Origin: Methanoregula sp. PtaU1.Bin051
GTDB lineage: Archaea; Halobacteriota; Methanomicrobia; Methanomicrobiales; Methanospirillaceae
Assembly (NCBI GenBank): GCA_002067895.1
Contig: MVRE01000003.1
Location: 124,001 to 188,000, forward strand
Length of the DNA: 64,000 nucleotides
Direction of reading: 5' to 3'
Shown piece by piece: positions 1 to 64,000 of the stretch. Positions within the stretch are counted from its first letter, which is position 1. The number at the start of each line of letters is the position of its first letter. The notes under the pieces were generated by a model. The model did no database searches. It saw only the letters and a program-made list of their open reading frames with translations, and had not been told where the DNA came from. A program made the translations under genes and the position numbers.

Positions 1-852
1 GGCAGGGTCTGGCTGACGATGTTCCTCCTGCTTATCGTCTACCTTGTATTCCTTGCGGTACTCTGGATGCTCGGGATTGGCACTTCGTTCCTGATCCTGA
101 TCGCGGTCGGCATGGCATTCATCCAGTACTTCTTCTCGGACAAGCTAGTACTCTGGACAACAGGATCGCGTATTGTTGAGGAGGACGAGTTCCCCGAACT
201 CCACAGAACAATTGAGAAACTCTGCAGGGAAGCTGACCTCCCAAAGCCGAAGGTTGCCATCATGCAGAGCCCGGTGCCGAACGCGTTTGCAACCGGAAGG
301 AGCCCGAAACATGCTGTTGTTGCCTGCACCGACTCGATCATGCGCCTGCTCTCCCGCGATGAACTGGAAGCGGTGCTCGCCCATGAGCTTGCACATGTGA
401 AGAACCGGGATATCCTGACGCTGACCATTGCGAGCTTTATATCGATGATTGCAGCTATCATTATGCAGAATTTCCTCTTTGCCTCGCTCTTTGACCGGCG
501 CGAGGGCGGTGCCGGGGCATGGATCATCGCCGGTATCGTTGCGATGATCGTCTGGTTTGTCTCCAATCTCCTCATCATGGCCCTGTCGCGGTACCGCGAA
601 TTTGCTGCCGATCGCGGCAGTGCCTACATCACCCGGAACCCAAAAGCCCTGATCTCTGCACTTAACAAGATTAGCGGCAGGATGGATGCCGTCCCCCCGG
701 AATACAAGGCAAAGGTCGAGGGTGCCAACGCGTTCTTCATCATCCCTGCGCTCTCGGGCAATACCTTAATGGAGCTTTTCTCCACCCACCCGGCCCTTGA
801 GAAGCGGATCGCAAACCTTGAGAAGGTCGAGGCCGAACTCCGCGGGTACTGA
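1..852 (+). CDS. htpX: HtpX-type membrane zinc metalloprotease, 5' end outside the window
   Basis: M48-family protease that degrades damaged membrane proteins. The frame is open from base 1 and the first ATG is at 19. The residues before that ATG look like family sequence, so I treat the gene as entering from outside the window. Counting from that ATG, the zinc motif HELAH is at residues 122-126 and the later REFAAD segment supplies the third-ligand region. Hydrophobic helices lie at residues 1-40 and at about 137-185. Length from the ATG is 277 residues, slightly short of the usual 280-300, which fits a small missing N-terminus. A T-rich stretch follows the stop. Confidence 0.9.
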   Translation, partial: GRVWLTMFLLLIVYLVFLAVLWMLGIGTSFLILIAVGMAFIQYFFSDKLVLWTTGSRIVEEDEFPELHRTIEKLCREADLPKPKVAIMQSPVPNAFATGRSPKHAVVACTDSIMRLLSRDELEAVLAHELAHVKNRDILTLTIASFISMIAAIIMQNFLFASLFDRREGGAGAWIIAGIVAMIVWFVSNLLIMALSRYREFAADRGSAYITRNPKALISALNKISGRMDAVPPEYKAKVEGANAFFIIPALSGNTLMELFSTHPALEKRIANLEKVEAELRGY

Positions 853-872
853 CCGGCCCTTACCTCGATAAT

Positions 873-892
873 CTTTTTTTCTATTTTCTTTA
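873..892 (+). terminator. T-rich terminator after htpX
   Basis: Two T-rich runs shortly after the htpX stop codon (seven T at 874-880, then further T-rich sequence) match the oligo-T intrinsic termination signals of archaeal RNA polymerase. No hairpin is needed or seen. Confidence 0.5.
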
Positions 893-1277
893 CAGAAGAG
901 GTTGCTGGCCTGTACTACAATTGGTTCACAGACTTCGTAAAGGGCATCAGATAATTCTCTGAAAAAACCAGACTGCCAGTGCAATGATAAGCCCGGTGTT
1001 GATTGCTGCGCAGAACAGGAATGCCCTGTTCAACGGATCGGCAAGAAACGCTGATATTTTCGGACCGGGCCACTGTTCATTTGACAAGACAAACACATAT
1101 ATCCATCATGCATCTAGCCTTAATATCCTCCGGTCCGAGCATAACCCGGGTAATACACAATCTCTTGTCTGAATTGAAGGCTATGTACCGGCATGCTTTA
1201 GGATAAGCGGCCGTAACTGCCGTCATACCTATGGCAATCATTAATACTCCCCCTCTCCAAAATTGTAAAGCACCACT
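893..1277. other. Non-coding stretch upstream of the tRNA pair
   Basis: About 385 bases without a convincing gene. Short open frames exist at 984-1206 but have no ribosome binding site or recognisable sequence. An AT-rich element around 1239-1247 lies about 35 bases before the first tRNA and may be its TATA box. Confidence 0.4.
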
Positions 1278-1348
1278 GCATCGATGGTCTAGAGGCATGA
1301 CTTAGGCCTTCCAAGCCTATAGCCCGGGTTCGATTCCCGGTCGATGCA
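1278..1348 (+). tRNA. tRNA-Gly (anticodon UCC)
   Basis: The acceptor stem GCATCGA (1278-1284) pairs with TCGATGC (1341-1347), with discriminator A at 1348. The anticodon loop CTTCCAA (1308-1314) gives TCC. The T stem CCGGG/CCCGG (1324-1328 and 1336-1340) encloses TTCGATT. The gene is 71 nt, has no intron and encodes no CCA end. Confidence 0.95.
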
Positions 1349-1352
1349 TTGC

Positions 1353-1426
1353 GGGCTCGTGGTCTAGCTGGTTATGACGTCGCCTTCACACGGCGGAGGT
1401 CTCGAGTTCGAATCTCGACGAGCCCA
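1353..1426 (+). tRNA. tRNA-Val (anticodon CAC)
   Basis: The acceptor stem GGGCTCG (1353-1359) pairs with CGAGCCC (1419-1425), with discriminator A at 1426. The anticodon loop TTCACAC gives CAC. It starts only four bases after tRNA-Gly, so the two are almost certainly co-transcribed. Confidence 0.95.
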
Positions 1427-1496
1427 TCGCTGTTTTCGTGCTTATTTCATTCAGCAATAACCTCTTTTGTCTTGCGTATAAATCATCCAGTACGCT

Positions 1497-1916
1497 ATGA
1501 AACGCTTCATCATTGTTGGCATTATTAGCGGACTTCTCTTTGGTCTTCTCGATGGGATCATCAATGCTAATCCAATCGCGATGGGGTTCTATGAAGTCCA
1601 CTCCCCCTTGGCGCGGGCCTCGATTAATGTCCCTGCCGGGATTGTCATCGATCTTGCGTACGGGTTTATTCTCGCAGGATTGTTCCTCTTGTTTTATGCG
1701 AGTCTGCCCGGGAGGACGGGGTTGCAGAAAGGGATCAGTTATGCAGTCGTGATCTGGTTTCTGAGGGTTGTGATGTCCGTTCTCTCACAGTGGATGATGT
1801 ATATCATACCGACCACAGCGCTACTCTATACGCTAATCGCCGGGCTCATCGAGATGCTGGCTCTGGGGATCTTCTATGGTCTGATGCTGAAGCCGGCGGT
1901 CTCGCAGGGGGCTTGA
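1497..1916 (+). CDS. Small four-helix membrane protein, unknown function
   Basis: A 139-residue protein, almost entirely hydrophobic. About four transmembrane segments can be read at residues 3-23, 46-68, 79-98 and 105-130, with short polar loops. I do not recognise the family. It stands alone between the tRNAs and a convergent thioesterase gene, so context gives no clue to its role. Confidence 0.65.
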   Translation: MKRFIIVGIISGLLFGLLDGIINANPIAMGFYEVHSPLARASINVPAGIVIDLAYGFILAGLFLLFYASLPGRTGLQKGISYAVVIWFLRVVMSVLSQWMMYIIPTTALLYTLIAGLIEMLALGIFYGLMLKPAVSQGA

Positions 1917-1938
1917 AATATAAGCGTACCCCATATTC

Positions 1939-2343
1939 TCATGTGCCGGTTATACCCTTTTTCGTCTTCCGGTATACCATACCTTGGAAGATCGCAATAT
2001 TTTCTCCGGCTTCGTCCGTGACCCGTACCGTATAGGTGGCTATCTTCGGGTTGAGAGAGAATTCTTCTGCGCGGGCAATAAGAGTCCCCGATGAAACTGA
2101 TTTGACAAAGGAAATATGGGCGTTGATGGCTGCTGCCGGGACGCCGTGGGAGTTCGATGCGAGCGCAAAAGCGGTATCGGCAAGCGTGAAGATTGCTCCC
2201 CCATGAACGGTGCCGTGGCTGTTTTTATGCCGGTTCTCGATATTCATCTTTACCGCTGCAACACCTTCTGACACTTCCACAAGCTCGAGACCGGCCTCCT
2301 GTGCATATGCGTCTTTTGAGAAAAACTCCCCTGAATCCTCCAT
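1939..2343 (-). CDS. PaaI-type hotdog-fold acyl-CoA thioesterase
   Basis: A 134-residue single hotdog domain. The N-HGTVHGG segment followed by an ADTAF-like helix is the characteristic active-site helix of PaaI/YbgC-type thioesterases, which hydrolyse acyl- or phenylacyl-CoA thioesters. Length is normal for the family and the gene is monocistronic. The substrate cannot be told from the sequence. Confidence 0.85.
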   Translation of the reverse strand: MEDSGEFFSKDAYAQEAGLELVEVSEGVAAVKMNIENRHKNSHGTVHGGAIFTLADTAFALASNSHGVPAAAINAHISFVKSVSSGTLIARAEEFSLNPKIATYTVRVTDEAGENIAIFQGMVYRKTKKGITGT

Positions 2344-2501
2344 ATCATCCCTTTCGGGTACTTCTTCTTTCTAGGTTCATAGTATTTACGAGAAATTACT
2401 TATGGATAGATCAGAACGGAAGCAAATATCATAGTCGGATAACGTATAATGCAAAATAGACAACTGGTTACAGCCTTCACCGGGGCGGTTCCTGTATAAC
2501 A

Positions 2502-5069
2502 ATGATCAGCAGCTATGATGACGCGATGGAAAAGTTCGGGACGGTTGGCATTAGTGAGGAGGATGTTGCCTCACGGAGAATGCTGTATGGTTCCAACGAG
2601 CTGACACCCCCCTTCCGTGAGCCCGTCATCATTCAATACCTGCGTAAATATAATGAACCCATAACGAGGATCCTCATCATTGCCGTCATCCTCTCCGCCG
2701 TATTGGCCTTCTTCCAGGGGGAGGGGCTTCTAGATACGCTGGGAATTGTTATTGCCATTCTTCTATCGACTACAATGTCATTCTATAATGAGTACCGGAG
2801 CAGCCGGGAGTTCGAGGTTTTAAATGCTCAGCGGGATATGTCCGGAACCAAGGTTATTCGATCCGGATCGATCCATATAGTTCCGGTAAAAGAGATTGTC
2901 TCCGGCGACCTCGTCCTCATCGAGGCAGGCGATGCGATCCCTGCAGATGGTTACCTTCTTGCATCCGATGCCATCAGGATCGACGAATCCGCATTTTCTG
3001 GAGAGAGCGAGCCTGTACTGAAGACCAAGCAGGAGAGAGTCCGAAAGGGTACTTTTGTGACTGCAGGACGTGGCCATCTTTTGGTTACCGCCGTAGGGGA
3101 CGCAACAGATATGGGAGTAATCGCAGCGTCTCTGGGAAAAGAAGACAAAGTGCTGACCCCCCTTGAACAGAAGTTGCAGGATCTTGCTACCATGATCAGC
3201 CGTTTCGGCTACTTTATGGCTATACTGGTTATCGGATCGCTTGTAGTACGTGGATTATTCACTGGAGAACTGACCGGCGCAAACCTGCAGACCGCTGGAG
3301 TGATACTCCACTATTTTATGGTGGCTGTTGTCATTATTGTCGTTGCAGTACCAGAAGGTCTGCCAATGTCAGTCGCACTCTCGCTCTCGATCGCTATGCG
3401 GAAGATGACACGGGCAAACAGTCTTGTCCGGCGCCTTATTGCATGCGAAACAATCGGATCTGCAACCACAATCTGTACTGACAAAACCGGAACGCTAACA
3501 AAAAACCAGATGACCGTTGAGGAGTCCTCATTCGGCAATCCCGGTATCCCGATAGGGGTATTGCCCGCCACTGCCAAAGAATGGGTCGGTTTAAACGCAG
3601 CTCTCAACAGTACGGCTTACCTCGAACAAAAAGATGGACGGCTTGTAGCGATCGGCAATGTAACCGAAGGGGCCCTGCTCATCTGGCTCTGGCAGAATGA
3701 TATCGATTACCATAAGATAAGGGATGAATTTACCCTGCACAAACAGTTTCTTTTTGACGGTAGCCGCAAGAGGATGTCAACTGTTGTCGAAATGGGCGGT
3801 AAACAATACCTGCTGGTGAAGGGGGCTCCGGAAATTATCGCCTTGCTTTGTGCTGAACCTGTAGATCTTTCCGGTATCAAGGCTCTCGCACTGCGTGCGA
3901 TGAGGACTCTTGCCTTTGCCCATAAAGAAATTACTGATGGCGATGAGACCGAGACAGCTCTTGTCTGGGACGGTTATGTGGGTATCCGCGATCCCCTGCG
4001 GGAGAATGTGCCTGCTTCTGTCGAATCCTGCAGACATGCCGGGATCATCGTCCGCATGGTGACTGGAGATAATGCAGATACTGCCCGCACTATCGCATCA
4101 GAAGCCGGGATTTTTCGGACCGGTCAGCTGTTGACCGGGAAAGAATTCCGGGAGATGAACGAAGATCAGAGAATTTTAGCAGCCCGCAGCCTTGAAGTGA
4201 TGGCACGGGCCGAACCCTTTGATAAGCTCCTGCTTGTCCATGCGCTCCAGAAAACCGGACAGGTCGTTGCGGTGACCGGAGACGGTATAAACGATGCTCC
4301 TGCACTCAAACACGCAGATGTCGGCCTTTCCATGGGGATTACGGGCACCGAAGTTGCAAGGGAAGCAAGCGACATCATCCTTCTGGACGACTCCTTTCCG
4401 ACTATTGTAAAGGCCGTCTGGTGGGGCAGGGCGCTCTTCGAAAATATTCAGCGGTTCCTTGTTTTCCAGCTCACTATTAATATATCAGCCTGCTTCCTGA
4501 CTTTGCTCCTTCCGCTTATCGGGTACCCCCCGCCGTTTACCATCATCCAGATCCTTTGGATCAATATCATCATGGACTCAGTCGCTGCACTCGCGCTATG
4601 CTCGGAAGCCCCGCATGCTGCACTGATGTACCGATCCCCTGTTCCCCGTGATGCACCGATCCTGACCCGGCGGATGTGGCAGTCGATCATGATCACTGCT
4701 GGTTTCTATATTATAGCCGGTACTTTTGTTATCACTACTGGTCTACTTGGCGGCAGTTCCGCAACGGAACAGGCTACGATCTTCTTTTCAGCATTCGTCC
4801 TCTCCCAAGTCTGGAACGGGATCAACTGCCGTGCAATAGATGGAATTATGCCCCCTTTCTTTTCCGGAAATCCGGTCTTCTTTTTACTGATGGGGCTTAT
4901 CGTTATTATTCAGGTTATTCTCGTTCAGTTCGGGGGAGACCTGATAGGGACGGTCCCCTTATCCCTTATAGACTGGACACGTATTGCGCTTGCCTCAACA
5001 TCAGTACTGATTCTTGGCGCCATTATACGGTTCTTTTATGCAAATGCCTCATCCGTATCTGTTCAGTAA
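2502..5069 (+). CDS. P2-type cation-transporting ATPase (calcium-pump-like)
   Basis: An 855-residue membrane pump. Motifs appear in the expected order: an N-terminal cation-ATPase domain, the SGES actuator motif near residue 166, a VPEGLP membrane motif near 283, the phosphorylation site D327-KTGTLT, MVTGDN near 519, and GDGINDAP near 593. Four to six C-terminal helices follow. The PEGLP motif and overall layout place it among P2 ATPases (Ca2+, or Na+/K+-like), and the many motifs shared with plasma-membrane calcium pumps suggest Ca2+. The ion itself is inferred. It has its own upstream AT-rich promoter region and no operon partner. Confidence 0.88.
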   Translation: MISSYDDAMEKFGTVGISEEDVASRRMLYGSNELTPPFREPVIIQYLRKYNEPITRILIIAVILSAVLAFFQGEGLLDTLGIVIAILLSTTMSFYNEYRSSREFEVLNAQRDMSGTKVIRSGSIHIVPVKEIVSGDLVLIEAGDAIPADGYLLASDAIRIDESAFSGESEPVLKTKQERVRKGTFVTAGRGHLLVTAVGDATDMGVIAASLGKEDKVLTPLEQKLQDLATMISRFGYFMAILVIGSLVVRGLFTGELTGANLQTAGVILHYFMVAVVIIVVAVPEGLPMSVALSLSIAMRKMTRANSLVRRLIACETIGSATTICTDKTGTLTKNQMTVEESSFGNPGIPIGVLPATAKEWVGLNAALNSTAYLEQKDGRLVAIGNVTEGALLIWLWQNDIDYHKIRDEFTLHKQFLFDGSRKRMSTVVEMGGKQYLLVKGAPEIIALLCAEPVDLSGIKALALRAMRTLAFAHKEITDGDETETALVWDGYVGIRDPLRENVPASVESCRHAGIIVRMVTGDNADTARTIASEAGIFRTGQLLTGKEFREMNEDQRILAARSLEVMARAEPFDKLLLVHALQKTGQVVAVTGDGINDAPALKHADVGLSMGITGTEVAREASDIILLDDSFPTIVKAVWWGRALFENIQRFLVFQLTINISACFLTLLLPLIGYPPPFTIIQILWINIIMDSVAALALCSEAPHAALMYRSPVPRDAPILTRRMWQSIMITAGFYIIAGTFVITTGLLGGSSATEQATIFFSAFVLSQVWNGINCRAIDGIMPPFFSGNPVFFLLMGLIVIIQVILVQFGGDLIGTVPLSLIDWTRIALASTSVLILGAIIRFFYANASSVSVQ

Positions 5070-5254
5070 ATGAGCGATTGTATGTTATTCTTTGAATACG
5101 CAGGCGCAGACTCGTCCTCAGATTTAGCAATATTTTCAACAGATGAGAGAGATCTGATAACCCTGCTCTAGTATGAAGATTCAGAAATTAAATCAAATGG
5201 GGGGATAATCAGGATCTGCGGATTGATGAATTATCTGCATTTTATTTTATTTCA

Positions 5255-5947
5255 TCAATGATGTGTTTCGTTCCTCCCGTCACTGATGACCTTTCCGTCC
5301 TTAAGCCTGACAATCCGGTGGAAATACTTCTTGTGCCAGTCCTCATGGGAGACCATAACGATTGTCTGTTTCATCTCTTCATTGATCTCATGGAACAGGT
5401 CCAGTACCATTGCAGAATTTTCTGAATCAAGATTGGCGCAGGGCTCATCGGCAAAAAGTATCTCCGGCTTGTTCACCATCGCACGAGCAATTGAGACCCT
5501 CTGCTGCTGGCCTCCAGAAAGCTCGCGGGGAAGGTGATCCCGCCGGTCGCACAGGCCGATTCTCTGCAATATACCGAAGCTGTCCTTCTTCGTCTGCTCC
5601 TCGGTCCGGTCTTTCCGAAGCATCGCCGGAAGGGAGACATTCTCCATTACGGTTAGATCGGGGACCAGAGCATAATCCTGAAAAACATAGCCGAGTTTAT
5701 AGAGCCGGAACATTGTCTTTTCGTATTCCGAGAACCGGGATACATCATTCCCTTCAATGACAATCCTTCCTGACGTAGGCTCATCCAGAAGCCCGAGCAT
5801 ATGCAGAAGCGTTGTCTTGCCGCTCCCGCTCGCCCCCATGATGCCGAGGAACTCGCCTTTTTCGATATCGAGCGTGACACCGTCCAGAGCCTTGACTTCG
5901 ATATCTCCCATCCGATAAATTTTCCGTAAATCCTCGATCTCGATCAT
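5255..5947 (-). CDS. ABC transporter ATP-binding protein, MacB/LolD type
   Basis: A 230-residue ATPase with a Walker A site GASGSGKTT near residue 38, a Q-loop, the signature LSGGQQQR, a Walker B ending LFADEP and a switch His in the VSHED segment. The LolD/MacB class powers extracytoplasmic lipid, peptide or drug export together with an FtsX-like permease, encoded immediately upstream (start of the ATPase three bases after the permease stop). It is last in a three-gene operon facing a TetR regulator. Confidence 0.92.
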   Translation of the reverse strand: MIEIEDLRKIYRMGDIEVKALDGVTLDIEKGEFLGIMGASGSGKTTLLHMLGLLDEPTSGRIVIEGNDVSRFSEYEKTMFRLYKLGYVFQDYALVPDLTVMENVSLPAMLRKDRTEEQTKKDSFGILQRIGLCDRRDHLPRELSGGQQQRVSIARAMVNKPEILFADEPCANLDSENSAMVLDLFHEINEEMKQTIVMVSHEDWHKKYFHRIVRLKDGKVISDGRNETHH

Positions 5948-5950
5948 AAG

Positions 5951-7165
5951 CTAAGCCCTCATAGCTGTCTGGATATCCTCGCGGGAAACCTGCCAGGCAG
6001 GCACATAACCGGCAACAATTGATGCAAGGAACAGGATCATGGAGTTTGTGAAAAGATCAAGTGGCGTCAGGTACAATGTTGCAGACCATTCGGGAGTGAC
6101 GAGGGGATGATACGTCATGTAGACGGCGAGGAGCGATGTGATGATAACACCAAAGGAGATCCCAAGAACTGCCATGATGATAACCTGGAACCCGTAGTTA
6201 TGCATGATGACCTCCTTGTCCACGCCGATGGCTTTCAGGATCCCGATCTGCCGACGGCTGTTGAGGGTCTTGATGGTGATGACAATAAAGAGAACGACGG
6301 TGGTGATGATGATGCCTACGAGGAGCGAGACCGCATTGATGATCGCAAAGCTCTGGAGAGCCCGGCCCATGCTCTTGGAAAGCAGGTCCGCGGTTGTCTG
6401 AACTTTCTGCGAAACCCCGTATTGCTGGAGCTCGTCCTTGATGAATTTTTCCGAATAGCCGGGTTTTGCTTTTACAGTGATATAGTCCGCATAGTCTATT
6501 GGCGCACCTTCTACAAGCTCCATGTCGCTCATAGTCACATAGACCGTATTGTCGGCCTGGTACCAGCCGGTAGAATAGATACCTTTGATCCGGTAGTCTT
6601 TCTTATAGCCATTCCCGTACTCAATAGTGATTGAGTCGCCGACACGGACACCTCCGAGAGATGCCTGAAACTCGTCCTCTTCCTTGATTGTGGGATCGCC
6701 TGCTATCGGCTTTCCGATTATGACTTCCCCTGTGTCTGCATCGCCAAGGTAGCTTCCTGCGACCATTCTTGTGTAGAGGGGGGAGACGTACTTCTCATCA
6801 TTGGGGGATATGGCCCGGACTGATACCCCGAGGAGTCGCTGGCGGTACTTGAGTGTTGCTGATTTTGAAAGGTGCGGTGTTGCCCGTTCCACACCGGGCA
6901 TGCCATTAATGAGATCGAGTGTGGCATCAAGATCGGTGACATATTTGTCTCCGGACTTGGGGCTAACGAGCACGTTTCCCACTTCATAATCAACGACCTG
7001 CTTCGTTATACTCTGCCCGATCCCGTTAAAAAGACCGGGCAGGAAGACCATGTTGGTGAAGCACATCGCTATGATCAGAACCGTCAGGACTACACTCGAT
7101 CTGCTTCCGCGCTGGAGAGCCCGAAGGGCAAGAAGGAATGCAACCTTCAGCTCTTTCTTTCCCAT
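5951..7165 (-). CDS. ABC transporter permease, FtsX/MacB family
   Basis: A 404-residue permease with one N-terminal transmembrane segment (about residues 20-45), a large periplasmic-type domain of about 230 residues (MacB core), and three C-terminal helices typical of FtsX-like permeases. Its start overlaps the end of the upstream exoprotein gene by 19 bases, indicating translational coupling. It acts with the adjacent ATPase. Confidence 0.9.
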   Translation of the reverse strand: MGKKELKVAFLLALRALQRGSRSSVVLTVLIIAMCFTNMVFLPGLFNGIGQSITKQVVDYEVGNVLVSPKSGDKYVTDLDATLDLINGMPGVERATPHLSKSATLKYRQRLLGVSVRAISPNDEKYVSPLYTRMVAGSYLGDADTGEVIIGKPIAGDPTIKEEDEFQASLGGVRVGDSITIEYGNGYKKDYRIKGIYSTGWYQADNTVYVTMSDMELVEGAPIDYADYITVKAKPGYSEKFIKDELQQYGVSQKVQTTADLLSKSMGRALQSFAIINAVSLLVGIIITTVVLFIVITIKTLNSRRQIGILKAIGVDKEVIMHNYGFQVIIMAVLGISFGVIITSLLAVYMTYHPLVTPEWSATLYLTPLDLFTNSMILFLASIVAGYVPAWQVSREDIQTAMRA

Positions 7166-8460
7166 GGGAACTTCCCGTCACCATTGACCTTCGGGAGGTA
7201 CCAGTATCGGTACCCGACAAATCCGATGATTGCGAGCACTATCAGGACAAGGACAATATCTCCGGTAATATCTGTCGGGGTTACCCGAAGGCTCATCTGC
7301 CGCTTTATTACATGTTCGCCCATGTCATCGGTATAGGTGATTGTCAGTATATAGGGGATCGTTCCGGCTTTGGCTCCCTCAAGGAGGAAGATAGCAGGGG
7401 CATCGTTACCTGGCTTAATCTTACCGATGAAAGCTTCCTTCTTCCCTTCCACTGGCAGGTCGATAGTTGCCGATACCTGCTTCGCCTCACCGGTACCCGT
7501 ATTCTCGATCCGTATAGTTAGGTCGAACGGTGTATTCTCGGTTAACCGCGGGGGATTTGTATCAACTGTGACAAATCCCAGCTCAGCTTTCCCTTTTATG
7601 GGTACTTCGATCACTTCAGTCTGGTTTTGCGTTGTTCCATCAGGAAGCTGGTAGTTGAAAAAGAGGTTGACTTTTTGTAAACCGATAGGGGCCTTGTTGT
7701 CAGTAATGAAATCGATCGTTGTGCTTTTTGATAACCCGCCTTCAAGATCATTGAGAACAAGAGTGTTCGACCCTTTGACACCGATTGAACTGGAACTTGT
7801 ATTGATTGTCATTAATATTTGGCCGGCGCGCAATACTCCGGCATTCTTGATATCAAGTAAGACTGAAAAATTATCACCGGGATTGACACTATCAGGCAGG
7901 GATTTTGTGACGACAATCGTTGGTGCACGAAGTACCTGGCTCTTTGCATTTATATTAACGGTCACAGGGTAACGGACGTTTTTTCCGCCATTGATATCCA
8001 CCCAGATCTCTGGAAAGAAGATTCCCTCCTTGTTGGGGGCCTGAATAGCAAAAGATACTATAGCTGACTGGCCGGGGCCAAGAGAGCCGAACTGATTGAA
8101 TGAGTTCGAAATTACAATAATCCCATTACCCTCGAGACTGACTGAGTCGATCTGGACTGGTATATCAACACTCTTTACTGAAGTAAATCCACCCCCGGAT
8201 GTAGCCCCGGATGACTCCTGTATTGTGGCAGAACTCGCAGTATTTTTTATGATTGCTGTAATCGTCCCATAATCACCGGGCGCAAGAACCTGGGGGGTAA
8301 TAGTATAGCTCTCGATAAAAACCGTGGGTTGACCGCTCTCTGCATGAACTGCCGGGATCAAGGCAAGCAGGATTACGATACAAACAGCAATTACCAAGGA
8401 AGTAGCCGCCCCTAACCGCACCTGACCAAACATCTTTTCATCTATCATGGGAGTCCTCAT
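7147..8460 (-). CDS. Secreted membrane-anchored CARDB-like protein (COG1361 type)
   Basis: A 437-residue protein with an N-terminal signal or anchor (hydrophobic residues about 14-40, then a VHAES cleavage-like site), several Ig-like/CARDB-type beta-rich repeats, and a C-terminal transmembrane helix followed by basic residues. Proteins of this kind sit next to MacB-like ABC transporters in many methanogens and are thought to act as the extracytoplasmic partner of the exporter. It is the first gene of the operon and is divergent from the TetR gene. Confidence 0.8.
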   Translation of the reverse strand: MRTPMIDEKMFGQVRLGAATSLVIAVCIVILLALIPAVHAESGQPTVFIESYTITPQVLAPGDYGTITAIIKNTASSATIQESSGATSGGGFTSVKSVDIPVQIDSVSLEGNGIIVISNSFNQFGSLGPGQSAIVSFAIQAPNKEGIFFPEIWVDINGGKNVRYPVTVNINAKSQVLRAPTIVVTKSLPDSVNPGDNFSVLLDIKNAGVLRAGQILMTINTSSSSIGVKGSNTLVLNDLEGGLSKSTTIDFITDNKAPIGLQKVNLFFNYQLPDGTTQNQTEVIEVPIKGKAELGFVTVDTNPPRLTENTPFDLTIRIENTGTGEAKQVSATIDLPVEGKKEAFIGKIKPGNDAPAIFLLEGAKAGTIPYILTITYTDDMGEHVIKRQMSLRVTPTDITGDIVLVLIVLAIIGFVGYRYWYLPKVNGDGKFPWERKS

Positions 8461-8493
8461 TCAGGTCTTGTTCTTAATAATTTAGCAACTAAA

Positions 8494-8528
8494 GGTTATT
8501 AAACCTACTCTGGGTAATTTTATTTACC
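8494..8528. promoter_or_regulatory. Palindromic operator region between the ABC operon and tetR
   Basis: The 99-base divergent intergenic region holds a GGTT-N4-AACC element (8494-8505) and a GGTAA-N6-TTACC inverted repeat (8513-8528). Their position between the two start codons is what a TetR dimer controlling both sides would use. Binding is inferred. Confidence 0.5.
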
Positions 8529-8559
8529 AACAGTTACCATAGATAATAATCAGATAGTA

Positions 8560-9153
8560 ATGCCGAGAATGTATCCGGGCTACCGGGAAGAAGTCAGGAA
8601 AAAAATTGTTGAAGAAGCTGAGGCCCTTTTCATGAAGAGGGGATATTCTGCAACCACCATGGAAGAGATCGCAATCCGCCTCGGTGTAACAAAAGCGGCA
8701 ATCTATCAGTATTATCCGGGCAAGGCCGATCTTTTTTCAGCGGTTGCCGAATATCACCGTCAACGCTTGGCGGGAATTCTCGAACGTTCCTTTGCAAACC
8801 AGGACCTGATGCAGGGGGCATCCATTCTATTTGATAACCTGCTCGAGTTCATCAACAAATCAATGGAGATCTATACGGATATGATGGTTGTAGCAATGCG
8901 GGAAAAGCGGCTACATACTATCATGCAGGAGGACCTGAAAGGCGATCTTAGGATTATCGAGATGTTTATTGAAAAACAGAAAGATAGGGGATTGATCCAC
9001 TCCTCTATCGATTCAAAAAATCTTGCGGTTGCCTGTCATGCACTCATCAACGGCCTGATGTTTGATGTGATGATCGGGATGGATCCGACCGAAGCGAAAC
9101 GGATCTGGCTGGATGCCATCGACGATTTGCTTCGGGTTCACGATCTGATATAA
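8560..9153 (+). CDS. TetR/AcrR family transcriptional regulator
   Basis: A 197-residue protein with a classical N-terminal TetR helix-turn-helix (residues about 10-56, including the segment TMEEIA through AAIYQYY) and a variable ligand-binding C-terminal domain. It is transcribed away from the MacB-like ABC operon, so it is likely the repressor of that exporter and of itself. A second ATG lies three codons in (8569), and either could be the start. Confidence 0.9.
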   Translation: MPRMYPGYREEVRKKIVEEAEALFMKRGYSATTMEEIAIRLGVTKAAIYQYYPGKADLFSAVAEYHRQRLAGILERSFANQDLMQGASILFDNLLEFINKSMEIYTDMMVVAMREKRLHTIMQEDLKGDLRIIEMFIEKQKDRGLIHSSIDSKNLAVACHALINGLMFDVMIGMDPTEAKRIWLDAIDDLLRVHDLI

Positions 9154-9279
9154 ATGATCTGAAGTTCCGGTTTAACTATACAAATTATTTTGATTAATCC
9201 CTCAATCCCCTTCTATCAGCTGATAGATCAGGGATCTATCGAAAGGGCTTCTGTTCATACCATGATAATATTGGATTTC

Positions 9280-9957
9280 TTATACTCTCGCCAGTTCCGC
9301 CATAACCTCGCGATCATCCAGATCATACCACTCCCTGTATGCTTCAGCAACGGCAAAGTACCTCCCCCCGCGGATGTTTGCACAGATGATCTCATCACAT
9401 TGCCGGGCGACCACCTCTATTGAGGAGGCAGATGCCGTTGGCACTGCAACAAGAATTCGAAGAGGGTGCAGCGTCTTGATACTGGTAAGTGCAGCAAGCA
9501 TCGTGAAACCGGACGCGAGCCCGTCATCAACAAGAATTGTGGTTTTACCAGCAATGTCCGGAAAAGGTCTTCCTTTAGTAAAACGGTTAATTCGTTCTTC
9601 TACATTCCGCCGGGTAGTAATAACTGCTGCATCTACATCTTCCTGCGACAGCCTTAGAGCAGCACGTAGCCGATCATTGATCAGTACCCTGCCATCCCAC
9701 GTGACAGCCCCGAACCCAGCCTCGGTGCTGCCCGGTATCCGAACCTTGCGAACAATCGCCAGCGATAACGGAACACCGAGCCCGATGGCAATCTCGATAC
9801 CAACCGGTACCCCACCGGCCGGGATTGCAAGCACTACCGGATTGACAAGAGCCGGCCGAGTGCGGATCAGCGCGCCAAGCCTGCGCCCTGCATCGTGCCG
9901 ATCAGTGAAAATGAATCGTTTCTCCCGGAGTGCGTGATCCTCTATAATAGTGCTCAT
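9280..9957 (-). CDS. Phosphoribosyltransferase-domain protein
   Basis: A 225-residue protein with the PRPP-binding motif TTILVDDGLASG, typical of type I phosphoribosyltransferases, preceded by a PAGGVPVG loop. This subgroup, about 210-230 residues, is widespread and annotated as a putative phosphoribosyl transferase without known substrate. The gene is monocistronic, with the degenerate transposon just upstream. Confidence 0.85.
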   Translation of the reverse strand: MSTIIEDHALREKRFIFTDRHDAGRRLGALIRTRPALVNPVVLAIPAGGVPVGIEIAIGLGVPLSLAIVRKVRIPGSTEAGFGAVTWDGRVLINDRLRAALRLSQEDVDAAVITTRRNVEERINRFTKGRPFPDIAGKTTILVDDGLASGFTMLAALTSIKTLHPLRILVAVPTASASSIEVVARQCDEIICANIRGGRYFAVAEAYREWYDLDDREVMAELARV

Positions 9958-10031
9958 AAAGGGATTGTGTTTGATTCAGGGGCTATAAGCATTGCGAGGT
10001 TGAAAAATGAGGTATATAATGTTCCATAAAC

Positions 10032-10693
10032 CTAGAATGGATGGGCTTTGTAGAATTCCTCAATGACAATCAGAACAGAAATCCCCTTCCTTAATCTTGA
10101 GAGGTTATAGGGGATCACCTTGATTTTGATCTCCTTGACCTGGAGTCGGTATTTTCTTGCTTTCAGGGATTCCCCGAACTTTCTTTTCAAGACGGAGAAC
10201 ACAGTTTCGACCTTATTCCGTTGATAGTATAGTTCCGGATCGAACAACACCCTCATTCTTCGGCGGTAATAACCGGAGAGACGTTTTCGTTTTCGATCCC
10301 GGATCGGGATGAGCGAACAAGAGTTCAGCGTATCCCGGATGAATCGACAGCGGTACAGGGTATTTTTTCACCCCAGTCATAGAACAATTTCATGAGCCGG
10401 TTCAGTAACCGTGTGAACGTGAATGATCGGATCCGGTGACAGAACTTGTGAATCGTCGTGAAATGAGGTACCTGATCGAGATGGATCTTTTCCAGGAGAG
10501 AGTCCATGATCTCGGCAAGTTCTGTTGTGTCCCGGTAATCTTCGGACATGTACTCTTTCAGGAGAAGAAGAGTGAGTAACTGGTGCTGGTTATAGGTTCT
10601 TTTCGAGAACTTTGATGAGTAAAGGGGGATTCGGGAATTCCGGATCACACCGGAGGATAATTCAATAAACCTGATATACCGGTTTGCTGACAT
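10032..10693 (-). pseudogene. Degenerate DDE transposase (IS5-like) remnant
   Basis: Two pieces on the same strand read as one transposase. The N-terminal part (10693-10325, 122 residues) contains the helical start and stops just after an AVDSSG segment, which fits the first catalytic Asp. The C-terminal part (10256-10032, 74 residues) carries the YQRNKVETVFSVLKRKFGES region that normally holds the catalytic Glu. The middle, including the second Asp, is missing and the two are out of frame. The element cannot be active by itself. Family assignment is by general resemblance. Confidence 0.75.
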
Positions 10694-10699
10694 TATCTC

Positions 10700-10738
10700 G
10701 TCTCCTTATCGTTACTGAACATAACAAAATAAGGAGAC
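10700..10738. repeat. 10-bp inverted repeat upstream of the transposase remnant
   Basis: GTCTCCTTAT (10700-10709) and ATAAGGAGAC (10729-10738) form perfect arms around 19 bases, just before the transposase start codon. It may be part of an insertion-sequence end or a regulatory palindrome. Confidence 0.55.
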
Positions 10739-10811
10739 ACGGTACCTTAGATCTTTCGGTCGTCGGTGCAATTCGGTTTTTGATCGGGGTTTCTACAGAG
10801 CCGAAATTATA

Positions 10812-11221
10812 ATGCCGGATACAGATGGGTGTCAGTTCTGTAAACCATATGGAGACGAGATTGTCGTAAAGAACGCCCTCTGTTTTGTTCGCTGGGACCG
10901 CTTCCCGGTCAGTAAATGCCATCTCCAGATCATCCCGTTCCATCATATAAAGGATTACTTCTCCTTAACGAATGAGGAAAAAAGGCAATGACCGATTTGA
11001 TCGAGGAATACAGAATAATCATAGAAGAAAACTTTCAACCTCAGGGGTATAATATCGGATTTAATATCGGTGAAGCGGCAGGCCAGAGCGTCATGCATTG
11101 CCACTGCCATTTTATACCACGATAGAGGGGGGATACCGACAATCCTAAAGGCGGTATCCGTCGCGTAGTCGCCGGGAAATACTATAAAGATCCGATGCGG
11201 AAAGCCACGGATGGCAGCAAC
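10812..11221 (+). pseudogene. HIT-family hydrolase pseudogene
   Basis: From ATG 10812 the reading is a normal HIT protein (CxxC near the start, then a PVSKCHLQIIP segment) until a stop at about 10989. Shifting by one base just before this stop restores the rest, including a HIT-like triad region MHCHCHFIPR, which is then followed by a TAG where a Tyr is expected and by an RGDTDNPKGGIRR-like tail. Two lesions and the neighbouring transposase remnant mark it as decayed. The parent family hydrolyses dinucleoside polyphosphates. Confidence 0.75.
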
Positions 11222-11411
11222 CTAAAAAACCGTCGATTATTTTCCATCCAGATGAGTAACCTTTTTTACAGAAGCAGCGATATAGCGGCGTATCCGGTTG
11301 GCGACCGGGTCAACGATATCACCATTAATAAGGATCGCCTGATTCGGTTGCTGGAACAATTGTTCTGAATGAGAGATTACATCTCTCATTGACAGAGGAG
11401 CCGAAAGAAAA

Positions 11412-11627
11412 TTAGCGTTTATTGTAAACACAAAAGTGAAAATCAAGCCAGTCCAGCAATGCCACAAGGAGAACTGCCCCGATTCCGAGAAGGATAAACG
11501 GCATATGGTGCTGTATTCCCAAAATGAGAAGGATTATCTCAAGAATGAGACCCAATGTGATGCCGGTAAAAACTGACAGTATCAATCGTTGTTTTGTTAT
11601 ATTTTTAAAATGGTCTGTGTATTCCAT
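11412..11627 (-). CDS. Small two-helix membrane protein, unknown
   Basis: A 71-residue protein with two hydrophobic segments (about residues 14-36 and 41-59) and a basic N-terminal stretch. I do not recognise the family. It lies between the HIT pseudogene and the CDGSH gene, and may be a genuine small membrane protein or a fragment. Confidence 0.4.
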   Translation of the reverse strand: MEYTDHFKNITKQRLILSVFTGITLGLILEIILLILGIQHHMPFILLGIGAVLLVALLDWLDFHFCVYNKR

Positions 11628-11672
11628 ACGTCCTTCAACGGGTCATGCATGTCTGTATGCCGGCGTTCAGTT

Positions 11673-11876
11673 TTATTTCGGAGAGATTTCCGCGCCCGGC
11701 GCTTTAAAATGCGCTGCAAGGTGCGATCCGTCGCAAAAAGGCTTGTTTTTCGACTCTCCGCAGCGGCAGAGATAGAATGGCGATTTAAGTAGCCTTTCTG
11801 TCCCGTCTGTTGAATATGAACATGGTTTATCAGTCTCAACCATGTTTGGCCCATTAAGAAGTACTTTAATCTTCAT
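11673..11876 (-). CDS. CDGSH-type iron-sulfur protein
   Basis: A 67-residue protein from the ATG at 11876 (an upstream in-frame start at 11903 is possible). It holds the CDGSH signature C-R-C-x6-KPFCDGSH, whose three Cys and one His bind a redox-active 2Fe-2S cluster. This is a single-motif form with an N-terminal strand region. Its physiological partner is unknown. Confidence 0.85.
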   Translation of the reverse strand: MKIKVLLNGPNMVETDKPCSYSTDGTERLLKSPFYLCRCGESKNKPFCDGSHLAAHFKAPGAEISPK

Positions 11877-12046
11877 ATTCTTCACCGCATTGCAGTCCTG
11901 CATTTTCCCGGTTGGGTGTGGTAACTAATGAGAGTATGGATCATCAGTATGGGACTTAAAAAGGCGTAGTAGCTAGAATTGTATGTCAACATTCACCCAA
12001 TTCACAAGTGCTGGGAACTAAAAGACTATAATCTGATATGTTGTGA

Positions 12047-12766
12047 TTATGCTGGCTTTTTACTTTGTTCCTCATTACGGATCCGCTCCATCCATACATC
12101 CAGTTTTTGGTAGAACTGGACAGCCCGCCCTCTCTCTTTTGGTGTCCTCCTATTGATCCTCTCGTGATAATAGTGTTCGCGATCCTCTGCTTCCCAGTGA
12201 TCTTTCTCTCCATCTAGAGGGGTGAATGCTGCCTCATTCGGCTCCCGGTACGGTTCGTTGTTCAGTGTCCTGCAGAATACTATCCGGACCGGCGCTTTCA
12301 GCGGAGTAACAGCACACTTTGTATCGGCATAACCATCCCAATGAGCATTGACCGGAAAGCCAAAGGATCCCAGCGGAGGATCCCATGTCGCATCGACAAG
12401 CACCCACCGGCAGCCAAGCTGAACCCTGCAGGCAAGGTGATATGCAACAGGCAGACCTGATGCGAGATCCCTGAGTTCCGGCGGGTATCGGATTTTCTGG
12501 TCATTCCAGAGAAACGGGAAGGTGGCAAAGACAACGGGTACATTCAGTCGTTTGAACATTTCTGCGAGGAGATAATGCTTTGGAGTACAGGAGCCTCGCC
12601 CGGTCTCGAGCAGTAGTTCCCCTGCTTGGACCGGGTCATGAAACCGTGATCCGGATCTAAGCGAATACGGAATGTCCCGGATATGGTAAAAAATCGAGAT
12701 CATGGACTGGTGCTCATCAAGCCCTTTTGTCCATTCAGAAAAACGCAGGCTGACAAGCGATGACAT
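12047..12766 (-). CDS. Transglutaminase-like cysteine-protease-fold protein
   Basis: A 239-residue protein with the transglutaminase core: Cys in GSCTPKHYLL, His in the YHLACRV strand and Asp in WVLVDATWD, in the order expected for a Cys-His-Asp triad. It has no signal peptide, so it is cytoplasmic. Family members may be peptidases or amide transferases, and the substrate is unknown. It is divergent from the MBL gene. Confidence 0.75.
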   Translation of the reverse strand: MSSLVSLRFSEWTKGLDEHQSMISIFYHIRDIPYSLRSGSRFHDPVQAGELLLETGRGSCTPKHYLLAEMFKRLNVPVVFATFPFLWNDQKIRYPPELRDLASGLPVAYHLACRVQLGCRWVLVDATWDPPLGSFGFPVNAHWDGYADTKCAVTPLKAPVRIVFCRTLNNEPYREPNEAAFTPLDGEKDHWEAEDREHYYHERINRRTPKERGRAVQFYQKLDVWMERIRNEEQSKKPA

Positions 12767-12997
12767 CGCGTTATTTCTCCTTGTTCATGAATATCATGAT
12801 CGCGGGATCGATAAATGGATTTTTACTGGAACTGTGGATAGTATTCATTGCATGATGTGCTATATCACTATTGCCGGTCAAGGCGGTGCAGGTTTGCGTT
12901 CTCAAAGTACACCATATTGTTACCCCAGTCAGTATACCCGAGATGGAATAAACATGAGAATAGAAAAGGAATCATTTACATAGTGAGGGGATTTTCC

Positions 12998-13939
12998 ATG
13001 CAGGTAACCCCGCACGTTCATGCAATCCGGCTACCATTCACAATCCAGACCGCACCTGATATAGCCATTGAGCGGTTCGTTAACATCTTTCTTATTGCCG
13101 GGCAGTCACTCACCCTCATCGATACAGGTGTCGCTGGTTCCGAGCGACAAATCTTCGATTATATACAAACGATTGGCAGGGAGCCTTCAGAGATTGCCCG
13201 AATCCTCCTTACGCACTCCCACCCGGATCACATCGGTGCTGCAAGGGCGATTCGGGACGCGACCGGCTGCTCCATCGTTGCACATGCTGCTGAGAAGGCA
13301 TGGATCGAGGATGTCAATCTTCAGTGCCGTGAACGTCCGGTTCCCGGTTTCCATATACTTGTAGGTGGACCGGTCCCCGTCAGATCCACTCTTGAAGATG
13401 GTGGGATTCTCCAGCTAGCTGATGACCATGACCTCGACCTCGTTATCATGCATACACCGGGTCATTCGGCCGGTTCAGTCTCATTCTTTTTAAAAGGGGA
13501 GGGCGTGCTGTTCACCGGCGATTCTGTACCGGTGCCAGGTGAAATTCCGATATATGAAGATATTCTTGCATCGGTCGAATCCATAAAACGACTTGCCCGA
13601 ACCGATAGGATCCAAATAATGCTCTCCTCATGGGATAGGCCCTGGGAAGGAATTCTCGCTTACCAGCGTCTGCGGGAGGCCCTTGATTGGCTTCAGCGGA
13701 TCCATACTACGGTTATTCGTACCAGTTGCACAGCCTCATATGATCCGGTTGAACTTTCCCGGAGCATTGCCGCTGCTCTTGGATTCCCTCCACAGGTTGT
13801 GACACCCCTCCTTGCCCGGACTTTCAGCAGCCACCTCAGGTTCTGTAACAGGCCGCAGCTGATCATCGATGATGATAATCTGAATCAACCGGGCGGCTCG
13901 GTTACCGAAAGAGACCGTGCTGGAAAACTGCTTAGATAA
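12998..13939 (+). CDS. Metallo-beta-lactamase-fold hydrolase
   Basis: A 313-residue protein from the ATG at 12998, chosen because GTGAGGGG just upstream is a good ribosome binding site and the protein then begins like its family. The binuclear zinc motif HSHPDH and the later HTPGHSAGS and FTGDS segments are intact. The glyoxalase II-like MBL family includes many hydrolases of unknown substrate. Confidence 0.85.
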   Translation: MQVTPHVHAIRLPFTIQTAPDIAIERFVNIFLIAGQSLTLIDTGVAGSERQIFDYIQTIGREPSEIARILLTHSHPDHIGAARAIRDATGCSIVAHAAEKAWIEDVNLQCRERPVPGFHILVGGPVPVRSTLEDGGILQLADDHDLDLVIMHTPGHSAGSVSFFLKGEGVLFTGDSVPVPGEIPIYEDILASVESIKRLARTDRIQIMLSSWDRPWEGILAYQRLREALDWLQRIHTTVIRTSCTASYDPVELSRSIAAALGFPPQVVTPLLARTFSSHLRFCNRPQLIIDDDNLNQPGGSVTERDRAGKLLR

Positions 13940-13948
13940 ATAAAAAAG

Positions 13949-14623
13949 TTATTTTTTTGCTATCTGGTCCATCAACATGTCCAGATACTGGACACCGCGT
14001 TCCTTCATGCCAAACCAGAAGACAATCGCTATCGCTGCACCGAGACCGATGCCGATACCCCATGCAATGGGGGTCAAGAACGTATAAATGATGGTAAGGT
14101 CGAGGTTCAGCTGCGACAGGGCAAATACAGCGACCATGAAATAGAGGAATAGTCTCATAATGAACACGACTACCCGCATCAGTTCAACATTAGCGGTCAT
14201 ATGGAATTTTAACAGGAAATCAGCGAAATAATCAATAAGGATGAACCCGACCAGCGCAATAATCACGAATACGATAATATGCGGGATGAATGCGACGATA
14301 TCCTGCATCAGCGCACTGAGGTAGTCGAGATTGAGCAGGTCAACTGCCGCAAGGACAGCGATAAGGTAGACGAATATGCGAACAGCTACATCGAAGATTA
14401 TGCTAATCGTGATTCCTGCCCCGGCCAAGGCTTTTACAAAAGATGAATCGCTGAAAAGCACGTCAACCTTCAGCTTGTCCAGAATGAGCCGGACGGCCTT
14501 ACCCAGAAGTCGGCCAACGATCCAGCCGATAATAAGTATGAGAATAGTACCTATAATTACCGGGAGGACCGCGACGATTCCGTCATACCAGTTCAACAAG
14601 ATTCTGTTCATAGCGTCTGCCAT
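13949..14623 (-). CDS. MscS-like conserved-TM-helix membrane protein
   Basis: A 224-residue protein with about five transmembrane segments. The first (residues 14-38) carries the Gly/Ile-rich GxxVGRLLGKAV pattern of the conserved TM helix found in mechanosensitive-channel relatives. The C-terminal cytoplasmic MscS beta domain is absent. It may be a small-conductance channel or a relative of one. It is convergent with the MBL gene. Confidence 0.7.
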   Translation of the reverse strand: MADAMNRILLNWYDGIVAVLPVIIGTILILIIGWIVGRLLGKAVRLILDKLKVDVLFSDSSFVKALAGAGITISIIFDVAVRIFVYLIAVLAAVDLLNLDYLSALMQDIVAFIPHIIVFVIIALVGFILIDYFADFLLKFHMTANVELMRVVVFIMRLFLYFMVAVFALSQLNLDLTIIYTFLTPIAWGIGIGLGAAIAIVFWFGMKERGVQYLDMLMDQIAKK

Positions 14624-14751
14624 ACCATATCACGAGTCAGTATATTTTTCACTCGAATAAATGTTCCGTATCAACTGAGCACACTTAATCGGACAGTTCC
14701 AAAAACAGGTGCATGACAATGAATTGAATTTATTAACTGAAAAAAGGTTGA

Positions 14752-14967
14752 TTAGGCGTTCTTCATCTTCGCCTTGGCAACGTATCCGTCCTTGCCGATA
14801 TAATACATATAGCCGGCTTCCTTTGCGATTTTCTCGCCACCGACCTTCTTCTTCTTACCACCCGGGTTGGACTTCATGGGTGCAGCCCAGACGTAACCGT
14901 CTTTGCCGACAAAGTACAGATAGCCTTTCTCGCGGTTGATCTTTTCCTTACCAACTTTTGTTCCCAT
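14752..14967 (-). CDS. Small basic protein with two tandem GYxYxxGKDGYV repeats
   Basis: A 71-residue protein starting at the ATG at 14967, which follows a strong GAGGTG site. Two units of about 30 residues (a KEKINREKGYLYF unit and a GEKIAKEAGYMYY unit) each end in GKDGYV, separated by a PGGKKKK linker. Rich in Lys, Gly and Tyr. Similar small repeat proteins occur in other methanogens, but I know no function. Its leader carries a hairpin overlapping the ribosome binding site. Confidence 0.7.
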   Translation of the reverse strand: MGTKVGKEKINREKGYLYFVGKDGYVWAAPMKSNPGGKKKKVGGEKIAKEAGYMYYIGKDGYVAKAKMKNA

Positions 14968-14977
14968 GTAAAACACC

Positions 14978-15001
14978 TCAAAACTCCGACGTGAGTTTTG
15001 A
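14978..15001 (-). promoter_or_regulatory. Leader hairpin overlapping the ribosome binding site of the repeat-protein gene
   Basis: TCAAAACTC (14978-14986) and GAGTTTTGA (14993-15001) are perfect 9-bp arms around six bases. In the mRNA the 3' arm runs straight into the GAGGTG site of the downstream gene. A TATA-like element at 15024-15031 predicts transcription starting near 15002, so the hairpin would form the extreme 5' end. It could stabilise the mRNA or gate translation. Confidence 0.6.
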
Positions 15002-15149
15002 TAATCCAATGTTCCGTCTGATACTATAAAAGGTTTCTCGCCGGTAGCCGTCGATGTTTTCTAATCGGAGTAGGTAAAGGGCGAATTTTCGGTATCAAAG
15101 CGCATAAAACGCGCTGATTTTTTTTGAGAGAGAAGCGTCACGATTATCG

Positions 15150-15158
15150 GTTTATACA
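15150..15158 (+). promoter_or_regulatory. TATA box of the radical SAM gene
   Basis: The AT-rich element TTTATACAT lies about 26 bases upstream of 15180. The transcript would therefore begin at or next to the first codon of the downstream gene, that is, be nearly leaderless. Confidence 0.5.
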
Positions 15159-15178
15159 TCAAATCTTATGCGATCTTT

Positions 15179-16300
15179 CTGTACTATCATCTCATTCTTA
15201 CCGATGATTGCAATCTCTGCTGTTCGTACTGCCGGGCAAAGGCCTTTAATGATACGATGGAAAATAGCAGCGTAAGTGTCGAGATCGACCATGATTTACC
15301 GGTTGAGCAGGATTACGATCTTGAGGATCTGTATGGATTTCTTGCACGAGACCATTCTCCGGTTTTAACATTTTATGGCGGGGAGCCCCTTCTGCGGGTT
15401 GATCTCATACGGAAGATCATGGACGAAGCCCCGGTGAAACGATTTATAATCCAGACAAACGGGTTGCTTCTCGACCGGCTTGGGCCCACATACGTAAACC
15501 GGTTTGCTGCAATACTTGTTTCGCTGGATGGTTCCGAAGCGCTCACTGATAAAAACCGGGGTTCGGGCACATACAGGAAGGTGATGGAGAACGTAAAATG
15601 TATCCTTAAGCAGGGATTTTCTGGCGAATTAATCGCCAGGATGACCGTTACCGAGGACACTAATATTATTGATGCAGTGACCAGCCTCGCGGACAACCCG
15701 GATCATTCTTTCACTTCTATCCATTGGCAGCTGGATGCTAACTTCTCTCCGGACTTCTCCCGCCGCCCGTTCGTATCTTGGGTGCAGAATAGTTATAATC
15801 CTGGCATCCGTTTGCTCGTGCGGCGATGGACCGACATCATGGAAAAGACCGGCCAAGTGCCCCGATGGTATCCATTCCTCGATACAATGGACGACTTACT
15901 TGAAGGGCGGGAGAGTCAGCTGCGCTGCGGGGCTGGCTATGCGAACTACAGCATCATGACTGATGGCCATATAGCGCCGTGCCCGGTGATGGTAGGCATG
16001 AGTCAGTATTATTCAGGACATATCGGTTATACTCACCCCCACGAGATTTGTAGGATCGATATTGGAAACGATTGTGTATCGTGTGCTATCCGGACATTCT
16101 GCGGAGGAAGGTGCCTTTATGCAAATATCATGCAGCCTTGGGAAACGGAGGGGCGCCGGCTTATCTGCGGGACTGTTAAAAACCTTCAAACATCTCTTAT
16201 GGCAGCCGTCCCGGTCGTGCAATCGCTGATCCATTCCGGCATAATCCGCCGACAAGATATATCATGTGAAAAATTCAATGGGTGTGAGATTATCCCCTGA
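15179..16300 (+). CDS. Radical SAM/SPASM enzyme, putative peptide modifier, non-canonical start
   Basis: A 373-residue radical SAM protein. The cluster motif CNLCCSYC (CxxxCxxC) comes about 10 residues from the N-terminus, followed by a GGEPLL motif. The C-terminal half has the SPASM-type cysteines (CGAGYANYSI, CPV, CVSCAIRTFCGGRC). It resembles the archaeal family of putative peptide-modifying enzymes (AF1420-like). The frame extends upstream of the first ATG (15257), which would cut off the essential CxxxCxxC motif. Relatives begin with M just before YYHLILTD, and that codon here is CTG at 15179. An ATG at 15168 is in another frame. So the start is a CTG, or a base has changed. Confidence 0.75.
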   Translation: MYYHLILTDDCNLCCSYCRAKAFNDTMENSSVSVEIDHDLPVEQDYDLEDLYGFLARDHSPVLTFYGGEPLLRVDLIRKIMDEAPVKRFIIQTNGLLLDRLGPTYVNRFAAILVSLDGSEALTDKNRGSGTYRKVMENVKCILKQGFSGELIARMTVTEDTNIIDAVTSLADNPDHSFTSIHWQLDANFSPDFSRRPFVSWVQNSYNPGIRLLVRRWTDIMEKTGQVPRWYPFLDTMDDLLEGRESQLRCGAGYANYSIMTDGHIAPCPVMVGMSQYYSGHIGYTHPHEICRIDIGNDCVSCAIRTFCGGRCLYANIMQPWETEGRRLICGTVKNLQTSLMAAVPVVQSLIHSGIIRRQDISCEKFNGCEIIP

Positions 16301-16393
16301 CGCCAGAGATACCTGTTTTTACCCTATGCAGATGTATATATACCCAGCGGTTTATTGTATATACGCAGCATTAAACCTGCACGAGTTAAAACA

Positions 16394-16561
16394 ATGGAAA
16401 AGAGAGGTTTTGGCGGCCCGAGAAATTTCGGTCCCCGCGAGATGACAAAGACAGTCTGTTCAGACTGCGGTAAAGAGTGTGAAGTCCCCTTCAAGCCCAC
16501 CGAAGGACGCCCCGTCTACTGTCGGGAATGCCTTCCTAAGCACCGGAAACCCCGCTTCTAA
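16394..16561 (+). CDS. Small CxxC-CxxC zinc-ribbon protein
   Basis: A 55-residue protein from the ATG at 16394. CSDCGKEC and a CRECLPKH segment about 17 residues later give two CxxC pairs, as in the probable zinc-ribbon family found in many archaea and bacteria. The basic, Gly-rich N-terminus suggests nucleic-acid contact, which is an inference. Confidence 0.7.
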   Translation: MEKRGFGGPRNFGPREMTKTVCSDCGKECEVPFKPTEGRPVYCRECLPKHRKPRF

Positions 16562-16698
16562 CTTTAAACGAACTTTACAAAATTTTCTTTTTTTGCTCTA
16601 TTATCCAGCTGCTGTATATTAGCTCAGCATAATGCAAAGAGCCTGTTGAATACTAGGAAGCGGATTAAAAAGTAGCTGTTTTGGTGCGATTTTTTTAG

Positions 16699-17322
16699 TT
16701 ACTTCTTGTTGCTCCGTATCTCTTGCCTAAACCGGTGGATGATGTCATATATCATCATCCGGAATTCAGTGCCGACATCCTCCCAGCTTTTACTCCCGTT
16801 TTCCACCTGAGCAGGACGGGGAGTACCAATCATTGGATCGGGTGTTGCAGAGGCGCTTCCATTGGCCCGTCCCGACCGGAAGAGGCGACGGAGGATTTCG
16901 TAATAGCCGGTCGCTAATACAAGCAGGAAAACGATAGGGGCGACAAGAATCGACAGAACCTGAAATAAGTTATTGATGTCCGAGCTAACCGTAAGCGATT
17001 TAACTACCGCCAATAGGAATGCGATGATAAACACACTTCCAAAAGCCCTGATAATTGGTGTAGGCAAGTCGAGAGGAAATGGAAACGCGGAGAAGATATC
17101 GGCAATGAACAGGATGATTGCGATGATTAGAAGAAGCCAGAAATTATCATTTAAAAAACCTACAATAGGAGCACTAGCCGGATAGATGGATTTCAGGATG
17201 TTTGCGAGAACGATAATAATCAGGAACGATATGATCCCGATCATCCGTGTGACAAAAACCCATCCGGGCGAATGCTCGTGAGCCCAGCGCATGGCTGCCA
17301 ACCCTCCATACGTATTGGCCAT
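16699..17322 (-). CDS. Membrane protein of unknown function
   Basis: A 207-residue protein with about four to five transmembrane helices in residues 22-150 and a polar C-terminal tail containing an acidic or basic amphipathic end. No family recognised. It lies between the small zinc protein (convergent) and the sensor gene and is monocistronic. Confidence 0.6.
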   Translation of the reverse strand: MANTYGGLAAMRWAHEHSPGWVFVTRMIGIISFLIIIVLANILKSIYPASAPIVGFLNDNFWLLLIIAIILFIADIFSAFPFPLDLPTPIIRAFGSVFIIAFLLAVVKSLTVSSDINNLFQVLSILVAPIVFLLVLATGYYEILRRLFRSGRANGSASATPDPMIGTPRPAQVENGSKSWEDVGTEFRMMIYDIIHRFRQEIRSNKK

Positions 17323-17479
17323 AAGGATATAAAGTCCTCACCTACAACCACAATTTTTTTATGTTCTATTGCAGGTTCTGGTTCGATTAAACTAAGGAGG
17401 AAATGAATGGGGGAAATTTCAATAGTTGGACATTTATCAAGCAGAATCGACATGGAATTTCGTATTTTTTTGGAAAAAA

Positions 17480-19228
17480 TTACTTTTTATCGATATCATA
17501 ATATTTACGCAGGAAGTCTCGGATTTTCTCAGATTCGAGATAGCGCTTATCAAGCGTATCAACAATATCATCAATGGTATGGGCTAGTTGTATGATCTTT
17601 TCAGATTTATCATTCTGAATCAGGTCGGCGATACCAATAATTGCCTGAAGCGGATTTCGTATCTGGTCATTGAGGGTTGCCAACTGTTCCATATTCTTTT
17701 CGATTTGCTGGAATGCCTCCTTTTTCAACTGCTCTACATTCCTTCGTTCTGTAATATCTCTGGCTATTATAAGCAATGCCTCGAGACCGTACTGGTCAAA
17801 AGCACGGACATTCATTTCTACAGGTATAATCCTGCCAGTGCACGTCTGGTATAGGGTTTCAATCCGCCCCTTCTGATCTTTTCGCACCTGATCAAGAAAC
17901 GCAGCTACACGGCTATGTTCGTCAGATACTAGGAGATCTGAAAACGGCATCATCATTAATTTTTTACGGGTCCCCCCAAGACAATCCACCGCAGAATCAT
18001 TGGCTTCAATTATCGTACTGGTAAGGACTTCTTCGTGGCCGGGCCGAAGTACTACAACCATATCTATAATACTGTTAAAGAACAGCCGGTAGTTCTCTTC
18101 ACTCTGACTTAGACGAACCTGAAGGTGAAGCTGCGATTGCTCAAGCTCACAAAGCATACTATTAACGTTTGTTGCCAGATCCGTGATCTCGTCATTTCCA
18201 GGTACAATGACCCGTGCTGAAAAATCCCTTTTCTTTCCGATGGAGGAAATATGGGAGGACAATGAAAGGAGTCGTGAGAGGACCGCCCGTTCAAGAAGAA
18301 TGATTATGACTATTCCAACGCCGATACCGGTTATCAGCAGAAATGTAAGGAAATACAGCGTTGTCGAAGTTCCGAACTTGGAGATATGGCGGGGGATTTC
18401 TGCCATCAGGACAAGTGCCGGATCTCCATAAATATCCCGTATCAGGGCAAACCCGGACAAGAAATCGGCATCTTTTTTTTGCCTGAAAGTGAAGGCATGC
18501 ATCTCGATTGAATCCTCACCGGATCTTTCAAGAAAACGTCCTCCTCCAGGAGATAACGTAAAGAGGAGAGCATCGATTTCACTATCAGGGCCGTTTAGAG
18601 AGAATGGCCGGATATTTAGTTCAAGCTCTGTCATATTCGAAAGTCGAATAACTTCCCGATCATCCAGATGTCTAGCCATAGTGATATAGCCGGCAGGGAT
18701 ACCGGTTTTATTTGCCATATAAATCGGGCGGACTGCGACAAGCAGGGGATAAGTTGGGGTTTGAACGATACCCAGAGTTCCATTCTGGAGAATCCCGTTA
18801 CCTCTCAGGGGCGATGAGGAAGCCGTTATATTAGAGAGTGCAGATGGAATCGGAAGGGAACGGTGTTGTTCAAGATCATATCCCCGTCCTGCGATCAATA
18901 AACCGGACTGATCTGAAATAATGATATAATTGAAAGCGAGCAGCTCGAATGTCGAATCATCGAGAGGGGAGGCGGTGGATCCATCCGAACCCTGGAAGAG
19001 ATATACTTTAATAGAGTCTCTCGCAGCCCAGTCAGCAGCCACGGCATCAAGGGAGTTTACATCATCGGCAAGTGCAACAAGAGCGCGGTGAGTGTCTTTT
19101 TCTGCTATCTGGTCCTCGACCCGAGCAAACCCGCCCGCAACCAAGATCTCAGACGCAATTGCAATGACAATAATAAGGGTAACGAGGGTGAGACAAAGGA
19201 TTAGTATCGTTTTTGTTCTTATTTCCAC
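17480..19228 (-). CDS. CHASE4-HAMP-PAS sensor protein lacking a kinase core
   Basis: A 582-residue membrane sensor. It has a TM helix at about 7-32, an extracytoplasmic CHASE4-like domain (about 35-270), a second TM (about 285-312), a HAMP domain (about 312-365), a coiled segment and a PAS domain (about 380-500). The C-terminus has a HisKA-like helix, but the segment reads NDQIRNPLQ where a phospho-accepting His is expected, and there is no ATP-binding domain before the stop. It cannot act as an ordinary histidine kinase. It may be a receptor working through a partner, or a truncated gene. The PAS-proximal architecture is common in Methanomicrobiales. Confidence 0.8.
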   Translation of the reverse strand: MEIRTKTILILCLTLVTLIIVIAIASEILVAGGFARVEDQIAEKDTHRALVALADDVNSLDAVAADWAARDSIKVYLFQGSDGSTASPLDDSTFELLAFNYIIISDQSGLLIAGRGYDLEQHRSLPIPSALSNITASSSPLRGNGILQNGTLGIVQTPTYPLLVAVRPIYMANKTGIPAGYITMARHLDDREVIRLSNMTELELNIRPFSLNGPDSEIDALLFTLSPGGGRFLERSGEDSIEMHAFTFRQKKDADFLSGFALIRDIYGDPALVLMAEIPRHISKFGTSTTLYFLTFLLITGIGVGIVIIILLERAVLSRLLSLSSHISSIGKKRDFSARVIVPGNDEITDLATNVNSMLCELEQSQLHLQVRLSQSEENYRLFFNSIIDMVVVLRPGHEEVLTSTIIEANDSAVDCLGGTRKKLMMMPFSDLLVSDEHSRVAAFLDQVRKDQKGRIETLYQTCTGRIIPVEMNVRAFDQYGLEALLIIARDITERRNVEQLKKEAFQQIEKNMEQLATLNDQIRNPLQAIIGIADLIQNDKSEKIIQLAHTIDDIVDTLDKRYLESEKIRDFLRKYYDIDKK

Positions 19229-19275
19229 ACCACTTCACCTGCGGTCACGATCAAGATAGAACTGTTTAGTTATTT

Positions 19276-19315
19276 CAGGAAAAGCTATTGCATGGCAGGA
19301 AAAGATATTGCATAG
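19276..19315. repeat. Two 20-bp direct tandem repeats
   Basis: CAGGAAAAG followed by TATTGCAT-like sequence is repeated head to tail (19276-19295 and 19296-19315) with two mismatches, in the intergenic region before the trp operon. Possible protein-binding site for the sensor gene or the trp genes. Confidence 0.55.
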
Positions 19316-19479
19316 CAGATGACCATATAGTGTATCAATTCTGAACAGACGTCTTCCCCTTTGGATTACATGACTGAGAATTCTGAAAATTTAATTTAAT
19401 CCTTATTCTTTTCAAAATTTGCATCTTTTCTGGTATATGTATAAATAATTTCATCGCTGGACATAAAGTTGCAATAATG

Positions 19480-19487
19480 TATAAATA
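19480..19487 (+). promoter_or_regulatory. TATA box of the trp operon
   Basis: TATAAATA at 19480-19487 predicts a transcript start near 19510. It therefore excludes the ATG at 19487 as the trpE start. A GTACA motif just downstream (about 19496-19500) resembles half of the TRP box recognised by TrpY in other methanogens, but a full box is not seen. Confidence 0.55.
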
Positions 19488-19537
19488 TGTGCAAAGTACA
19501 ATATAACAGAGGACTCAATTTGATCAGAACTGGAAAT

Positions 19538-21107
19538 ATGGATGGTGATGCCGGTGGAATGGAAAATGCCCGGGACTTACAAGAACTGAACCTGAATATT
19601 AATTATGAGCAATATCTCGATGCTGTAGAAGATCAACCAAAACCGCTTGTCATCCCGGTCTGTGCAAAACTGCAGCTTCCGAATATATCCCCATTGGAAG
19701 TCTTCACCGGTACCCGGACCGGTTGCGGCTATCTGCTTGAATCAATGGAAGGCAGCGAAAAAATTGCACGCTATTCCTTTATCGGGAATAATCCGGAGCT
19801 TATTATTACTTTTAATGAATGTGTTAAAGTTGCGGGAAACAGGGAATTCGTTTCAATTGCAGGAGAGCCGGAAGGGGCCAATGCAATTGACCGGATCCGG
19901 TCTATCCTTTCCCGTTTTTACTATGTCAATGTGAAGGCTCCCCGGTTCTTTGGCGGGATGGTCGGGTATTTTGCGTATGACTGCGTGCATTCCCTTTTCA
20001 ACAAGGTAAATGAAAAAAAATCCAGAGCCGACAAATCGAAAAGCATCAGTTGTCATGATGCCCGGTTTATGCTCAGCACGGATTGTATTGTCTTTGATCA
20101 CCAGGAAAAAAAAAATGTATATTTTTTCATCCCCGCTTCTCACGTACGAAACAAACCTGCTTGCCGCGTATATGACCAGTATTGCAAAGATTCGGATCCT
20201 GAAAGAAAAAATCGCCGAACTTGCAAACAGGAAACCGGAGGAAGTACAGCGAAAACTTGAACAGAGCGGGGCTCCGCACTATACCACATCAATTCAGCAG
20301 GATGCCTTTGAAAAATCTGTCAAGCGGGTACAGGAACATATCGTCGCAGGGGATATATTCCAAGCGGTTATTTCACGGCAGATTGAATGTGAGGTTTCGT
20401 GCGATCCGTTTGCGATTTATACGGCGCTACGGAAGATTAACCCAAGCCCGTATATGTACTACATCGACTTCGGCGACGAGAAGGTAATTGGGGCCAGCCC
20501 CGAGATGCTGGTTCGTGTTGAGCGCCGGCGTGTTACCACTGTACCAATCGCTGGTACACGCCCCCGGGGTAAAACGGTCGAGGAAGATGAGCAGCTCTCA
20601 CGCAATCTTCTACAAGATCCCAAGGAGCTCTCTGAACATACGATGCTTGTTGACCTTGCCCGTAACGATCTTGGCCGGGTCTGTAGGTTTGGATCAGTAC
20701 GTGTTGATGGATTCATGGGCATCGAGAAATTTTCTCATGTCCAGCACATCGTCTCAACTGTAACCGGCGTCCTGAAAGACAACCTTGACTGCTACGATGC
20801 CCTCAAGTCATGTTTTCCGGCAGGCACTGTCTCTGGGGCTCCGAAGATCCGGGCGATGCAGATCATCGATGAGGAGGAAACACAGAACCGCGGGATCTAC
20901 GCCGGTGCTGTGGGGTATATCGGTTTTGACAAAAACCTTGAATTCGCAATCGCGATCAGAACCGTGATTATGCAGGGAAACCGGGCATCCATTCAGGTGG
21001 GTGCAGGGATTGTTGCCGATTCAGTTCCGGAAAACGAGTGGAGGGAGACCGAAAACAAGGCAGCAGCAATGATGAAAGCGATCGAACAAGCGGGGATTAG
21101 CATATGA
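19538..21107 (+). CDS. trpE: Anthranilate synthase component I, reading frame interrupted at an A10 run
   Basis: Converts chorismate to anthranilate with TrpG. The N-terminal part carries the tryptophan feedback motif LLES-x10-S. The frame runs on to 20260 but loses similarity at an A10 run (20106-20115), after which the matching C-terminal catalytic half continues in the +1 frame, with GTRPRG, DLARNDLGRV, AGTVSGAPK and the final EAxxK-type region intact. Removing one A would join the halves. I take the start near 19538, with ATG 19559 as the alternative. The rest of the operon is intact, so a sequencing error, slippage-dependent expression or a recent mutation are all possible. Confidence 0.85.
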
Positions 21108-21685
21108 GAGTATTAATTGTCGATTGCTACGACAGTTTTACCTTCAACCTGTACCAGCAGGTGGGAAGGTTAGGAGGAGATCCGGTAGTCATGACCTGCG
21201 ACACACCTCTTGACCGGCTGGAAAAAATCAAGTGCGACCGGATCATCCTTTCACCGGGACCAGGGACTCCAGAGGATTCCGGGATTTGTCCTGTTGTCCT
21301 CCGGACGCTGAGCCAAAAGATTCCGACGCTGGGCGTCTGTCTCGGTCACCAGACAATTTGTGCCACATTCGGCGGGAATGTAGTGAGGGCAGGGCGCCTG
21401 ATGCACGGGAAGACCTCGGAAATCCGGCATGATGGTAAAGGCATCTTCGCTGATCTGGTAGTTCCTTTTGTTGCGACGCGATACCATTCGCTTGTCGTTG
21501 ACAGGGATAGTCTACCGGAAGACCTGGAGGTATCGGCGACGAGTGACGATGACGGGTACGTGATGGGGATCCGGCATATGCGGTATCCGATTGAGGGGGT
21601 CCAGTTCCATCCGGAGAGCATCCTGACTACAGATGGTGATCGGATTATCCAGAATTTCCTGTATGGTCAGGGAGCGGCATCATGA
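21104..21685 (+). CDS. trpG: Anthranilate synthase component II (glutamine amidotransferase)
   Basis: A 193-residue class I glutamine amidotransferase that supplies ammonia to TrpE. The nucleophile elbow GVCLGHQ and the QFHPES motif supply the Cys-His-Glu triad. Its ATG overlaps the trpE stop, so the two are translationally coupled. Confidence 0.95.
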
Positions 21686-22701
21686 ACATCAAAGAGGCAA
21701 TCGCAACTGTTATCTCAGGCAGCCAGCTGACCGAAAAAGAGGCTGCTGAAACAATGGGAGCGATCATGAAAGGCGAGGCCACACAGGCACAGATCGGGAG
21801 CCTTTTAACAGCACTCCGGATACGTGGTGAGTCCCCTGCCGAGATTGCGGCCTTCGCTGGCGTCATGCGGGGGCATGCTGTCCGCATTACTCCTTTGGTT
21901 TCAGGAACGCTCGTCGATACCTGCGGCACAGGCGGAGACGGTTCACAGACCTTCAATATCAGCACTGCTGCTGCTTTTGTTGCAGCAGGTGCCGGTATCC
22001 CCGTTGTAAAGCATGGAAACCGGGCGATGAGCAGCAGGTGCGGTTCAGCAGATGTCCTTTCTGCACTCGGGGTCAATCTCGCCGTGGATCCGGCGCAACA
22101 GGCCAAGATTGTCGAAAAGATTGGAATTGCATTCCTCTTTGCTCCGGCCCATCACCCTGCGATGCGCCACGTTGCCGGGGCACGGCAGGAGATTGGGATT
22201 CGTACGGTCTTCAACCTCTTAGGTCCGCTTGCAAACCCTGCCGGCGCACAGGCTCAGCTGCTTGGTGTCCACAGCCCGGATCTGACAGGCACGATGGCGG
22301 AAGTGCTCAGGAGGCTCTCCCTTCCCCGGGCGATGGTTGTTCACGGATGCGGTCTCGATGAGATAACGACAACGGGCGATACGGTTGTCGCCGAACTCTG
22401 CGCAGGTGGGATCAGAAACTACACGATATCATATGAACGGTTCGGTATCAGGCCTGCAACAAAGGACGACCTTGCTGGGGGGGATGCGACAGAGAACGCA
22501 CGCATCCTCCGCGGGATACTGGAGGGGGAGAATGGAGCGGCCCGCGACATCGTGCTGCTCAATGCCGCCGCTGCAATTTATCTTGGCGGAAAGAGCAGCG
22601 ATCTGTATGGCGGGCTGAAGCTCGCTGAAATGTCGGTTGATTCCGGTGCAGCACTCGGGCGGCTCAATGCCCTCATCGATGCGACAAAGGGTGCGGCATG
22701 A
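21682..22701 (+). CDS. trpD: Anthranilate phosphoribosyltransferase
   Basis: A 339-residue enzyme transferring the phosphoribosyl group from PRPP to anthranilate. The [19 protein letters not shown]/anthranilate loop is present and the length is typical. It overlaps trpG and trpC by four bases each. Confidence 0.95.
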
Positions 22702-23453
22702 TCCTAGACGAGATCCTCCGCCGTGCGGAAAAACGGGTCGAAAGGCTGCCGGCGACATTTCCGGATCCTCCTGACAGACCACGTGCCAGCCTTGCGGATG
22801 CAATCCGGGGCAGGAATGACGGGACCGCAGTGATTGCCGAGATCAAGTGTGCATCTCCCAGCCGGGGGGTTATCAGGCGTAATGTCGATATGCAGATGAT
22901 GGCCCGCTCACTCGTTGCCGGTGGATGTACTGCGCTCTCCGTCCTCACAGAGCCGCACTATTTCGGCGGTTCCGTAAGGGATGTTACAAGAGTTGCCAAG
23001 GCCGTATCCGTCCCGGTGCTCCGGAAGGATTTTGTAATCGATACCCGACAGCTGGACGAGACGTATGCGCTTGGCGCCGATGCAGTCCTGCTGATCGCGG
23101 CTGTGCTGGGAGAGGAACTGCCGGGGTATGTCGATTATGCAATTGATGCCGGCCTTGAACCGCTTGTCGAGGTTCGCACAAAAACCGAAGTGGAGAGTGC
23201 CCTGTCCACCCGGGCAGCAGCCATCGGGATCAATAACCGCGACTTAACAACGCTCATAATAGACCGTTCAACGACACGCTTGCTGTCAGAAAAGATCCGA
23301 TCCTCAGGAAGGCTCGTGATATCCGAAAGCGGGATGCGATCGACTGATGATGTCCGGGAACTGAAACCTTACTGCGACGCGTTCCTGATCGGTTCATCCA
23401 TCATGTCTGATGAAAACCCGCAGAAGAAACTTAAGGAGTTTGTATGCGCGTAA
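22698..23453 (+). CDS. trpC: Indole-3-glycerol phosphate synthase
   Basis: A 251-residue TIM-barrel enzyme that closes the indole ring. Visible signatures are [11 protein letters not shown] near the N-terminal catalytic Lys, LRKDFVID, and GINNRDL followed by ISESGM. It is not fused to TrpF, unlike some bacteria. It overlaps its neighbours. Confidence 0.95.
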
Positions 23454-24019
23454 AAATCTGCGGGATCACCCGCCCCGATGATGCACGGTTTGCGGAACAG
23501 GAGGGTGCCGATGCCATCGGCGTGATCCTCTCTTCACCCGGTTCGAAAAGGGAGGTCTCCCCAAAACGGGCACAGGAGATCTTTGAAGCTGTCGGCCCGT
23601 TCATAACAAAAGTTGCCGTTACCCATACAGGATCAGAATCAGAACTTTCAACGATCATCGCGCTGAATCCCGATGCAATCCAGATCTTCCACCCGTTTGT
23701 TTTCGGGAAAGATCCCGGGGTACAGATAATCCGGGCGATCGGAAAGGATGATCCCCTGCCAAGTGCCTGCGATGCCATCATCATTGACGAGAGCCATGGC
23801 GGGGGGAAAGACTTCGATCTCTCCGCTGCAAGAAGCGCGGTCCAGAGAGCAAAAGTCCCCGTAATCCTTGCCGGCGGCCTGACACCCGGGAACGTGGAAG
23901 AGGCCATCCAGCAGGTGCGCCCGTATGCGGTCGACGTTGCAACCGGCGTTGAACTGTCACCTGGCATCAAGGACCACCGGAAAGTGAGGGCGTTTATCGC
24001 CGCATGCAGGAGGGCATGA
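23444..24019 (+). CDS. trpF: Phosphoribosylanthranilate isomerase
   Basis: A 191-residue TIM-barrel isomerase. [11 protein letters not shown] (catalytic Cys) and the C-terminal DVATGVE segment with the catalytic Asp and phosphate loop LAGGLTPGN are all visible. It is a short archaeal form and overlaps trpC by ten bases. Confidence 0.95.
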
Positions 24020-24020
24020 T

Positions 24021-25193
24021 ATGGGACAGAAAGGACGGTTCGGGAAGTACGGGGGGCAGTACGTGCCCGAGACCCTGATGGCAGCACTCATCGAGCTAGA
24101 GAATGCATATGCGGATGTGCGCAAGAGTCCTGATTTCATCCGGCAGCTTGCAGCCCTTCAGGCAGAATACGCAGGGCGTCCTACACCGCTGACGTTCTGC
24201 CCGAATGCATCACGCGAGCTGGGTTGCAGGATCCACCTCAAGCGAGAGGATCTCGTCCACGGGGGATCGCACAAGCTGAACAACACGCTCGGGCAGGCGC
24301 TGCTGGCAAGACACATGGGCAAGAGCCGGCTGATCGCCGAGACCGGCGCCGGCCAGCACGGGGTCGCGACCGCGATCGTGGGGGCGGCGCTGGGGATGCC
24401 CGTAGAGGTGTACATGGGCGAGGTGGACTGCAGGAGGCAGGCGCTGAACGTCTTCCGCATGGAACTGATGGGTGCAAAAGTCATCCCGGTGAAGTCCGGA
24501 ACGAGGACGCTGAAGGATGCAATCAACGAGGCGCTCCGCGACTGGGTAGCAAATCTCCTCACCACGCACTACCTGATCGGTTCGGTTGTCGGCCCGCATC
24601 CGTACCCGCTCATGGTGCGCGACTTCCAGTCGGTGATCGGGCGCGAGGCCCTGGAACAGGTGCTTAAGAAGGAAGGGCGGCTCCCTGACACCATTGTCGC
24701 ATGTGTCGGCGGAGGCTCGAATGCTATCGGGATCTTCTATCCTTTTATCAGCGACGATGTGGAGCTTGTCGGCATCGAGGCCGGCGGAGAGGGCGTTGAT
24801 ACCGGGAAGCATTCGGCCACGCTCTGCGCAGGCGAAGCCGGTGTTCTGCATGGCACGCTCTCGTACCTGCTGCAGGACGAGAACGGGCAGGTACTTCCTA
24901 CCCACAGCATCTCGGCAGGCCTCGATTATCCGGGTGTCGGCCCGGAGCACGCGATGCTGAAAGATTCCGGAAGGGTCACCTACGACACGGCGGACGATGC
25001 CGAAGTCCTGGACGCATTCTCGTTCCTCTCCCGCACGGAGGGTATCATCCCGGCGCTCGAGTCCGCACACGCGGTCGCATGGGTGATCAGGAATGCAGGC
25101 AGGTTCGACCGGGACGATATCGTGGTCATCAACCTTTCAGGACGCGGGGACAAGGATGTCGCAGAGGTGGCAGCGATGCAGGGGCGGGCATGA
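24021..25193 (+). CDS. trpB: Tryptophan synthase beta chain
   Basis: A 390-residue PLP enzyme joining indole and serine. The PLP lysine lies in GGSHKLNN, with GGGSNAIG as the phosphate loop. This is the TrpB1 type, the form paired with TrpA. Confidence 0.96.
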
Positions 25194-25981
25194 CGGGGCG
25201 TATCGATGATGTTTTCCGTAACCGGAAGAAACCGGCTTTCATCGGTTTTACGGTTGCCGGCGATCCTGACAGGGATACCTCTGTCCGTATTGCGCGGGCG
25301 CTTATTGATGGGGGGACCGATATCCTCGAACTGGGAGTGCCGTTCTCCGACCCGGTCGCCGATGGGCCGGTCATCCAGAAGGCCGACGAGCGGGCTCTTG
25401 CCGCAGGAATAACTCCGGCTGCTATCTTTGATATAGTTCGGGAGGTTCGTATTTTCTCAGGTGTCCCGATTGTCTTTCTCACGTATTACAACATCGTATA
25501 CCGCTTTGGTATCGACAGGTTCTACCGGCATGCAAGGGATGCCGGTGTTGACGGGATCCTGATAGCCGATATGCCGGTCGAGGAATCGGACGAGGTATGC
25601 GAGGCTGCGGCACGGTACGGCATCGACCCGATCTTCCTGGTTGCGCAGACGACTTCGGACGAACGGATCAAAACGATTGCCGCACGGGCACGCGGGTACC
25701 TGTATCTCGTTTCCGTGCTGGGCGTGACCGGCGTGCGTGAGAGTATGGATTCAGGGGCGATCGATCTCTTGAAGCGCGTCCGAAGGCAGACGGATCTACC
25801 TCTTGCACTCGGTTTCGGGATCTCGAACCCTGCCCATGCAAAGACATGTGCAGCGGCGGGAGCCAATGGGATTATCGTAGGCAGTGCAATCGTTGAGCTT
25901 GTGGAACGGAACCTCAGCAGGCCTGATCTGATGGAAGAGGAATTGAAAACGTTTGTAGCCCGGATGAAAGGAGCCGTCTGA
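25190..25981 (+). CDS. trpA: Tryptophan synthase alpha chain
   Basis: A 263-residue TIM barrel cleaving indole-3-glycerol phosphate. The catalytic Glu and Asp lie in [15 protein letters not shown], and the phosphate site is in the SVLGVTG and GFGISN regions. The start at 25190 is chosen because it overlaps the trpB stop and gives the normal N-terminus. Confidence 0.96.
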
Positions 25982-26060
25982 AAAGGAACTCTTTCCAACT
26001 TCGTTTTTCTCGTACGATTCTTTTTAACAGATTGTTTACAATACTGGATCCGGTATTACC

Positions 26061-26528
26061 ATGCAGTCCAGAACCGGAATCATTATCATCCTGGGGCTCT
26101 GTATTGCCGCCGGTATCTTTATTGCCGGCTGCACACAGCAGGCAGCCCCCGCACAGCCGACAGCCCTGCCGACAGCCGGCCTCGCAAACCCTGCCTCGGT
26201 CAGCTGCGTCGAAAAGGGCGGAACTGTCGAAATCAAAAAGGATGCATCGGGAGGAGAGTATGGCATGTGTAACTTCCCGAACGGAACGTCCTGCGAGGAG
26301 TGGGCGCTCTTCCGCGGAGAAGGCTGCAAGCCCGGGGTGGAGCTGTCAGCAACCGCAACGGTTATCGGGATGCCCAACCCGGCTGCCGTGTACTGCGGTC
26401 AGGTTGGCGGCACCTCAAAGATCCTGAAGAATCCTGACGGCAGCGAGTACGGAATGTGCGCATTTGCCAACGGGACATCCTGCGAGGAATGGGCGCTCTT
26501 CCGCGGCGAGGGTTGTAAAGCTGGCTGA
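26061..26528 (+). CDS. Lipoprotein with two DUF333 repeats
   Basis: A 155-residue protein with a lipoprotein signal (hydrophobic stretch, then IAGC) and two repeats of about 50 residues. Each repeat contains a C-x-GG segment, an EYGMC segment and CEEWALFRGEGC, the DUF333 pattern. Both repeats are intact and keep the same cysteine spacing. Function unknown; family members are secreted Cys-rich proteins. A gene duplication inside the protein is evident. Confidence 0.85.
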   Translation: MQSRTGIIIILGLCIAAGIFIAGCTQQAAPAQPTALPTAGLANPASVSCVEKGGTVEIKKDASGGEYGMCNFPNGTSCEEWALFRGEGCKPGVELSATATVIGMPNPAAVYCGQVGGTSKILKNPDGSEYGMCAFANGTSCEEWALFRGEGCKAG

Positions 26529-26689
26529 TCGGGATTGTCTGAATATTCTTTAAATTTCTTTTCTTATTCAACCACTTCCCGCGATGACTGTCAGAGAACG
26601 GGGCTTTTTTGAGAGAACGGATCGGAAGCACGACCCTTCAGACAACGGCATTGGGTGACCAATCCTGCCTGCCGGTATCCATACCACGG

Positions 26690-27445
26690 TCACATCCTCT
26701 TCGGCATGGTTCTTTTGTGGAGGACCATCGTCACGGCCGTGAACACCAGCGTGAAGACGGACAGTGCCGCGATATCGACGGTCACCGGGAAATAGTTCCC
26801 GTCCGTAAATGCGAATCGCACGAGATCCGTGAAATAGGTGAGCGGGGAGCAGACCGCCAGCACCAGCCCCCATGACGGCATCTGCTCCAGCGGGACGAAG
26901 ATGCCGGAGATAAAGACGAGCGGGAACTTGATCAGCGAGGAGAGCATCATGATGTTCGAAGGCACGTTCGTGGGGGGCACGGCAAGCAGCATTCCGATGG
27001 CTGAGAAGCAGCAGGCTGCGAGGAGAACTGCGGCAAGCAGCGTCAGTTCATGGAGGAGCGCAAGCCCGAGCACAAGCCCGATGATCACGGTGACCAGCGT
27101 GACCGCGATCCCGAAGATGAGGGATGCTATCATGTCGCCAAAAACAATCGCCTCGACGGTGACCGGACAGGAGGCAAGCCGCTCAAGGGTCTTTGCCTGC
27201 CCTTCCCACGGGAAGATTGCGGGGGAAACGGCGGTCGCAGTGAAAAAGAGTGTCATGCCGACCAGCCCCGAGACAAGGAACGCGAGCGGCAGCTGCCTGC
27301 TTCCCATGAAGAATGCGAGGAAGAGGAAGAGCGGCATGAAGACACCGAAGATGAGAACGGGGCCCTTGAGATAATAGATCCGGATGTCTTTCTTCGCAAT
27401 CGCCCATGCCCGCCGCACCTGTTCCGGGAATCCTGCCGCGTTCAT
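26690..27445 (-). CDS. ABC-2 type transporter permease
   Basis: A 251-residue, six-helix permease of the DrrB/ABC-2 class. Its start overlaps the stop of the ATPase gene by four bases, so the two are a translationally coupled exporter pair. Substrate (drug, lipid or polysaccharide) is unknown. Confidence 0.88.
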   Translation of the reverse strand: MNAAGFPEQVRRAWAIAKKDIRIYYLKGPVLIFGVFMPLFLFLAFFMGSRQLPLAFLVSGLVGMTLFFTATAVSPAIFPWEGQAKTLERLASCPVTVEAIVFGDMIASLIFGIAVTLVTVIIGLVLGLALLHELTLLAAVLLAACCFSAIGMLLAVPPTNVPSNIMMLSSLIKFPLVFISGIFVPLEQMPSWGLVLAVCSPLTYFTDLVRFAFTDGNYFPVTVDIAALSVFTLVFTAVTMVLHKRTMPKRM

Positions 27446-28371
27446 GACTGCGCCTCCTCTGTCAGCCGGAGGAACGCTTCATCAAGCGAGGGAGCCAGCG
27501 TGTTCAGCGTGACAATCGCTGCGCCGTTGTGCCGGCTGAAGTTTGCGAGGGAATGGATGGTGGCATCTTTGTTCCGGGTAGTGACCTGCCACTTGTCTCC
27601 GGTCCGGTTCGCTGTTACAACACCTTCAAGTCCTGCAAGGGCATCGCCGTGCACCTCGCGGTCAAAACTCACTTCGATCTTGTGTATACGATCAATTGCT
27701 GTCTTGAGTTTCTCCGGTGCATCGATGGCCACCATCTTCCCGGCCCGGATAATGCCGACCCGGTGACAGAGCCGGTTGGCCTCCTCCATGTTGTGCGTAG
27801 TGAGGAAGATGGTGGTTCCCTTCGCATTCAGGTCACGGAGCAGGGAGAGGATCATCTGCGTGCTCTGCACGTCGAGGCCGCTCGTTGGTTCATCGAGAAA
27901 GAGGAGTTCCGGTTCATGGATGAGCGCCATCGCGAGGATGAGCCGCTGTTTCATGCCCTTGGAGTACGCCTGCACTTTCTGGTCTTTTCGATCCAATAAC
28001 CTGACCATCCCGAGCAGGTCGGACGAGCGCTGCTCTGCCCGGGCACGCGGGAGCCCGTAGAGCTCGCCCATCAGCATCAGGTTCTGCCATGCGGTGAGAT
28101 CGGTATACGCATTCGAGGTCTCCGGCACGACACCGAACCGCTGCTTTGCCTGTACCGGCTCGGACCGGATGTCATGGCCGAGGATCAGAGCGGTCCCGGC
28201 ATCCGGGGGGATGACGCCGGTCAGCATCCGTGTGGTGGTGGTCTTGCCCGCCCCGTTCGGGCCGAGGAAACCGAAGATCTCGCCCTGCCGGACCTCGAAC
28301 GAGATATGGTCTACAGCAGTGCTCCTGCCAAAGATTTTTGTCAGATCTGACGCCTGGATTATCGCGGTCAT
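27442..28371 (-). CDS. ABC transporter ATP-binding protein, DrrA type
   Basis: A 309-residue ATPase with Walker A GPNGAGKTTT, a degenerate signature (YSKGMKQRL), Walker B LLFLDEPTSGLD and an additional C-terminal domain typical of drug-exporting DrrA-type ATPases. It precedes and overlaps its permease. Confidence 0.93.
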   Translation of the reverse strand: MTAIIQASDLTKIFGRSTAVDHISFEVRQGEIFGFLGPNGAGKTTTTRMLTGVIPPDAGTALILGHDIRSEPVQAKQRFGVVPETSNAYTDLTAWQNLMLMGELYGLPRARAEQRSSDLLGMVRLLDRKDQKVQAYSKGMKQRLILAMALIHEPELLFLDEPTSGLDVQSTQMILSLLRDLNAKGTTIFLTTHNMEEANRLCHRVGIIRAGKMVAIDAPEKLKTAIDRIHKIEVSFDREVHGDALAGLEGVVTANRTGDKWQVTTRNKDATIHSLANFSRHNGAAIVTLNTLAPSLDEAFLRLTEEAQS

Positions 28372-28386
28372 GGGTTTCTCTTTTCC

Positions 28387-28740
28387 TCATACGTCTTCGC
28401 GAATGCCGAGAATGACCATCTTCTGATCGCACCGGATCCCCCGGTTCTTATCCTTTTTCACGGAAACAAGGTGATGAGGCCCAACGGGATGCTCAACAGA
28501 ACCCGCTGTAATGACGCCCTTTCCCTGCAGAACGACAAACACCACAGCGTACGGTTCCGGGTGAGGAGGGATCTCCTGCCCGTCATCAAGGCAGACAAGG
28601 ACAATGTCTGAGCCTGCGGTTTTCATCAGGTCTTTTTTGACCGGGCCGGATGCGGAGAATTTTGCCAATGTGCACAAGTCCATTGCTATCGCCACTTGTT
28701 TCGGAACGATAATCTGCGGCACAGATAAAAAAATCTTCAC
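28387..28740 (-). CDS. Cupin-fold protein
   Basis: A 117-residue single-domain cupin. The IPPHPEPYAVVFVV and HPVGPHHLVSV segments fit the two cupin motifs, including metal-ligand-like histidines. It is probably co-transcribed with the ABC-2 exporter genes just downstream (16-base gap). Function unknown. Confidence 0.65.
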   Translation of the reverse strand: MKIFLSVPQIIVPKQVAIAMDLCTLAKFSASGPVKKDLMKTAGSDIVLVCLDDGQEIPPHPEPYAVVFVVLQGKGVITAGSVEHPVGPHHLVSVKKDKNRGIRCDQKMVILGIREDV

Positions 28741-28816
28741 ACTCCCGGTTTGGGTTCTATCTCTGATATATCAAAACAGCAGTACATCCCTTCATATCCT
28801 CCCACTTTTCTGTCAC

Positions 28817-29266
28817 CTAAACCACTCCTGCCAGCATCGCCACCCCGAGTGCTACCATCACAATGCCGATGAGGAGCCGCACCCGGCGCCGGCTCCCTGC
28901 CCGGTACGCTTCCATCCGTTCCGGCGTCCCGCCCCAATATACCACGAGAAGGATGAGGATGAGCGGGAGCACGAAGATCAGGTTGTAGAGCAGGAGGTAC
29001 GGGATTCCTTCAGCAAGTGTCATACGATCGCCGAGAAGCCCGAGGATGGCAAGGTACACGCCGCCGGTGCAGGGAAGTTCCACCATGCTGACGACCGCTC
29101 CGAGGATGATGGCCGAGGGGACGGATGCCCGTTTCACGTACTCGTCAATTGCCGCCTTCTTTGAAACGGGGATTGCGAGCGTAAAGATCTCGCGCCTGAG
29201 GAGTACTTCTGCGATATCAATCGCCGCGTCAATCTGCTGCTGGAGCGCCCCGGGTAACCCCTGCAT
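28817..29266 (-). pseudogene. CcdA/DsbD-like membrane protein, 5'-truncated
   Basis: The remaining 149 residues are the second half of a CcdA-type electron-transfer membrane protein, with VELPCTGGVYLAIL (the second conserved Cys site) and three or four helices. The first half with its N-P-C site is missing. Upstream in frame lies a stop (TAG near 29308) and before that a short Cys-rich stretch (TCPCKPCTGK). The gene is probably a remnant; it could also be a short functional form. Confidence 0.55.
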
Positions 29267-29365
29267 CTTTACGTCCAGGAACCCCCGGATAATGGTCGGC
29301 GGATTCTCCTATGGGCACGGCCGGTTTTTCCCGGTGCACGGTTTGCACGGGCACGTCACGGGTGG

Positions 29366-30106
29366 TCACTCCTTCACAATCCCGTCATAGAAGAATGCAG
29401 CTGCAACCGCTCCGATAACCGGCCCGATGATATAGATCGGGAAGTACTGCCAGAGAGACGGTCCGCCGAGCAGGGAATCGATCAGGTACGGGCCGAACGT
29501 ACGCGCTGTATTCAGTGAAGAGCCGGTAATATTGCCGATGGTCGTAATGACACCCCCGACAGTCAGACCGATGATGAGCCCGGCAAATCCCTGCGGTGCC
29601 CGGCTGTCCACGGCAATGCCCATGATAACCAGCATCAGGACAAAAGTGCCGATGGTCTCGGCAAGGATTGCCTGCCCGTACCCGATGCCGGGGAACGGTG
29701 CGGTTGCCCCGAGTCCCCCGATGGTGACCGCGTCCATCCCGGCACTTGCGGCAAAGAGCAGGCTCCCAAGTGCAGCCCCGATCAGCTGGGCAATGATGTA
29801 GGCGATGGTCTCTGAGGACGGAAAGCGTTTCGTTGCCCAGAGAGCGATGGTAACCGCCGGGTTGATGTGGGCACCCGAGACCCGCCCCATCGCATAGATG
29901 ACAGCAGCAATGACGATGGCGAACGCCATCCCAATCGCAAACCAGTCGCCGAGTCCGCCCAGCGCACCGATGCCGATGTTGAACGGGGTTTTTGTTTCGG
30001 TTCCGCTCGCAATCATCAGGGTGATGGCAGCGGCGCCGGCACCAAAATAAACAAGAAGCGCTGTCCCGGCAAGTTCCGCGACGCACCGCTTACCCAGCGT
30101 GGGCAT
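29366..30106 (-). CDS. Aquaporin/MIP-family channel with an NTA second box
   Basis: A 246-residue, six-helix channel. The first pore loop is HINPAVT; the second, in the GSSLNTARTF segment, is Asn-Thr-Ala instead of Asn-Pro-Ala. It is clearly of the MIP family (water/glycerol or CO2/H2S permeation, AqpM-like). The replaced proline may change the pore. It lies directly downstream of DUF2180. Confidence 0.88.
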   Translation of the reverse strand: MPTLGKRCVAELAGTALLVYFGAGAAAITLMIASGTETKTPFNIGIGALGGLGDWFAIGMAFAIVIAAVIYAMGRVSGAHINPAVTIALWATKRFPSSETIAYIIAQLIGAALGSLLFAASAGMDAVTIGGLGATAPFPGIGYGQAILAETIGTFVLMLVIMGIAVDSRAPQGFAGLIIGLTVGGVITTIGNITGSSLNTARTFGPYLIDSLLGGPSLWQYFPIYIIGPVIGAVAAAFFYDGIVKE

Positions 30107-30109
30107 CCA

Positions 30110-30319
30110 TCATTCCTCCTCATACGCTGCGTTGCAGTCAGGACAGAGAATCCGGGGGATTTTTTTCTGGCGTTTCCTTGCGGGGAACGGATAACCTCCC
30201 TGCCAGACTTCGGTTTCCGTGCGGACAGCGTGCCGCATGCAGAGCCCCATACCGCAAACGATGCATACTGCCACGGCATCACTGTCCTTTCCCTCGCGTG
30301 CACAGACATAGCATTTCAT
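30110..30319 (-). CDS. DUF2180 small zinc-ribbon-like protein
   Basis: A 69-residue protein with two Cys pairs, CYVC at the start and CIVCGMGLC, followed by a terminal ILCPDC. This pattern fits a small archaeal zinc-binding family (DUF2180). I chose ATG 30319, which follows a GAGGTG site; a GTG three codons upstream is the alternative. Confidence 0.75.
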   Translation of the reverse strand: MKCYVCAREGKDSDAVAVCIVCGMGLCMRHAVRTETEVWQGGYPFPARKRQKKIPRILCPDCNAAYEEE

Positions 30320-30345
30320 TTCCGTCACCTCTTAAAAAGAAAGGA

Positions 30346-31845
30346 TCAGACCGCCTCTTTCCACTGGCAGTAGCAGTGACGGAAATCCATGAGTGCAGCG
30401 GATGCACAGTCCTTGCAGATCCGTGCCGGGGCTGCGGGGGTTTCCTTGTGCAGGGCGATGATATTGGTCATAAGCGTCGCGGTCACCGGTTCACTCGTGA
30501 GGAGGCAGGGGTAATCTGCAAGCCGGAGCATCGCTGAGGCCCTGACAGTGATGGCGCAGGCCGGGTATGCATATCGCTGCGGGTTCATCAGCACCTCGTT
30601 CTTGTGAATAGGCGAAAGATCGACATCGAAGGTACCCACCTTCGGTTTCAGCATGCCCTTTTCACCGTTTTGCGCCCTTCGCGCCTTGTCCAGGTATTTC
30701 CAGCCCCGGTAGATCATGTCCATGAAATCGCAGTTATGCAGTTCTGCCGCTGCGCCCCGGGTCGGATAGAGCTGGACATAGTTGTGCCACCGCTTGGTGA
30801 GAAGGTCGACAACCATGATCGCATTGAAACCGTCGAGTTCGAGGAGATACTCGGCAGCACAGGCAGAAGCACCGGTCGCAAGCGAGAGGAGGTCATACTC
30901 GCTCTTGTACCTGGGCAGCGCATTTCTGAGATTCAGTTCCATTACTTCGGTTGCGGCCTCGATGGTCGCCATGATGACGTCATCCTTGCACATGTTGAAG
31001 GTAGACTGTGAGATGTGGTGAGCGATATCCCCGACGCAATAGGCAGGGACGGTGACGATATTGCCGTAATGAACACCCTCGTCAATCGCTGCTTTGACTG
31101 CTCCTTCCATCTTTTTCCGGTACCCTGCCATGTACTTCCGGCAATCGAACGAGTTCATCCCAGCCGCGTCCATGAGCTCTGCCTGCGTCCTGACCGGCTC
31201 ATCGTAGACATTCTTCAGCATTGCAATCTCTGCTTTGACTGCGTCAGCAAGGGTTGCGCCCTTCTCGGTCTCGTGGGCGAATACTTCCCCGATCCCGTAG
31301 GACGTGTTCATGCCCCATGATTTGGACGCGAGGATTGCCTGCTTGTGCGCAACCGGGATATCGACGGTCTGGAGGATCTGGTTGACTACGTTGCTCGTGC
31401 TGCCGGGAATAAGCGCAAAGTCCACGACGCAGGTCGGTCCGTAGAAACCAGAGTAGCGGCGTGCCGACTCTTTGCCGATCAATGCTTCGGCTTTCCCGAT
31501 CGCTTTCACGAACGCATCGATGCTTTTCCTGAATGCCGGGTCCTCATCACAGAGGATCTCCATGACCACCGGCGTCTGGTAATGCTCAACAAAGGGATCG
31601 TCCTCGGGGCGCACGGTCTTTGTCAGTCCTTCGAGGACATCAAAATGTGCCTTTACCGAATCGGCGTGCAGGGAGAAGACCGCCTTCGACTGGTTGCCCA
31701 CAGCCGTCATCTTTTTTACGGCGTCGAGATACACTTTAGCATCGTCGATGACAAATGCCTGTCCCCGCTTCTTTTTCACCATACTGACATCTGCCCGCTG
31801 GGCAGTCATTGCTTCGTCAATCATTTTTTTGTAGAGTTCCGTCAT
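30346..31845 (-). CDS. DUF2193 family protein, conserved in methanogens
   Basis: A 499-residue soluble protein that I match to the uncharacterised methanogen family DUF2193. It has no transmembrane segment. It contains a set of cysteines (for example CEHYQ-free core, ICKDCAS near the C-terminus and CHYCQ-like end) and many aromatic and charged residues. Its function is unknown. Its closest gene neighbour is DUF2180, with which it forms an operon. Confidence 0.7.
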   Translation of the reverse strand: MTELYKKMIDEAMTAQRADVSMVKKKRGQAFVIDDAKVYLDAVKKMTAVGNQSKAVFSLHADSVKAHFDVLEGLTKTVRPEDDPFVEHYQTPVVMEILCDEDPAFRKSIDAFVKAIGKAEALIGKESARRYSGFYGPTCVVDFALIPGSTSNVVNQILQTVDIPVAHKQAILASKSWGMNTSYGIGEVFAHETEKGATLADAVKAEIAMLKNVYDEPVRTQAELMDAAGMNSFDCRKYMAGYRKKMEGAVKAAIDEGVHYGNIVTVPAYCVGDIAHHISQSTFNMCKDDVIMATIEAATEVMELNLRNALPRYKSEYDLLSLATGASACAAEYLLELDGFNAIMVVDLLTKRWHNYVQLYPTRGAAAELHNCDFMDMIYRGWKYLDKARRAQNGEKGMLKPKVGTFDVDLSPIHKNEVLMNPQRYAYPACAITVRASAMLRLADYPCLLTSEPVTATLMTNIIALHKETPAAPARICKDCASAALMDFRHCYCQWKEAV

Positions 31846-31986
31846 AGTACATTCACCTCGTAATTCTCCTGCTCCGCAGGGAATGATCGTTCACCATACC
31901 ACGTATGATCGATGCAGACACCTGCATTTCATCTCAAACGATCTATCCTGTCAAAAAGATCCTGATCAAAACCTCCCACTATCTGG

Positions 31987-32151
31987 TCAGCCGCCTCCGG
32001 CCGGGGGAAACAGTACGACGAGATCGCCGTCTGCGAGTGGAGTGTCCAAGCCCCGGATAAACTGGATATTCCGCCCGTTATGCAAGATATTGACAAAATT
32101 TTTCAGGACACCGGTCCTTTCAATTGCCATCTTTCCTGCATATCCATCCAT
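31987..32151 (-). pseudogene. MoaD-like ubiquitin-fold remnant
   Basis: An open frame of 54 residues ending LADGDLVVLFPPAGGG, the C-terminal di-glycine tail of MoaD-type sulfur carriers. The centre (NGRNIQF, GLDTPL) also fits. The N-terminal third is absent: a stop precedes the first ATG-bearing segment. It may be a degraded MoaD paralogue or a short functional form. Confidence 0.5.
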
Positions 32152-32295
32152 GGTATTCGCCAATGGATGATTAGGCTTCTAGTAAATAAATGTTATTCAA
32201 GATTTTTTGAAATCATTAACCGGGCAGGATTGTTAAAACAAGACGGGCAGTTCCCGACGATGAGTCCCTATACTGTCAGGAAAAAGTGATCCTCA

Positions 32296-32557
32296 CTATC
32301 CTTCTTTCATTCGGCATACGGGAATTTGATCATCATCAATCATCTGGATCTTCATATGTTCGATGGCCCAGTTGTAGAGGGAATCAAGTACCGGAATGAT
32401 AGGCATGACCTGAAACAAAGCGGGAACCTGTGAGCGAGTCCGAAGAAATAACGTAATTCTATGAAATCTTCTTCACGATAGAGCCCGAAGTTATCCACAT
32501 CTCCAGAAATACTGATAATCCCCGGCAGCGAAGCAGAATCAATCCGTACCAGCGTGA
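32296..32557 (-). pseudogene. Unidentified frameshifted coding remnant
   Basis: Two consecutive open stretches on the minus strand join with a frameshift near 32405-32430. One reads GDVDNFGLYREEDFIELRYFF-like sequence; the next reads VMPIIPVLDSLYNWAIEHM and ends at 32296. The second resembles the C-terminal tail of HxlR-type regulators but the first does not, so I leave it unnamed. Confidence 0.3.
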
Positions 32558-32563
32558 GTGAAT

Positions 32564-33193
32564 ATGCGGGAAAATATCAGGCCACAGGTTCATCGGGATA
32601 TCCCCTTCTTCCATCAGCATTATGATTATACCTGCGGCCCCGCATGCCTGATGATGTCCATGCAGTACTGCAATCCCGGCATGCAAACCGGTAAAGCGCT
32701 GGAGATCGATCTCTGGCGGGAAGGAACCTTTGTGATTGTGTACGGGACCAGCAGGTTCGGCCTAGCCTATTCCGCTGCTGTCCGCGGCTTTAAGGCGCGT
32801 GTTACCAGTAATACGGGAGGCGTGGATTTTGTCGACCGTTTCATTCCTCCGTTGTCCGATAAAGATCTGGAAACGCTGACATACCATTTCCTCGAACGAC
32901 GGGCCCGGTGCAGGAAGCGGGGTGTACGGGAGCGCACGGGAACAATCACAGCGGATATTCTTTATGATGTTCTCGAAGCGGATCATGTCCCGCTGATAAT
33001 CACCAGCACATCGTATTTTGGCAGGGAAGATCTTCCTCACTGGGTAGTCGGGACGGGAATCAGCGATACATTCCTCTCCCTCAATAATCCGCTTGATGCC
33101 CGGAAAAAGAAAAGGGAGGTGCCATTGTCTGATCTGCCGGCGTTCATCGGCTATCGCGGCAGCCAGTCAATGGTCGAAGGGTGGAAAGAATGA
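32564..33193 (+). CDS. C39-like cysteine peptidase domain protein
   Basis: A 209-residue protein from the ATG at 32564. The N-terminal segment DYTCGPACLMM gives the catalytic Cys of a peptidase_C39_2-type fold, and the later LPHWVVGTG segment gives the His. It is cytoplasmic, with no signal peptide. No ABC or bacteriocin partner is visible, so a leader-peptidase role is not supported. Confidence 0.6.
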   Translation: MRENIRPQVHRDIPFFHQHYDYTCGPACLMMSMQYCNPGMQTGKALEIDLWREGTFVIVYGTSRFGLAYSAAVRGFKARVTSNTGGVDFVDRFIPPLSDKDLETLTYHFLERRARCRKRGVRERTGTITADILYDVLEADHVPLIITSTSYFGREDLPHWVVGTGISDTFLSLNNPLDARKKKREVPLSDLPAFIGYRGSQSMVEGWKE

Positions 33194-33275
33194 GATACAT
33201 TCTTCTGACCCGGGGATGGCGCCGGAGGTGCAGCATCCGTTTTGAAAACTGCGATGGTGACCCGGCAGGTTTTTT

Positions 33276-34013
33276 TTAGTATACCACACCGGCTCCATAT
33301 ACCAAAACGGTGTAGTAAACCCCGACCACGATGAATACCGCCGCAACCGCTCTCCGTATCCAGACCTCAGCGGCTCCGACTTTCTGCATCAGCCCTTTGC
33401 ATTTCCCGATTCCCTGTGCAAGCAAAAACGAGATCACGATGACCGTCAGACCCGTGGCAAGCGCGAAGACTGCCGGGATGATAACCGGATCGCCCGCACC
33501 CAGCGCGAGCGGGATGAGCATGGCAAAGAAGAGCACCGCAGAGAACGGGCAGAACGAGAGCGCAAAGATAACCCCGAGAAGGAACGCCCCGAGATATCCC
33601 TTGTCAGCGAGCCCTGCCGAAATGCCGGACGTGAACCCGGAGAGCCGGTCGCCCCCGGGCAGCCGATCGACGGTTATGAAGCCGAGCAGGAAGATCCCGC
33701 ACAACACGAGAAACGGCCCGATCAGCCGCTCACCGTACTGTTGGAGCGCCCAGGAGAGCGCCTGCATGTTCATACCGAAGAGAACAATCGCGGAAGCAAC
33801 CGCGATATAGGCTGCCATCCGGCCGAGCGTATACACGCACCCCGTAAGAAGCGTGTGCCGGCTGCTGTCAATCCTTTTTGAGATATACGCGATGGCGGTG
33901 ATGTTGGTTGCAAGCGGGCAGGGACTGATGGCGGTCATCAGCCCGATGAAAAAAGCGGCAACTACCGGAACCGGGCTCTCCCCCATCGTCCCGAGATAAT
34001 TCAGGAGGTCCAT
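33276..34013 (-). CDS. ArsG-like CcdA-superfamily permease
   Basis: A 245-residue, six-helix membrane protein of the LysE/CcdA superfamily. A Pro-Cys site appears near the start (AISPCPLATN) and a second one later (LSFCPFSA). Together with the adjacent ArsF-like lipoprotein and an ArsR regulator it matches the ArsG group, which exports reduced aromatic arsenicals in the arsEFG system of bacteria. That role is inferred from relatives and context. Confidence 0.65.
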   Translation of the reverse strand: MDLLNYLGTMGESPVPVVAAFFIGLMTAISPCPLATNITAIAYISKRIDSSRHTLLTGCVYTLGRMAAYIAVASAIVLFGMNMQALSWALQQYGERLIGPFLVLCGIFLLGFITVDRLPGGDRLSGFTSGISAGLADKGYLGAFLLGVIFALSFCPFSAVLFFAMLIPLALGAGDPVIIPAVFALATGLTVIVISFLLAQGIGKCKGLMQKVGAAEVWIRRAVAAVFIVVGVYYTVLVYGAGVVY

Positions 34014-34014
34014 G

Positions 34015-34482
34015 TCAGGAGAGGTCCCCGTTTAGCCTTTTGGAGATGATCCCTGACAGATAAGTGGAATACGCTTCCTTGTTGTTGATCAGGTACCAGA
34101 CCCTGATATCCTCTTCTTTGTAGAATCCGTTTGCGTCATACACGCCAATCCACAGTGAGGAGCCGGTTGCTCCGTACTTACTGACCAGTTCGTTATTCTC
34201 CGGCAGTTGTCCGTTCACGTGGGCAAAGACGAGCCGTCCTGACGCGAGTTCATCCTTGAAATTCTCGTTCACGGTCTTCTCGGCAAGGTCGCCGACCGCG
34301 ATACACGAAATGCACTGCTGGGTTGCGTGGAAATGATAGACTTCGACTTTTTCTACCGGGCCGGCTGTGGCAGGTACGGATGAAGACGTGCTCGCCGGGG
34401 AAGTGCATCCGGCAGCAACTCCGAATCCGATTAAAGTGCAAAAAATGATGATACCGGCGAAAATACACTGGAGATTTGGCAT
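34015..34482 (-). CDS. ArsF-like thioredoxin-fold lipoprotein
   Basis: A 155-residue protein with a lipoprotein signal (hydrophobic stretch, then AAGCTS) and a thioredoxin-like domain. A CxxC appears in the segment HATQQCISCIAVGD. It resembles the ArsF family associated with nitroaromatic arsenical reduction. It stops just before ArsG and follows the small Cys-rich gene, so the three are one transcription unit. No nitroreductase partner (ArsE) is seen in the window. Confidence 0.65.
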   Translation of the reverse strand: MPNLQCIFAGIIIFCTLIGFGVAAGCTSPASTSSSVPATAGPVEKVEVYHFHATQQCISCIAVGDLAEKTVNENFKDELASGRLVFAHVNGQLPENNELVSKYGATGSSLWIGVYDANGFYKEEDIRVWYLINNKEAYSTYLSGIISKRLNGDLS

Positions 34483-34487
34483 TATTC

Positions 34488-34664
34488 TTACTGCTCTTTT
34501 TTCTCTTCTGGTTTTGGAACGATCTTCGGGCCGCAGCAGGAGCAGGGTTCACCGGTCGCATCCGATTCTTTCCTGACTTCGTTTTTCGGAACGATCTTCG
34601 GGCCACAGCAGCACGAATCGGTCTTACCGAAGATCCTTTCCAGGAATCCTTTCTTCTCTGTCAT
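34488..34664 (-). CDS. Small Cys-rich protein with two CCGPKIVPK repeats
   Basis: A 58-residue protein read on the minus strand from the ATG at 34664 to the TAA at 34488. It contains the cysteine clusters SCCCGPKIVPK and CSCCGPKIVPK, separated by about 20 residues, and a charged Lys/Glu tail. Very short Cys-cluster proteins of this kind accompany ars permeases in other prokaryotes. Likely metal(loid) binding or buffering, inferred. Confidence 0.65.
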   Translation of the reverse strand: MTEKKGFLERIFGKTDSCCCGPKIVPKNEVRKESDATGEPCSCCGPKIVPKPEEKKEQ

Positions 34665-34728
34665 GTTGAGCTGTAAGCACGGATCATTTAAAATTATTTT
34701 GAATTACCAAAAAATCTCTGGCAGGAGA

Positions 34729-34938
34729 TTATCCGGTATCGGTAAGAAGCGAGTGTATCACGCCGGAAACTTCGGAGGAGAGATTGTCGGCCCGTATGAG
34801 TGCAAGGCAGCAGATCCCATCGTTGTTCAGCCAGCTGACAAGAGCGAGCTTGTCACCGTCCCTGATATCTGCCCGCTTCCGTACCTCTTTGGGAATCACA
34901 ATCTGCCCGCGGCTGTTGATGGAGAGCACGGCTTCCAC
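34729..34938 (-). CDS. AbrB/SpoVT-type DNA-binding protein
   Basis: A 69-residue swapped-hairpin AbrB-type domain (INSRGQIVIPKEVRKRADIRDGDKL) followed by a short Cys-containing tail. It begins 60 bases after the ArsR stop and in the same frame, at a GTG. A Cys-containing stretch upstream in the same frame suggests the true N-terminus may be longer, but no better start codon is seen. Second regulator in the operon. Confidence 0.7.
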   Translation of the reverse strand: MEAVLSINSRGQIVIPKEVRKRADIRDGDKLALVSWLNNDGICCLALIRADNLSSEVSGVIHSLLTDTG

Positions 34939-34998
34939 CCTGCAGGCTGCATGCGTGCTTTCCGGTGGCGGCTGCTGGCGAATCCCTGTTCCCCCCGT

Positions 34999-35403
34999 TC
35001 AGGTTCCTGCGTGTTCGGTACACTGCAGCAACCGTCGCCCGCGCTCCGTAATGGAGTAGATGATCCAGTTGCCCTGGTATTCGCCTTCAATCAACCCGGC
35101 TTCCTTGAGGCTGGTAAGGTGGTAGGAAAGTTTTGAACCGGAAAGGCGCATGAACCGGTTGATGACGCAGACGCAGAGCGGCTGGTCCCGGATGATGTAC
35201 AGGATGGAGAGGCGGATCGGGTCGGAAAGCGCATGGTAGATCCTGCTACGTTCCTCCAGTTTCTTCCGGGGAGGGATCTGGCGGGCCAGACCTTCCATCC
35301 CGCCTCTCGCGTTGAGTTCCTCCCGGACCTTTTCCGGAAGTTCTGTTACGGGATCACCCTCCTGAACCGGTGTCCCGCAGCATGATACCGTTTTTTTCTT
35401 CAT
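34999..35403 (-). CDS. arsR: ArsR-family metalloid-sensing repressor
   Basis: A 134-residue winged-helix regulator. The metal-sensing CxC pair lies at C77 and C79 (in LCVCV), with a further CC at residues 8-9. The helix-turn-helix follows (SGSKLSYHLTSLK). It is first in the left-facing operon and lies beside a 16-bp palindrome that overlaps its own start region, consistent with autoregulation by arsenite or antimonite-type ligands. ATG at 35403; TATA at 35429-35436 predicts a leaderless transcript. Confidence 0.85.
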   Translation of the reverse strand: MKKKTVSCCGTPVQEGDPVTELPEKVREELNARGGMEGLARQIPPRKKLEERSRIYHALSDPIRLSILYIIRDQPLCVCVINRFMRLSGSKLSYHLTSLKEAGLIEGEYQGNWIIYSITERGRRLLQCTEHAGT

Positions 35404-35419
35404 TTCAAACTAATCTGAA
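35404..35419. promoter_or_regulatory. 16-bp palindrome, copy 1 (ArsR operator candidate)
   Basis: TTCAA-ACTAAT-CTGAA directly abuts the arsR start codon, between it and the TATA element. One arm has a single mismatch to the TTCAA-N6-TTGAA consensus of copies 2 and 3. Confidence 0.65.
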
Positions 35420-35428
35420 ATGCGCAGG

Positions 35429-35436
35429 TATAAATA
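35429..35436 (-). promoter_or_regulatory. TATA element of the arsR operon
   Basis: TATAAATA (as written on the plus strand) lies about 26-33 bases ahead of the arsR start codon on the minus strand, giving a leaderless transcript start at or near the ATG. Confidence 0.5.
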
Positions 35437-35456
35437 TCTTGCCCGGTAACCGGAGA

Positions 35457-35472
35457 TTCAATAAAACTTGAA
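35457..35472. promoter_or_regulatory. 16-bp palindrome, copy 2 (ArsR operator candidate)
   Basis: TTCAA-TAAAAC-TTGAA with perfect arms, in the divergent region between arsR and the first permease gene. It is placed to block transcription to the right. Confidence 0.65.
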
Positions 35473-35711
35473 ATTTGGAGGAACAAGATAAGAACATGCC
35501 TCTCTGTCCCGGATGTGTCGGGTGGGGTGAAGATCCGCCGGCTCCTGTTCATGACATACCCGGATGCCATCCGGTTTCATGATGGATTGTGAAAACACCA
35601 GCTGCATATGCATGCACAATCGGAGAGAGTCTATGAGAATTACGTATTGTTCATCCCGCCAGACGGACGGGGATTTATTCGATTTATTGTCATCTGATCA
35701 GGGAACAGGGG

Positions 35712-36659
35712 GTGCGGGAAGCCTTGACTGCGATCAATGACATCGTTACCACGGGCCAGTATTTCGCGATCATAACCGTTGAACTCATCGTCCTCTTCAT
35801 CGGTATCAGTTTCCTCGTCGGCCTGATTCGCGAATACGTGCCGGAGGACAAGATCAAGGCAACCCTGAAAGGCCGGAAGTACGGGGTGGGAAATGTCTTC
35901 GGTGCCGCGTTTGGGGCGCTCACCCCGTTCTGCTCCTGCTCCACCATCCCGATCCTGGTAGGGCTGCTGGATGTCGGGATACCGTTTGGGATCGCGTACT
36001 CGTTCCTGATCGCGTCCCCGCTCTTAAACCCCGTCATATTCTTTTTGCTGCTCGCGCTCTTTGGCATCGTCCCGACGCTCATCTATGCCGCGATCACGTT
36101 CTCGATCGCGGTCATCTCCGGCATCCTGCTCGAACGGGCAGGGTATACCCGGTATGTCAAGCCGGTCACGCTGGAGACAACTGCGGCATGCGAGTGCGAG
36201 TGCGCTGGATCTCCGGGATCATCGGTACACAAAGCCCGGTTCTCCCGCTCGCTCGGGTTTGCGTGGTCGCTCTTCCGGCAGGTCGTCCCTTACCTGATCC
36301 TCGGTGCGGCCATCGGGGCGTTCATCTACGGGTTTGTGCCGGAAGATCTCATCATCGCCCTTGCCGGCCCGCAGAACCAGCTTGCCATCCCGGTCGCCGC
36401 GATCATCGGCGTCCCGATGTACATCCGGGCGGAGACCATCATCCCCATCAGCGCCGTGCTCCTCGCAAAAGGGATGGGCATCGGAGCGGTGATGGCCCTG
36501 ATTATCGGCGGGGCCGGAGCAAGCATTCCCGAAGTAACGCTCCTTGCATCGATCTTCGAGAGGCGCCTTGTTGCCGCATTTGTTGCCACCGTCATCGGGG
36601 TTGCGATCCTGGCAGGGATTATCTTCCAGATGATGGCTACAGCAGGGATCGTCGGCTGA
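35712..36659 (+). CDS. Permease of the DUF318/ArsP-like family (PF03773)
   Basis: A 315-residue, about eight-helix permease. The signature FCSCSTIPI lies in a transmembrane segment, and a Cys-rich loop (ACECECAG) separates the two halves. Relatives export metalloids, methylarsenicals or other metals. Start is the GTG at 35712. First gene of the right-facing arm. Confidence 0.8.
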   Translation: MREALTAINDIVTTGQYFAIITVELIVLFIGISFLVGLIREYVPEDKIKATLKGRKYGVGNVFGAAFGALTPFCSCSTIPILVGLLDVGIPFGIAYSFLIASPLLNPVIFFLLLALFGIVPTLIYAAITFSIAVISGILLERAGYTRYVKPVTLETTAACECECAGSPGSSVHKARFSRSLGFAWSLFRQVVPYLILGAAIGAFIYGFVPEDLIIALAGPQNQLAIPVAAIIGVPMYIRAETIIPISAVLLAKGMGIGAVMALIIGGAGASIPEVTLLASIFERRLVAAFVATVIGVAILAGIIFQMMATAGIVG

Positions 36660-36738
36660 TCCCACGTTCTCCCTTTTGCTGTTGGTCCGACCGGATGTGA
36701 AATGAGCAAGGTTTAATATCCGGCACATCCACTAATGA

Positions 36739-36754
36739 TTCAACAAAAGTTGAA
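36739..36754. promoter_or_regulatory. 16-bp palindrome, copy 3 (ArsR operator candidate)
   Basis: TTCAA-CAAAAG-TTGAA with perfect arms (extending to TTCAAC/GTTGAA), 29 bases before the second permease gene. It suggests that this gene has its own ArsR-regulated promoter. Confidence 0.65.
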
Positions 36755-36782
36755 ATGCTTGGCATGATGAGATGACCTGACC

Positions 36783-37853
36783 ATGACAGACCCAATAACC
36801 GGCTCCCTCCTGCTCGGCTGGACAACGCTGCTTGACTACCTCTCACAGCATGTCGTCACCTGCCTTGTCCCGGCGTTCTTCATTGCCGGAGCGATAGCCG
36901 CATTCATCAGGAAAGATGCAATCCTGAAGTACTTCAGCCCGGAAACGAAAAAGACGACTTCTTATGGGATTGCATCGGTATCGGGGACTGTCCTTGCGGT
37001 GTGCAGCTGCACGATCCTCCCGATGTTTGCCGGCATCCTCAAGAAAGGGAGCGGGCTTGGGCCGGCGATCACGTTCCTGTACGCGGGACCGGCGATCAAT
37101 ATCCTTGCCATCGTCTACACCGCAAAGGTGCTCGGGTTTGATCTCGGTATCGCGAGAGCCGTATCGGCAATCGTGCTCTCCATCGTGATCGGCCTGATCA
37201 TGATGAAACTGTTTCCGCAGCAGGATGAGGAGACATCAAAAACATTCGGGGCAGCCCGGAAAGCGGCGTTAGCTTGTGCGGATACCCGGCCAAAATGGGT
37301 CATCCCTGCATTCTTCATCTTCCTGATCGCAATTCTCCTGATCGGCACGTCCGCGCTCGATGTCTTTATCCGGCTCCTGCTCGTGTACTTCCTCTCGATG
37401 GCGGTTGCTTTCCTGCTGATTTACTACTTCACCCGCGATGAGGTGACCGACTGGGGATACGAGATCTGGGACCTGACCAAGAAGATCTTCCCCATCCTGG
37501 TCATCGGCACGTTCGCGCTTGGCGTCCTCGCGTTCTTCCTCCCCCCTGAGACGTTCAGGCCGTTCTTCGGTGATAACTCGCTCCTTGCAAATTTCCTGGC
37601 TGCGATTGTCGGTGCGATCCTCTACATGCCGACGCTCCTTGAAGTGCCGGTCATCGGGACAACCCTCGGGTACCTTTCGGGATCCATGGCAAAAGGCCCG
37701 GCGCTTGCCCTGCTCCTGACCGGCCCCAGCATCAGTCTGCCCAGCCTGCTCGTCATCTACCGGATCATTGGCGGGAAGAAGACTCTGGCCTATGCCGGAC
37801 TGGTTGTTGCCTTTTCGACAATGGCAGGATTCCTTTTCGGGAATATTTTCTGA
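36783..37853 (+). CDS. Second PF03773-type permease
   Basis: A 356-residue permease of the same family as its upstream neighbour but divergent from it. It has about eight helices and the conserved AVCSCTILPM segment, plus a polar linker (about residues 145-175). Two paralogous permeases next to each other suggest different substrates or a two-step system. Confidence 0.8.
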   Translation: MTDPITGSLLLGWTTLLDYLSQHVVTCLVPAFFIAGAIAAFIRKDAILKYFSPETKKTTSYGIASVSGTVLAVCSCTILPMFAGILKKGSGLGPAITFLYAGPAINILAIVYTAKVLGFDLGIARAVSAIVLSIVIGLIMMKLFPQQDEETSKTFGAARKAALACADTRPKWVIPAFFIFLIAILLIGTSALDVFIRLLLVYFLSMAVAFLLIYYFTRDEVTDWGYEIWDLTKKIFPILVIGTFALGVLAFFLPPETFRPFFGDNSLLANFLAAIVGAILYMPTLLEVPVIGTTLGYLSGSMAKGPALALLLTGPSISLPSLLVIYRIIGGKKTLAYAGLVVAFSTMAGFLFGNIF

Positions 37854-37865
37854 GGTGAAGATCGA

Positions 37866-38129
37866 ATGAGCGATGACAAACCGTGCTGTGCCGCTGATGC
37901 GCTCCGGCGCATCCGGCAGATCCCGATCAACGGGGTCATGACCGGCATTACCATGCTGGATGAGAGCATCGCCACAATCCGGCAACAGAGCCTTACCAGC
38001 GATAGTGAGATCCGCACGGCACTGATGAAGAAGATCAAGGTCTACAATTACGTCCCGCCGGGCGTGGAAGAGGCGTATGCGATGGCAATTATGGACGAAT
38101 ACCGGAAACAGGGTGCGAAGAAGAACTGA
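37866..38129 (+). CDS. Small Cys-containing protein of the permease operon
   Basis: An 87-residue soluble protein. It begins MSDDKPCCAADALRRI, with a vicinal Cys pair near the N-terminus, followed by helical sequence. It starts 12 bases after the permease stop, so it is probably in the same operon. I do not recognise the family; metalloid binding is only suggested by the CC pair. Confidence 0.6.
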   Translation: MSDDKPCCAADALRRIRQIPINGVMTGITMLDESIATIRQQSLTSDSEIRTALMKKIKVYNYVPPGVEEAYAMAIMDEYRKQGAKKN

Positions 38130-38254
38130 TGAATACCTCACTGGCAGGCCGGTCCCCGCCAACGCAATCCTTCAGGAGAACGTTACCGGGATCAGGACCT
38201 GTCACAGGGCGAGATTAAGGACAGTATCGGAACAAAAAACGGGAATTGGTTACC

Positions 38255-39034
38255 ATGAACGGAACATCACTCGGATTTATCGGCGGAGGACGGGGCGCCC
38301 TCATCCTCCTCTCGGCACTGGAGAAGAACGGATCGCTTCCATCGGATATTGTGGTCAGCGATATGAACGAGGCCCCTCTCGCGACCCTGAAGCAGCGTTT
38401 CCCATCTATCCATACAATCGCTGGCGGGAACGCACAAGCCGCCGGGCAGGACATGGTCTTTGTCGCCCTGCACCCCCCGGCAGCAGGAGAGGTTCTTAAG
38501 GGGATTGCCGGCGCGGTTCGCAGCGATGCGGTGGTCGTCTCGCTCATGCCAAAGATAACCGCAGCCCAGATATCCGGGATGCTCGGGGGATTTTCCCGCA
38601 TCGTGCGGATGATCCCCAATGCACCGGCCATCAGCGGCAACGGGTTCAACCCTGTCGTGTACCCGTCCGTACTTTCCGCTGAAGAAAAAGGCGCTCTCGG
38701 GCGGTTCTTTGCCGCATTCGGTGCATGCCCGGAAGTTGCGGAAGAACGGCTGGAGGCATATGCCGTCATCACCGCGATGGGGCCTACCTACCTGTGGTTC
38801 CAGCTTTACGAGCTCGAGACGCTGGCACGGTCGTTTGGCATGACGGAACAGGAAGCAGCGGATGCAGTCCGGTCGATGGTGCGGGGAGCCCTGGAGACGA
38901 TGACCCGGACAGGTCTCCCCCCGGAAAAGGTGATGGACCTTGTCCCGGTCAAGCCGTTGGGCGAGAACGAAACGGCAATCCTTGCAGCATACCGGGAGAA
39001 ACTGCCGGCACTGTATGCAAAACTGAAGAATTAA
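38255..39034 (+). CDS. ProC-like NAD(P)-binding oxidoreductase
   Basis: A 259-residue protein similar to pyrroline-5-carboxylate reductase. The N-terminal GFIGGGRGA Rossmann loop and the RMIPNAPA segment in the central region are clear. In the ars/hgc context it need not be a proline-biosynthesis enzyme. The ATG at 38255 is chosen over a TTG three codons earlier. Confidence 0.75.
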   Translation: MNGTSLGFIGGGRGALILLSALEKNGSLPSDIVVSDMNEAPLATLKQRFPSIHTIAGGNAQAAGQDMVFVALHPPAAGEVLKGIAGAVRSDAVVVSLMPKITAAQISGMLGGFSRIVRMIPNAPAISGNGFNPVVYPSVLSAEEKGALGRFFAAFGACPEVAEERLEAYAVITAMGPTYLWFQLYELETLARSFGMTEQEAADAVRSMVRGALETMTRTGLPPEKVMDLVPVKPLGENETAILAAYREKLPALYAKLKN

Positions 39035-39079
39035 GACGGCAATCCTTTAGCAACGAGTGGAACGAATTACTGGTGAACC

Positions 39080-39316
39080 ATGACAAAGATTGAAGTACTC
39101 GGGACCGGTTGTGCAAAATGCAAACGGCTGTTTGATAACGTGCAGGCAGCGGTCAAGGAACTCGGCATGACGGCTGAAGTCGTGAAAGTCGAAGATCTGG
39201 ATGCGATTGTCGAGGCAGGCGTCATGCTGACGCCGGCACTCTTCATCAATGGCGAACTGCGGGCCGAGGGCCGGGTCCCCTGCGTGGAAGAGATCATGAC
39301 GATGTTAAAGGAGTGA
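39080..39316 (+). CDS. Mini-thioredoxin (thioredoxin_3 family)
   Basis: A 78-residue protein with a CAKC active site (CxxC) at residues 11-14 and a cis-Pro TPAL segment. The small thioredoxin family is often linked to metalloid permeases, where it may deliver electrons or bind metal. It is next to the DGC gene, overlapping a GTG but followed by a better ATG start. Confidence 0.85.
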   Translation: MTKIEVLGTGCAKCKRLFDNVQAAVKELGMTAEVVKVEDLDAIVEAGVMLTPALFINGELRAEGRVPCVEEIMTMLKE

Positions 39317-39321
39317 AAAAT

Positions 39322-39786
39322 ATGGCAGAAACATTAACCTGTTCATGCGGACAGAACGAACCGAAACGGATCATCTTTCCCTGCGCCGGACAGGCAAACA
39401 CCGGGCAGCTGACCAACCTTGCAGCTATCCAGCTGACCGAGGAAGGGTATGGCAGCATCGCCTGCGCTTCGCTGCTCGCAATTGGCTCGGAAGGGCTGGT
39501 CAGGAGTGCAAAGAGTGTCGATGAAGTTCTCGTACTCGACGGCTGCCCGATGCTCTGCGCGAAGAAGATTGCGGAAGCACAGGGTGTTCCGGTCGGCCAG
39601 CACCTTGTGATGACGGAACTCGGGATTGTCAAAGGGCCCTCAAAAAACTACACGAATGACGATGTCGAAAAGATCGTATCGGCATGCTGGAAAGGCGAGG
39701 GCCGGACGAAAACAGCTGCACCTCCGGATAAGAAATCCGGCGGGAACAACAGCGGGTGCGGCTGCGGGTGCGGCGGGACCTGCTGA
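39322..39786 (+). CDS. DGC-domain (zinc-binding) protein 1
   Basis: A 154-residue protein of the DGC-domain family (PF08859), with the LDGCPMLCAKK motif, an early CAGQANTG segment and a Cys-rich C-terminus (CGCGCGGTC). I chose ATG 39322 because the GGAG at 39310-39313 is correctly spaced; the GTG at 39313 would overlap the preceding stop. First of three DGC paralogues in the island. Confidence 0.8.
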   Translation: MAETLTCSCGQNEPKRIIFPCAGQANTGQLTNLAAIQLTEEGYGSIACASLLAIGSEGLVRSAKSVDEVLVLDGCPMLCAKKIAEAQGVPVGQHLVMTELGIVKGPSKNYTNDDVEKIVSACWKGEGRTKTAAPPDKKSGGNNSGCGCGCGGTC

Positions 39787-39817
39787 TTTCCGATAGTGTA
39801 TAACGAGGCGACCTGAA

Positions 39818-40117
39818 ACGGCTGATGAAGACGAGATCCGGGCGTGGGCCGAGGATTACGCGCGGAAGAACGGCTGGATCCTGAATCCGGACAAAACGGT
39901 GCTGGATACCGTCATCCGGGGCCTCGCCCGCAACAGGAAGAAGTTCGGAGAGCGATATTGCCCGTGCCGGCTCCGGTCCGGCGATAAGGAAAAAGATCGG
40001 GTAATCATCTGCCCGTGCATCTATCATAAAGATGAGATTGCACAGGACGGTCACTGCCATTGCCACCTTTATTATCGGAAAGACACTGCGTTTGACGTAA
40101 GCGGGAAAGAAGAATGA
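39818..40117 (+). CDS. Ferredoxin-thioredoxin reductase catalytic-subunit-like protein with an ACG first codon
   Basis: A 99-residue protein with the FTR catalytic motifs CPC (48-50), CPC (65-67) and CHC (80-82), which hold a 4Fe-4S cluster and a disulfide that reduces thioredoxin. No ATG, GTG or TTG precedes the motif-bearing part in frame except GTG 39899, which would delete 27 conserved residues. Family proteins start with M followed by ADEDE-like sequence; here that codon is ACG at 39818, with GAGG eight or nine bases upstream. It follows the mini-thioredoxin and DGC genes, so it may reduce them. Confidence 0.75.
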   Translation, partial: TADEDEIRAWAEDYARKNGWILNPDKTVLDTVIRGLARNRKKFGERYCPCRLRSGDKEKDRVIICPCIYHKDEIAQDGHCHCHLYYRKDTAFDVSGKEE

Positions 40118-40457
40118 CCTTTGCACTTGTTACCTGTTCCGGCATCTCGAACACCGGCAAACTCACCACCCAGGCCGCGCTCACCCTGCTCCAGCGCAAA
40201 CCCGGGCAGTACGTCTGGATGCATGCCAGACAGTCCGCTGCGACACTGGAAACTGAAGTTATGGATGCTGACCGGGTGATCGTCCTTGACGGGTGTTCTG
40301 ACTGCTGTGCGAACAAGAAACTTGCTGCCTCTGGTATCGAACCTCACTGCCACATCATCGCAACGGGTCTTGGCATTAAGAAGAACGGGATGGCCGATTC
40401 CAGCACCACGAGATCGAGACAATGGTCCGTGCGGTCCTAAAAGAGGCTCCCCCATGA
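40114..40457 (+). CDS. DGC-domain protein 2, frameshifted near its end
   Basis: A DGC-domain protein beginning at 40114 with the LDGCSDCCANKK motif. The uninterrupted frame ends at 40440 as 108 residues, but the last part (from the IKKNGMAD segment) is alien to the family. Adding one T in the run at 40398-40399 restores an end reading DFQHHEIETMVRAVLKEAPP and a stop (40455-40457) that overlaps the next start codon. Either a lost base or a sequence error. It overlaps the FTR gene by four bases. Confidence 0.7.
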
Positions 40458-41857
40458 AAATTCCACGATACAAGCGGCTTGAGATCGAATGGAAACATTT
40501 TGCGGTCGGTGACGCGACCTGCGAGCGGTGCGGGAAGACCGGTGAAGCATTGAAAGGCGCTATAGATGAGCTCCGGCGCGAGTTTGCCCCCGCAGGAGTG
40601 AAGATCAACCTGACCGAGACGCTCCTTGACAAGACACGGATCGCGGAATCGAACGAGATCCGCATGAACGGCGTGCTCATTGAAGACCTTCTATCGGCTT
40701 CAGTTGCCACAACCGATTGTCCTTCCTGTGGTACGCTCGCCGGTGAGAGTACCTGCTGCCGGGCGATAGAGATTGGCAACGATCAGTACGAGGATATCCC
40801 GGTATGGGCGATCAGGAAAGCCGCATACCGGGCGCTCGGTGTTGCTCCTCCTGAACTGGAATCCGGGACCGGTATCCGCGAAACGATCCGCATAACGGAT
40901 AGCACGATCACCCCCGCCAACCGTCTCGACCACTTCCTCGCCCGCTGGGGCTGGGACCGTGACGGGCACCGGGTGGCGCCGGGCCTGTACCGGCTCGGGA
41001 ACCCGTCCCCGGAGTCGCCGGTCTTTGCCTCGGCCAACTACACGCTCTCCTTCGACGCGCTCCGGTCCGCGCTGAAAGGGACCGACGCGTGGATCATCGT
41101 GCTGGACACAAAAGGAATCAACGTCTGGTGCGCCGCAGGGAAAGGAATCTTCGGGACGGAGGAACTTATCCGGAGCATCCTGTCTGTCGGCCTCGATTCG
41201 GTCGTTTCCCACCGGAAGATCATCGTACCCCAGCTCGGGGCGCCGGGGATCTCGTGGCCGGAAGTAATGCGCAGATCGGGATTTAACGTCGAATACGGGC
41301 CGGTCCACGTTCGCGATCTGCCGGAGTACCTCAAAACCGGAAAAGCCACAGTAGAGATGCGGCGGGTGCAGTTCACCCTGAAAGACCGGCTCGTACTGGT
41401 TCCGATAGAACTGGTCCATGCAGCACTCCCGATGGTTGCGGTGGCTGCAATTCTCTGGTTCCTTGCCGGCCCTGTTGCTGCACTCGCGGCTGTATCTGTA
41501 GTCCTTGCCGGTACTGTGCTCTTTCCAGGACTGCTTCCCCTGATTCCGACAGCGGATCTCTCCACAAAAGGCTTCATCCTCGGGGGAGTCGTTGCCCTTC
41601 CATTTGCAGTCTCATTTGGTAACAACCCCGCACTCCCACTCTGGGCAAACGCTCTGGCTGCTGGATCGGCACTGCTCCTCATTCCCGCTGTGACGGCATA
41701 CCTTGCGCTCAACTTTACCGGAAGCACACCGTACACATCCCGGACCGGCGTGAGAAAAGAGATCTTCCGGTATGTCCCGGCCATGGCAGTAATGGCAGCA
41801 CTGGGGATTGTAGCCGGAATCGTTCTTGGGGTGAGCAGGCTTTTGGGGGTTATCTGA
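40454..41857 (+). CDS. hgcA: HgcA mercury-methylation corrinoid protein fused to an N-terminal DUF2703 domain
   Basis: A 467-residue protein. Residues 1-~130 match DUF2703 (CERCGKTGEALK and CPSCGTLAGESTCC are its Cys motifs). Residues ~150-320 are the corrinoid-binding domain, with the hallmark N223-VWCAAGK; C226 is the cap-helix cysteine that ligates cobalt in HgcA. Five transmembrane helices follow (~325-467), with the LNFTGSTPYTSRTG loop typical of HgcA. HgcA transfers a methyl group to Hg(II) together with HgcB, which follows directly with a one-base overlap. The usual HgcA is about 340 residues; the excess is the fused N-terminal domain. Confidence 0.92.
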   Translation: MKIPRYKRLEIEWKHFAVGDATCERCGKTGEALKGAIDELRREFAPAGVKINLTETLLDKTRIAESNEIRMNGVLIEDLLSASVATTDCPSCGTLAGESTCCRAIEIGNDQYEDIPVWAIRKAAYRALGVAPPELESGTGIRETIRITDSTITPANRLDHFLARWGWDRDGHRVAPGLYRLGNPSPESPVFASANYTLSFDALRSALKGTDAWIIVLDTKGINVWCAAGKGIFGTEELIRSILSVGLDSVVSHRKIIVPQLGAPGISWPEVMRRSGFNVEYGPVHVRDLPEYLKTGKATVEMRRVQFTLKDRLVLVPIELVHAALPMVAVAAILWFLAGPVAALAAVSVVLAGTVLFPGLLPLIPTADLSTKGFILGGVVALPFAVSFGNNPALPLWANALAAGSALLLIPAVTAYLALNFTGSTPYTSRTGVRKEIFRYVPAMAVMAALGIVAGIVLGVSRLLGVI

Positions 41858-42186
41858 TGTTCAATTCGTATAGGGAAAACACGCTCCGGTATTATCCCGA
41901 CCGGTGCATCAACTGCAAACGCTGCACGCAGGTCTGCCCCCACGGGGTCTTTGCTGAGGGGGGAGATTACGCGGAACTTGTCCGGCCTGAGGCCTGCATG
42001 GAGTGCGGCGCCTGTGCGCTGAACTGTCCCGTGCAGGCAATCGAAGTCCAGAGCGGTGTCGGATGCGCCTGGGCGATGATTTCCGCCGCACTGCGCGGAA
42101 AGGACATGGACGCGGAATGCAGCTGCGGCGGCGGGGACGGTTCGTGCTGCCAAACGCCAGGTGCCGGCACCCCCCGTCAAGAGTGA
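41857..42186 (+). CDS. hgcB: HgcB mercury-methylation ferredoxin
   Basis: A 109-residue ferredoxin-like protein with two 4Fe-4S motifs (CINCKRCTQVCP from C17 and CMECGACALNCP from C47), a conserved Cys at 70, and a C-terminal CC pair (C97, C98) that fits the mercury-binding end known from HgcB. It is proposed to reduce the corrinoid of HgcA. It shares one base with the hgcA stop. Confidence 0.95.
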   Translation: MFNSYRENTLRYYPDRCINCKRCTQVCPHGVFAEGGDYAELVRPEACMECGACALNCPVQAIEVQSGVGCAWAMISAALRGKDMDAECSCGGGDGSCCQTPGAGTPRQE

Positions 42187-42234
42187 TACGGAGGGAACAC
42201 ATGAATCGAATGAGAATACAATCTGAAAACGGGA

Positions 42235-42666
42235 ATGCGTATGACTGATGAATCTCAACCGGCACCCAATCGCCTCATTTTCTGCTGTTCAGGTGCGTCA
42301 AATGTTGGTGTCCTTTCCTTTCAGGCAGCGATCCGGTTAGCCCGTGAAGGGTTTGGCAATTTCTCATGTATCGCCGGCATTGGCAGCAGGAACATGCCGA
42401 TGATCCGTGCAACAAAAATGGCCGGGGAGCGTGTGGTCATTGACGGATGCCCGATCGGCTGTGGACGTAAGATCATGGATGCGAACCTGATCCCCATCGA
42501 CCGGTATGTTATTGTCACGGAACTGGGGATCGACAAGACCCATGATTTTGATGTCGACGATAGCGACATTGGGATCGTACTGGAAGCAGTGAAAAGGCCT
42601 CAGGAAGGCACACTTCCTGTCAAGAGGCCCAGGGAAAAACCTGTGAAAGGGAACGAGAGATCATGA
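42235..42666 (+). CDS. DGC-domain protein 3
   Basis: A 143-residue DGC-domain protein with the [11 protein letters not shown] motif and a lysine-rich tail. The alternative ATG at 42241 would shorten it by two residues. A strong GGAGGG lies at about 42190 and precedes a 15-codon open frame (42201-42248) that overlaps this start, possibly for translational coupling. Third DGC paralogue, sited between hgcAB and acr3. Confidence 0.8.
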
Positions 42667-42736
42667 TGCGTATTGTTCGGATGAAAACAAAATTTTCTGT
42701 CTTAAAAGGCAGGAACTGATCTGGACTGATAGTACT

Positions 42737-43921
42737 ATGCCAGGTGAAACCTGCGTGACAAAAGAGCCCAAAGGGCTGGGATTCTTCGAGAAGTACCTGA
42801 CCGTCTGGGTACTCCTCTGCATCGGCCTTGGCATCCTGCTGGGGCGGTTTGCCCCGAAGTCGGCGACCTATCTTGATGGCCTCTCGATCTACATCGGCGA
42901 AGCGCCGGTGGTGTCAATCCCGATTGCCATCTGCCTGTTCTTCATGATGTATCCCATCATGGTCAAGATCGATTTTGCCGAGGTATTAAAAGCGGGAAAG
43001 AACCTCAAGCCTGTCAGCCTGACCCTGCTGGTCAACTGGGCGATCAAGCCGTTCACCATGTACGCCATATCGCTCTTTTTCCTCGGGACGCTCTTTTTAG
43101 CCTTCATCGGGCCGGATGCAGTCGACCTCGTGAAGATGCCGTTCGGGCTCGATCTCCCCGTCGGCGCGACGTACGGGGTCGGGACAGTCGTGATGGAAGG
43201 CGGGGTGAAGATGCTGGAAGTCCCGCTCTGGCGCAGCTACCTTGCCGGCTGCATCCTGCTCGGGATTGCGCCCTGCACCGCCATGGTGCTGGTCTGGGGG
43301 TATCTCGCGAAGGGCAATGACGGGCATACGCTCGTCATGGTGGCGATCAACTCACTCACCATGCTCTTCCTCTACGGCCCGCTGGGCGGTTTCCTGCTGG
43401 GAGTTGGCAGGCTCCCCGTACCGTGGGAGGCGCTCGCCCTCTCCATTGGGATCTATGTCGCACTGCCGCTGGCGGCAGGATACCTGTCGAGAATGGTGAT
43501 CATAAGGATAAAAGGTGAGGAATGGTTCAACACACGGTTCGTCCACTACTTAACCCCGGTCACTATTACGGCGCTCCTGGTAACCCTCGTGCTCCTCTTC
43601 AGCTTCAAGGGAGAAGTGATCCTGACACAGCCGCTCACCATCCTCTGGATAGCAATCCCGCTCTTTATCCAGACGATTCTTATCTTCACCATCGGGTATA
43701 TCGCCGCAAGAAAGATCAGCCTTACCTACGAAGATGCAGCCCCGTCGGCGATGATCGGGGCATCGAACCATTTCGAAGTGGCTATTGCAACTGCAACAAT
43801 CCTGTTCGGGCTCTCGTCGGGGGCGGCCCTTGCGACAGTGGTCGGCGTGCTGATCGAAGTGCCCACGATGCTCCTGCTGGTGAAGATCTGCCTGAGGACA
43901 AGAGGCTGGTTCACAACATGA
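42737..43921 (+). CDS. acr3: ACR3-family arsenite exporter
   Basis: A 394-residue, ten-helix permease of the ACR3 (ArsB-2) family, which extrudes arsenite driven by the proton gradient. A conserved Cys lies in the [10 protein letters not shown] helix, with [11 protein letters not shown] later on. Last gene of the island. A 20-codon frame (43918-43980) overlaps its stop but has no support as a gene. Confidence 0.92.
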
Positions 43922-44804
43922 GTGATATAGCGCCGGAGAGCCAAAGCCCGGATCTTTGGATAAGGAACGTTCAGTTATAGCATCATGCTTTCGAATGACA
44001 GCGAGAGTCTTGCGATGATAGAACGGATTTACCACCGGTTTGCCATCCTCACACGCTGTTGTTTGCTGACATGAGAGAGAATTTTTGGCCAGAAAAAAAC
44101 TTGGGTTGTCCCAAAAGCAGGAGTTATTTCAAAGGGACATGTTACCCTAAGAGTAATAGTGGGTGGAATACATGACAAAATCTGAAGATGCTCTGGCAGG
44201 TTTTTAAAGTGGATTTGGCTTCTCTTTAACTGGCTTCTTCGCATTTTCTGACAAACCGGGACTGGTTATCATGATTTCAAAGAAAAGCGGCTGCGGTTTT
44301 ATTGCTGGTATCTCAAAGACCGGCAATATCCGTTGAGCAATGTCCGGAGCGATCGTGGTGATCGGCCTGAAATAAGGAAAGACAAAGTTGGGGGATGACG
44401 CAGCGACTGAAAAGACACATGCGTTACCCAGATAAATTATCAAGGACTCTATGGGTTAGAACGGCTTGATAGGCTGCACGGAACTGCATGGATATAACCT
44501 AAAGCGACGCAGATGATTATGAAAAGCCATGCGAGAAGAAATTGTTTGTAACGACATGCCCGGAACTTGTGCGGGACGCAGCATAGGTTATTATGATGAT
44601 TTCGTGACTTGAAGCAGAATTGTTTGGATATAAAAAAGAGGATTTGTCAATTCATTGGTTCCATAACGGTCATGTATTCTCCGCTGTTATACTTCATTTT
44701 TCCTTCATGTGATTAGAATCACAATCTTTATTCAGTGCTTCTACCCATGCTCATACACCGAGCCGCCACTCTGTGGTATCTTGTAATACCGGAGATCTCC
44801 CTGC
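43922..44804. other. Non-coding stretch between acr3 and ehaB
   Basis: About 880 bases in which I find no convincing gene. A minus-strand frame at 44204-44443 has no ribosome binding site or recognisable sequence. Just before ehaB there is an imperfect palindrome (GGTAT at 44775 and ATACC at 44786) and a GGAGAT ribosome binding site at 44791-44796, correctly spaced from the start codon. Confidence 0.45.
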
Positions 44805-45317
44805 ATGCTCGAAGAACCGGTCCGTATTCTCATTGCCGCTGCGATCTGCTGGCTTAACTTCGTAACCGTGGATCTGATTTTTAAACTGCCTGAGAAGGGG
44901 GGAGTCATCGGTGCAACCGCGATCGCAGAGCAGGTGGAGGCAACCGGCGGGAACAAAAACGGCGGCTTCATGATGGGGAACATCGTCTCCTCACCGGACG
45001 CTTCGGCCGGGACGCTGCTTGCGGCCTGCGGCGTGTACTGCTCGGGGCTTTTCGGCGGGCTTTTTGCCGCGGTGCTGGTCTATATCGGGAACCGGATCTG
45101 CTATGATCCCGGGTACGCGGGCACGACCGGCTGCCTCACGGCGACACTCATCGTGTACGGAGCCGTCCAGTCGGGATGGTTTGCTGCCTCCGATTTCATC
45201 GCCGGGATGGTGATCGCCATCCTGACCATCCAGGGCATCTCTTCGATGTATGCCAGCAGGCTGATCGGGCGGCTCTGGCGGATCCGGAGCCGGTTTATCA
45301 GGGCGGGCAGGCCATGA
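44805..45317 (+). CDS. ehaB: Energy-converting hydrogenase A subunit EhaB
   Basis: A 170-residue membrane subunit, by position and profile EhaB, with about four helices. Eha is a membrane-bound [NiFe] hydrogenase that uses an ion gradient to drive ferredoxin reduction by H2. First gene of the run; no ehaA-like gene is found ahead of it. Confidence 0.75.
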   Translation: MLEEPVRILIAAAICWLNFVTVDLIFKLPEKGGVIGATAIAEQVEATGGNKNGGFMMGNIVSSPDASAGTLLAACGVYCSGLFGGLFAAVLVYIGNRICYDPGYAGTTGCLTATLIVYGAVQSGWFAASDFIAGMVIAILTIQGISSMYASRLIGRLWRIRSRFIRAGRP

Positions 45318-45559
45318 TCGCGATCGTTGTCTGTGCCGTACTCGCGGTCTATGCCGGGCTCCGGGTCGTGACCGAGAGAAACACGATGAAGAAGCTCCCG
45401 TTCGTCAACGTTATCTCATTCGGGGTGGCGGGGGTGATCGCGCTGCTGCTGCCCCACCCGCTCACCATCCTTGCCGCCGCGGCCTATTTTGTCGGCTCGA
45501 CGCTGGAATCCAACGCGATCGCGAGCACGTGGGCAGGAGGGATGCGGCGCGATGATTGA
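45314..45559 (+). CDS. ehaC: Eha subunit EhaC (DUF2109)
   Basis: An 81-residue protein with two helices. Begins at the ATG 45314, overlapping the ehaB stop by four bases. Identified by order and by its two-helix pattern with a conserved LTILAAAAYFVGSTLESNA-like segment. Confidence 0.75.
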   Translation: MIAIVVCAVLAVYAGLRVVTERNTMKKLPFVNVISFGVAGVIALLLPHPLTILAAAAYFVGSTLESNAIASTWAGGMRRDD

Positions 45560-45782
45560 TACCGTGATGATCGCCTGCGTGGCCCTGATCCTCATCGGCA
45601 TGGCGGCGACCATTGCAGCACGGGATCCGTTCGACAAGCTGATATCGCTCTCGGTCATGATCGCCGGCGTCTTCCCGTTCATCGCCGACCGCGGCTACCT
45701 CGACGTGGCGATCGCCGTCGCGCTGGTCGCGCCGATCTCGACCATCTTCATCCTGATGGCCTGCCGGAGGGAGACCGCATGA
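45552..45782 (+). CDS. ehaD: Eha subunit EhaD (DUF2108)
   Basis: A 76-residue, two-to-three-helix membrane subunit. Overlaps ehaC by eight bases. Assigned by order and profile in the Eha complex. Confidence 0.72.
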   Translation: MIDTVMIACVALILIGMAATIAARDPFDKLISLSVMIAGVFPFIADRGYLDVAIAVALVAPISTIFILMACRRETA

Positions 45783-46021
45783 TCTCTACGCCCGAATTTA
45801 TCGCCGGCATGATCCTGCTGGTCGCCGGCTCCGTATCGGTCGCGTACGCCCGCCCGAAGAACTATGTAACACGGCTGATCAACCTCGAGATCCCGGCATG
45901 GGGGCTGCTGCTGGTCATGCTCCACTTCAACGAGTCGCTCGCGCTCTTCACCTTTGCCGCGATCTCGGTGCTCTCCACGTACATTTTCGTACGCACCATC
46001 CAGAAGAGGGAGGGCGCATGA
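45779..46021 (+). CDS. ehaE: Eha subunit EhaE (DUF2107)
   Basis: An 80-residue, two-helix subunit. Four-base overlap with the previous gene. Small membrane-anchor subunit, assigned by order. Confidence 0.72.
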   Translation: MISTPEFIAGMILLVAGSVSVAYARPKNYVTRLINLEIPAWGLLLVMLHFNESLALFTFAAISVLSTYIFVRTIQKREGA

Positions 46022-46464
46022 TCATCCGACGGATCTCGCACTACCTGTGCCGGTACGAGCACATCGTCCCGCTCTTTGCCGCAGCGTGCGCCGTCCTTTT
46101 CATGGCCTCGGTCCTTGCGCTGCCGGTCACCTACCATGAGGACCAGCTGTACCCGAAGGCAATCGACCGGCAAAGCCCGCTCGACCCGTACGACCGCGGC
46201 GGGCCGCCGTTCACGCAGGTCTCCATCCATGCCCAGTACCCCGAGAACTCGCCGACGGCCGGGCTGGTGACTTCCTACCTCACGCCGTTCTCGCTCTTCC
46301 TTGCGGACACAACATTGCACCTTGGCACCACCATCGTGGCTCACCCCGGCGGCATCATCGACGAGATCCTGTACAACACGCGGGGGCTCGACACCGTCGT
46401 CGAAACGACCATCCTGCTGGTCGCGTTCGCGATCGCATCATTCCTGTACCGGAAGGTGCGCTGA
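46018..46464 (+). CDS. ehaF: Eha subunit EhaF (DUF2106)
   Basis: A 148-residue subunit with an N-terminal and a C-terminal helix around a polar middle (residues ~40-110) containing YHEDQLYPKAIDR. It starts at 46018, overlapping ehaE by four bases. Assigned by order and profile. Confidence 0.75.
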   Translation: MIIRRISHYLCRYEHIVPLFAAACAVLFMASVLALPVTYHEDQLYPKAIDRQSPLDPYDRGGPPFTQVSIHAQYPENSPTAGLVTSYLTPFSLFLADTTLHLGTTIVAHPGGIIDEILYNTRGLDTVVETTILLVAFAIASFLYRKVR

Positions 46465-47069
46465 TGTGGGGCGAGTACAGCACCGGGCTCCTGCTCGTGC
46501 TGGTTGCGGCCGTCATCGGGTTTGTCGCGCTGGCCGTCGAGACCGACGACCTGCACCGGCTCCTCCTGCTCGACCTCGTCGAGATCGCCGCGCTGGGCAT
46601 CATCGCGCTGCTGGGCTCCGACCTTGCCGAGGCGCTCATCCTCCCGGGCCTGACTGTCGGGATCGCGGAACTGCTCGCGCTCTCCCAGATCTACGTCACC
46701 AAGGAGAACCTGAAAGACCGGCCGGTGAGGGGGCTGAACATCGAGGTCATACAGAAAGCCGATGCCCCGGCCGTGCTCTCGGCGTTCCTCGTCGTGTACG
46801 GCCTCATCCTCTCCGGGTTCACCGGCGGGGGCGTGGCCGCGCTCGGGCTGGTCTTCTTCTTCGCCTCGAGGGGGTATAAGGAGGACCTCGAGATGCTGGA
46901 GATGGCCGGCGGGATCTCATGGGCGGTCTGGATCCTCGCGTTCTTCGTGTTCATGTTCCTGCCGCAGTACTGGTTTATCGCGCTGATGTGCGCCGGGGTC
47001 GGCATCCTGATAAAAGTCATGGTGAAGCTGTCGCTGTCCGGCACGGTCTGGGGTGAGCGGCATGGGTAG
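46464..47069 (+). CDS. ehaG: Eha subunit EhaG (DUF2105)
   Basis: A 201-residue membrane subunit of about six helices. Acidic residues within the helices (ETDDL, LDLVE) suit an ion pathway. One-base overlap with ehaF. Confidence 0.78.
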   Translation: MWGEYSTGLLLVLVAAVIGFVALAVETDDLHRLLLLDLVEIAALGIIALLGSDLAEALILPGLTVGIAELLALSQIYVTKENLKDRPVRGLNIEVIQKADAPAVLSAFLVVYGLILSGFTGGGVAALGLVFFFASRGYKEDLEMLEMAGGISWAVWILAFFVFMFLPQYWFIALMCAGVGILIKVMVKLSLSGTVWGERHG

Positions 47070-47718
47070 CCTCGGCGGCATCCCCCTGTACGTCCTTGAG
47101 TTCGGCGACGAGCTGGTATACTTCTCGCCCTACACCATCACGCTCTTTCTGCTTGCGCTGACGTTTACGCTGCTTGCCATTGTCAGCCGACCGGAGCGGC
47201 AGGTCGATGTCGCGTTCGGCGGGGACGCCTACACGACCAAGATCATCTCGGTCGACGAGATGCGGTTCCGGCGGTTCATGGCGATCGCCTGCGGGCTTGC
47301 CTCGATGGGCGCGATGGTCACCGGGGATGTCTTCAACTTCACGCTCTTTACCGCGATGGTCGGGATCACCAACGTCGGGATCGTGGCTGCCGTCAAAAGC
47401 CCCCACGTGCAGGACGCCGCGTACCAGTACGGGCTGGTCGCCCTCTCCGCCACCGTCCCGCTCTTCGGTGCGGCGGCGCTTTATGCCGCAGCGACCGGCT
47501 CGCTCTCCATGATCGAGCTGGCAAAGGGGACGCTTCCGGCCGTCCCGCTGGTCGCAAAAGCGCTGCTGGTGATCGGGGTGGTCGGCGAGGGGATGGCACC
47601 GTTCTACGCGGCAAAGGCCGAGATGTTCCGGGCTCCGGGGGCGCCGTACGTCATCATGTGTTCGCTCTCGTCGCTCCTGATATTCCTGCGGGTGGCCGAG
47701 GTGGTGATGATCGGATGA
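47062..47718 (+). CDS. ehaH: Eha subunit EhaH, truncated antiporter-like subunit
   Basis: A 218-residue membrane subunit similar to the NuoL/MbhH antiporter-type subunits of respiratory complex I, though much shorter than them, as known for EhaH. The ATG 47062 lies inside the end of ehaG; a GTG at 47053 is an alternative three codons up. Confidence 0.78.
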   Translation: MGSLGGIPLYVLEFGDELVYFSPYTITLFLLALTFTLLAIVSRPERQVDVAFGGDAYTTKIISVDEMRFRRFMAIACGLASMGAMVTGDVFNFTLFTAMVGITNVGIVAAVKSPHVQDAAYQYGLVALSATVPLFGAAALYAAATGSLSMIELAKGTLPAVPLVAKALLVIGVVGEGMAPFYAAKAEMFRAPGAPYVIMCSLSSLLIFLRVAEVVMIG

Positions 47719-47927
47719 CCGGCCGGATAAAACGCGTCGCGGGGAGGCTTGCGGCCTGCGGCATCGTCGCGTGCGGGGCAGCCGCAGCGCTCTACCTGTA
47801 CGGCATGCTCCCGTTCTGGGCCTATGCTGCTGTCACCGTGCTCGGCTTCCCGGCAGCGGTGGTCGCCCTGTTCCTGTGGTGGATGGCAGACGAAGGAAAG
47901 GAGGATATCCCGTTCATCGGGTACTGA
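47715..47927 (+). CDS. ehaI: Eha subunit EhaI
   Basis: A 70-residue, two-helix subunit in the place of ehaI. Four-base overlap with ehaH. Assigned by order. Confidence 0.7.
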   Translation: MTGRIKRVAGRLAACGIVACGAAAALYLYGMLPFWAYAAVTVLGFPAAVVALFLWWMADEGKEDIPFIGY

Positions 47928-47928
47928 C

Positions 47929-48777
47929 ATGATCGCAGAACTTGTGCTTGCCATGCTGTTCGGGCTCCTGCTGCTGGGGATCCACCGGAAGGTGATCGCC
48001 CGGATCCAGCGGCGCCCCGGCCCCCCGGTCTGGCAGGAGATCCTGCACGCGGCAAAGTTCTCGTTCAAGACAACATGGGTCCCGGCGACCGCGAGCGGGG
48101 CTCTCTTTGCCGGCATCGTGCTGGTGGCAGTCGGGATCTGGACGGCCGCGTTCTTCGTCATGATGACCGGCGGCAGCCTGCTGATCATCTTCGGCATCTA
48201 CATGCTCCACAAGATCGTGGAGCACGCATTCGGGCTCTCGTCGGGTTCGCCCTACGGCAAGTTCGGGGGGGTGCGGTCGGTCATCTCGGCCGCGTCGGAG
48301 ATCCCGCTGTTCGTCTCGGTCGCCGTGATCGGCCTCTTTACCGGGTCCCTCGAGCTTACGGAAATCACCGCGTGGGAGGCGGTGCACGGCCCGCTCTTCT
48401 TCACGGCGTTTCCCGCCGTTGTCGCAATGTACCTCGTGCTCCTTTCCAAGATGCCGTTCGGCCCGTTCTCGATCGTGGAGTCCAAGGAGCTGGTCAGCGG
48501 GTACAAGACGGAGCACTTCGGCGCATGGCGGGCAGGCCTCGAGGTCTGCAACGGGCTCAAGACAACCGTGCTGCTCGCGACCTTCCTGCTGGTCTTTGCC
48601 GGCCAGCTCCCCGTCCTCTGGATGGTGATCGGCATGATCCTGCTCACGGTCTCGCTCTCGTTTGCCTGCGCGGTAACCCCGATGCTCTCGCCGTTCGACT
48701 CGGTCACGATCCAGTCGCTGGTCACCGCACTGATGCTGGTCTACGCCGGCATCGTCTTTACGGGGGTGCTCCCGTGA
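47929..48777 (+). CDS. ehaJ: Eha subunit EhaJ (NuoH-like quinone-site-region subunit)
   Basis: A 282-residue, about eight-helix protein of the NuoH/HycD/EchB family, which connects the membrane arm to the hydrogenase module. SKMPFGPFSIVESKELVSGY is the characteristic loop. The start follows a spacer of one base after ehaI. Confidence 0.88.
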   Translation: MIAELVLAMLFGLLLLGIHRKVIARIQRRPGPPVWQEILHAAKFSFKTTWVPATASGALFAGIVLVAVGIWTAAFFVMMTGGSLLIIFGIYMLHKIVEHAFGLSSGSPYGKFGGVRSVISAASEIPLFVSVAVIGLFTGSLELTEITAWEAVHGPLFFTAFPAVVAMYLVLLSKMPFGPFSIVESKELVSGYKTEHFGAWRAGLEVCNGLKTTVLLATFLLVFAGQLPVLWMVIGMILLTVSLSFACAVTPMLSPFDSVTIQSLVTALMLVYAGIVFTGVLP

Positions 48778-49016
48778 TCCGCGAGTGTATCGCTGCCGGC
48801 GGCGCGATCTACATCCTGATCACGCTCGTCCAAATCATCCGGCGCCCGGCGCTGGCATCCGAGGGGCTGGCCGTCGTTGCAGCGCTTGCGCTTGCGGCCG
48901 CGTTCTACTGGACACGCAGGGAGCACGAACTCCATGCCGCCGAGACGGTCGCGTTCTGGGCCTGCGTACTGTTCTTTGCCGGGTACGGGATCCTGAAAGT
49001 GTGGGGTGTCGCATGA
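48774..49016 (+). CDS. Small Eha membrane subunit (EhaK/EhaL-like)
   Basis: An 80-residue protein starting at GTG 48774, with two helices. In the reference Eha order two small subunits (K and L) lie here; only one is present. I cannot decide which, so I give no symbol. Confidence 0.65.
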   Translation: MIRECIAAGGAIYILITLVQIIRRPALASEGLAVVAALALAAAFYWTRREHELHAAETVAFWACVLFFAGYGILKVWGVA

Positions 49017-49402
49017 GCGCGTGGATCTACGAGCAGGACTTAACCGCCCAGAAGTACCGGATCCTGGTCTCGGTGCGTCACGACCGGGTCATCCGGCAGA
49101 TCGCCGCCGACCTGGACATCGGGCTGCAGGAGCTGCGGAAGTATGTTATCGAGCACTGCGACATGATCCTGCTCGAGAACCTGCCGGCCCGGTACGAGGC
49201 GGCGCTTACTGCTGCCGGGGATGCGGACCCTGTCGCGAAGGCAATCGGGCGCGATCTCTACACCACGGCAATCCCCCTCGTCCCGACCGGGATCATGGAA
49301 ACGATCTACCAAACGACCGCAGCAAAAGTAGCAGCCGGAACACCGTTCGACGCTGCTGTCGCGGACGCGCGGGCGATGATGAAGGAGGTGATCCACGCAT
49401 GA
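49013..49402 (+). CDS. ehaM: Eha soluble subunit EhaM (DUF1959)
   Basis: A 129-residue hydrophilic protein. Placed between the membrane subunits and the small hydrogenase subunit, it matches DUF1959 (EhaM). Four-base overlaps on both sides. Confidence 0.75.
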   Translation: MSAWIYEQDLTAQKYRILVSVRHDRVIRQIAADLDIGLQELRKYVIEHCDMILLENLPARYEAALTAAGDADPVAKAIGRDLYTTAIPLVPTGIMETIYQTTAAKVAAGTPFDAAVADARAMMKEVIHA

Positions 49403-49854
49403 GCATTCTCCAGACAATCAAGGACAAGGTCCGGTCCCGGTCCATCCATGTCAGCTACGTCGATCTCGGCTCCTGCAACGGGTGTGACATCGAGGTGCTC
49501 GCCTGCCTTGCCCCCCGCTACGACATCGAACAGTACGGCATCTACGTCCACAACAACCCAAGGGAGGCCGACGTGCTGATCGTGATCGGGGCATACACGC
49601 CCGGCTGGCAGGAGAAACTCACCCCGCTCTGGGAAAAGATCCCGGACCCGAAGGCGGCGATTGCGGTCGGCAACTGCCCGATCTCGGGCTGCTGCTTCAA
49701 CCGGCGCGGTGCGTACATCGACCCGCCGGTGAGCAAGCACATCCCGGTCGCGGCAGAGGTACCCGGCTGCCCGCCGCGGCCGACCGAGATCCTGGCCGCG
49801 ATCCTGTCGGTGCGGGACGCGGTCTTTGCCAACTGGGAGGGACGGCAGCGATGA
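49399..49854 (+). CDS. ehaN: [NiFe] hydrogenase small subunit EhaN
   Basis: A 151-residue protein with the four cysteines of the proximal 4Fe-4S cluster (GSCNGCD, GNCPISGCC and VPGCPPRP). Related to NuoB. It carries electrons from the Ni-Fe site to the polyferredoxin. Confidence 0.92.
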   Translation: MSILQTIKDKVRSRSIHVSYVDLGSCNGCDIEVLACLAPRYDIEQYGIYVHNNPREADVLIVIGAYTPGWQEKLTPLWEKIPDPKAAIAVGNCPISGCCFNRRGAYIDPPVSKHIPVAAEVPGCPPRPTEILAAILSVRDAVFANWEGRQR

Positions 49855-50936
49855 AGCACACCGTCGACGTCAACATCCCGCTGGGCCCGGTTCACCCCTG
49901 CTTCAAGGAACCGGCGCGGGTGAAGTGCGAGACCAAGGGGGAGCGCATCATCGCGGCCGAGGTCGAGCTCGGGTACATGAAGAAGGGCATCGAGCGTATC
50001 ATGAAAGGGCGGCCGTGGCAGGAGGTGATGTTCCTTGCCGAGCGGGTCTGCGGCATCTGCTCGGTCATCCACAACATGGTCTTCATCGAGGCGATCGAGC
50101 AGGTCAGCGGGATCGCTGTCCCGCCCCGCGCCGCGTACCTCCGCGTTGTCGCCAACGAGCTGGACCGGATGCAGAGCCACCTGCTCGCCAACTTCTCGTA
50201 CTGCTACACCATCGAGCACGAGACGCTCGGCATGTACCTGCTCGACCTGCGGGAGAAGGTCATGGACGTAATCGAGCGGCTCACCGGTGCCCGCGTCACC
50301 TGCGCGTACATCATCCCCGGCGGGGTGCGGTTCGATATCGGTGCGCAGGACGAGGCCTTCCTGAGGGAGTCCCTTGCCCGGATCGAGGATGACCTGACCC
50401 GGTACACCGGCATGTTCGAGTCCGGCCCGATGATTGCGCTGCGGAGCCGGGGGATCGGGATCCTGACAAAGGAAGCAGCGATGCAGGCGCACGCGGTCGG
50501 GCCGACCGCACGGGCCAGCGGGATTTCCGTCGACCGGCGCACGGAGCACCCGACCTACCGGCAGCTGGGATTCGAACCGGTGGTCCGCACCGAATGCGAC
50601 AACTACGCGCGGATCATGGTCCGGTTCGGCGAGGTCTTCCAGAGCATCCGGCTGATCCGGGCCTGCCTCGACAACCTCCCCGAAGGCGTCATCCGCGGGG
50701 GTGGCACCTGCACGGCCGGCGAGACCCGGTACAGCGGCGAGGCGCCGCGGGGCGAACTCACCTACATCATCAGGACGGACGACTACGGCAGGGTAATCGA
50801 TATCCAGATCCAGACGCCGTCGATCATGAACATCGAGGCGTGCTGCCACGTTATGATCATCGGCGTGGACTCGGTCGCCGACGTGACCTCCACCTTTGTC
50901 TCGGCAGATCCCTGCATCGCGTGCACGGAGCGGTAA
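49851..50936 (+). CDS. ehaO: [NiFe] hydrogenase large subunit EhaO
   Basis: A 361-residue large subunit. The Ni-Fe ligands are all visible: RVCGIC near residue 64 and DPCIACTER at the C-terminus. The protein ends three residues after the last Cys, so no C-terminal cleavage is evident, as in some CO-dependent-hydrogenase-like relatives. Catalyses H2 oxidation or production. Confidence 0.95.
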   Translation: MKHTVDVNIPLGPVHPCFKEPARVKCETKGERIIAAEVELGYMKKGIERIMKGRPWQEVMFLAERVCGICSVIHNMVFIEAIEQVSGIAVPPRAAYLRVVANELDRMQSHLLANFSYCYTIEHETLGMYLLDLREKVMDVIERLTGARVTCAYIIPGGVRFDIGAQDEAFLRESLARIEDDLTRYTGMFESGPMIALRSRGIGILTKEAAMQAHAVGPTARASGISVDRRTEHPTYRQLGFEPVVRTECDNYARIMVRFGEVFQSIRLIRACLDNLPEGVIRGGGTCTAGETRYSGEAPRGELTYIIRTDDYGRVIDIQIQTPSIMNIEACCHVMIIGVDSVADVTSTFVSADPCIACTER

Positions 50937-50937
50937 C

Positions 50938-51555
50938 ATGGCGGCGTCCATCATCTGGTACCTGCGGGAGTTCTTCCGGCCCGGATGGCTGAAAAAATTC
51001 CTCTTTGCTAAGACGGCGCCGCTTACCACCCCTCCGTATTTCCGGGACTTCCCGGAACCGACCGGCAAACCCTGCCAGCATGCCCTCTTCTGCATGATGG
51101 TCTGCCCCGCGCCAGGCGCAATAGACGTCGTAATGGAGGAAGATGGCTGGAGACCGCGGATCCACAAGGGGCACTGCATCCGGTGCGGTCTCTGCGTGGA
51201 GGCCTGCCCGAACGGGGTGCTGAGAAGCGGGCGCATCCTTGAGACCAGGAAGGCAGAGGGGACAGCATTTATCGTCACCTTCCGTATCTCCATCGACCCG
51301 GATCTCTGCACGGGATGCGGGAACTGTGCAACTTCATGCCCGGTGAACAAACAGCTCGATCCCCAGATCGGTGCCGGGGGCCATTCCTCTAATGATGAAG
51401 TAATCATGCGGGTGCTTGACGGTGATGTCCACGTGCTCCACGAGGAAAAATGCACCGGGTGCAAGACCTGCGAGGTGAGCTGCCCGACACGTGCGATCCA
51501 GATCGCCCGCATCCTTGAAGGCACCCAGCAGCCCCAGAAAGGAGGCGGGCAATGA
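50938..51555 (+). CDS. Polyferredoxin-like electron-transfer protein of the Eha operon
   Basis: A 205-residue protein with several 4Fe-4S motifs (CIRCGLCVEACP, CTGCGNCATSCP and CTGCKTCEVSCP, plus an N-terminal Cys set), EhaP-like. Positioned between EhaO and FwdD, it is the likely conduit from the hydrogenase to formylmethanofuran dehydrogenase or its ferredoxin. Confidence 0.82.
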   Translation: MAASIIWYLREFFRPGWLKKFLFAKTAPLTTPPYFRDFPEPTGKPCQHALFCMMVCPAPGAIDVVMEEDGWRPRIHKGHCIRCGLCVEACPNGVLRSGRILETRKAEGTAFIVTFRISIDPDLCTGCGNCATSCPVNKQLDPQIGAGGHSSNDEVIMRVLDGDVHVLHEEKCTGCKTCEVSCPTRAIQIARILEGTQQPQKGGGQ

Positions 51556-51941
51556 AGGCAATCCTGAACACCGGGCGCACGGTGCCGCAGGGCGAAGCCG
51601 TCGAGCATAAGGCATCTCCGACCTACCGGGCGGTGGTATCGGTCTGCTACATGAACCCGGTCGACCTGATGGAGCTCGGGATCACCGAGGGGGCGCACGT
51701 GGCCGTGACCTCACGGACGGGCAGGATCGTCCTGACAACCTGGACGAGCGAGGGGGTCAGCCGCGGGGAGATCTTTGTGCCGCTGGGACCGTACGCGAAC
51801 CACATCATCGCACCGGAAACCCACGCGACCGGTATGCCGGACTTCAAAGGTGAGACGGTAGACATTGTCCCCACCGATGAACCGGTGAAGGATGTCGGCA
51901 GCCTCATGGAGGAGATCGGGGGGCTCCGGTATGATCATTAA
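51552..51941 (+). CDS. fwdD: Formylmethanofuran dehydrogenase subunit D
   Basis: A 129-residue beta-barrel subunit (molybdopterin-dinucleotide-binding domain). GEIFVPLGPYAN is the family signature. Overlaps the next gene by 11 bases, and with FwdB forms the tungsten- or molybdenum-cofactor site. Confidence 0.92.
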   Translation: MKAILNTGRTVPQGEAVEHKASPTYRAVVSVCYMNPVDLMELGITEGAHVAVTSRTGRIVLTTWTSEGVSRGEIFVPLGPYANHIIAPETHATGMPDFKGETVDIVPTDEPVKDVGSLMEEIGGLRYDH

Positions 51942-53220
51942 GGACGTGGTCTGCCCGTTCTGCGGGTGCCTCTGTGACGATCTCGACGTGGAGGTCGAGG
52001 GGCAGAAGGTAATCAAAGTGCAGAACGGGTGTGCGCTTGCCGAAGCAAAGTTCACCGGCAGCGGCAGGCTCCCCGCACCCATCCGGCGGACTCCCACGGG
52101 ATGGGACGATGTCTCCTATGATGACGCGATCCGGGAGACCGCCGAGATCCTCGTTGCGGCCGACCGCCCCCTGCTCTACGGGTGGTCCAGCACCCACGGC
52201 GACGCCCAGAGCATGGGCGTGCACATCGCGGAGCTGATCGGGGGCGTGATCGACAACACCAGCACGGTCTGCCACGGCCCCTCCATCCTCGCGATCCAGG
52301 AGGTGGGACACCCCGGCTGCACGCTGGGGCAGGTGAAGAACCGGGCGGACGTCATTGTGTACTGGGGGTGCAACCCGACGGAAGCGCACCCCCGGCACAT
52401 GAGCCGGTATACGACCTTTGCCACGGGGTTCTTCGTCCCCGAAGCCCAGAAGGACCGGACGGTGATCGTGGTGGATACCCGCAGGACCGAGAGCGCGGAG
52501 ATCGCAGACGAGTTTATCCGGATCGAGCGGGGCGGGGACTACGAGGTCCTCTCGGCACTCCGGGCGATTGTCCGGGGCAAGGGGAACGTCGTCCCGAAGA
52601 TGGTTGCCGGCGTCTCCCGCGAACAGCTCTTCCGGGTGGCGGAGATCTGCAAGAAGGCGAAGTTCGGCGCCATCTTCTTCGGGCTCGGTCTCACCATGAG
52701 CGCGGGCAAGTACAAGAACGTCCGGAACGCGATCGAGCTGACCGACGAGCTGAACCGGCACACCAAGTTCACCATCTCCCCGCTCCGTGGCCACGGCAAC
52801 GTGTACGGCTCCAACGAAGTGTTCACGTGGATCACCGGCTACCCGTACGCTGTCGATTTCTCGCGGGGGATCGCGTTTTACAACCCGGGCGAGACGACGG
52901 CCGTCGACATACTCCGCCGCGGGGAATGCGATGCCGCGCTGATCGTGGCAAGCGACCCCGGCGCCCACTTCCCCCATGCTGCCGCCGCCCACCTCGCAAA
53001 GATCCCGACCGTGCTCATCGACCCGCACATGACTGCGACAACCCCCCTCTGCCGGATCCAGATCCCCTGCACGATTGCCGGGATCGACGCGGAGGGTACG
53101 GCCTACCGCATGGACGGCGTGCCGATCCGGTACCGGAAGGTGATTACGTCGTCCTACCCCGACGACGCCGATATCCTGAAGAAAATCCATGACCGGATCC
53201 GGGAGGTGCAGGGGTCATGA
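51931..53220 (+). CDS. fwdB: Formylmethanofuran dehydrogenase subunit B, catalytic
   Basis: A 429-residue enzyme with an N-terminal 4Fe-4S motif (CPFCGCLCDD) and the active-site NTSTVCHGPS segment, in which a Cys (and not selenocysteine) is the metal ligand. Starts at 51931, giving the standard MIIKDVVCPFCG beginning. Reduces CO2 with electrons from ferredoxin. Confidence 0.95.
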   Translation: MIIKDVVCPFCGCLCDDLDVEVEGQKVIKVQNGCALAEAKFTGSGRLPAPIRRTPTGWDDVSYDDAIRETAEILVAADRPLLYGWSSTHGDAQSMGVHIAELIGGVIDNTSTVCHGPSILAIQEVGHPGCTLGQVKNRADVIVYWGCNPTEAHPRHMSRYTTFATGFFVPEAQKDRTVIVVDTRRTESAEIADEFIRIERGGDYEVLSALRAIVRGKGNVVPKMVAGVSREQLFRVAEICKKAKFGAIFFGLGLTMSAGKYKNVRNAIELTDELNRHTKFTISPLRGHGNVYGSNEVFTWITGYPYAVDFSRGIAFYNPGETTAVDILRRGECDAALIVASDPGAHFPHAAAAHLAKIPTVLIDPHMTATTPLCRIQIPCTIAGIDAEGTAYRMDGVPIRYRKVITSSYPDDADILKKIHDRIREVQGS

Positions 53221-54917
53221 CCGAGCTGCTGGTGAAGAATGCCTGCGTGATCGACCCGCTCAACGGGATCCTGCTGGAGACGATGGATATCCCGGTCCGC
53301 GACGGGAAGATTGTCAGTTCGGTCTCTTCTGCCGCCGATGTGATCGATGCCCGGGGCTGCCTCACCCTCCCCGGGGGGATCGATTCCCATTCGCATGTCT
53401 GCGGCACGAAGGTGAATTTCGGGCGCTACATGAGCCCCGAGGACATGCGGGCCGGCCGGACCGCCAGGCGCGGCAAGATGCACGTGACCAGCGGGTATTA
53501 TGTCCCCACGACGTTTGGCAACAGCTACCGGTACAGCACGATGGGGTATACCACGGTGCTGGAAGGGGCGATGGCGCCGCTCGAGGCGCGGCATACCCAC
53601 GAGGAGTTCACGGCAACGCCGCACCAGGACATGCTGGCAAACACGCTCTTTGACGGCAACTGGGCGATTATGGAGTCGGTCCGGGAGCGGGATTTTAAAA
53701 AGACAGCCGCCATTGTCGCGTGGACGCTTGCGGCGGTCAAAGGGTACTCCATCAAGCTGACCAACCCGGGGGGCACGGAAGCGTGGGGGTGGGGCGATGA
53801 CCTCAGTTCCATCCATGACCCGGTGCCGAACTTCAACGTGACGCCGGCCGAGATCATCGCCGCGATGATAGAGGCAAACGAGCTCCTCGGCCTCCCACAT
53901 TCCGTCCACCTCCACTGCAACAACCTCGGGAAACCGGGCAATTACCGGACCACGCTGGAGACGTTCGACCTCGTCCCCGACAAGAACAACGCGCGCCAGA
54001 CGCTGTATGCCACTCATGTCCAGTTCCATGCCTACGGGGGCACCACGTGGCGGGACATCAACTCGAAGGCCGAGGAGATCACGCGTTCTGTGAACGCAAA
54101 GCCGCAGATCGTGATGGACATGGGCCAGATCATGTTCGGGCGGACGATGACCATGACGGCCGACGGCCCCATGGAGTTCAACCTTTACTGCCTCCACCAC
54201 AACAAGTGGAGCAACCACGACGTGGAACTCGAAACCGGCTCCGGGATCATCCCTGTCCTGTACTCCAAGAAGAGCCTGGTCAACTGCGTGATGTGGGCGA
54301 TCGGGCTCGAGCTCGCCCTGCTGACCAAGGATCCCTACCAGTGCCTGCTTGCCACCGACAACCCGAACGGGGCGCCGTTCGTCAAGTACCCGGAGATCAT
54401 CGGCCTGCTCATGAGCCGGCGGTACCGGGACGAGGAGTTCGCCACCCTCCACGAAGGCACCGGGCAGCGGACCGCGATCGCCTCAATCGACCGCGAGATG
54501 GACTGGAACGAGATAGCCGTCATGACCCGGGCGGGGCAGGCAAAGGCGCTCGGCATGGCCGCGCAGGGCAAGGGCCACCTCGGCGAAGGTGCGGAAGCGG
54601 ACATTGCGATCTACCCGATCCGGTGCCACGCGGTCGATCCGGCAACCGAGTATCGCAAGGTGGTCGAGGGGTTCCAGAAGACCATGTTCACCATCAAGCG
54701 CGGACGGGTCGTGGCGCGGGACGGCGAGGTCATTGTGGAGGGGGCCAACAGCACCTTCTGGGTGAACCCGTCCGTACCGGAAGATCTCAGCGTCAGGAAC
54801 GATCCGGAGTTTGTCCGGAAGTTCAGGGAATACTACACGGTCCGGATGGACAACTACCCGGTGCAGGACGTGTACCTGCCGCGGGGCAAGTGTATCAGGA
54901 CGGAGGGGGCATTATGA
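53217..54917 (+). CDS. fwdA: Formylmethanofuran dehydrogenase subunit A
   Basis: A 566-residue amidohydrolase-family subunit binding two zinc ions. HSHVCG near the start and the Lys (carboxylated in known structures) in the GYSIKLTNPGG segment are present. It condenses the formate produced by FwdB with methanofuran. Confidence 0.96.
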   Translation: MTELLVKNACVIDPLNGILLETMDIPVRDGKIVSSVSSAADVIDARGCLTLPGGIDSHSHVCGTKVNFGRYMSPEDMRAGRTARRGKMHVTSGYYVPTTFGNSYRYSTMGYTTVLEGAMAPLEARHTHEEFTATPHQDMLANTLFDGNWAIMESVRERDFKKTAAIVAWTLAAVKGYSIKLTNPGGTEAWGWGDDLSSIHDPVPNFNVTPAEIIAAMIEANELLGLPHSVHLHCNNLGKPGNYRTTLETFDLVPDKNNARQTLYATHVQFHAYGGTTWRDINSKAEEITRSVNAKPQIVMDMGQIMFGRTMTMTADGPMEFNLYCLHHNKWSNHDVELETGSGIIPVLYSKKSLVNCVMWAIGLELALLTKDPYQCLLATDNPNGAPFVKYPEIIGLLMSRRYRDEEFATLHEGTGQRTAIASIDREMDWNEIAVMTRAGQAKALGMAAQGKGHLGEGAEADIAIYPIRCHAVDPATEYRKVVEGFQKTMFTIKRGRVVARDGEVIVEGANSTFWVNPSVPEDLSVRNDPEFVRKFREYYTVRMDNYPVQDVYLPRGKCIRTEGAL

Positions 54918-55687
54918 GAGTGATTCTCGAAACCAAGGTCCGTCCAAAACCGTTCCTCCCCATCGAGGCGGAGAGCATCATCCCCCGGAACTTCCTCAAG
55001 GGCACCGACCTGACCGTGTACGAGGGCAACAAAGAGCGCGCACTCTCCGAGATCTTCTGGATCTTTGTCGAGGGCACCGCGGTCTCGCCCGACAAGGTTG
55101 AGGTGGTCCTCAAGGGAGACACGGCGCGGATCAAGCGCGTCGGCGAATACATGGACACGGGGATCATCCGGATCGCCGGCGACATCGGGATGCACTGCGG
55201 CAACTTCATGAGCGGCGGCCTCATCGAGATCGGGGGCAATGCCGATGCGTGGCTGGGGCGCGAGATGCTTAACGGCCGGATCTTCTGCCGCGGGAATGCC
55301 GGCCACTACTGCGCCTCGGGTTATCGCGGCGAGAAGCACGGCATGAAAGGCGGGAGCGTCGAAGTGATGGGCAATGCCGGGGACTTCTGCGCCGAGTACC
55401 TGACCGGCGGGACCGTGCACATCCACGGCAGCTGCGGGGATATGCCGGGTGTCGAAATGAAGGGCGGACAGCTTGTGATCGGAGGAGACGCGACACGCCC
55501 GTGCGGCAATATGAAGGCCGGCACCTGCATGGTCTTTGGCACGGTCCACTACATGCTTCCCACCTTCAGGAAGACCGGGACGCAGGTGCTCCCGGATCGA
55601 AAGGTCACGATGGATGTGTACACGGGGGATGTTGCCAACCGGGGGAAGGGCACGCTGATGATCGCATCACGTGCCCATTTCCCGTAG
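54914..55687 (+). CDS. fwdC: Formylmethanofuran dehydrogenase subunit C
   Basis: A 257-residue subunit made of right-handed beta-helix repeats (repeated G-xx-G-xxx-G pattern), as at the C-terminus of glutamate synthase. Overlaps fwdA by four bases. Last gene of the run. Confidence 0.95.
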   Translation: MRVILETKVRPKPFLPIEAESIIPRNFLKGTDLTVYEGNKERALSEIFWIFVEGTAVSPDKVEVVLKGDTARIKRVGEYMDTGIIRIAGDIGMHCGNFMSGGLIEIGGNADAWLGREMLNGRIFCRGNAGHYCASGYRGEKHGMKGGSVEVMGNAGDFCAEYLTGGTVHIHGSCGDMPGVEMKGGQLVIGGDATRPCGNMKAGTCMVFGTVHYMLPTFRKTGTQVLPDRKVTMDVYTGDVANRGKGTLMIASRAHFP

Positions 55688-55949
55688 ACCTGCAGGTCTG
55701 CCCGAAGCTGACCCCCGTGAGGAAGGGAAGCGGACGTAACTCCCAAAAAAGGAGATATTCCCGTTCCGGCAGCAGCGAATACCCCAGATATCACCCGGAT
55801 ACATCCGGCTGTACGGGTCGGTAAGGATCCTGCCGAACTGCGGGATATCATTTTATACCGCAACCGGTATCTATTGTTTCAAGGAGAACCGGTAGGACTC
55901 ACCCGTCCGTATGCGCAGAAAACGGGTATACCTTGCCGGGGGATGCGCC

Positions 55950-56849
55950 GTGTTTGAAAAGATCCTGCTTGCAACAGACTTCTCTGCCTATGCGAAGAAG
56001 ACGCTTGACTGCATTGCGGGTTTTCCCGGGGCCCGCGAGGTGATCCTCTTCCACGTTGCCGAAGAGGCCGTCTCCCCGAGAGGCGGGGGGGAGATAGGAG
56101 ACACATTCCTCCGGGCAGAATACGATCTTCTCAGGGATCAGAAACACTATCTTGAAAACCTGCACCATGACCTCCATGTGACAACTGCAATAACAACCTC
56201 ATCCGATAAAGCTGGAGCCATCATAGCTGCGGCCGAAGAGAACGGCGCCTGTTTAATCGTCATGGGGGCGAGGGGGACCGGCATCGCGGAAGGGATCCTC
56301 CTTGGCAGCGTTTCGACTGCGGTTATCCGCAGGAGCAGCATCAGCGTTCTTATCATGCGTTATAAAATTATTGGGGATTTGAAGGGGGAGACCTATGAAC
56401 TGTTCTGCCCGAGGATCCTCTGCCGGGTCCTCTGCCCGGTGGATTTCTCGCCGTACTCCGACCATGCTCTGGCGCTTGCCGGGGCAACACCGGGGGTGGG
56501 TGAGATCCTCCTCCTCCATGTTGTCTCCCAAAGCGAGTCCGGAAGTGAGACGGGGAATGTTGTGGAACAGGCGAGACTTCGGCTGGCGGCTATCCGCGAC
56601 GATCTTGCTGCAAAAAATATCAGGACGAGGATAATCGTAAGGACCGGAAACCCCTCCAACGAGATCACGAATATTGCTGATGAAGAGGACGCATCGGTCA
56701 TCTGGATGAGCTCCCGAGGTGCCGGCTGGCTTGAGGAACTCCTGATCGGCAGTACCGCACATTCCGTGGCCATGCATGCACAACGACCGGTATTGATTGT
56801 CCGGCAACCGGCATGCGGGGGGGCGAATCCCCAATTCTCTCCACCATAA
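55950..56849 (+). CDS. Tandem universal stress protein
   Basis: A 299-residue protein with two UspA domains. The nucleotide motif is GARGTG-x7-GS in the first domain and SSRGAG-x7-GS in the second (the leading Gly is Ser there). I take the GTG at 55950 (start reading MFEKILLATDFS), because the upstream in-frame ATG at 55911 would add an atypical extension. Monocistronic. Confidence 0.82.
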   Translation: MFEKILLATDFSAYAKKTLDCIAGFPGAREVILFHVAEEAVSPRGGGEIGDTFLRAEYDLLRDQKHYLENLHHDLHVTTAITTSSDKAGAIIAAAEENGACLIVMGARGTGIAEGILLGSVSTAVIRRSSISVLIMRYKIIGDLKGETYELFCPRILCRVLCPVDFSPYSDHALALAGATPGVGEILLLHVVSQSESGSETGNVVEQARLRLAAIRDDLAAKNIRTRIIVRTGNPSNEITNIADEEDASVIWMSSRGAGWLEELLIGSTAHSVAMHAQRPVLIVRQPACGGANPQFSPP

Positions 56850-57092
56850 TAATGGTTTTTAAGGATACGGCGAAATCGCGGCTCTTCGGAAACAGGCAGG
56901 AACGGGCGTTTTCAGGCGGGTAATGCCGATTATCTGCAGAGGCGTTTTACAGCGTCAGGGTTTTTGCGAATGATATCTCCGGGGTGTGCCATGATCCCGT
57001 GGATCACCGATGAACATGGAAAAATTCGAGTGACACTCTTTCATCCCGGCAAAAACGGTGGATTGGGGGTATCCCTGCTCCCGCGTGAGGAT

Positions 57093-57548
57093 CTAGGCTG
57101 CGGCAAGGCTGCCCAGAATGCCGAGCGTAAACGCCATCACCAGCAGGGCAACGGTTTCGACCATCCCGAGTACGATCATGTAATTGCCAAATCCCTGTCC
57201 GGTCTCCCCCATGGAGTCACATGCAGCCGCAGCGCATTTTCCCTGAAAGTATGCTGAAATGCCGATTGCCGCACCGCAGAAGGCTCCGACACCCCACAGG
57301 AACCGGCCCTGAATAGCAAGCTCAGCCATCCGGTTCATCACGATCATCCCATAAATCGTCTGGGTGAGTGGCGCACCGACAAATGCCACAAGCATAAATA
57401 ATGCGGGCTTATTCTGGCTGTAATTCTTTTTCCATGCCCCTATCGCAGCCATGCCGGCAGTACCTGCACCGGCAGCGGATCCGATTGCCGAGAGACCCAG
57501 CACCAGTGCCAGTCCCAGGTCCATAAACTGAATCAGAAACTCATCCAT
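57093..57548 (-). CDS. V-ATPase proteolipid subunit K with a sodium-site signature
   Basis: A 151-residue protein with two hairpins (four helices). Hairpin 1 has L61-T62-Q63 and Y66 but no carboxylate; hairpin 2 has Q102 and the essential E131. This matches the sodium-binding set of the Enterococcus NtpK ring (Thr, Gln, Tyr, Gln and Glu). One carboxylate per four helices is the V-ATPase pattern. Last gene of the operon. Confidence 0.9.
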   Translation of the reverse strand: MDEFLIQFMDLGLALVLGLSAIGSAAGAGTAGMAAIGAWKKNYSQNKPALFMLVAFVGAPLTQTIYGMIVMNRMAELAIQGRFLWGVGAFCGAAIGISAYFQGKCAAAACDSMGETGQGFGNYMIVLGMVETVALLVMAFTLGILGSLAAA

Positions 57549-57560
57549 GATATCCTCCCT

Positions 57561-59321
57561 TTATTCTTTCAGCGGTTCGAATGCTATCCCGCTCCATGTG
57601 ACGTTCGCATGCCCGGAAAATTCCAGCACGTTCAGCCTGACCCCGTGCACGAGTACCGACATCAGTCCCAGGATCATGTTTATGCTATGGCCGAGGAAAA
57701 GGATTGCCCCGCCTGCGACGAGTGCTGCAACCCCCGGGCCGAACCCCGACGCCAGCGTGTTGGTCGTCTCTGCAATGGCTAGCGTGGCAAGCCCGACGGC
57801 AAAAAGCCGGATGTATGAGATAACGTCCGTAAGATTGTTCACCAGGCTCAGCGCAACCGTCCCTATCCCACTACCGATGGTCCGGAGAATACTGGTCTGG
57901 GGATGCGCGAATATTACAACAAGGACAATCCCCGCAACAACCAGCCATATCCCGAAGGAGGGGAATGCCGATCCCAGGACGAGCGTCCGTGCAAGGAAGA
58001 AGGCCACCCAGAGGATGCAGATCCACCCGGCGTCAGCAATGGCGGTAAGCGAAGGGAACTTTAAGTATGCCCGCCAGGAATGGGCGATGGACAGGTGGAG
58101 CGCTCCCAAAAAGAAGCAGAACGTCTGCATGTCGTACGGATCGTTCAGCTGCGGGACAAGGGGCTGGAACCCGAGGTTGTGCAGCCATGACTGGCCGAAG
58201 AAGGTACCGGTCAGGATCCCCCAGGCGATTGCACAGGAGCCCATGAGGTAAAATAGCGAGAAGGTTGTCCTGAGCCCTTCCGATGGTTTCAGTACCTTCT
58301 GGAGAACGAGCGTTACAAGGATATAGGAAAGCCCGTACCCGGCATCGCCAATCAGGATGCCGAAGAAGATGCCAAAAAAGATCAGAAAGAGCATGCTGAT
58401 GTCAGGTTCGCGGTAGCCGGGCGTTATCCCGAGGAGATCGAAGACGGGACGGATCTTCTCCACCCAGGGGGGGTTTCGCAGGAGCGTCGGGACAGTATCT
58501 CCTGGATCCGGGTCAGCAATCACTATTCCCCAGTGCCGGTCTTTTGCTTCTGCGATCAGATCGTTTTCCCGATCATATGGAATGTAGCCCGTAATATACG
58601 CGATCTGCCCTTCCGCCCCCATCCCGTTCACCACCTGCCGGAATGTTATCTCTTTTTCGATCTCCGCCTTCAGGCGTGCAAGGTCCTGAGAGAACCCTGC
58701 AGCACGGGCGATCGTCTCGTTAAGCCTCGTGAGAGCCCCGGTTGTCTCCGCGAGCCTCTCCCTGAGTGCTGCAAGGCCCTCTTCCGGCGGGATGGTCTCC
58801 TCAAACGGGTAGTCAACCGGGTGCCGGGCTATCGCAACGCACCGTGTGATGTTCCCCGTGGAAGCGAGTCTTTGGACAACCACCCCCTCAGGGAACCGGT
58901 CAAGTTGTCGGGAAGGTACCTGGAAGAGTTTCATGTATATGCCGCTCTTTTCGAGGTTCCGGACGCGGGTGGCATCGATGTCACCCCACGGCTCCCACTC
59001 GGCAATACGGCTGCGAAGGGCGCGTACCGTGGACTCCAATTCCTCCTTTCGTCTGCCAAGCCCGAGGATCAGGTCTGCACATGCGGCCCGGTCACCATCG
59101 ATCGTCCTTTGCGGCAACCCGCGCTGTTCCGGTACGTTGTGCAGGATACCCAGCGCAGTATCGACGCGGGCTGCCCGCTCACGGAGCACGGAAAGGTCCG
59201 GGCTTTCAGGAGGGTTCTGGTGCTCGACATGCAGCACACCCATCTTCCGCAAACCTGTGACGGTCGCTTCTGCATCTTTTAAAAGAACGAGGATGGTTGC
59301 TTTTTTCATCGGGACGATCAT
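57561..59321 (-). CDS. V-ATPase subunit I (membrane stator)
   Basis: A 586-residue protein with a cytoplasmic N-terminal half of long helices and a C-terminal half with about seven transmembrane helices. Essential basic and polar residues sit in the membrane part. Four-base overlap with the D gene (stop 59318, start 59321). Confidence 0.9.
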   Translation of the reverse strand: MIVPMKKATILVLLKDAEATVTGLRKMGVLHVEHQNPPESPDLSVLRERAARVDTALGILHNVPEQRGLPQRTIDGDRAACADLILGLGRRKEELESTVRALRSRIAEWEPWGDIDATRVRNLEKSGIYMKLFQVPSRQLDRFPEGVVVQRLASTGNITRCVAIARHPVDYPFEETIPPEEGLAALRERLAETTGALTRLNETIARAAGFSQDLARLKAEIEKEITFRQVVNGMGAEGQIAYITGYIPYDRENDLIAEAKDRHWGIVIADPDPGDTVPTLLRNPPWVEKIRPVFDLLGITPGYREPDISMLFLIFFGIFFGILIGDAGYGLSYILVTLVLQKVLKPSEGLRTTFSLFYLMGSCAIAWGILTGTFFGQSWLHNLGFQPLVPQLNDPYDMQTFCFFLGALHLSIAHSWRAYLKFPSLTAIADAGWICILWVAFFLARTLVLGSAFPSFGIWLVVAGIVLVVIFAHPQTSILRTIGSGIGTVALSLVNNLTDVISYIRLFAVGLATLAIAETTNTLASGFGPGVAALVAGGAILFLGHSINMILGLMSVLVHGVRLNVLEFSGHANVTWSGIAFEPLKE

Positions 59322-59929
59322 ACCAGGACCTCCTCAAGGTCCGCTTCCTCGATCTTCTTCTTGGCGATCTTGCTCCGGCCAATCGCGTTGGTCATCTGGT
59401 CGCCAAGGGAGATCCGTATCAGCCGGATCGCTTCCTGTGCCCCGGGGATCTTCACCTTCTCGAAGAGGTTGACACGCTGCGAGGTGACCTGCAGTTCCTT
59501 ATCGAGGAGGGCGATCCCCCGGTCGATGACACGGATCTCTTCCTGTAAGGATACCATCTCCCGCAGTGCCTCAAGCCCTGCATCCACCCAGAGGGGGGTT
59601 AAGAAGAGGTCGTATTCTGCCGGTACAAAATCCACGCTGTGAAAAACCGGTACCTCGATTCCGGCAATATTTTTCCGGCCGGTGTTCACCTTCTCTACAA
59701 CAAGCCATTGCCGGATTTCCGGGGCTTCTGTGAGAAGTCCCAGCCAGCCGGCTGCAGAACGCTGCTTCTCGAGAAGGACGTTCTCTCTCTCAGTCCGGGC
59801 CCTCTGCTGGTGCGAGATCTCGAGCTGCAACTGCTGCTTTTTCAGCTGAAGCGTGGGCAGATACCGCTCGTACTGCTGGAGGGCATCGCGCTGTCGCTTC
59901 AGTTCACCTTGCGTACGTTTTACCTGCAT
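59318..59929 (-). CDS. V-ATPase subunit D (central rotor stalk)
   Basis: A 203-residue protein of two long coiled-coil helices at its ends. Overlaps the B gene by 26 bases and the I gene by four. The rotor shaft within the A3B3 ring. Confidence 0.88.
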
Positions 59930-61223
59930 ACATATGGGGCCAGTATTTTTCTATCATCGACTTGCGAATCCCGGTCTCTTCGGGAGAGAAACATTCGTGC
60001 AGGATCTCCCAGCCAAGGTCAAGTGCGTCCTCAAGCGGGATGTTGACCAGAAGCGACATCATCTTCTCCTCGAAGAGTTTCCCGTAGCGCAGGAGTTTTT
60101 TATCCCATGCGCTCATCGAAAATCCCATTGCCTGCTTCTCCTGCGTCTCGCGGTAATCGGCATAGAGCTGGATCATCCGGTCCATGATCAGCCGGTGGTC
60201 GTCCCGGGTCGCTCCGTTGACCTGCTGCTTTAAGCGACTCAGCGAACCGAACGGTTCGATCGCCCCGTTCTTTAAGTAGAACTGCCCCTCGGTGATATAG
60301 CCGGTGTTGTCCGGGATCGGGTGGGTTACGTCATCGCCGGGCATGGTTGTTACGGAAAGGATGGTGATGGAGCCTGCGCCGTCAAAATCAGCGGCCTTTT
60401 CATACCTGGCTGCCAGCTGGCTGTACAGGTCACCCGGGTATCCCCGGTTGGATGGGATCTGCTGCATGGTGATGGCCATCTCGCGCAGGGCATCGCAGAA
60501 ATTGCTCATGTCGGTTAAGAGGACAAGGACCCGTTTTCCCTCAAGGGCAAAGTTCTCTGCCACCGCAAGACAGAGGTCCGGGACAAGCAGGCACTCCACA
60601 ACCGGATCGGCTGCAGTATGCATGAAGACGATCGAACGGGAGAGTGCGCCATGCTCTTCCAGCGTGTCCCGGAAGATAAGGTAATCGTCATGCTTCATCC
60701 CCATCCCCCCGAGGATGATGATATCTACCTCCACCTGGATCGCGATCCGTGCCAGCAGTTCGTTGTACGGCTCGCCGGCAATAGAAAAAATGGGGATCTT
60801 CTGGGATTCCACCAGCGAATTGAAGACATCGATCATGGGTATGCCCGTCCGGATCATTTTGTCCGGGATGAGCCGTTTGACCGGGTTCATGGACGGCCCG
60901 CTGATATCAACGAGGTTTTCCGAGAGTGCCGGCCCGTTGTCAAGGGGCATGCCGCTCCCGTTGAAGATGCGGCCCAGCAGGTGGGCACCGGTGGAGATCC
61001 GCATCGGGTGGCCCAGAAAACGAACCCGGTCCCCCGTGGAGATGCCCCGGCTGCCGGCAAAGACCTGCAGGGATACCTTGTTCCCGTCAAGACGGATGAC
61101 CTGCGCAAGGGATATCCCCTGACGGGTGATCACCTCGGCAAGCTCGGTGTTCCCGACATTCTCCGCCTCGACCACAATAACATCCCCGGTGATCTGGCTG
61201 ATGCGGGTATAGAATTTCTGCAT
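59904..61223 (-). CDS. V-ATPase subunit B (regulatory nucleotide subunit)
   Basis: A 439-residue subunit from the ATG at 61223 (MQKFYTRIS). An earlier in-frame ATG at 61253 gives an atypical extension and falls within the A gene. [22 protein letters not shown] and the [12 protein letters not shown] segment are visible. No Walker A P-loop Lys, as expected for B. Confidence 0.93.
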
Positions 61224-61224
61224 G

Positions 61225-62961
61225 TTATCCCGCCCCCGAACGTTCGGATACAAACGCCCGGACCTCGTTCTCCGCTGCTTCGAACTCCCTGCTCTGCCAT
61301 GAAGTAGAGTTCCAGCCCTTAAAAAGTTGTCTCAGTTGCTGGAAGAAGTGCAGCGCTGTACCCTTGTCTGGAAACGAAAATTCCGTTTCCAGGATGCGGA
61401 AGATGACATCGAACATGTACACCTGTCGTTCACGGGATGTAGCTTCATCAACGATGTCAAAGGCATTCTGCTGCAGGTACACAAAATCAAAAAACTCGGC
61501 TTTCAGGTAGTCCACGTAATCGGGAAGCGCCGTCCCTTCCTCCCCGACAACTTTCATCATCTGCGCCACATCGTACCCCTTGCGCAGTACCGCATGCCCC
61601 CGGTCTTTCTGCTTACGGTCGATGATGCCGGGATACTTGCTCCAGCTGATCAGTGGATCGATTGCCGGGTACCTGCGGGCATCGGAGAGGCTCCGGGAGA
61701 GCCCGAGAAAAGCACCCACCACCTTCAGGGTTGCCTGCGTCACCGGCTCGTCAAAGTTCCCGCCAGCAGGGCTCACCGTTCCGCCAATGGTGACGGACCC
61801 GGTGGACCCGTCATACAGCCGCACCATGCCTGCCCTTTCGTAGAACGAGGCGATGCGGGACTCCAGGTATGCGGGGAATGCCTCTTCACCGGGGATCTCT
61901 TCGAGCCGTCCGGACATCTCGCGCATGGCCTGTGCCCAGCGGGAGGTGGAATCCGCAAGCAGGAGGACGTGAAGGCCCATCTGGCGGTAATATTCGGCAA
62001 TGGTCACGGCCGTATAGACGCTCGATTCCCGGGCAGCAACCGGCATGGAGCTCGTATTGCAGATGATGACGGTCCGTTCGCTCAGGGGACGGCCGGTCCG
62101 GGGGTCATGGATCGAGGGGAATGTCTTTAAGATCTCGACAACTTCCCCGGCCCGCTCGCCACATGCAGCAATCACCACAATGTCCACATCGCTGTGCCGG
62201 CTGATCAACTGCTGCAGCACCGTCTTTCCCGCTCCGAAGGGGCCGGGGATACAGTACGTCCCCCCGCGTGCCACGGGAAAGAGCGAGTCGATCAACCGCA
62301 TTTTCGTCACCAGCGGTTCACCGGGTTTCAGTTTTTCGGCATACGACCGGATAGGAATTTTCACCGGCCAGTCCTGGGCCAGGTATACCGGAATGATATG
62401 GTTGTCGGCATCCCTGATCTGCGCAACGACATCGCGGATAGTCAGTGGGCCAGCATGCTCAACCGATACAATCTCAAAAATCCCCCACAGAGAGAAGGGG
62501 ACCATGCAGGAGTGCCGGAAGATATTCTCCTTAACAAATCCGATTCTGTCCCCGGCACGTACGCGGTCACCGGGTTTAACCACGGGCGTAAAGTCCCACG
62601 TCCGGGTATCGGAGAGTGCCTTTTTGTATACGCCGCGCTGCAGGAAAAAACCGCACTCTTGTGCAATCTCCGGCAGCGGGTTCTGCAGGCCGTCAAATAT
62701 CTGGCCGAGCAGCCCCGGCCCGAGCTCGGCCGAGAGAAGTTCCCCGGTAAACTCAACAACCTCGCCAATCCTTAATCCCACGGTTGCCTCATAGACCTGC
62801 ATTTCAGCAAGGTTGCCGCGGACACGGATGATCTCCGATTTGAGACGCTCCTCATCATGCAGGATATAGGCAACCTCATTCTGCATCACCGCCGAATCGA
62901 ACCGGGCGGTCACCATGTTGCCGCTGATTTTTGTAATCCGTCCGGTTCGTGGTGAAGTCAT
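61225..62961 (-). CDS. V-ATPase subunit A (catalytic)
   Basis: A 578-residue catalytic subunit. Walker A is GPFGAGKTV at about residue 232, followed by the GER and the [15 protein letters not shown]-type segments. Stop separated from the B start by one base. Length typical of the V/A family. Confidence 0.95.
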
Positions 62962-62973
62962 GGATACACCGGT

Positions 62974-63504
62974 CTACCCCTGCAGCGCCTGGTTAAGCAG
63001 GGCTGTTCCTTCAGCACGCCGGATCTTCTCCCAGCGTTCAAGGATCCGCAGTTTGATGGCATAGGTTATCAGGAAATCCAGGTCAAAATAATGGCCTGTT
63101 GCAAGCTCGTCCAGTGCCTTCCAGCGGGCTTCATCCAGTGCCTTTTCCGCGTCCAGCGGCGATGCACTCAGGATCGCCGCCATACCAGTGGGGAGAGAGA
63201 GGGATCCCGTGAAATTTTCGGGTCGCAGGTACGTTTTCGGCTCAAGGCGCTTTCGGGCAGCCCGCATCTTCACCAGCTCGTTTCTGAGAGCAGTATCGAA
63301 AGCGATCCATTGGCGGATGAGAGAGTGTCGTGTGCGCGTTTCGCCAAAGTCTTCCGGGTGCGGCAGGGATCGGAGAACCTGGCCATCCTTTTCCGGGATA
63401 AGCGGGCAGCACCGTTCAAGGAACTGTTCCGAGGAGAATGGCGGCTTCATTGAGAAGTGCAGCATCGGCAGGCTTGCAACGAGGTACGGATAAAATTCTG
63501 CCAT
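62974..63504 (-). CDS. DUF2764 protein of bacterial V-ATPase operons
   Basis: A 176-residue soluble protein. A DUF2764-type gene between subunits E and A is characteristic of bacterial V-ATPase operons (Chlamydia, spirochaetes, Bacteroidetes), where it may stand in for the missing C subunit. Start at 63504; it lies seven bases upstream of the A gene spacing pattern. Confidence 0.75.
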   Translation of the reverse strand: MAEFYPYLVASLPMLHFSMKPPFSSEQFLERCCPLIPEKDGQVLRSLPHPEDFGETRTRHSLIRQWIAFDTALRNELVKMRAARKRLEPKTYLRPENFTGSLSLPTGMAAILSASPLDAEKALDEARWKALDELATGHYFDLDFLITYAIKLRILERWEKIRRAEGTALLNQALQG

Positions 63505-63510
63505 GTCAGT

Positions 63511-64000
63511 TCATTCCTTCATCGCACCCTCAAGGATACGGTTCAGTCGCGGCTTGAGATGCGTGCCGATATAGGCCGCCAGGGCTTTATCGGTAAAATC
63601 ATGGCACGATTTACCGTCATCGAAACTTATGGAAAAACCCCCGGAAATTTCTTCAGAAGGCCGTAACACGATCGTCTTCTTTGTCTCCTCGCGGAGCCGG
63701 GTTAAAAAATGGTTCTCCAGCACCTCAAGGTCCCCCGCGTTTACAGAAACGGTAATATCGCCCCCCTTCCCTGCACTGTAATTCCTGACAGATTCTGTAA
63801 TGAGTCTGGCCAGTACTTCGGGAGTCAGGACATCCCGGACCTCAGAAACTACGATCCGCCCGAGCATGGCATTGATCTCTTCCCGTAACGAGAGGAGCAG
63901 GTCCCTTCCCGCCTGGGAGAGCAGGACCCGTTCCTTCTCCTCGTCCCGGCGGATCCTCTCCTGTGCCGCAGCAATCATCGCCTCAGCTTCAGCCGTTGCC
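63511..64000 (-). CDS. V-ATPase subunit E (peripheral stalk), 5' end outside the window
   Basis: The coding frame runs through the right edge of the window without a stop or a good start; the first ATG inside the window (63978) would leave out coiled-coil sequence continuing to base 64000. The remaining 163 codons include the long helix and the globular C-terminus. First gene of the operon. Confidence 0.8.
   Translation of the reverse strand, partial: ATAEAEAMIAAAQERIRRDEEKERVLLSQAGRDLLLSLREEINAMLGRIVVSEVRDVLTPEVLARLITESVRNYSAGKGGDITVSVNAGDLEVLENHFLTRLREETKKTIVLRPSEEISGGFSISFDDGKSCHDFTDKALAAYIGTHLKPRLNRILEGAMKE

Follow-up and report, generated by a model that had tools for sequence, protein, structure and literature searches.

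The window, by which we mean the whole stretch of 64,000 nucleotides that was analysed, comes from a methane-producing archaeon and holds a gene (40454..41857, + strand) in which a sequence-only reading had recognized HgcA, the corrinoid protein of mercury methylation, behind an N-terminal DUF2703 domain. Here, we ask whether this fusion is real, how it arose and what a DUF2703 domain could do when attached to HgcA.

The fusion gene and its product

The open reading frame and the Pfam and NCBIfam searches agree that 40454..41857 is a single uninterrupted frame, with zero stops across 467 residues, which encodes a DUF2703 domain followed by a complete HgcA core. The DUF2703 domain (residues 9-124; 40478..40825, + strand) aligns with the whole of the PF10865 profile (1-120 of 120) at 5.3e-35, far over the cut-off. 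A linker (residues 129-145; 40838..40888, + strand) leads to the HgcA core, formed by the corrinoid domain and the five-helix membrane domain (residues 147-458; 40892..41827, + strand), which scores 425.9 bits (1e-127) against the curated HgcA model NF040863, whose NCBIfam cut-off is 275 bits. The gene overlaps by one base with hgcB (41857..42186, + strand), coding for a dicluster ferredoxin with C-terminal Cys pairs (NF040864, 120.2 bits; cut-off 99 bits).

The only Cys in the HgcA part is Cys226 (codon 41129..41131, + strand), the cobalt-ligating residue of the NVWCAAGK motif, at the position that had been read from the letters; the motif fits the HgcA consensus N(V/I)WCA(A/G)GK. The remaining six Cys all lie in DUF2703 and are conserved: C23/C26 (CERC), C89/C92 (CPSC) and C101/C102. 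The first two pairs had been noticed before, but the count of four that went with them was too low. All six are kept relative to the standalone DUF2703 genes of Methanoregulaceae and Methanocorpusculaceae, to which the domain is 70-85% identical. In the HgcA core, three of 110 conserved columns deviate, which is within the range of relatives; the sequence after NVWCAAGK is GIFGT, as against GTFGT in relatives, and T232I, next to the catalytic motif, occurs in no other member of the compared set. For each half, comparison with standalone genes gives a dN/dS of about 0.1-0.2, a rough figure, with synonymous sites near saturation; as dS is near or above 1, the estimate reflects mostly the time before the fusion. 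Judged by dN/dS, by the retention of Cys residues and by the conservation of the HgcA core, both halves look functional.

A start codon further downstream, near residue 130, would have separated HgcA from the added domain. However, the joint, from where DUF2703 ends to the corrinoid core, holds no ATG, GTG or TTG codon, and inspection of the other frames there revealed no HgcA start. Intact HgcA is thus obtainable solely as the fusion. With the fusion as query, the whole genome (2.3 Mb in 23 contigs, estimated to be 96% complete) yielded only this locus and one CdhD-like paralogue. Neither a further DUF2703 nor a further HgcA was found; with no start codon at the joint, the two domains are therefore not separately makeable in this genome.

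In the AlphaFold model (mean pLDDT 89), the fusion has two folded parts and a flexible linker, with low confidence at residues 136-142 and five long C-terminal helices at residues 309-463; its HgcA part matches the HgcAB model and CFeSP. When modelled alone, DUF2703 is predicted with confidence (94), and its best matches among solved structures, which include SelW-like and thioredoxin proteins, are weak. In a Foldseek search with DUF2703 nothing fell below 1e-3, the thioredoxin-like matches being weak, with TM-scores of about 0.3-0.4, and comparison of the DUF2703 profile with PDB sequences gave chance matches only. In the model, the CxxC of DUF2703 sits where the first helix begins, as in thioredoxins; the assignment to the thioredoxin fold follows mainly from this position and from a published profile assignment (PMC3091736).

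The surrounding gene cassette

The fusion gene and hgcB lie in a cassette headed by a divergent ArsR-family regulator (34999..35403, - strand; PF01022, 1.3e-11). On the + strand, it continues with two ArsP-type permeases (35712..36659 and 36783..37853; PF03773, 1.5e-54 and 3e-70), a small conserved cassette protein with no Pfam match (37866..38129), a ProC-like oxidoreductase that only some of the cassettes include (38246..39034), a small thioredoxin of the MTH895/ArsE family (39080..39316; TIGR00412, 9.5e-29) and two DGC-domain proteins (39313..39786 and 40114..40440; PF08859, 6e-33 and 7.3e-23). Downstream of hgcB, also on the + strand, are a third DGC-domain protein (42235..42666; PF08859, 5.5e-28) and the arsenite efflux transporter Acr3 (42737..43921; TIGR00832, 370.5 bits; cut-off 282.8). 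From its ArsR, ArsP-type, thioredoxin, DGC and Acr3 components, the cassette looks arsenic-related; no arsenite methyltransferase was found in the genome above the curated cut-off. A link between hgcAB and arsenic is known from gene order (PMC7438021), regulation of hgcAB by an ArsR-like protein is cited in a second study (PMC10349881), and in Rhodococcus DUF2703 is arsenate-induced along with the ars genes (PMC6514093).

The second DGC gene, as sequenced, stops 13 bp before the ATG of the fusion gene. In the next frame, the conserved DGC C-terminus (...HHEIETMVRAVLKEAPP) continues to a TGA at 40455-40457; read in this way, the DGC gene overlaps the fusion gene by four bases (ATGA), an arrangement found in a relative. 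The sequence-only reading described a good overlap with the gene before; this holds only if the DGC gene is frameshifted, and not for the sequence as it stands. The apparent one-base frameshift, near 40390 and 60 bp upstream of the fusion gene, could be an error of one base in the assembly, or the gene (40114-40457) could be a true pseudogene; local sequence errors are possible in this single metagenome-type assembly.

In relatives, the cassette with a standalone DUF2703 is common, with no hgcAB on the stretch examined. Within the family, at least three cassette genes are found within about 10 kb of HgcA at 10 of the 51 loci examined with flanks, and in a genome of the same genus (G011) the genes run thioredoxin - DGC - DGC - ArsP - hgcA - hgcB - C_GCAxxG - Acr3. 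Cassette-linked hgcA genes are weakly clustered on the tree (8 changes, with 39 of 500 shuffles as low), which makes a repeated association of hgcA with the cassette likelier than a single origin. The placement of hgcAB in or beside an ArsR-ArsP-thioredoxin-DGC-Acr3 cassette recurs in Methanoregulaceae (34999-43921 in the window, and loci L036, L117, L120, L124 and L126). A contig labelled Clostridia bacterium (L042, SAAS01000023.1) carries a cassette whose identities and spacing match those of Methanocorpusculum parvum (L043), and is probably mis-binned.

HgcA N-termini in relatives and the origin of the fusion

HgcA had been assumed normally to open with its corrinoid domain. Comparison with relatives shows otherwise for this order, the Methanomicrobiales, in which about 25-40 variable N-terminal residues come first, nearly always with two Cys clusters (such as CCSC...CSC); most of the Methanomicrobiales HgcA examined have at least three Cys in this tail. 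The tail is missing from the fusion, and none could be read at the joint in any frame; the six-Cys DUF2703 domain stands where it would be. Across the wider set of HgcA loci (L003-L031, L048-L076 and L137-L156), the Cys-rich tail, typically CCxC...CxC, is nearly universal in Methanomicrobiales. The second large HgcA group sampled in the phylum (family f8) has mostly one Cys cluster, and several other archaeal families have HgcA without an N-terminal Cys cluster. We found no published account of the tail; in its accessible passages, the HgcAB structural paper discusses the Cys residues of HgcB and the cap-helix Cys, and no others (PMC7305189).

The search covered the family (all 108 genomes) and the class (all 232) in full, together with about 390 genomes drawn from the phylum. 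Of the roughly 110 archaeal HgcA genes that it yielded, this is the only one joined to DUF2703; the combination of PF10865 and HgcA in one protein, a search for which the sequence-only reading had proposed across genomes, was found in a single genome and is not recurrent. The other intact archaeal HgcA frames have about 335-425 residues, except for one of 499 residues (G221), which was rejected as a fusion because its upstream extension is without DUF2703. A 683-residue frame (G172, locus L036) was rejected as a second fusion, the ORF listing resolving it into three genes with stops; its HgcA frame has 370 residues, and the order is DUF2703 - C_GCAxxG_C_C - hgcA - hgcB, as separate genes. This gene order is likely the state before the fusion. 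Since both genes are separate in relatives, and once nearly adjacent within the cassette, the gene probably arose by recent fusion of neighbours. On the tree, the fused HgcA groups with its genus (G011 and G160), with weak support for the exact branching, a placement that fits vertical descent; no HgcA was found on plasmids. A tandem DUF2703-DUF2703 fusion protein of 272 residues occurs in the same cassette type in two other places (L045:6001-6819 and G170:C50).

Possible roles of the joined domain

We tentatively favour a real fusion within an ArsR-headed, arsenic-type cassette, in which DUF2703 would act as a tethered thiol domain serving HgcAB. The C-terminus of DUF2703 would have been joined just ahead of the corrinoid core, with removal of the HgcA start and of the Cys-rich tail, so as to leave the thiol domain adjoining the corrinoid. 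Its paired Cys may accept a soft metal or metalloid, Hg(II) and possibly As(III), from the small thioredoxin and the DGC proteins of the cassette, and may pass the metal to the C-terminal Cys of HgcB, whose Cys pairs are proposed as a Hg shuttle in the structural study (PMC7305189), or to the corrinoid itself. Alternatively, DUF2703 may hold the thiols of HgcB and HgcA reduced. The folded domain would then take over the part that the Cys-rich tail may play in relatives, and the corrinoid chemistry would be that of ordinary HgcAB, with Cys226 on cobalt and HgcB as the electron donor. The sequence-only reading had suggested Hg or As binding, or electron donation, for the N-terminal part; this is plausible, and is favoured by the intact Cys residues, by the assignment of DUF2703 to the thioredoxin fold and its link to arsenic operons in the literature, and by the surrounding cassette of arsenic type.

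The main rival to this thiol-relay or redox-partner reading, which we regard as rather unlikely, is an accidental and uncoupled fusion of neighbours: the intervening DNA was lost, and each domain keeps its old job on one chain, arsenic or thiol redox for DUF2703 and methylation for HgcA. The presence of both genes in one cassette in relatives, the single case in about 110 archaeal HgcA and a linker that is flexible in the model agree with it, whereas the swap of a Cys-rich tail for a Cys-rich domain looks function-preserving and the genome retains no separate copy of either gene. That DUF2703 serves the corrinoid or HgcB as a donor of electrons or disulfides, and not as a metal carrier, appears improbable. 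A dithiol is unlikely to attain the potential required for Co(I). The thioredoxin-like position of the CxxC at the first helix of the model and the thioredoxin-like assignment (PMC3091736) are in line with such a donor, but HgcB, already established as the donor of electrons to cobalt (PMC11588087), is intact next door. It is hardly more probable that HgcAB belongs to an arsenic or organometal operon in which As(III) or Hg(II) is brought to the methyl-corrinoid by DUF2703 and the methylated product leaves through the ArsP-type permeases; in that case, the methylation of mercury would be one aspect of a metalloid pathway. Finally, an assembly artefact, with a DUF2703 gene and an hgcA gene wrongly joined in a metagenome-type assembly, is about as improbable: the fusion is a singleton and the frameshift just upstream suggests sequence errors, but the joint keeps the reading frame and leaves both domains whole, the genes to either side of it belong to the cassette, which argues against a chimera, the presence of hgcAB in the same cassette in G011 and other genomes argues against an assembly error, and an indel masking separate genes was rejected, as the approximately 36 nt between the conserved parts of DUF2703 and HgcA cannot conceal the HgcA tail.

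We found no published description of an HgcA-DUF2703 fusion, nor did a search that combined HgcA with fusion, arsenic and ACR3 return anything on one; for HgcA and thioredoxin fusions, the titles, abstracts and passages retrieved did not concern such a protein. The fused protein can be compared with several known systems. With HgcA (NF040863; PF03599 corrinoid and five-helix membrane domain) and its partner HgcB it shares the corrinoid and membrane domains, the Cys of NVWCAAGK and an hgcB directly 3', but a 130-residue DUF2703 domain replaces the N-terminal tail of ordinary HgcA. The standalone DUF2703 (PF10865) of Methanoregulaceae arsenic-type cassettes has the same six Cys and the same position after the second DGC gene, yet there the genes are separate, and DUF2703 is likewise a separate gene in the ars cluster of Rhodococcus aetherivorans BCP1. 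The fused HgcAB-like proteins (NF043039; Pyrococcus, Methanococcoides) also involve an HgcA-like corrinoid protein; in these, however, the HgcA-like part is fused to ferredoxin, whereas here HgcB has its own gene and the extra domain precedes HgcA, and the fusion scores 202.8 bits against NF043039, below the cut-off of 285. A Cys-rich thiol domain in place of a Cys-rich tail suggests that N-terminal thiols share in metal delivery, and the fusion thus bears on how Hg(II) reaches HgcAB and on what HgcAB does. In ArsR-linked hgcAB (Pseudodesulfovibrio ND132 and others), as described in two studies (PMC7438021; PMC10349881), hgcAB lies beside ars-type genes, as here, but as side-by-side genes and not as one fused protein; the fusion takes the link between hgcAB and arsenic from gene order to a single protein, and hints that mercury methylation and the handling of arsenic are connected.
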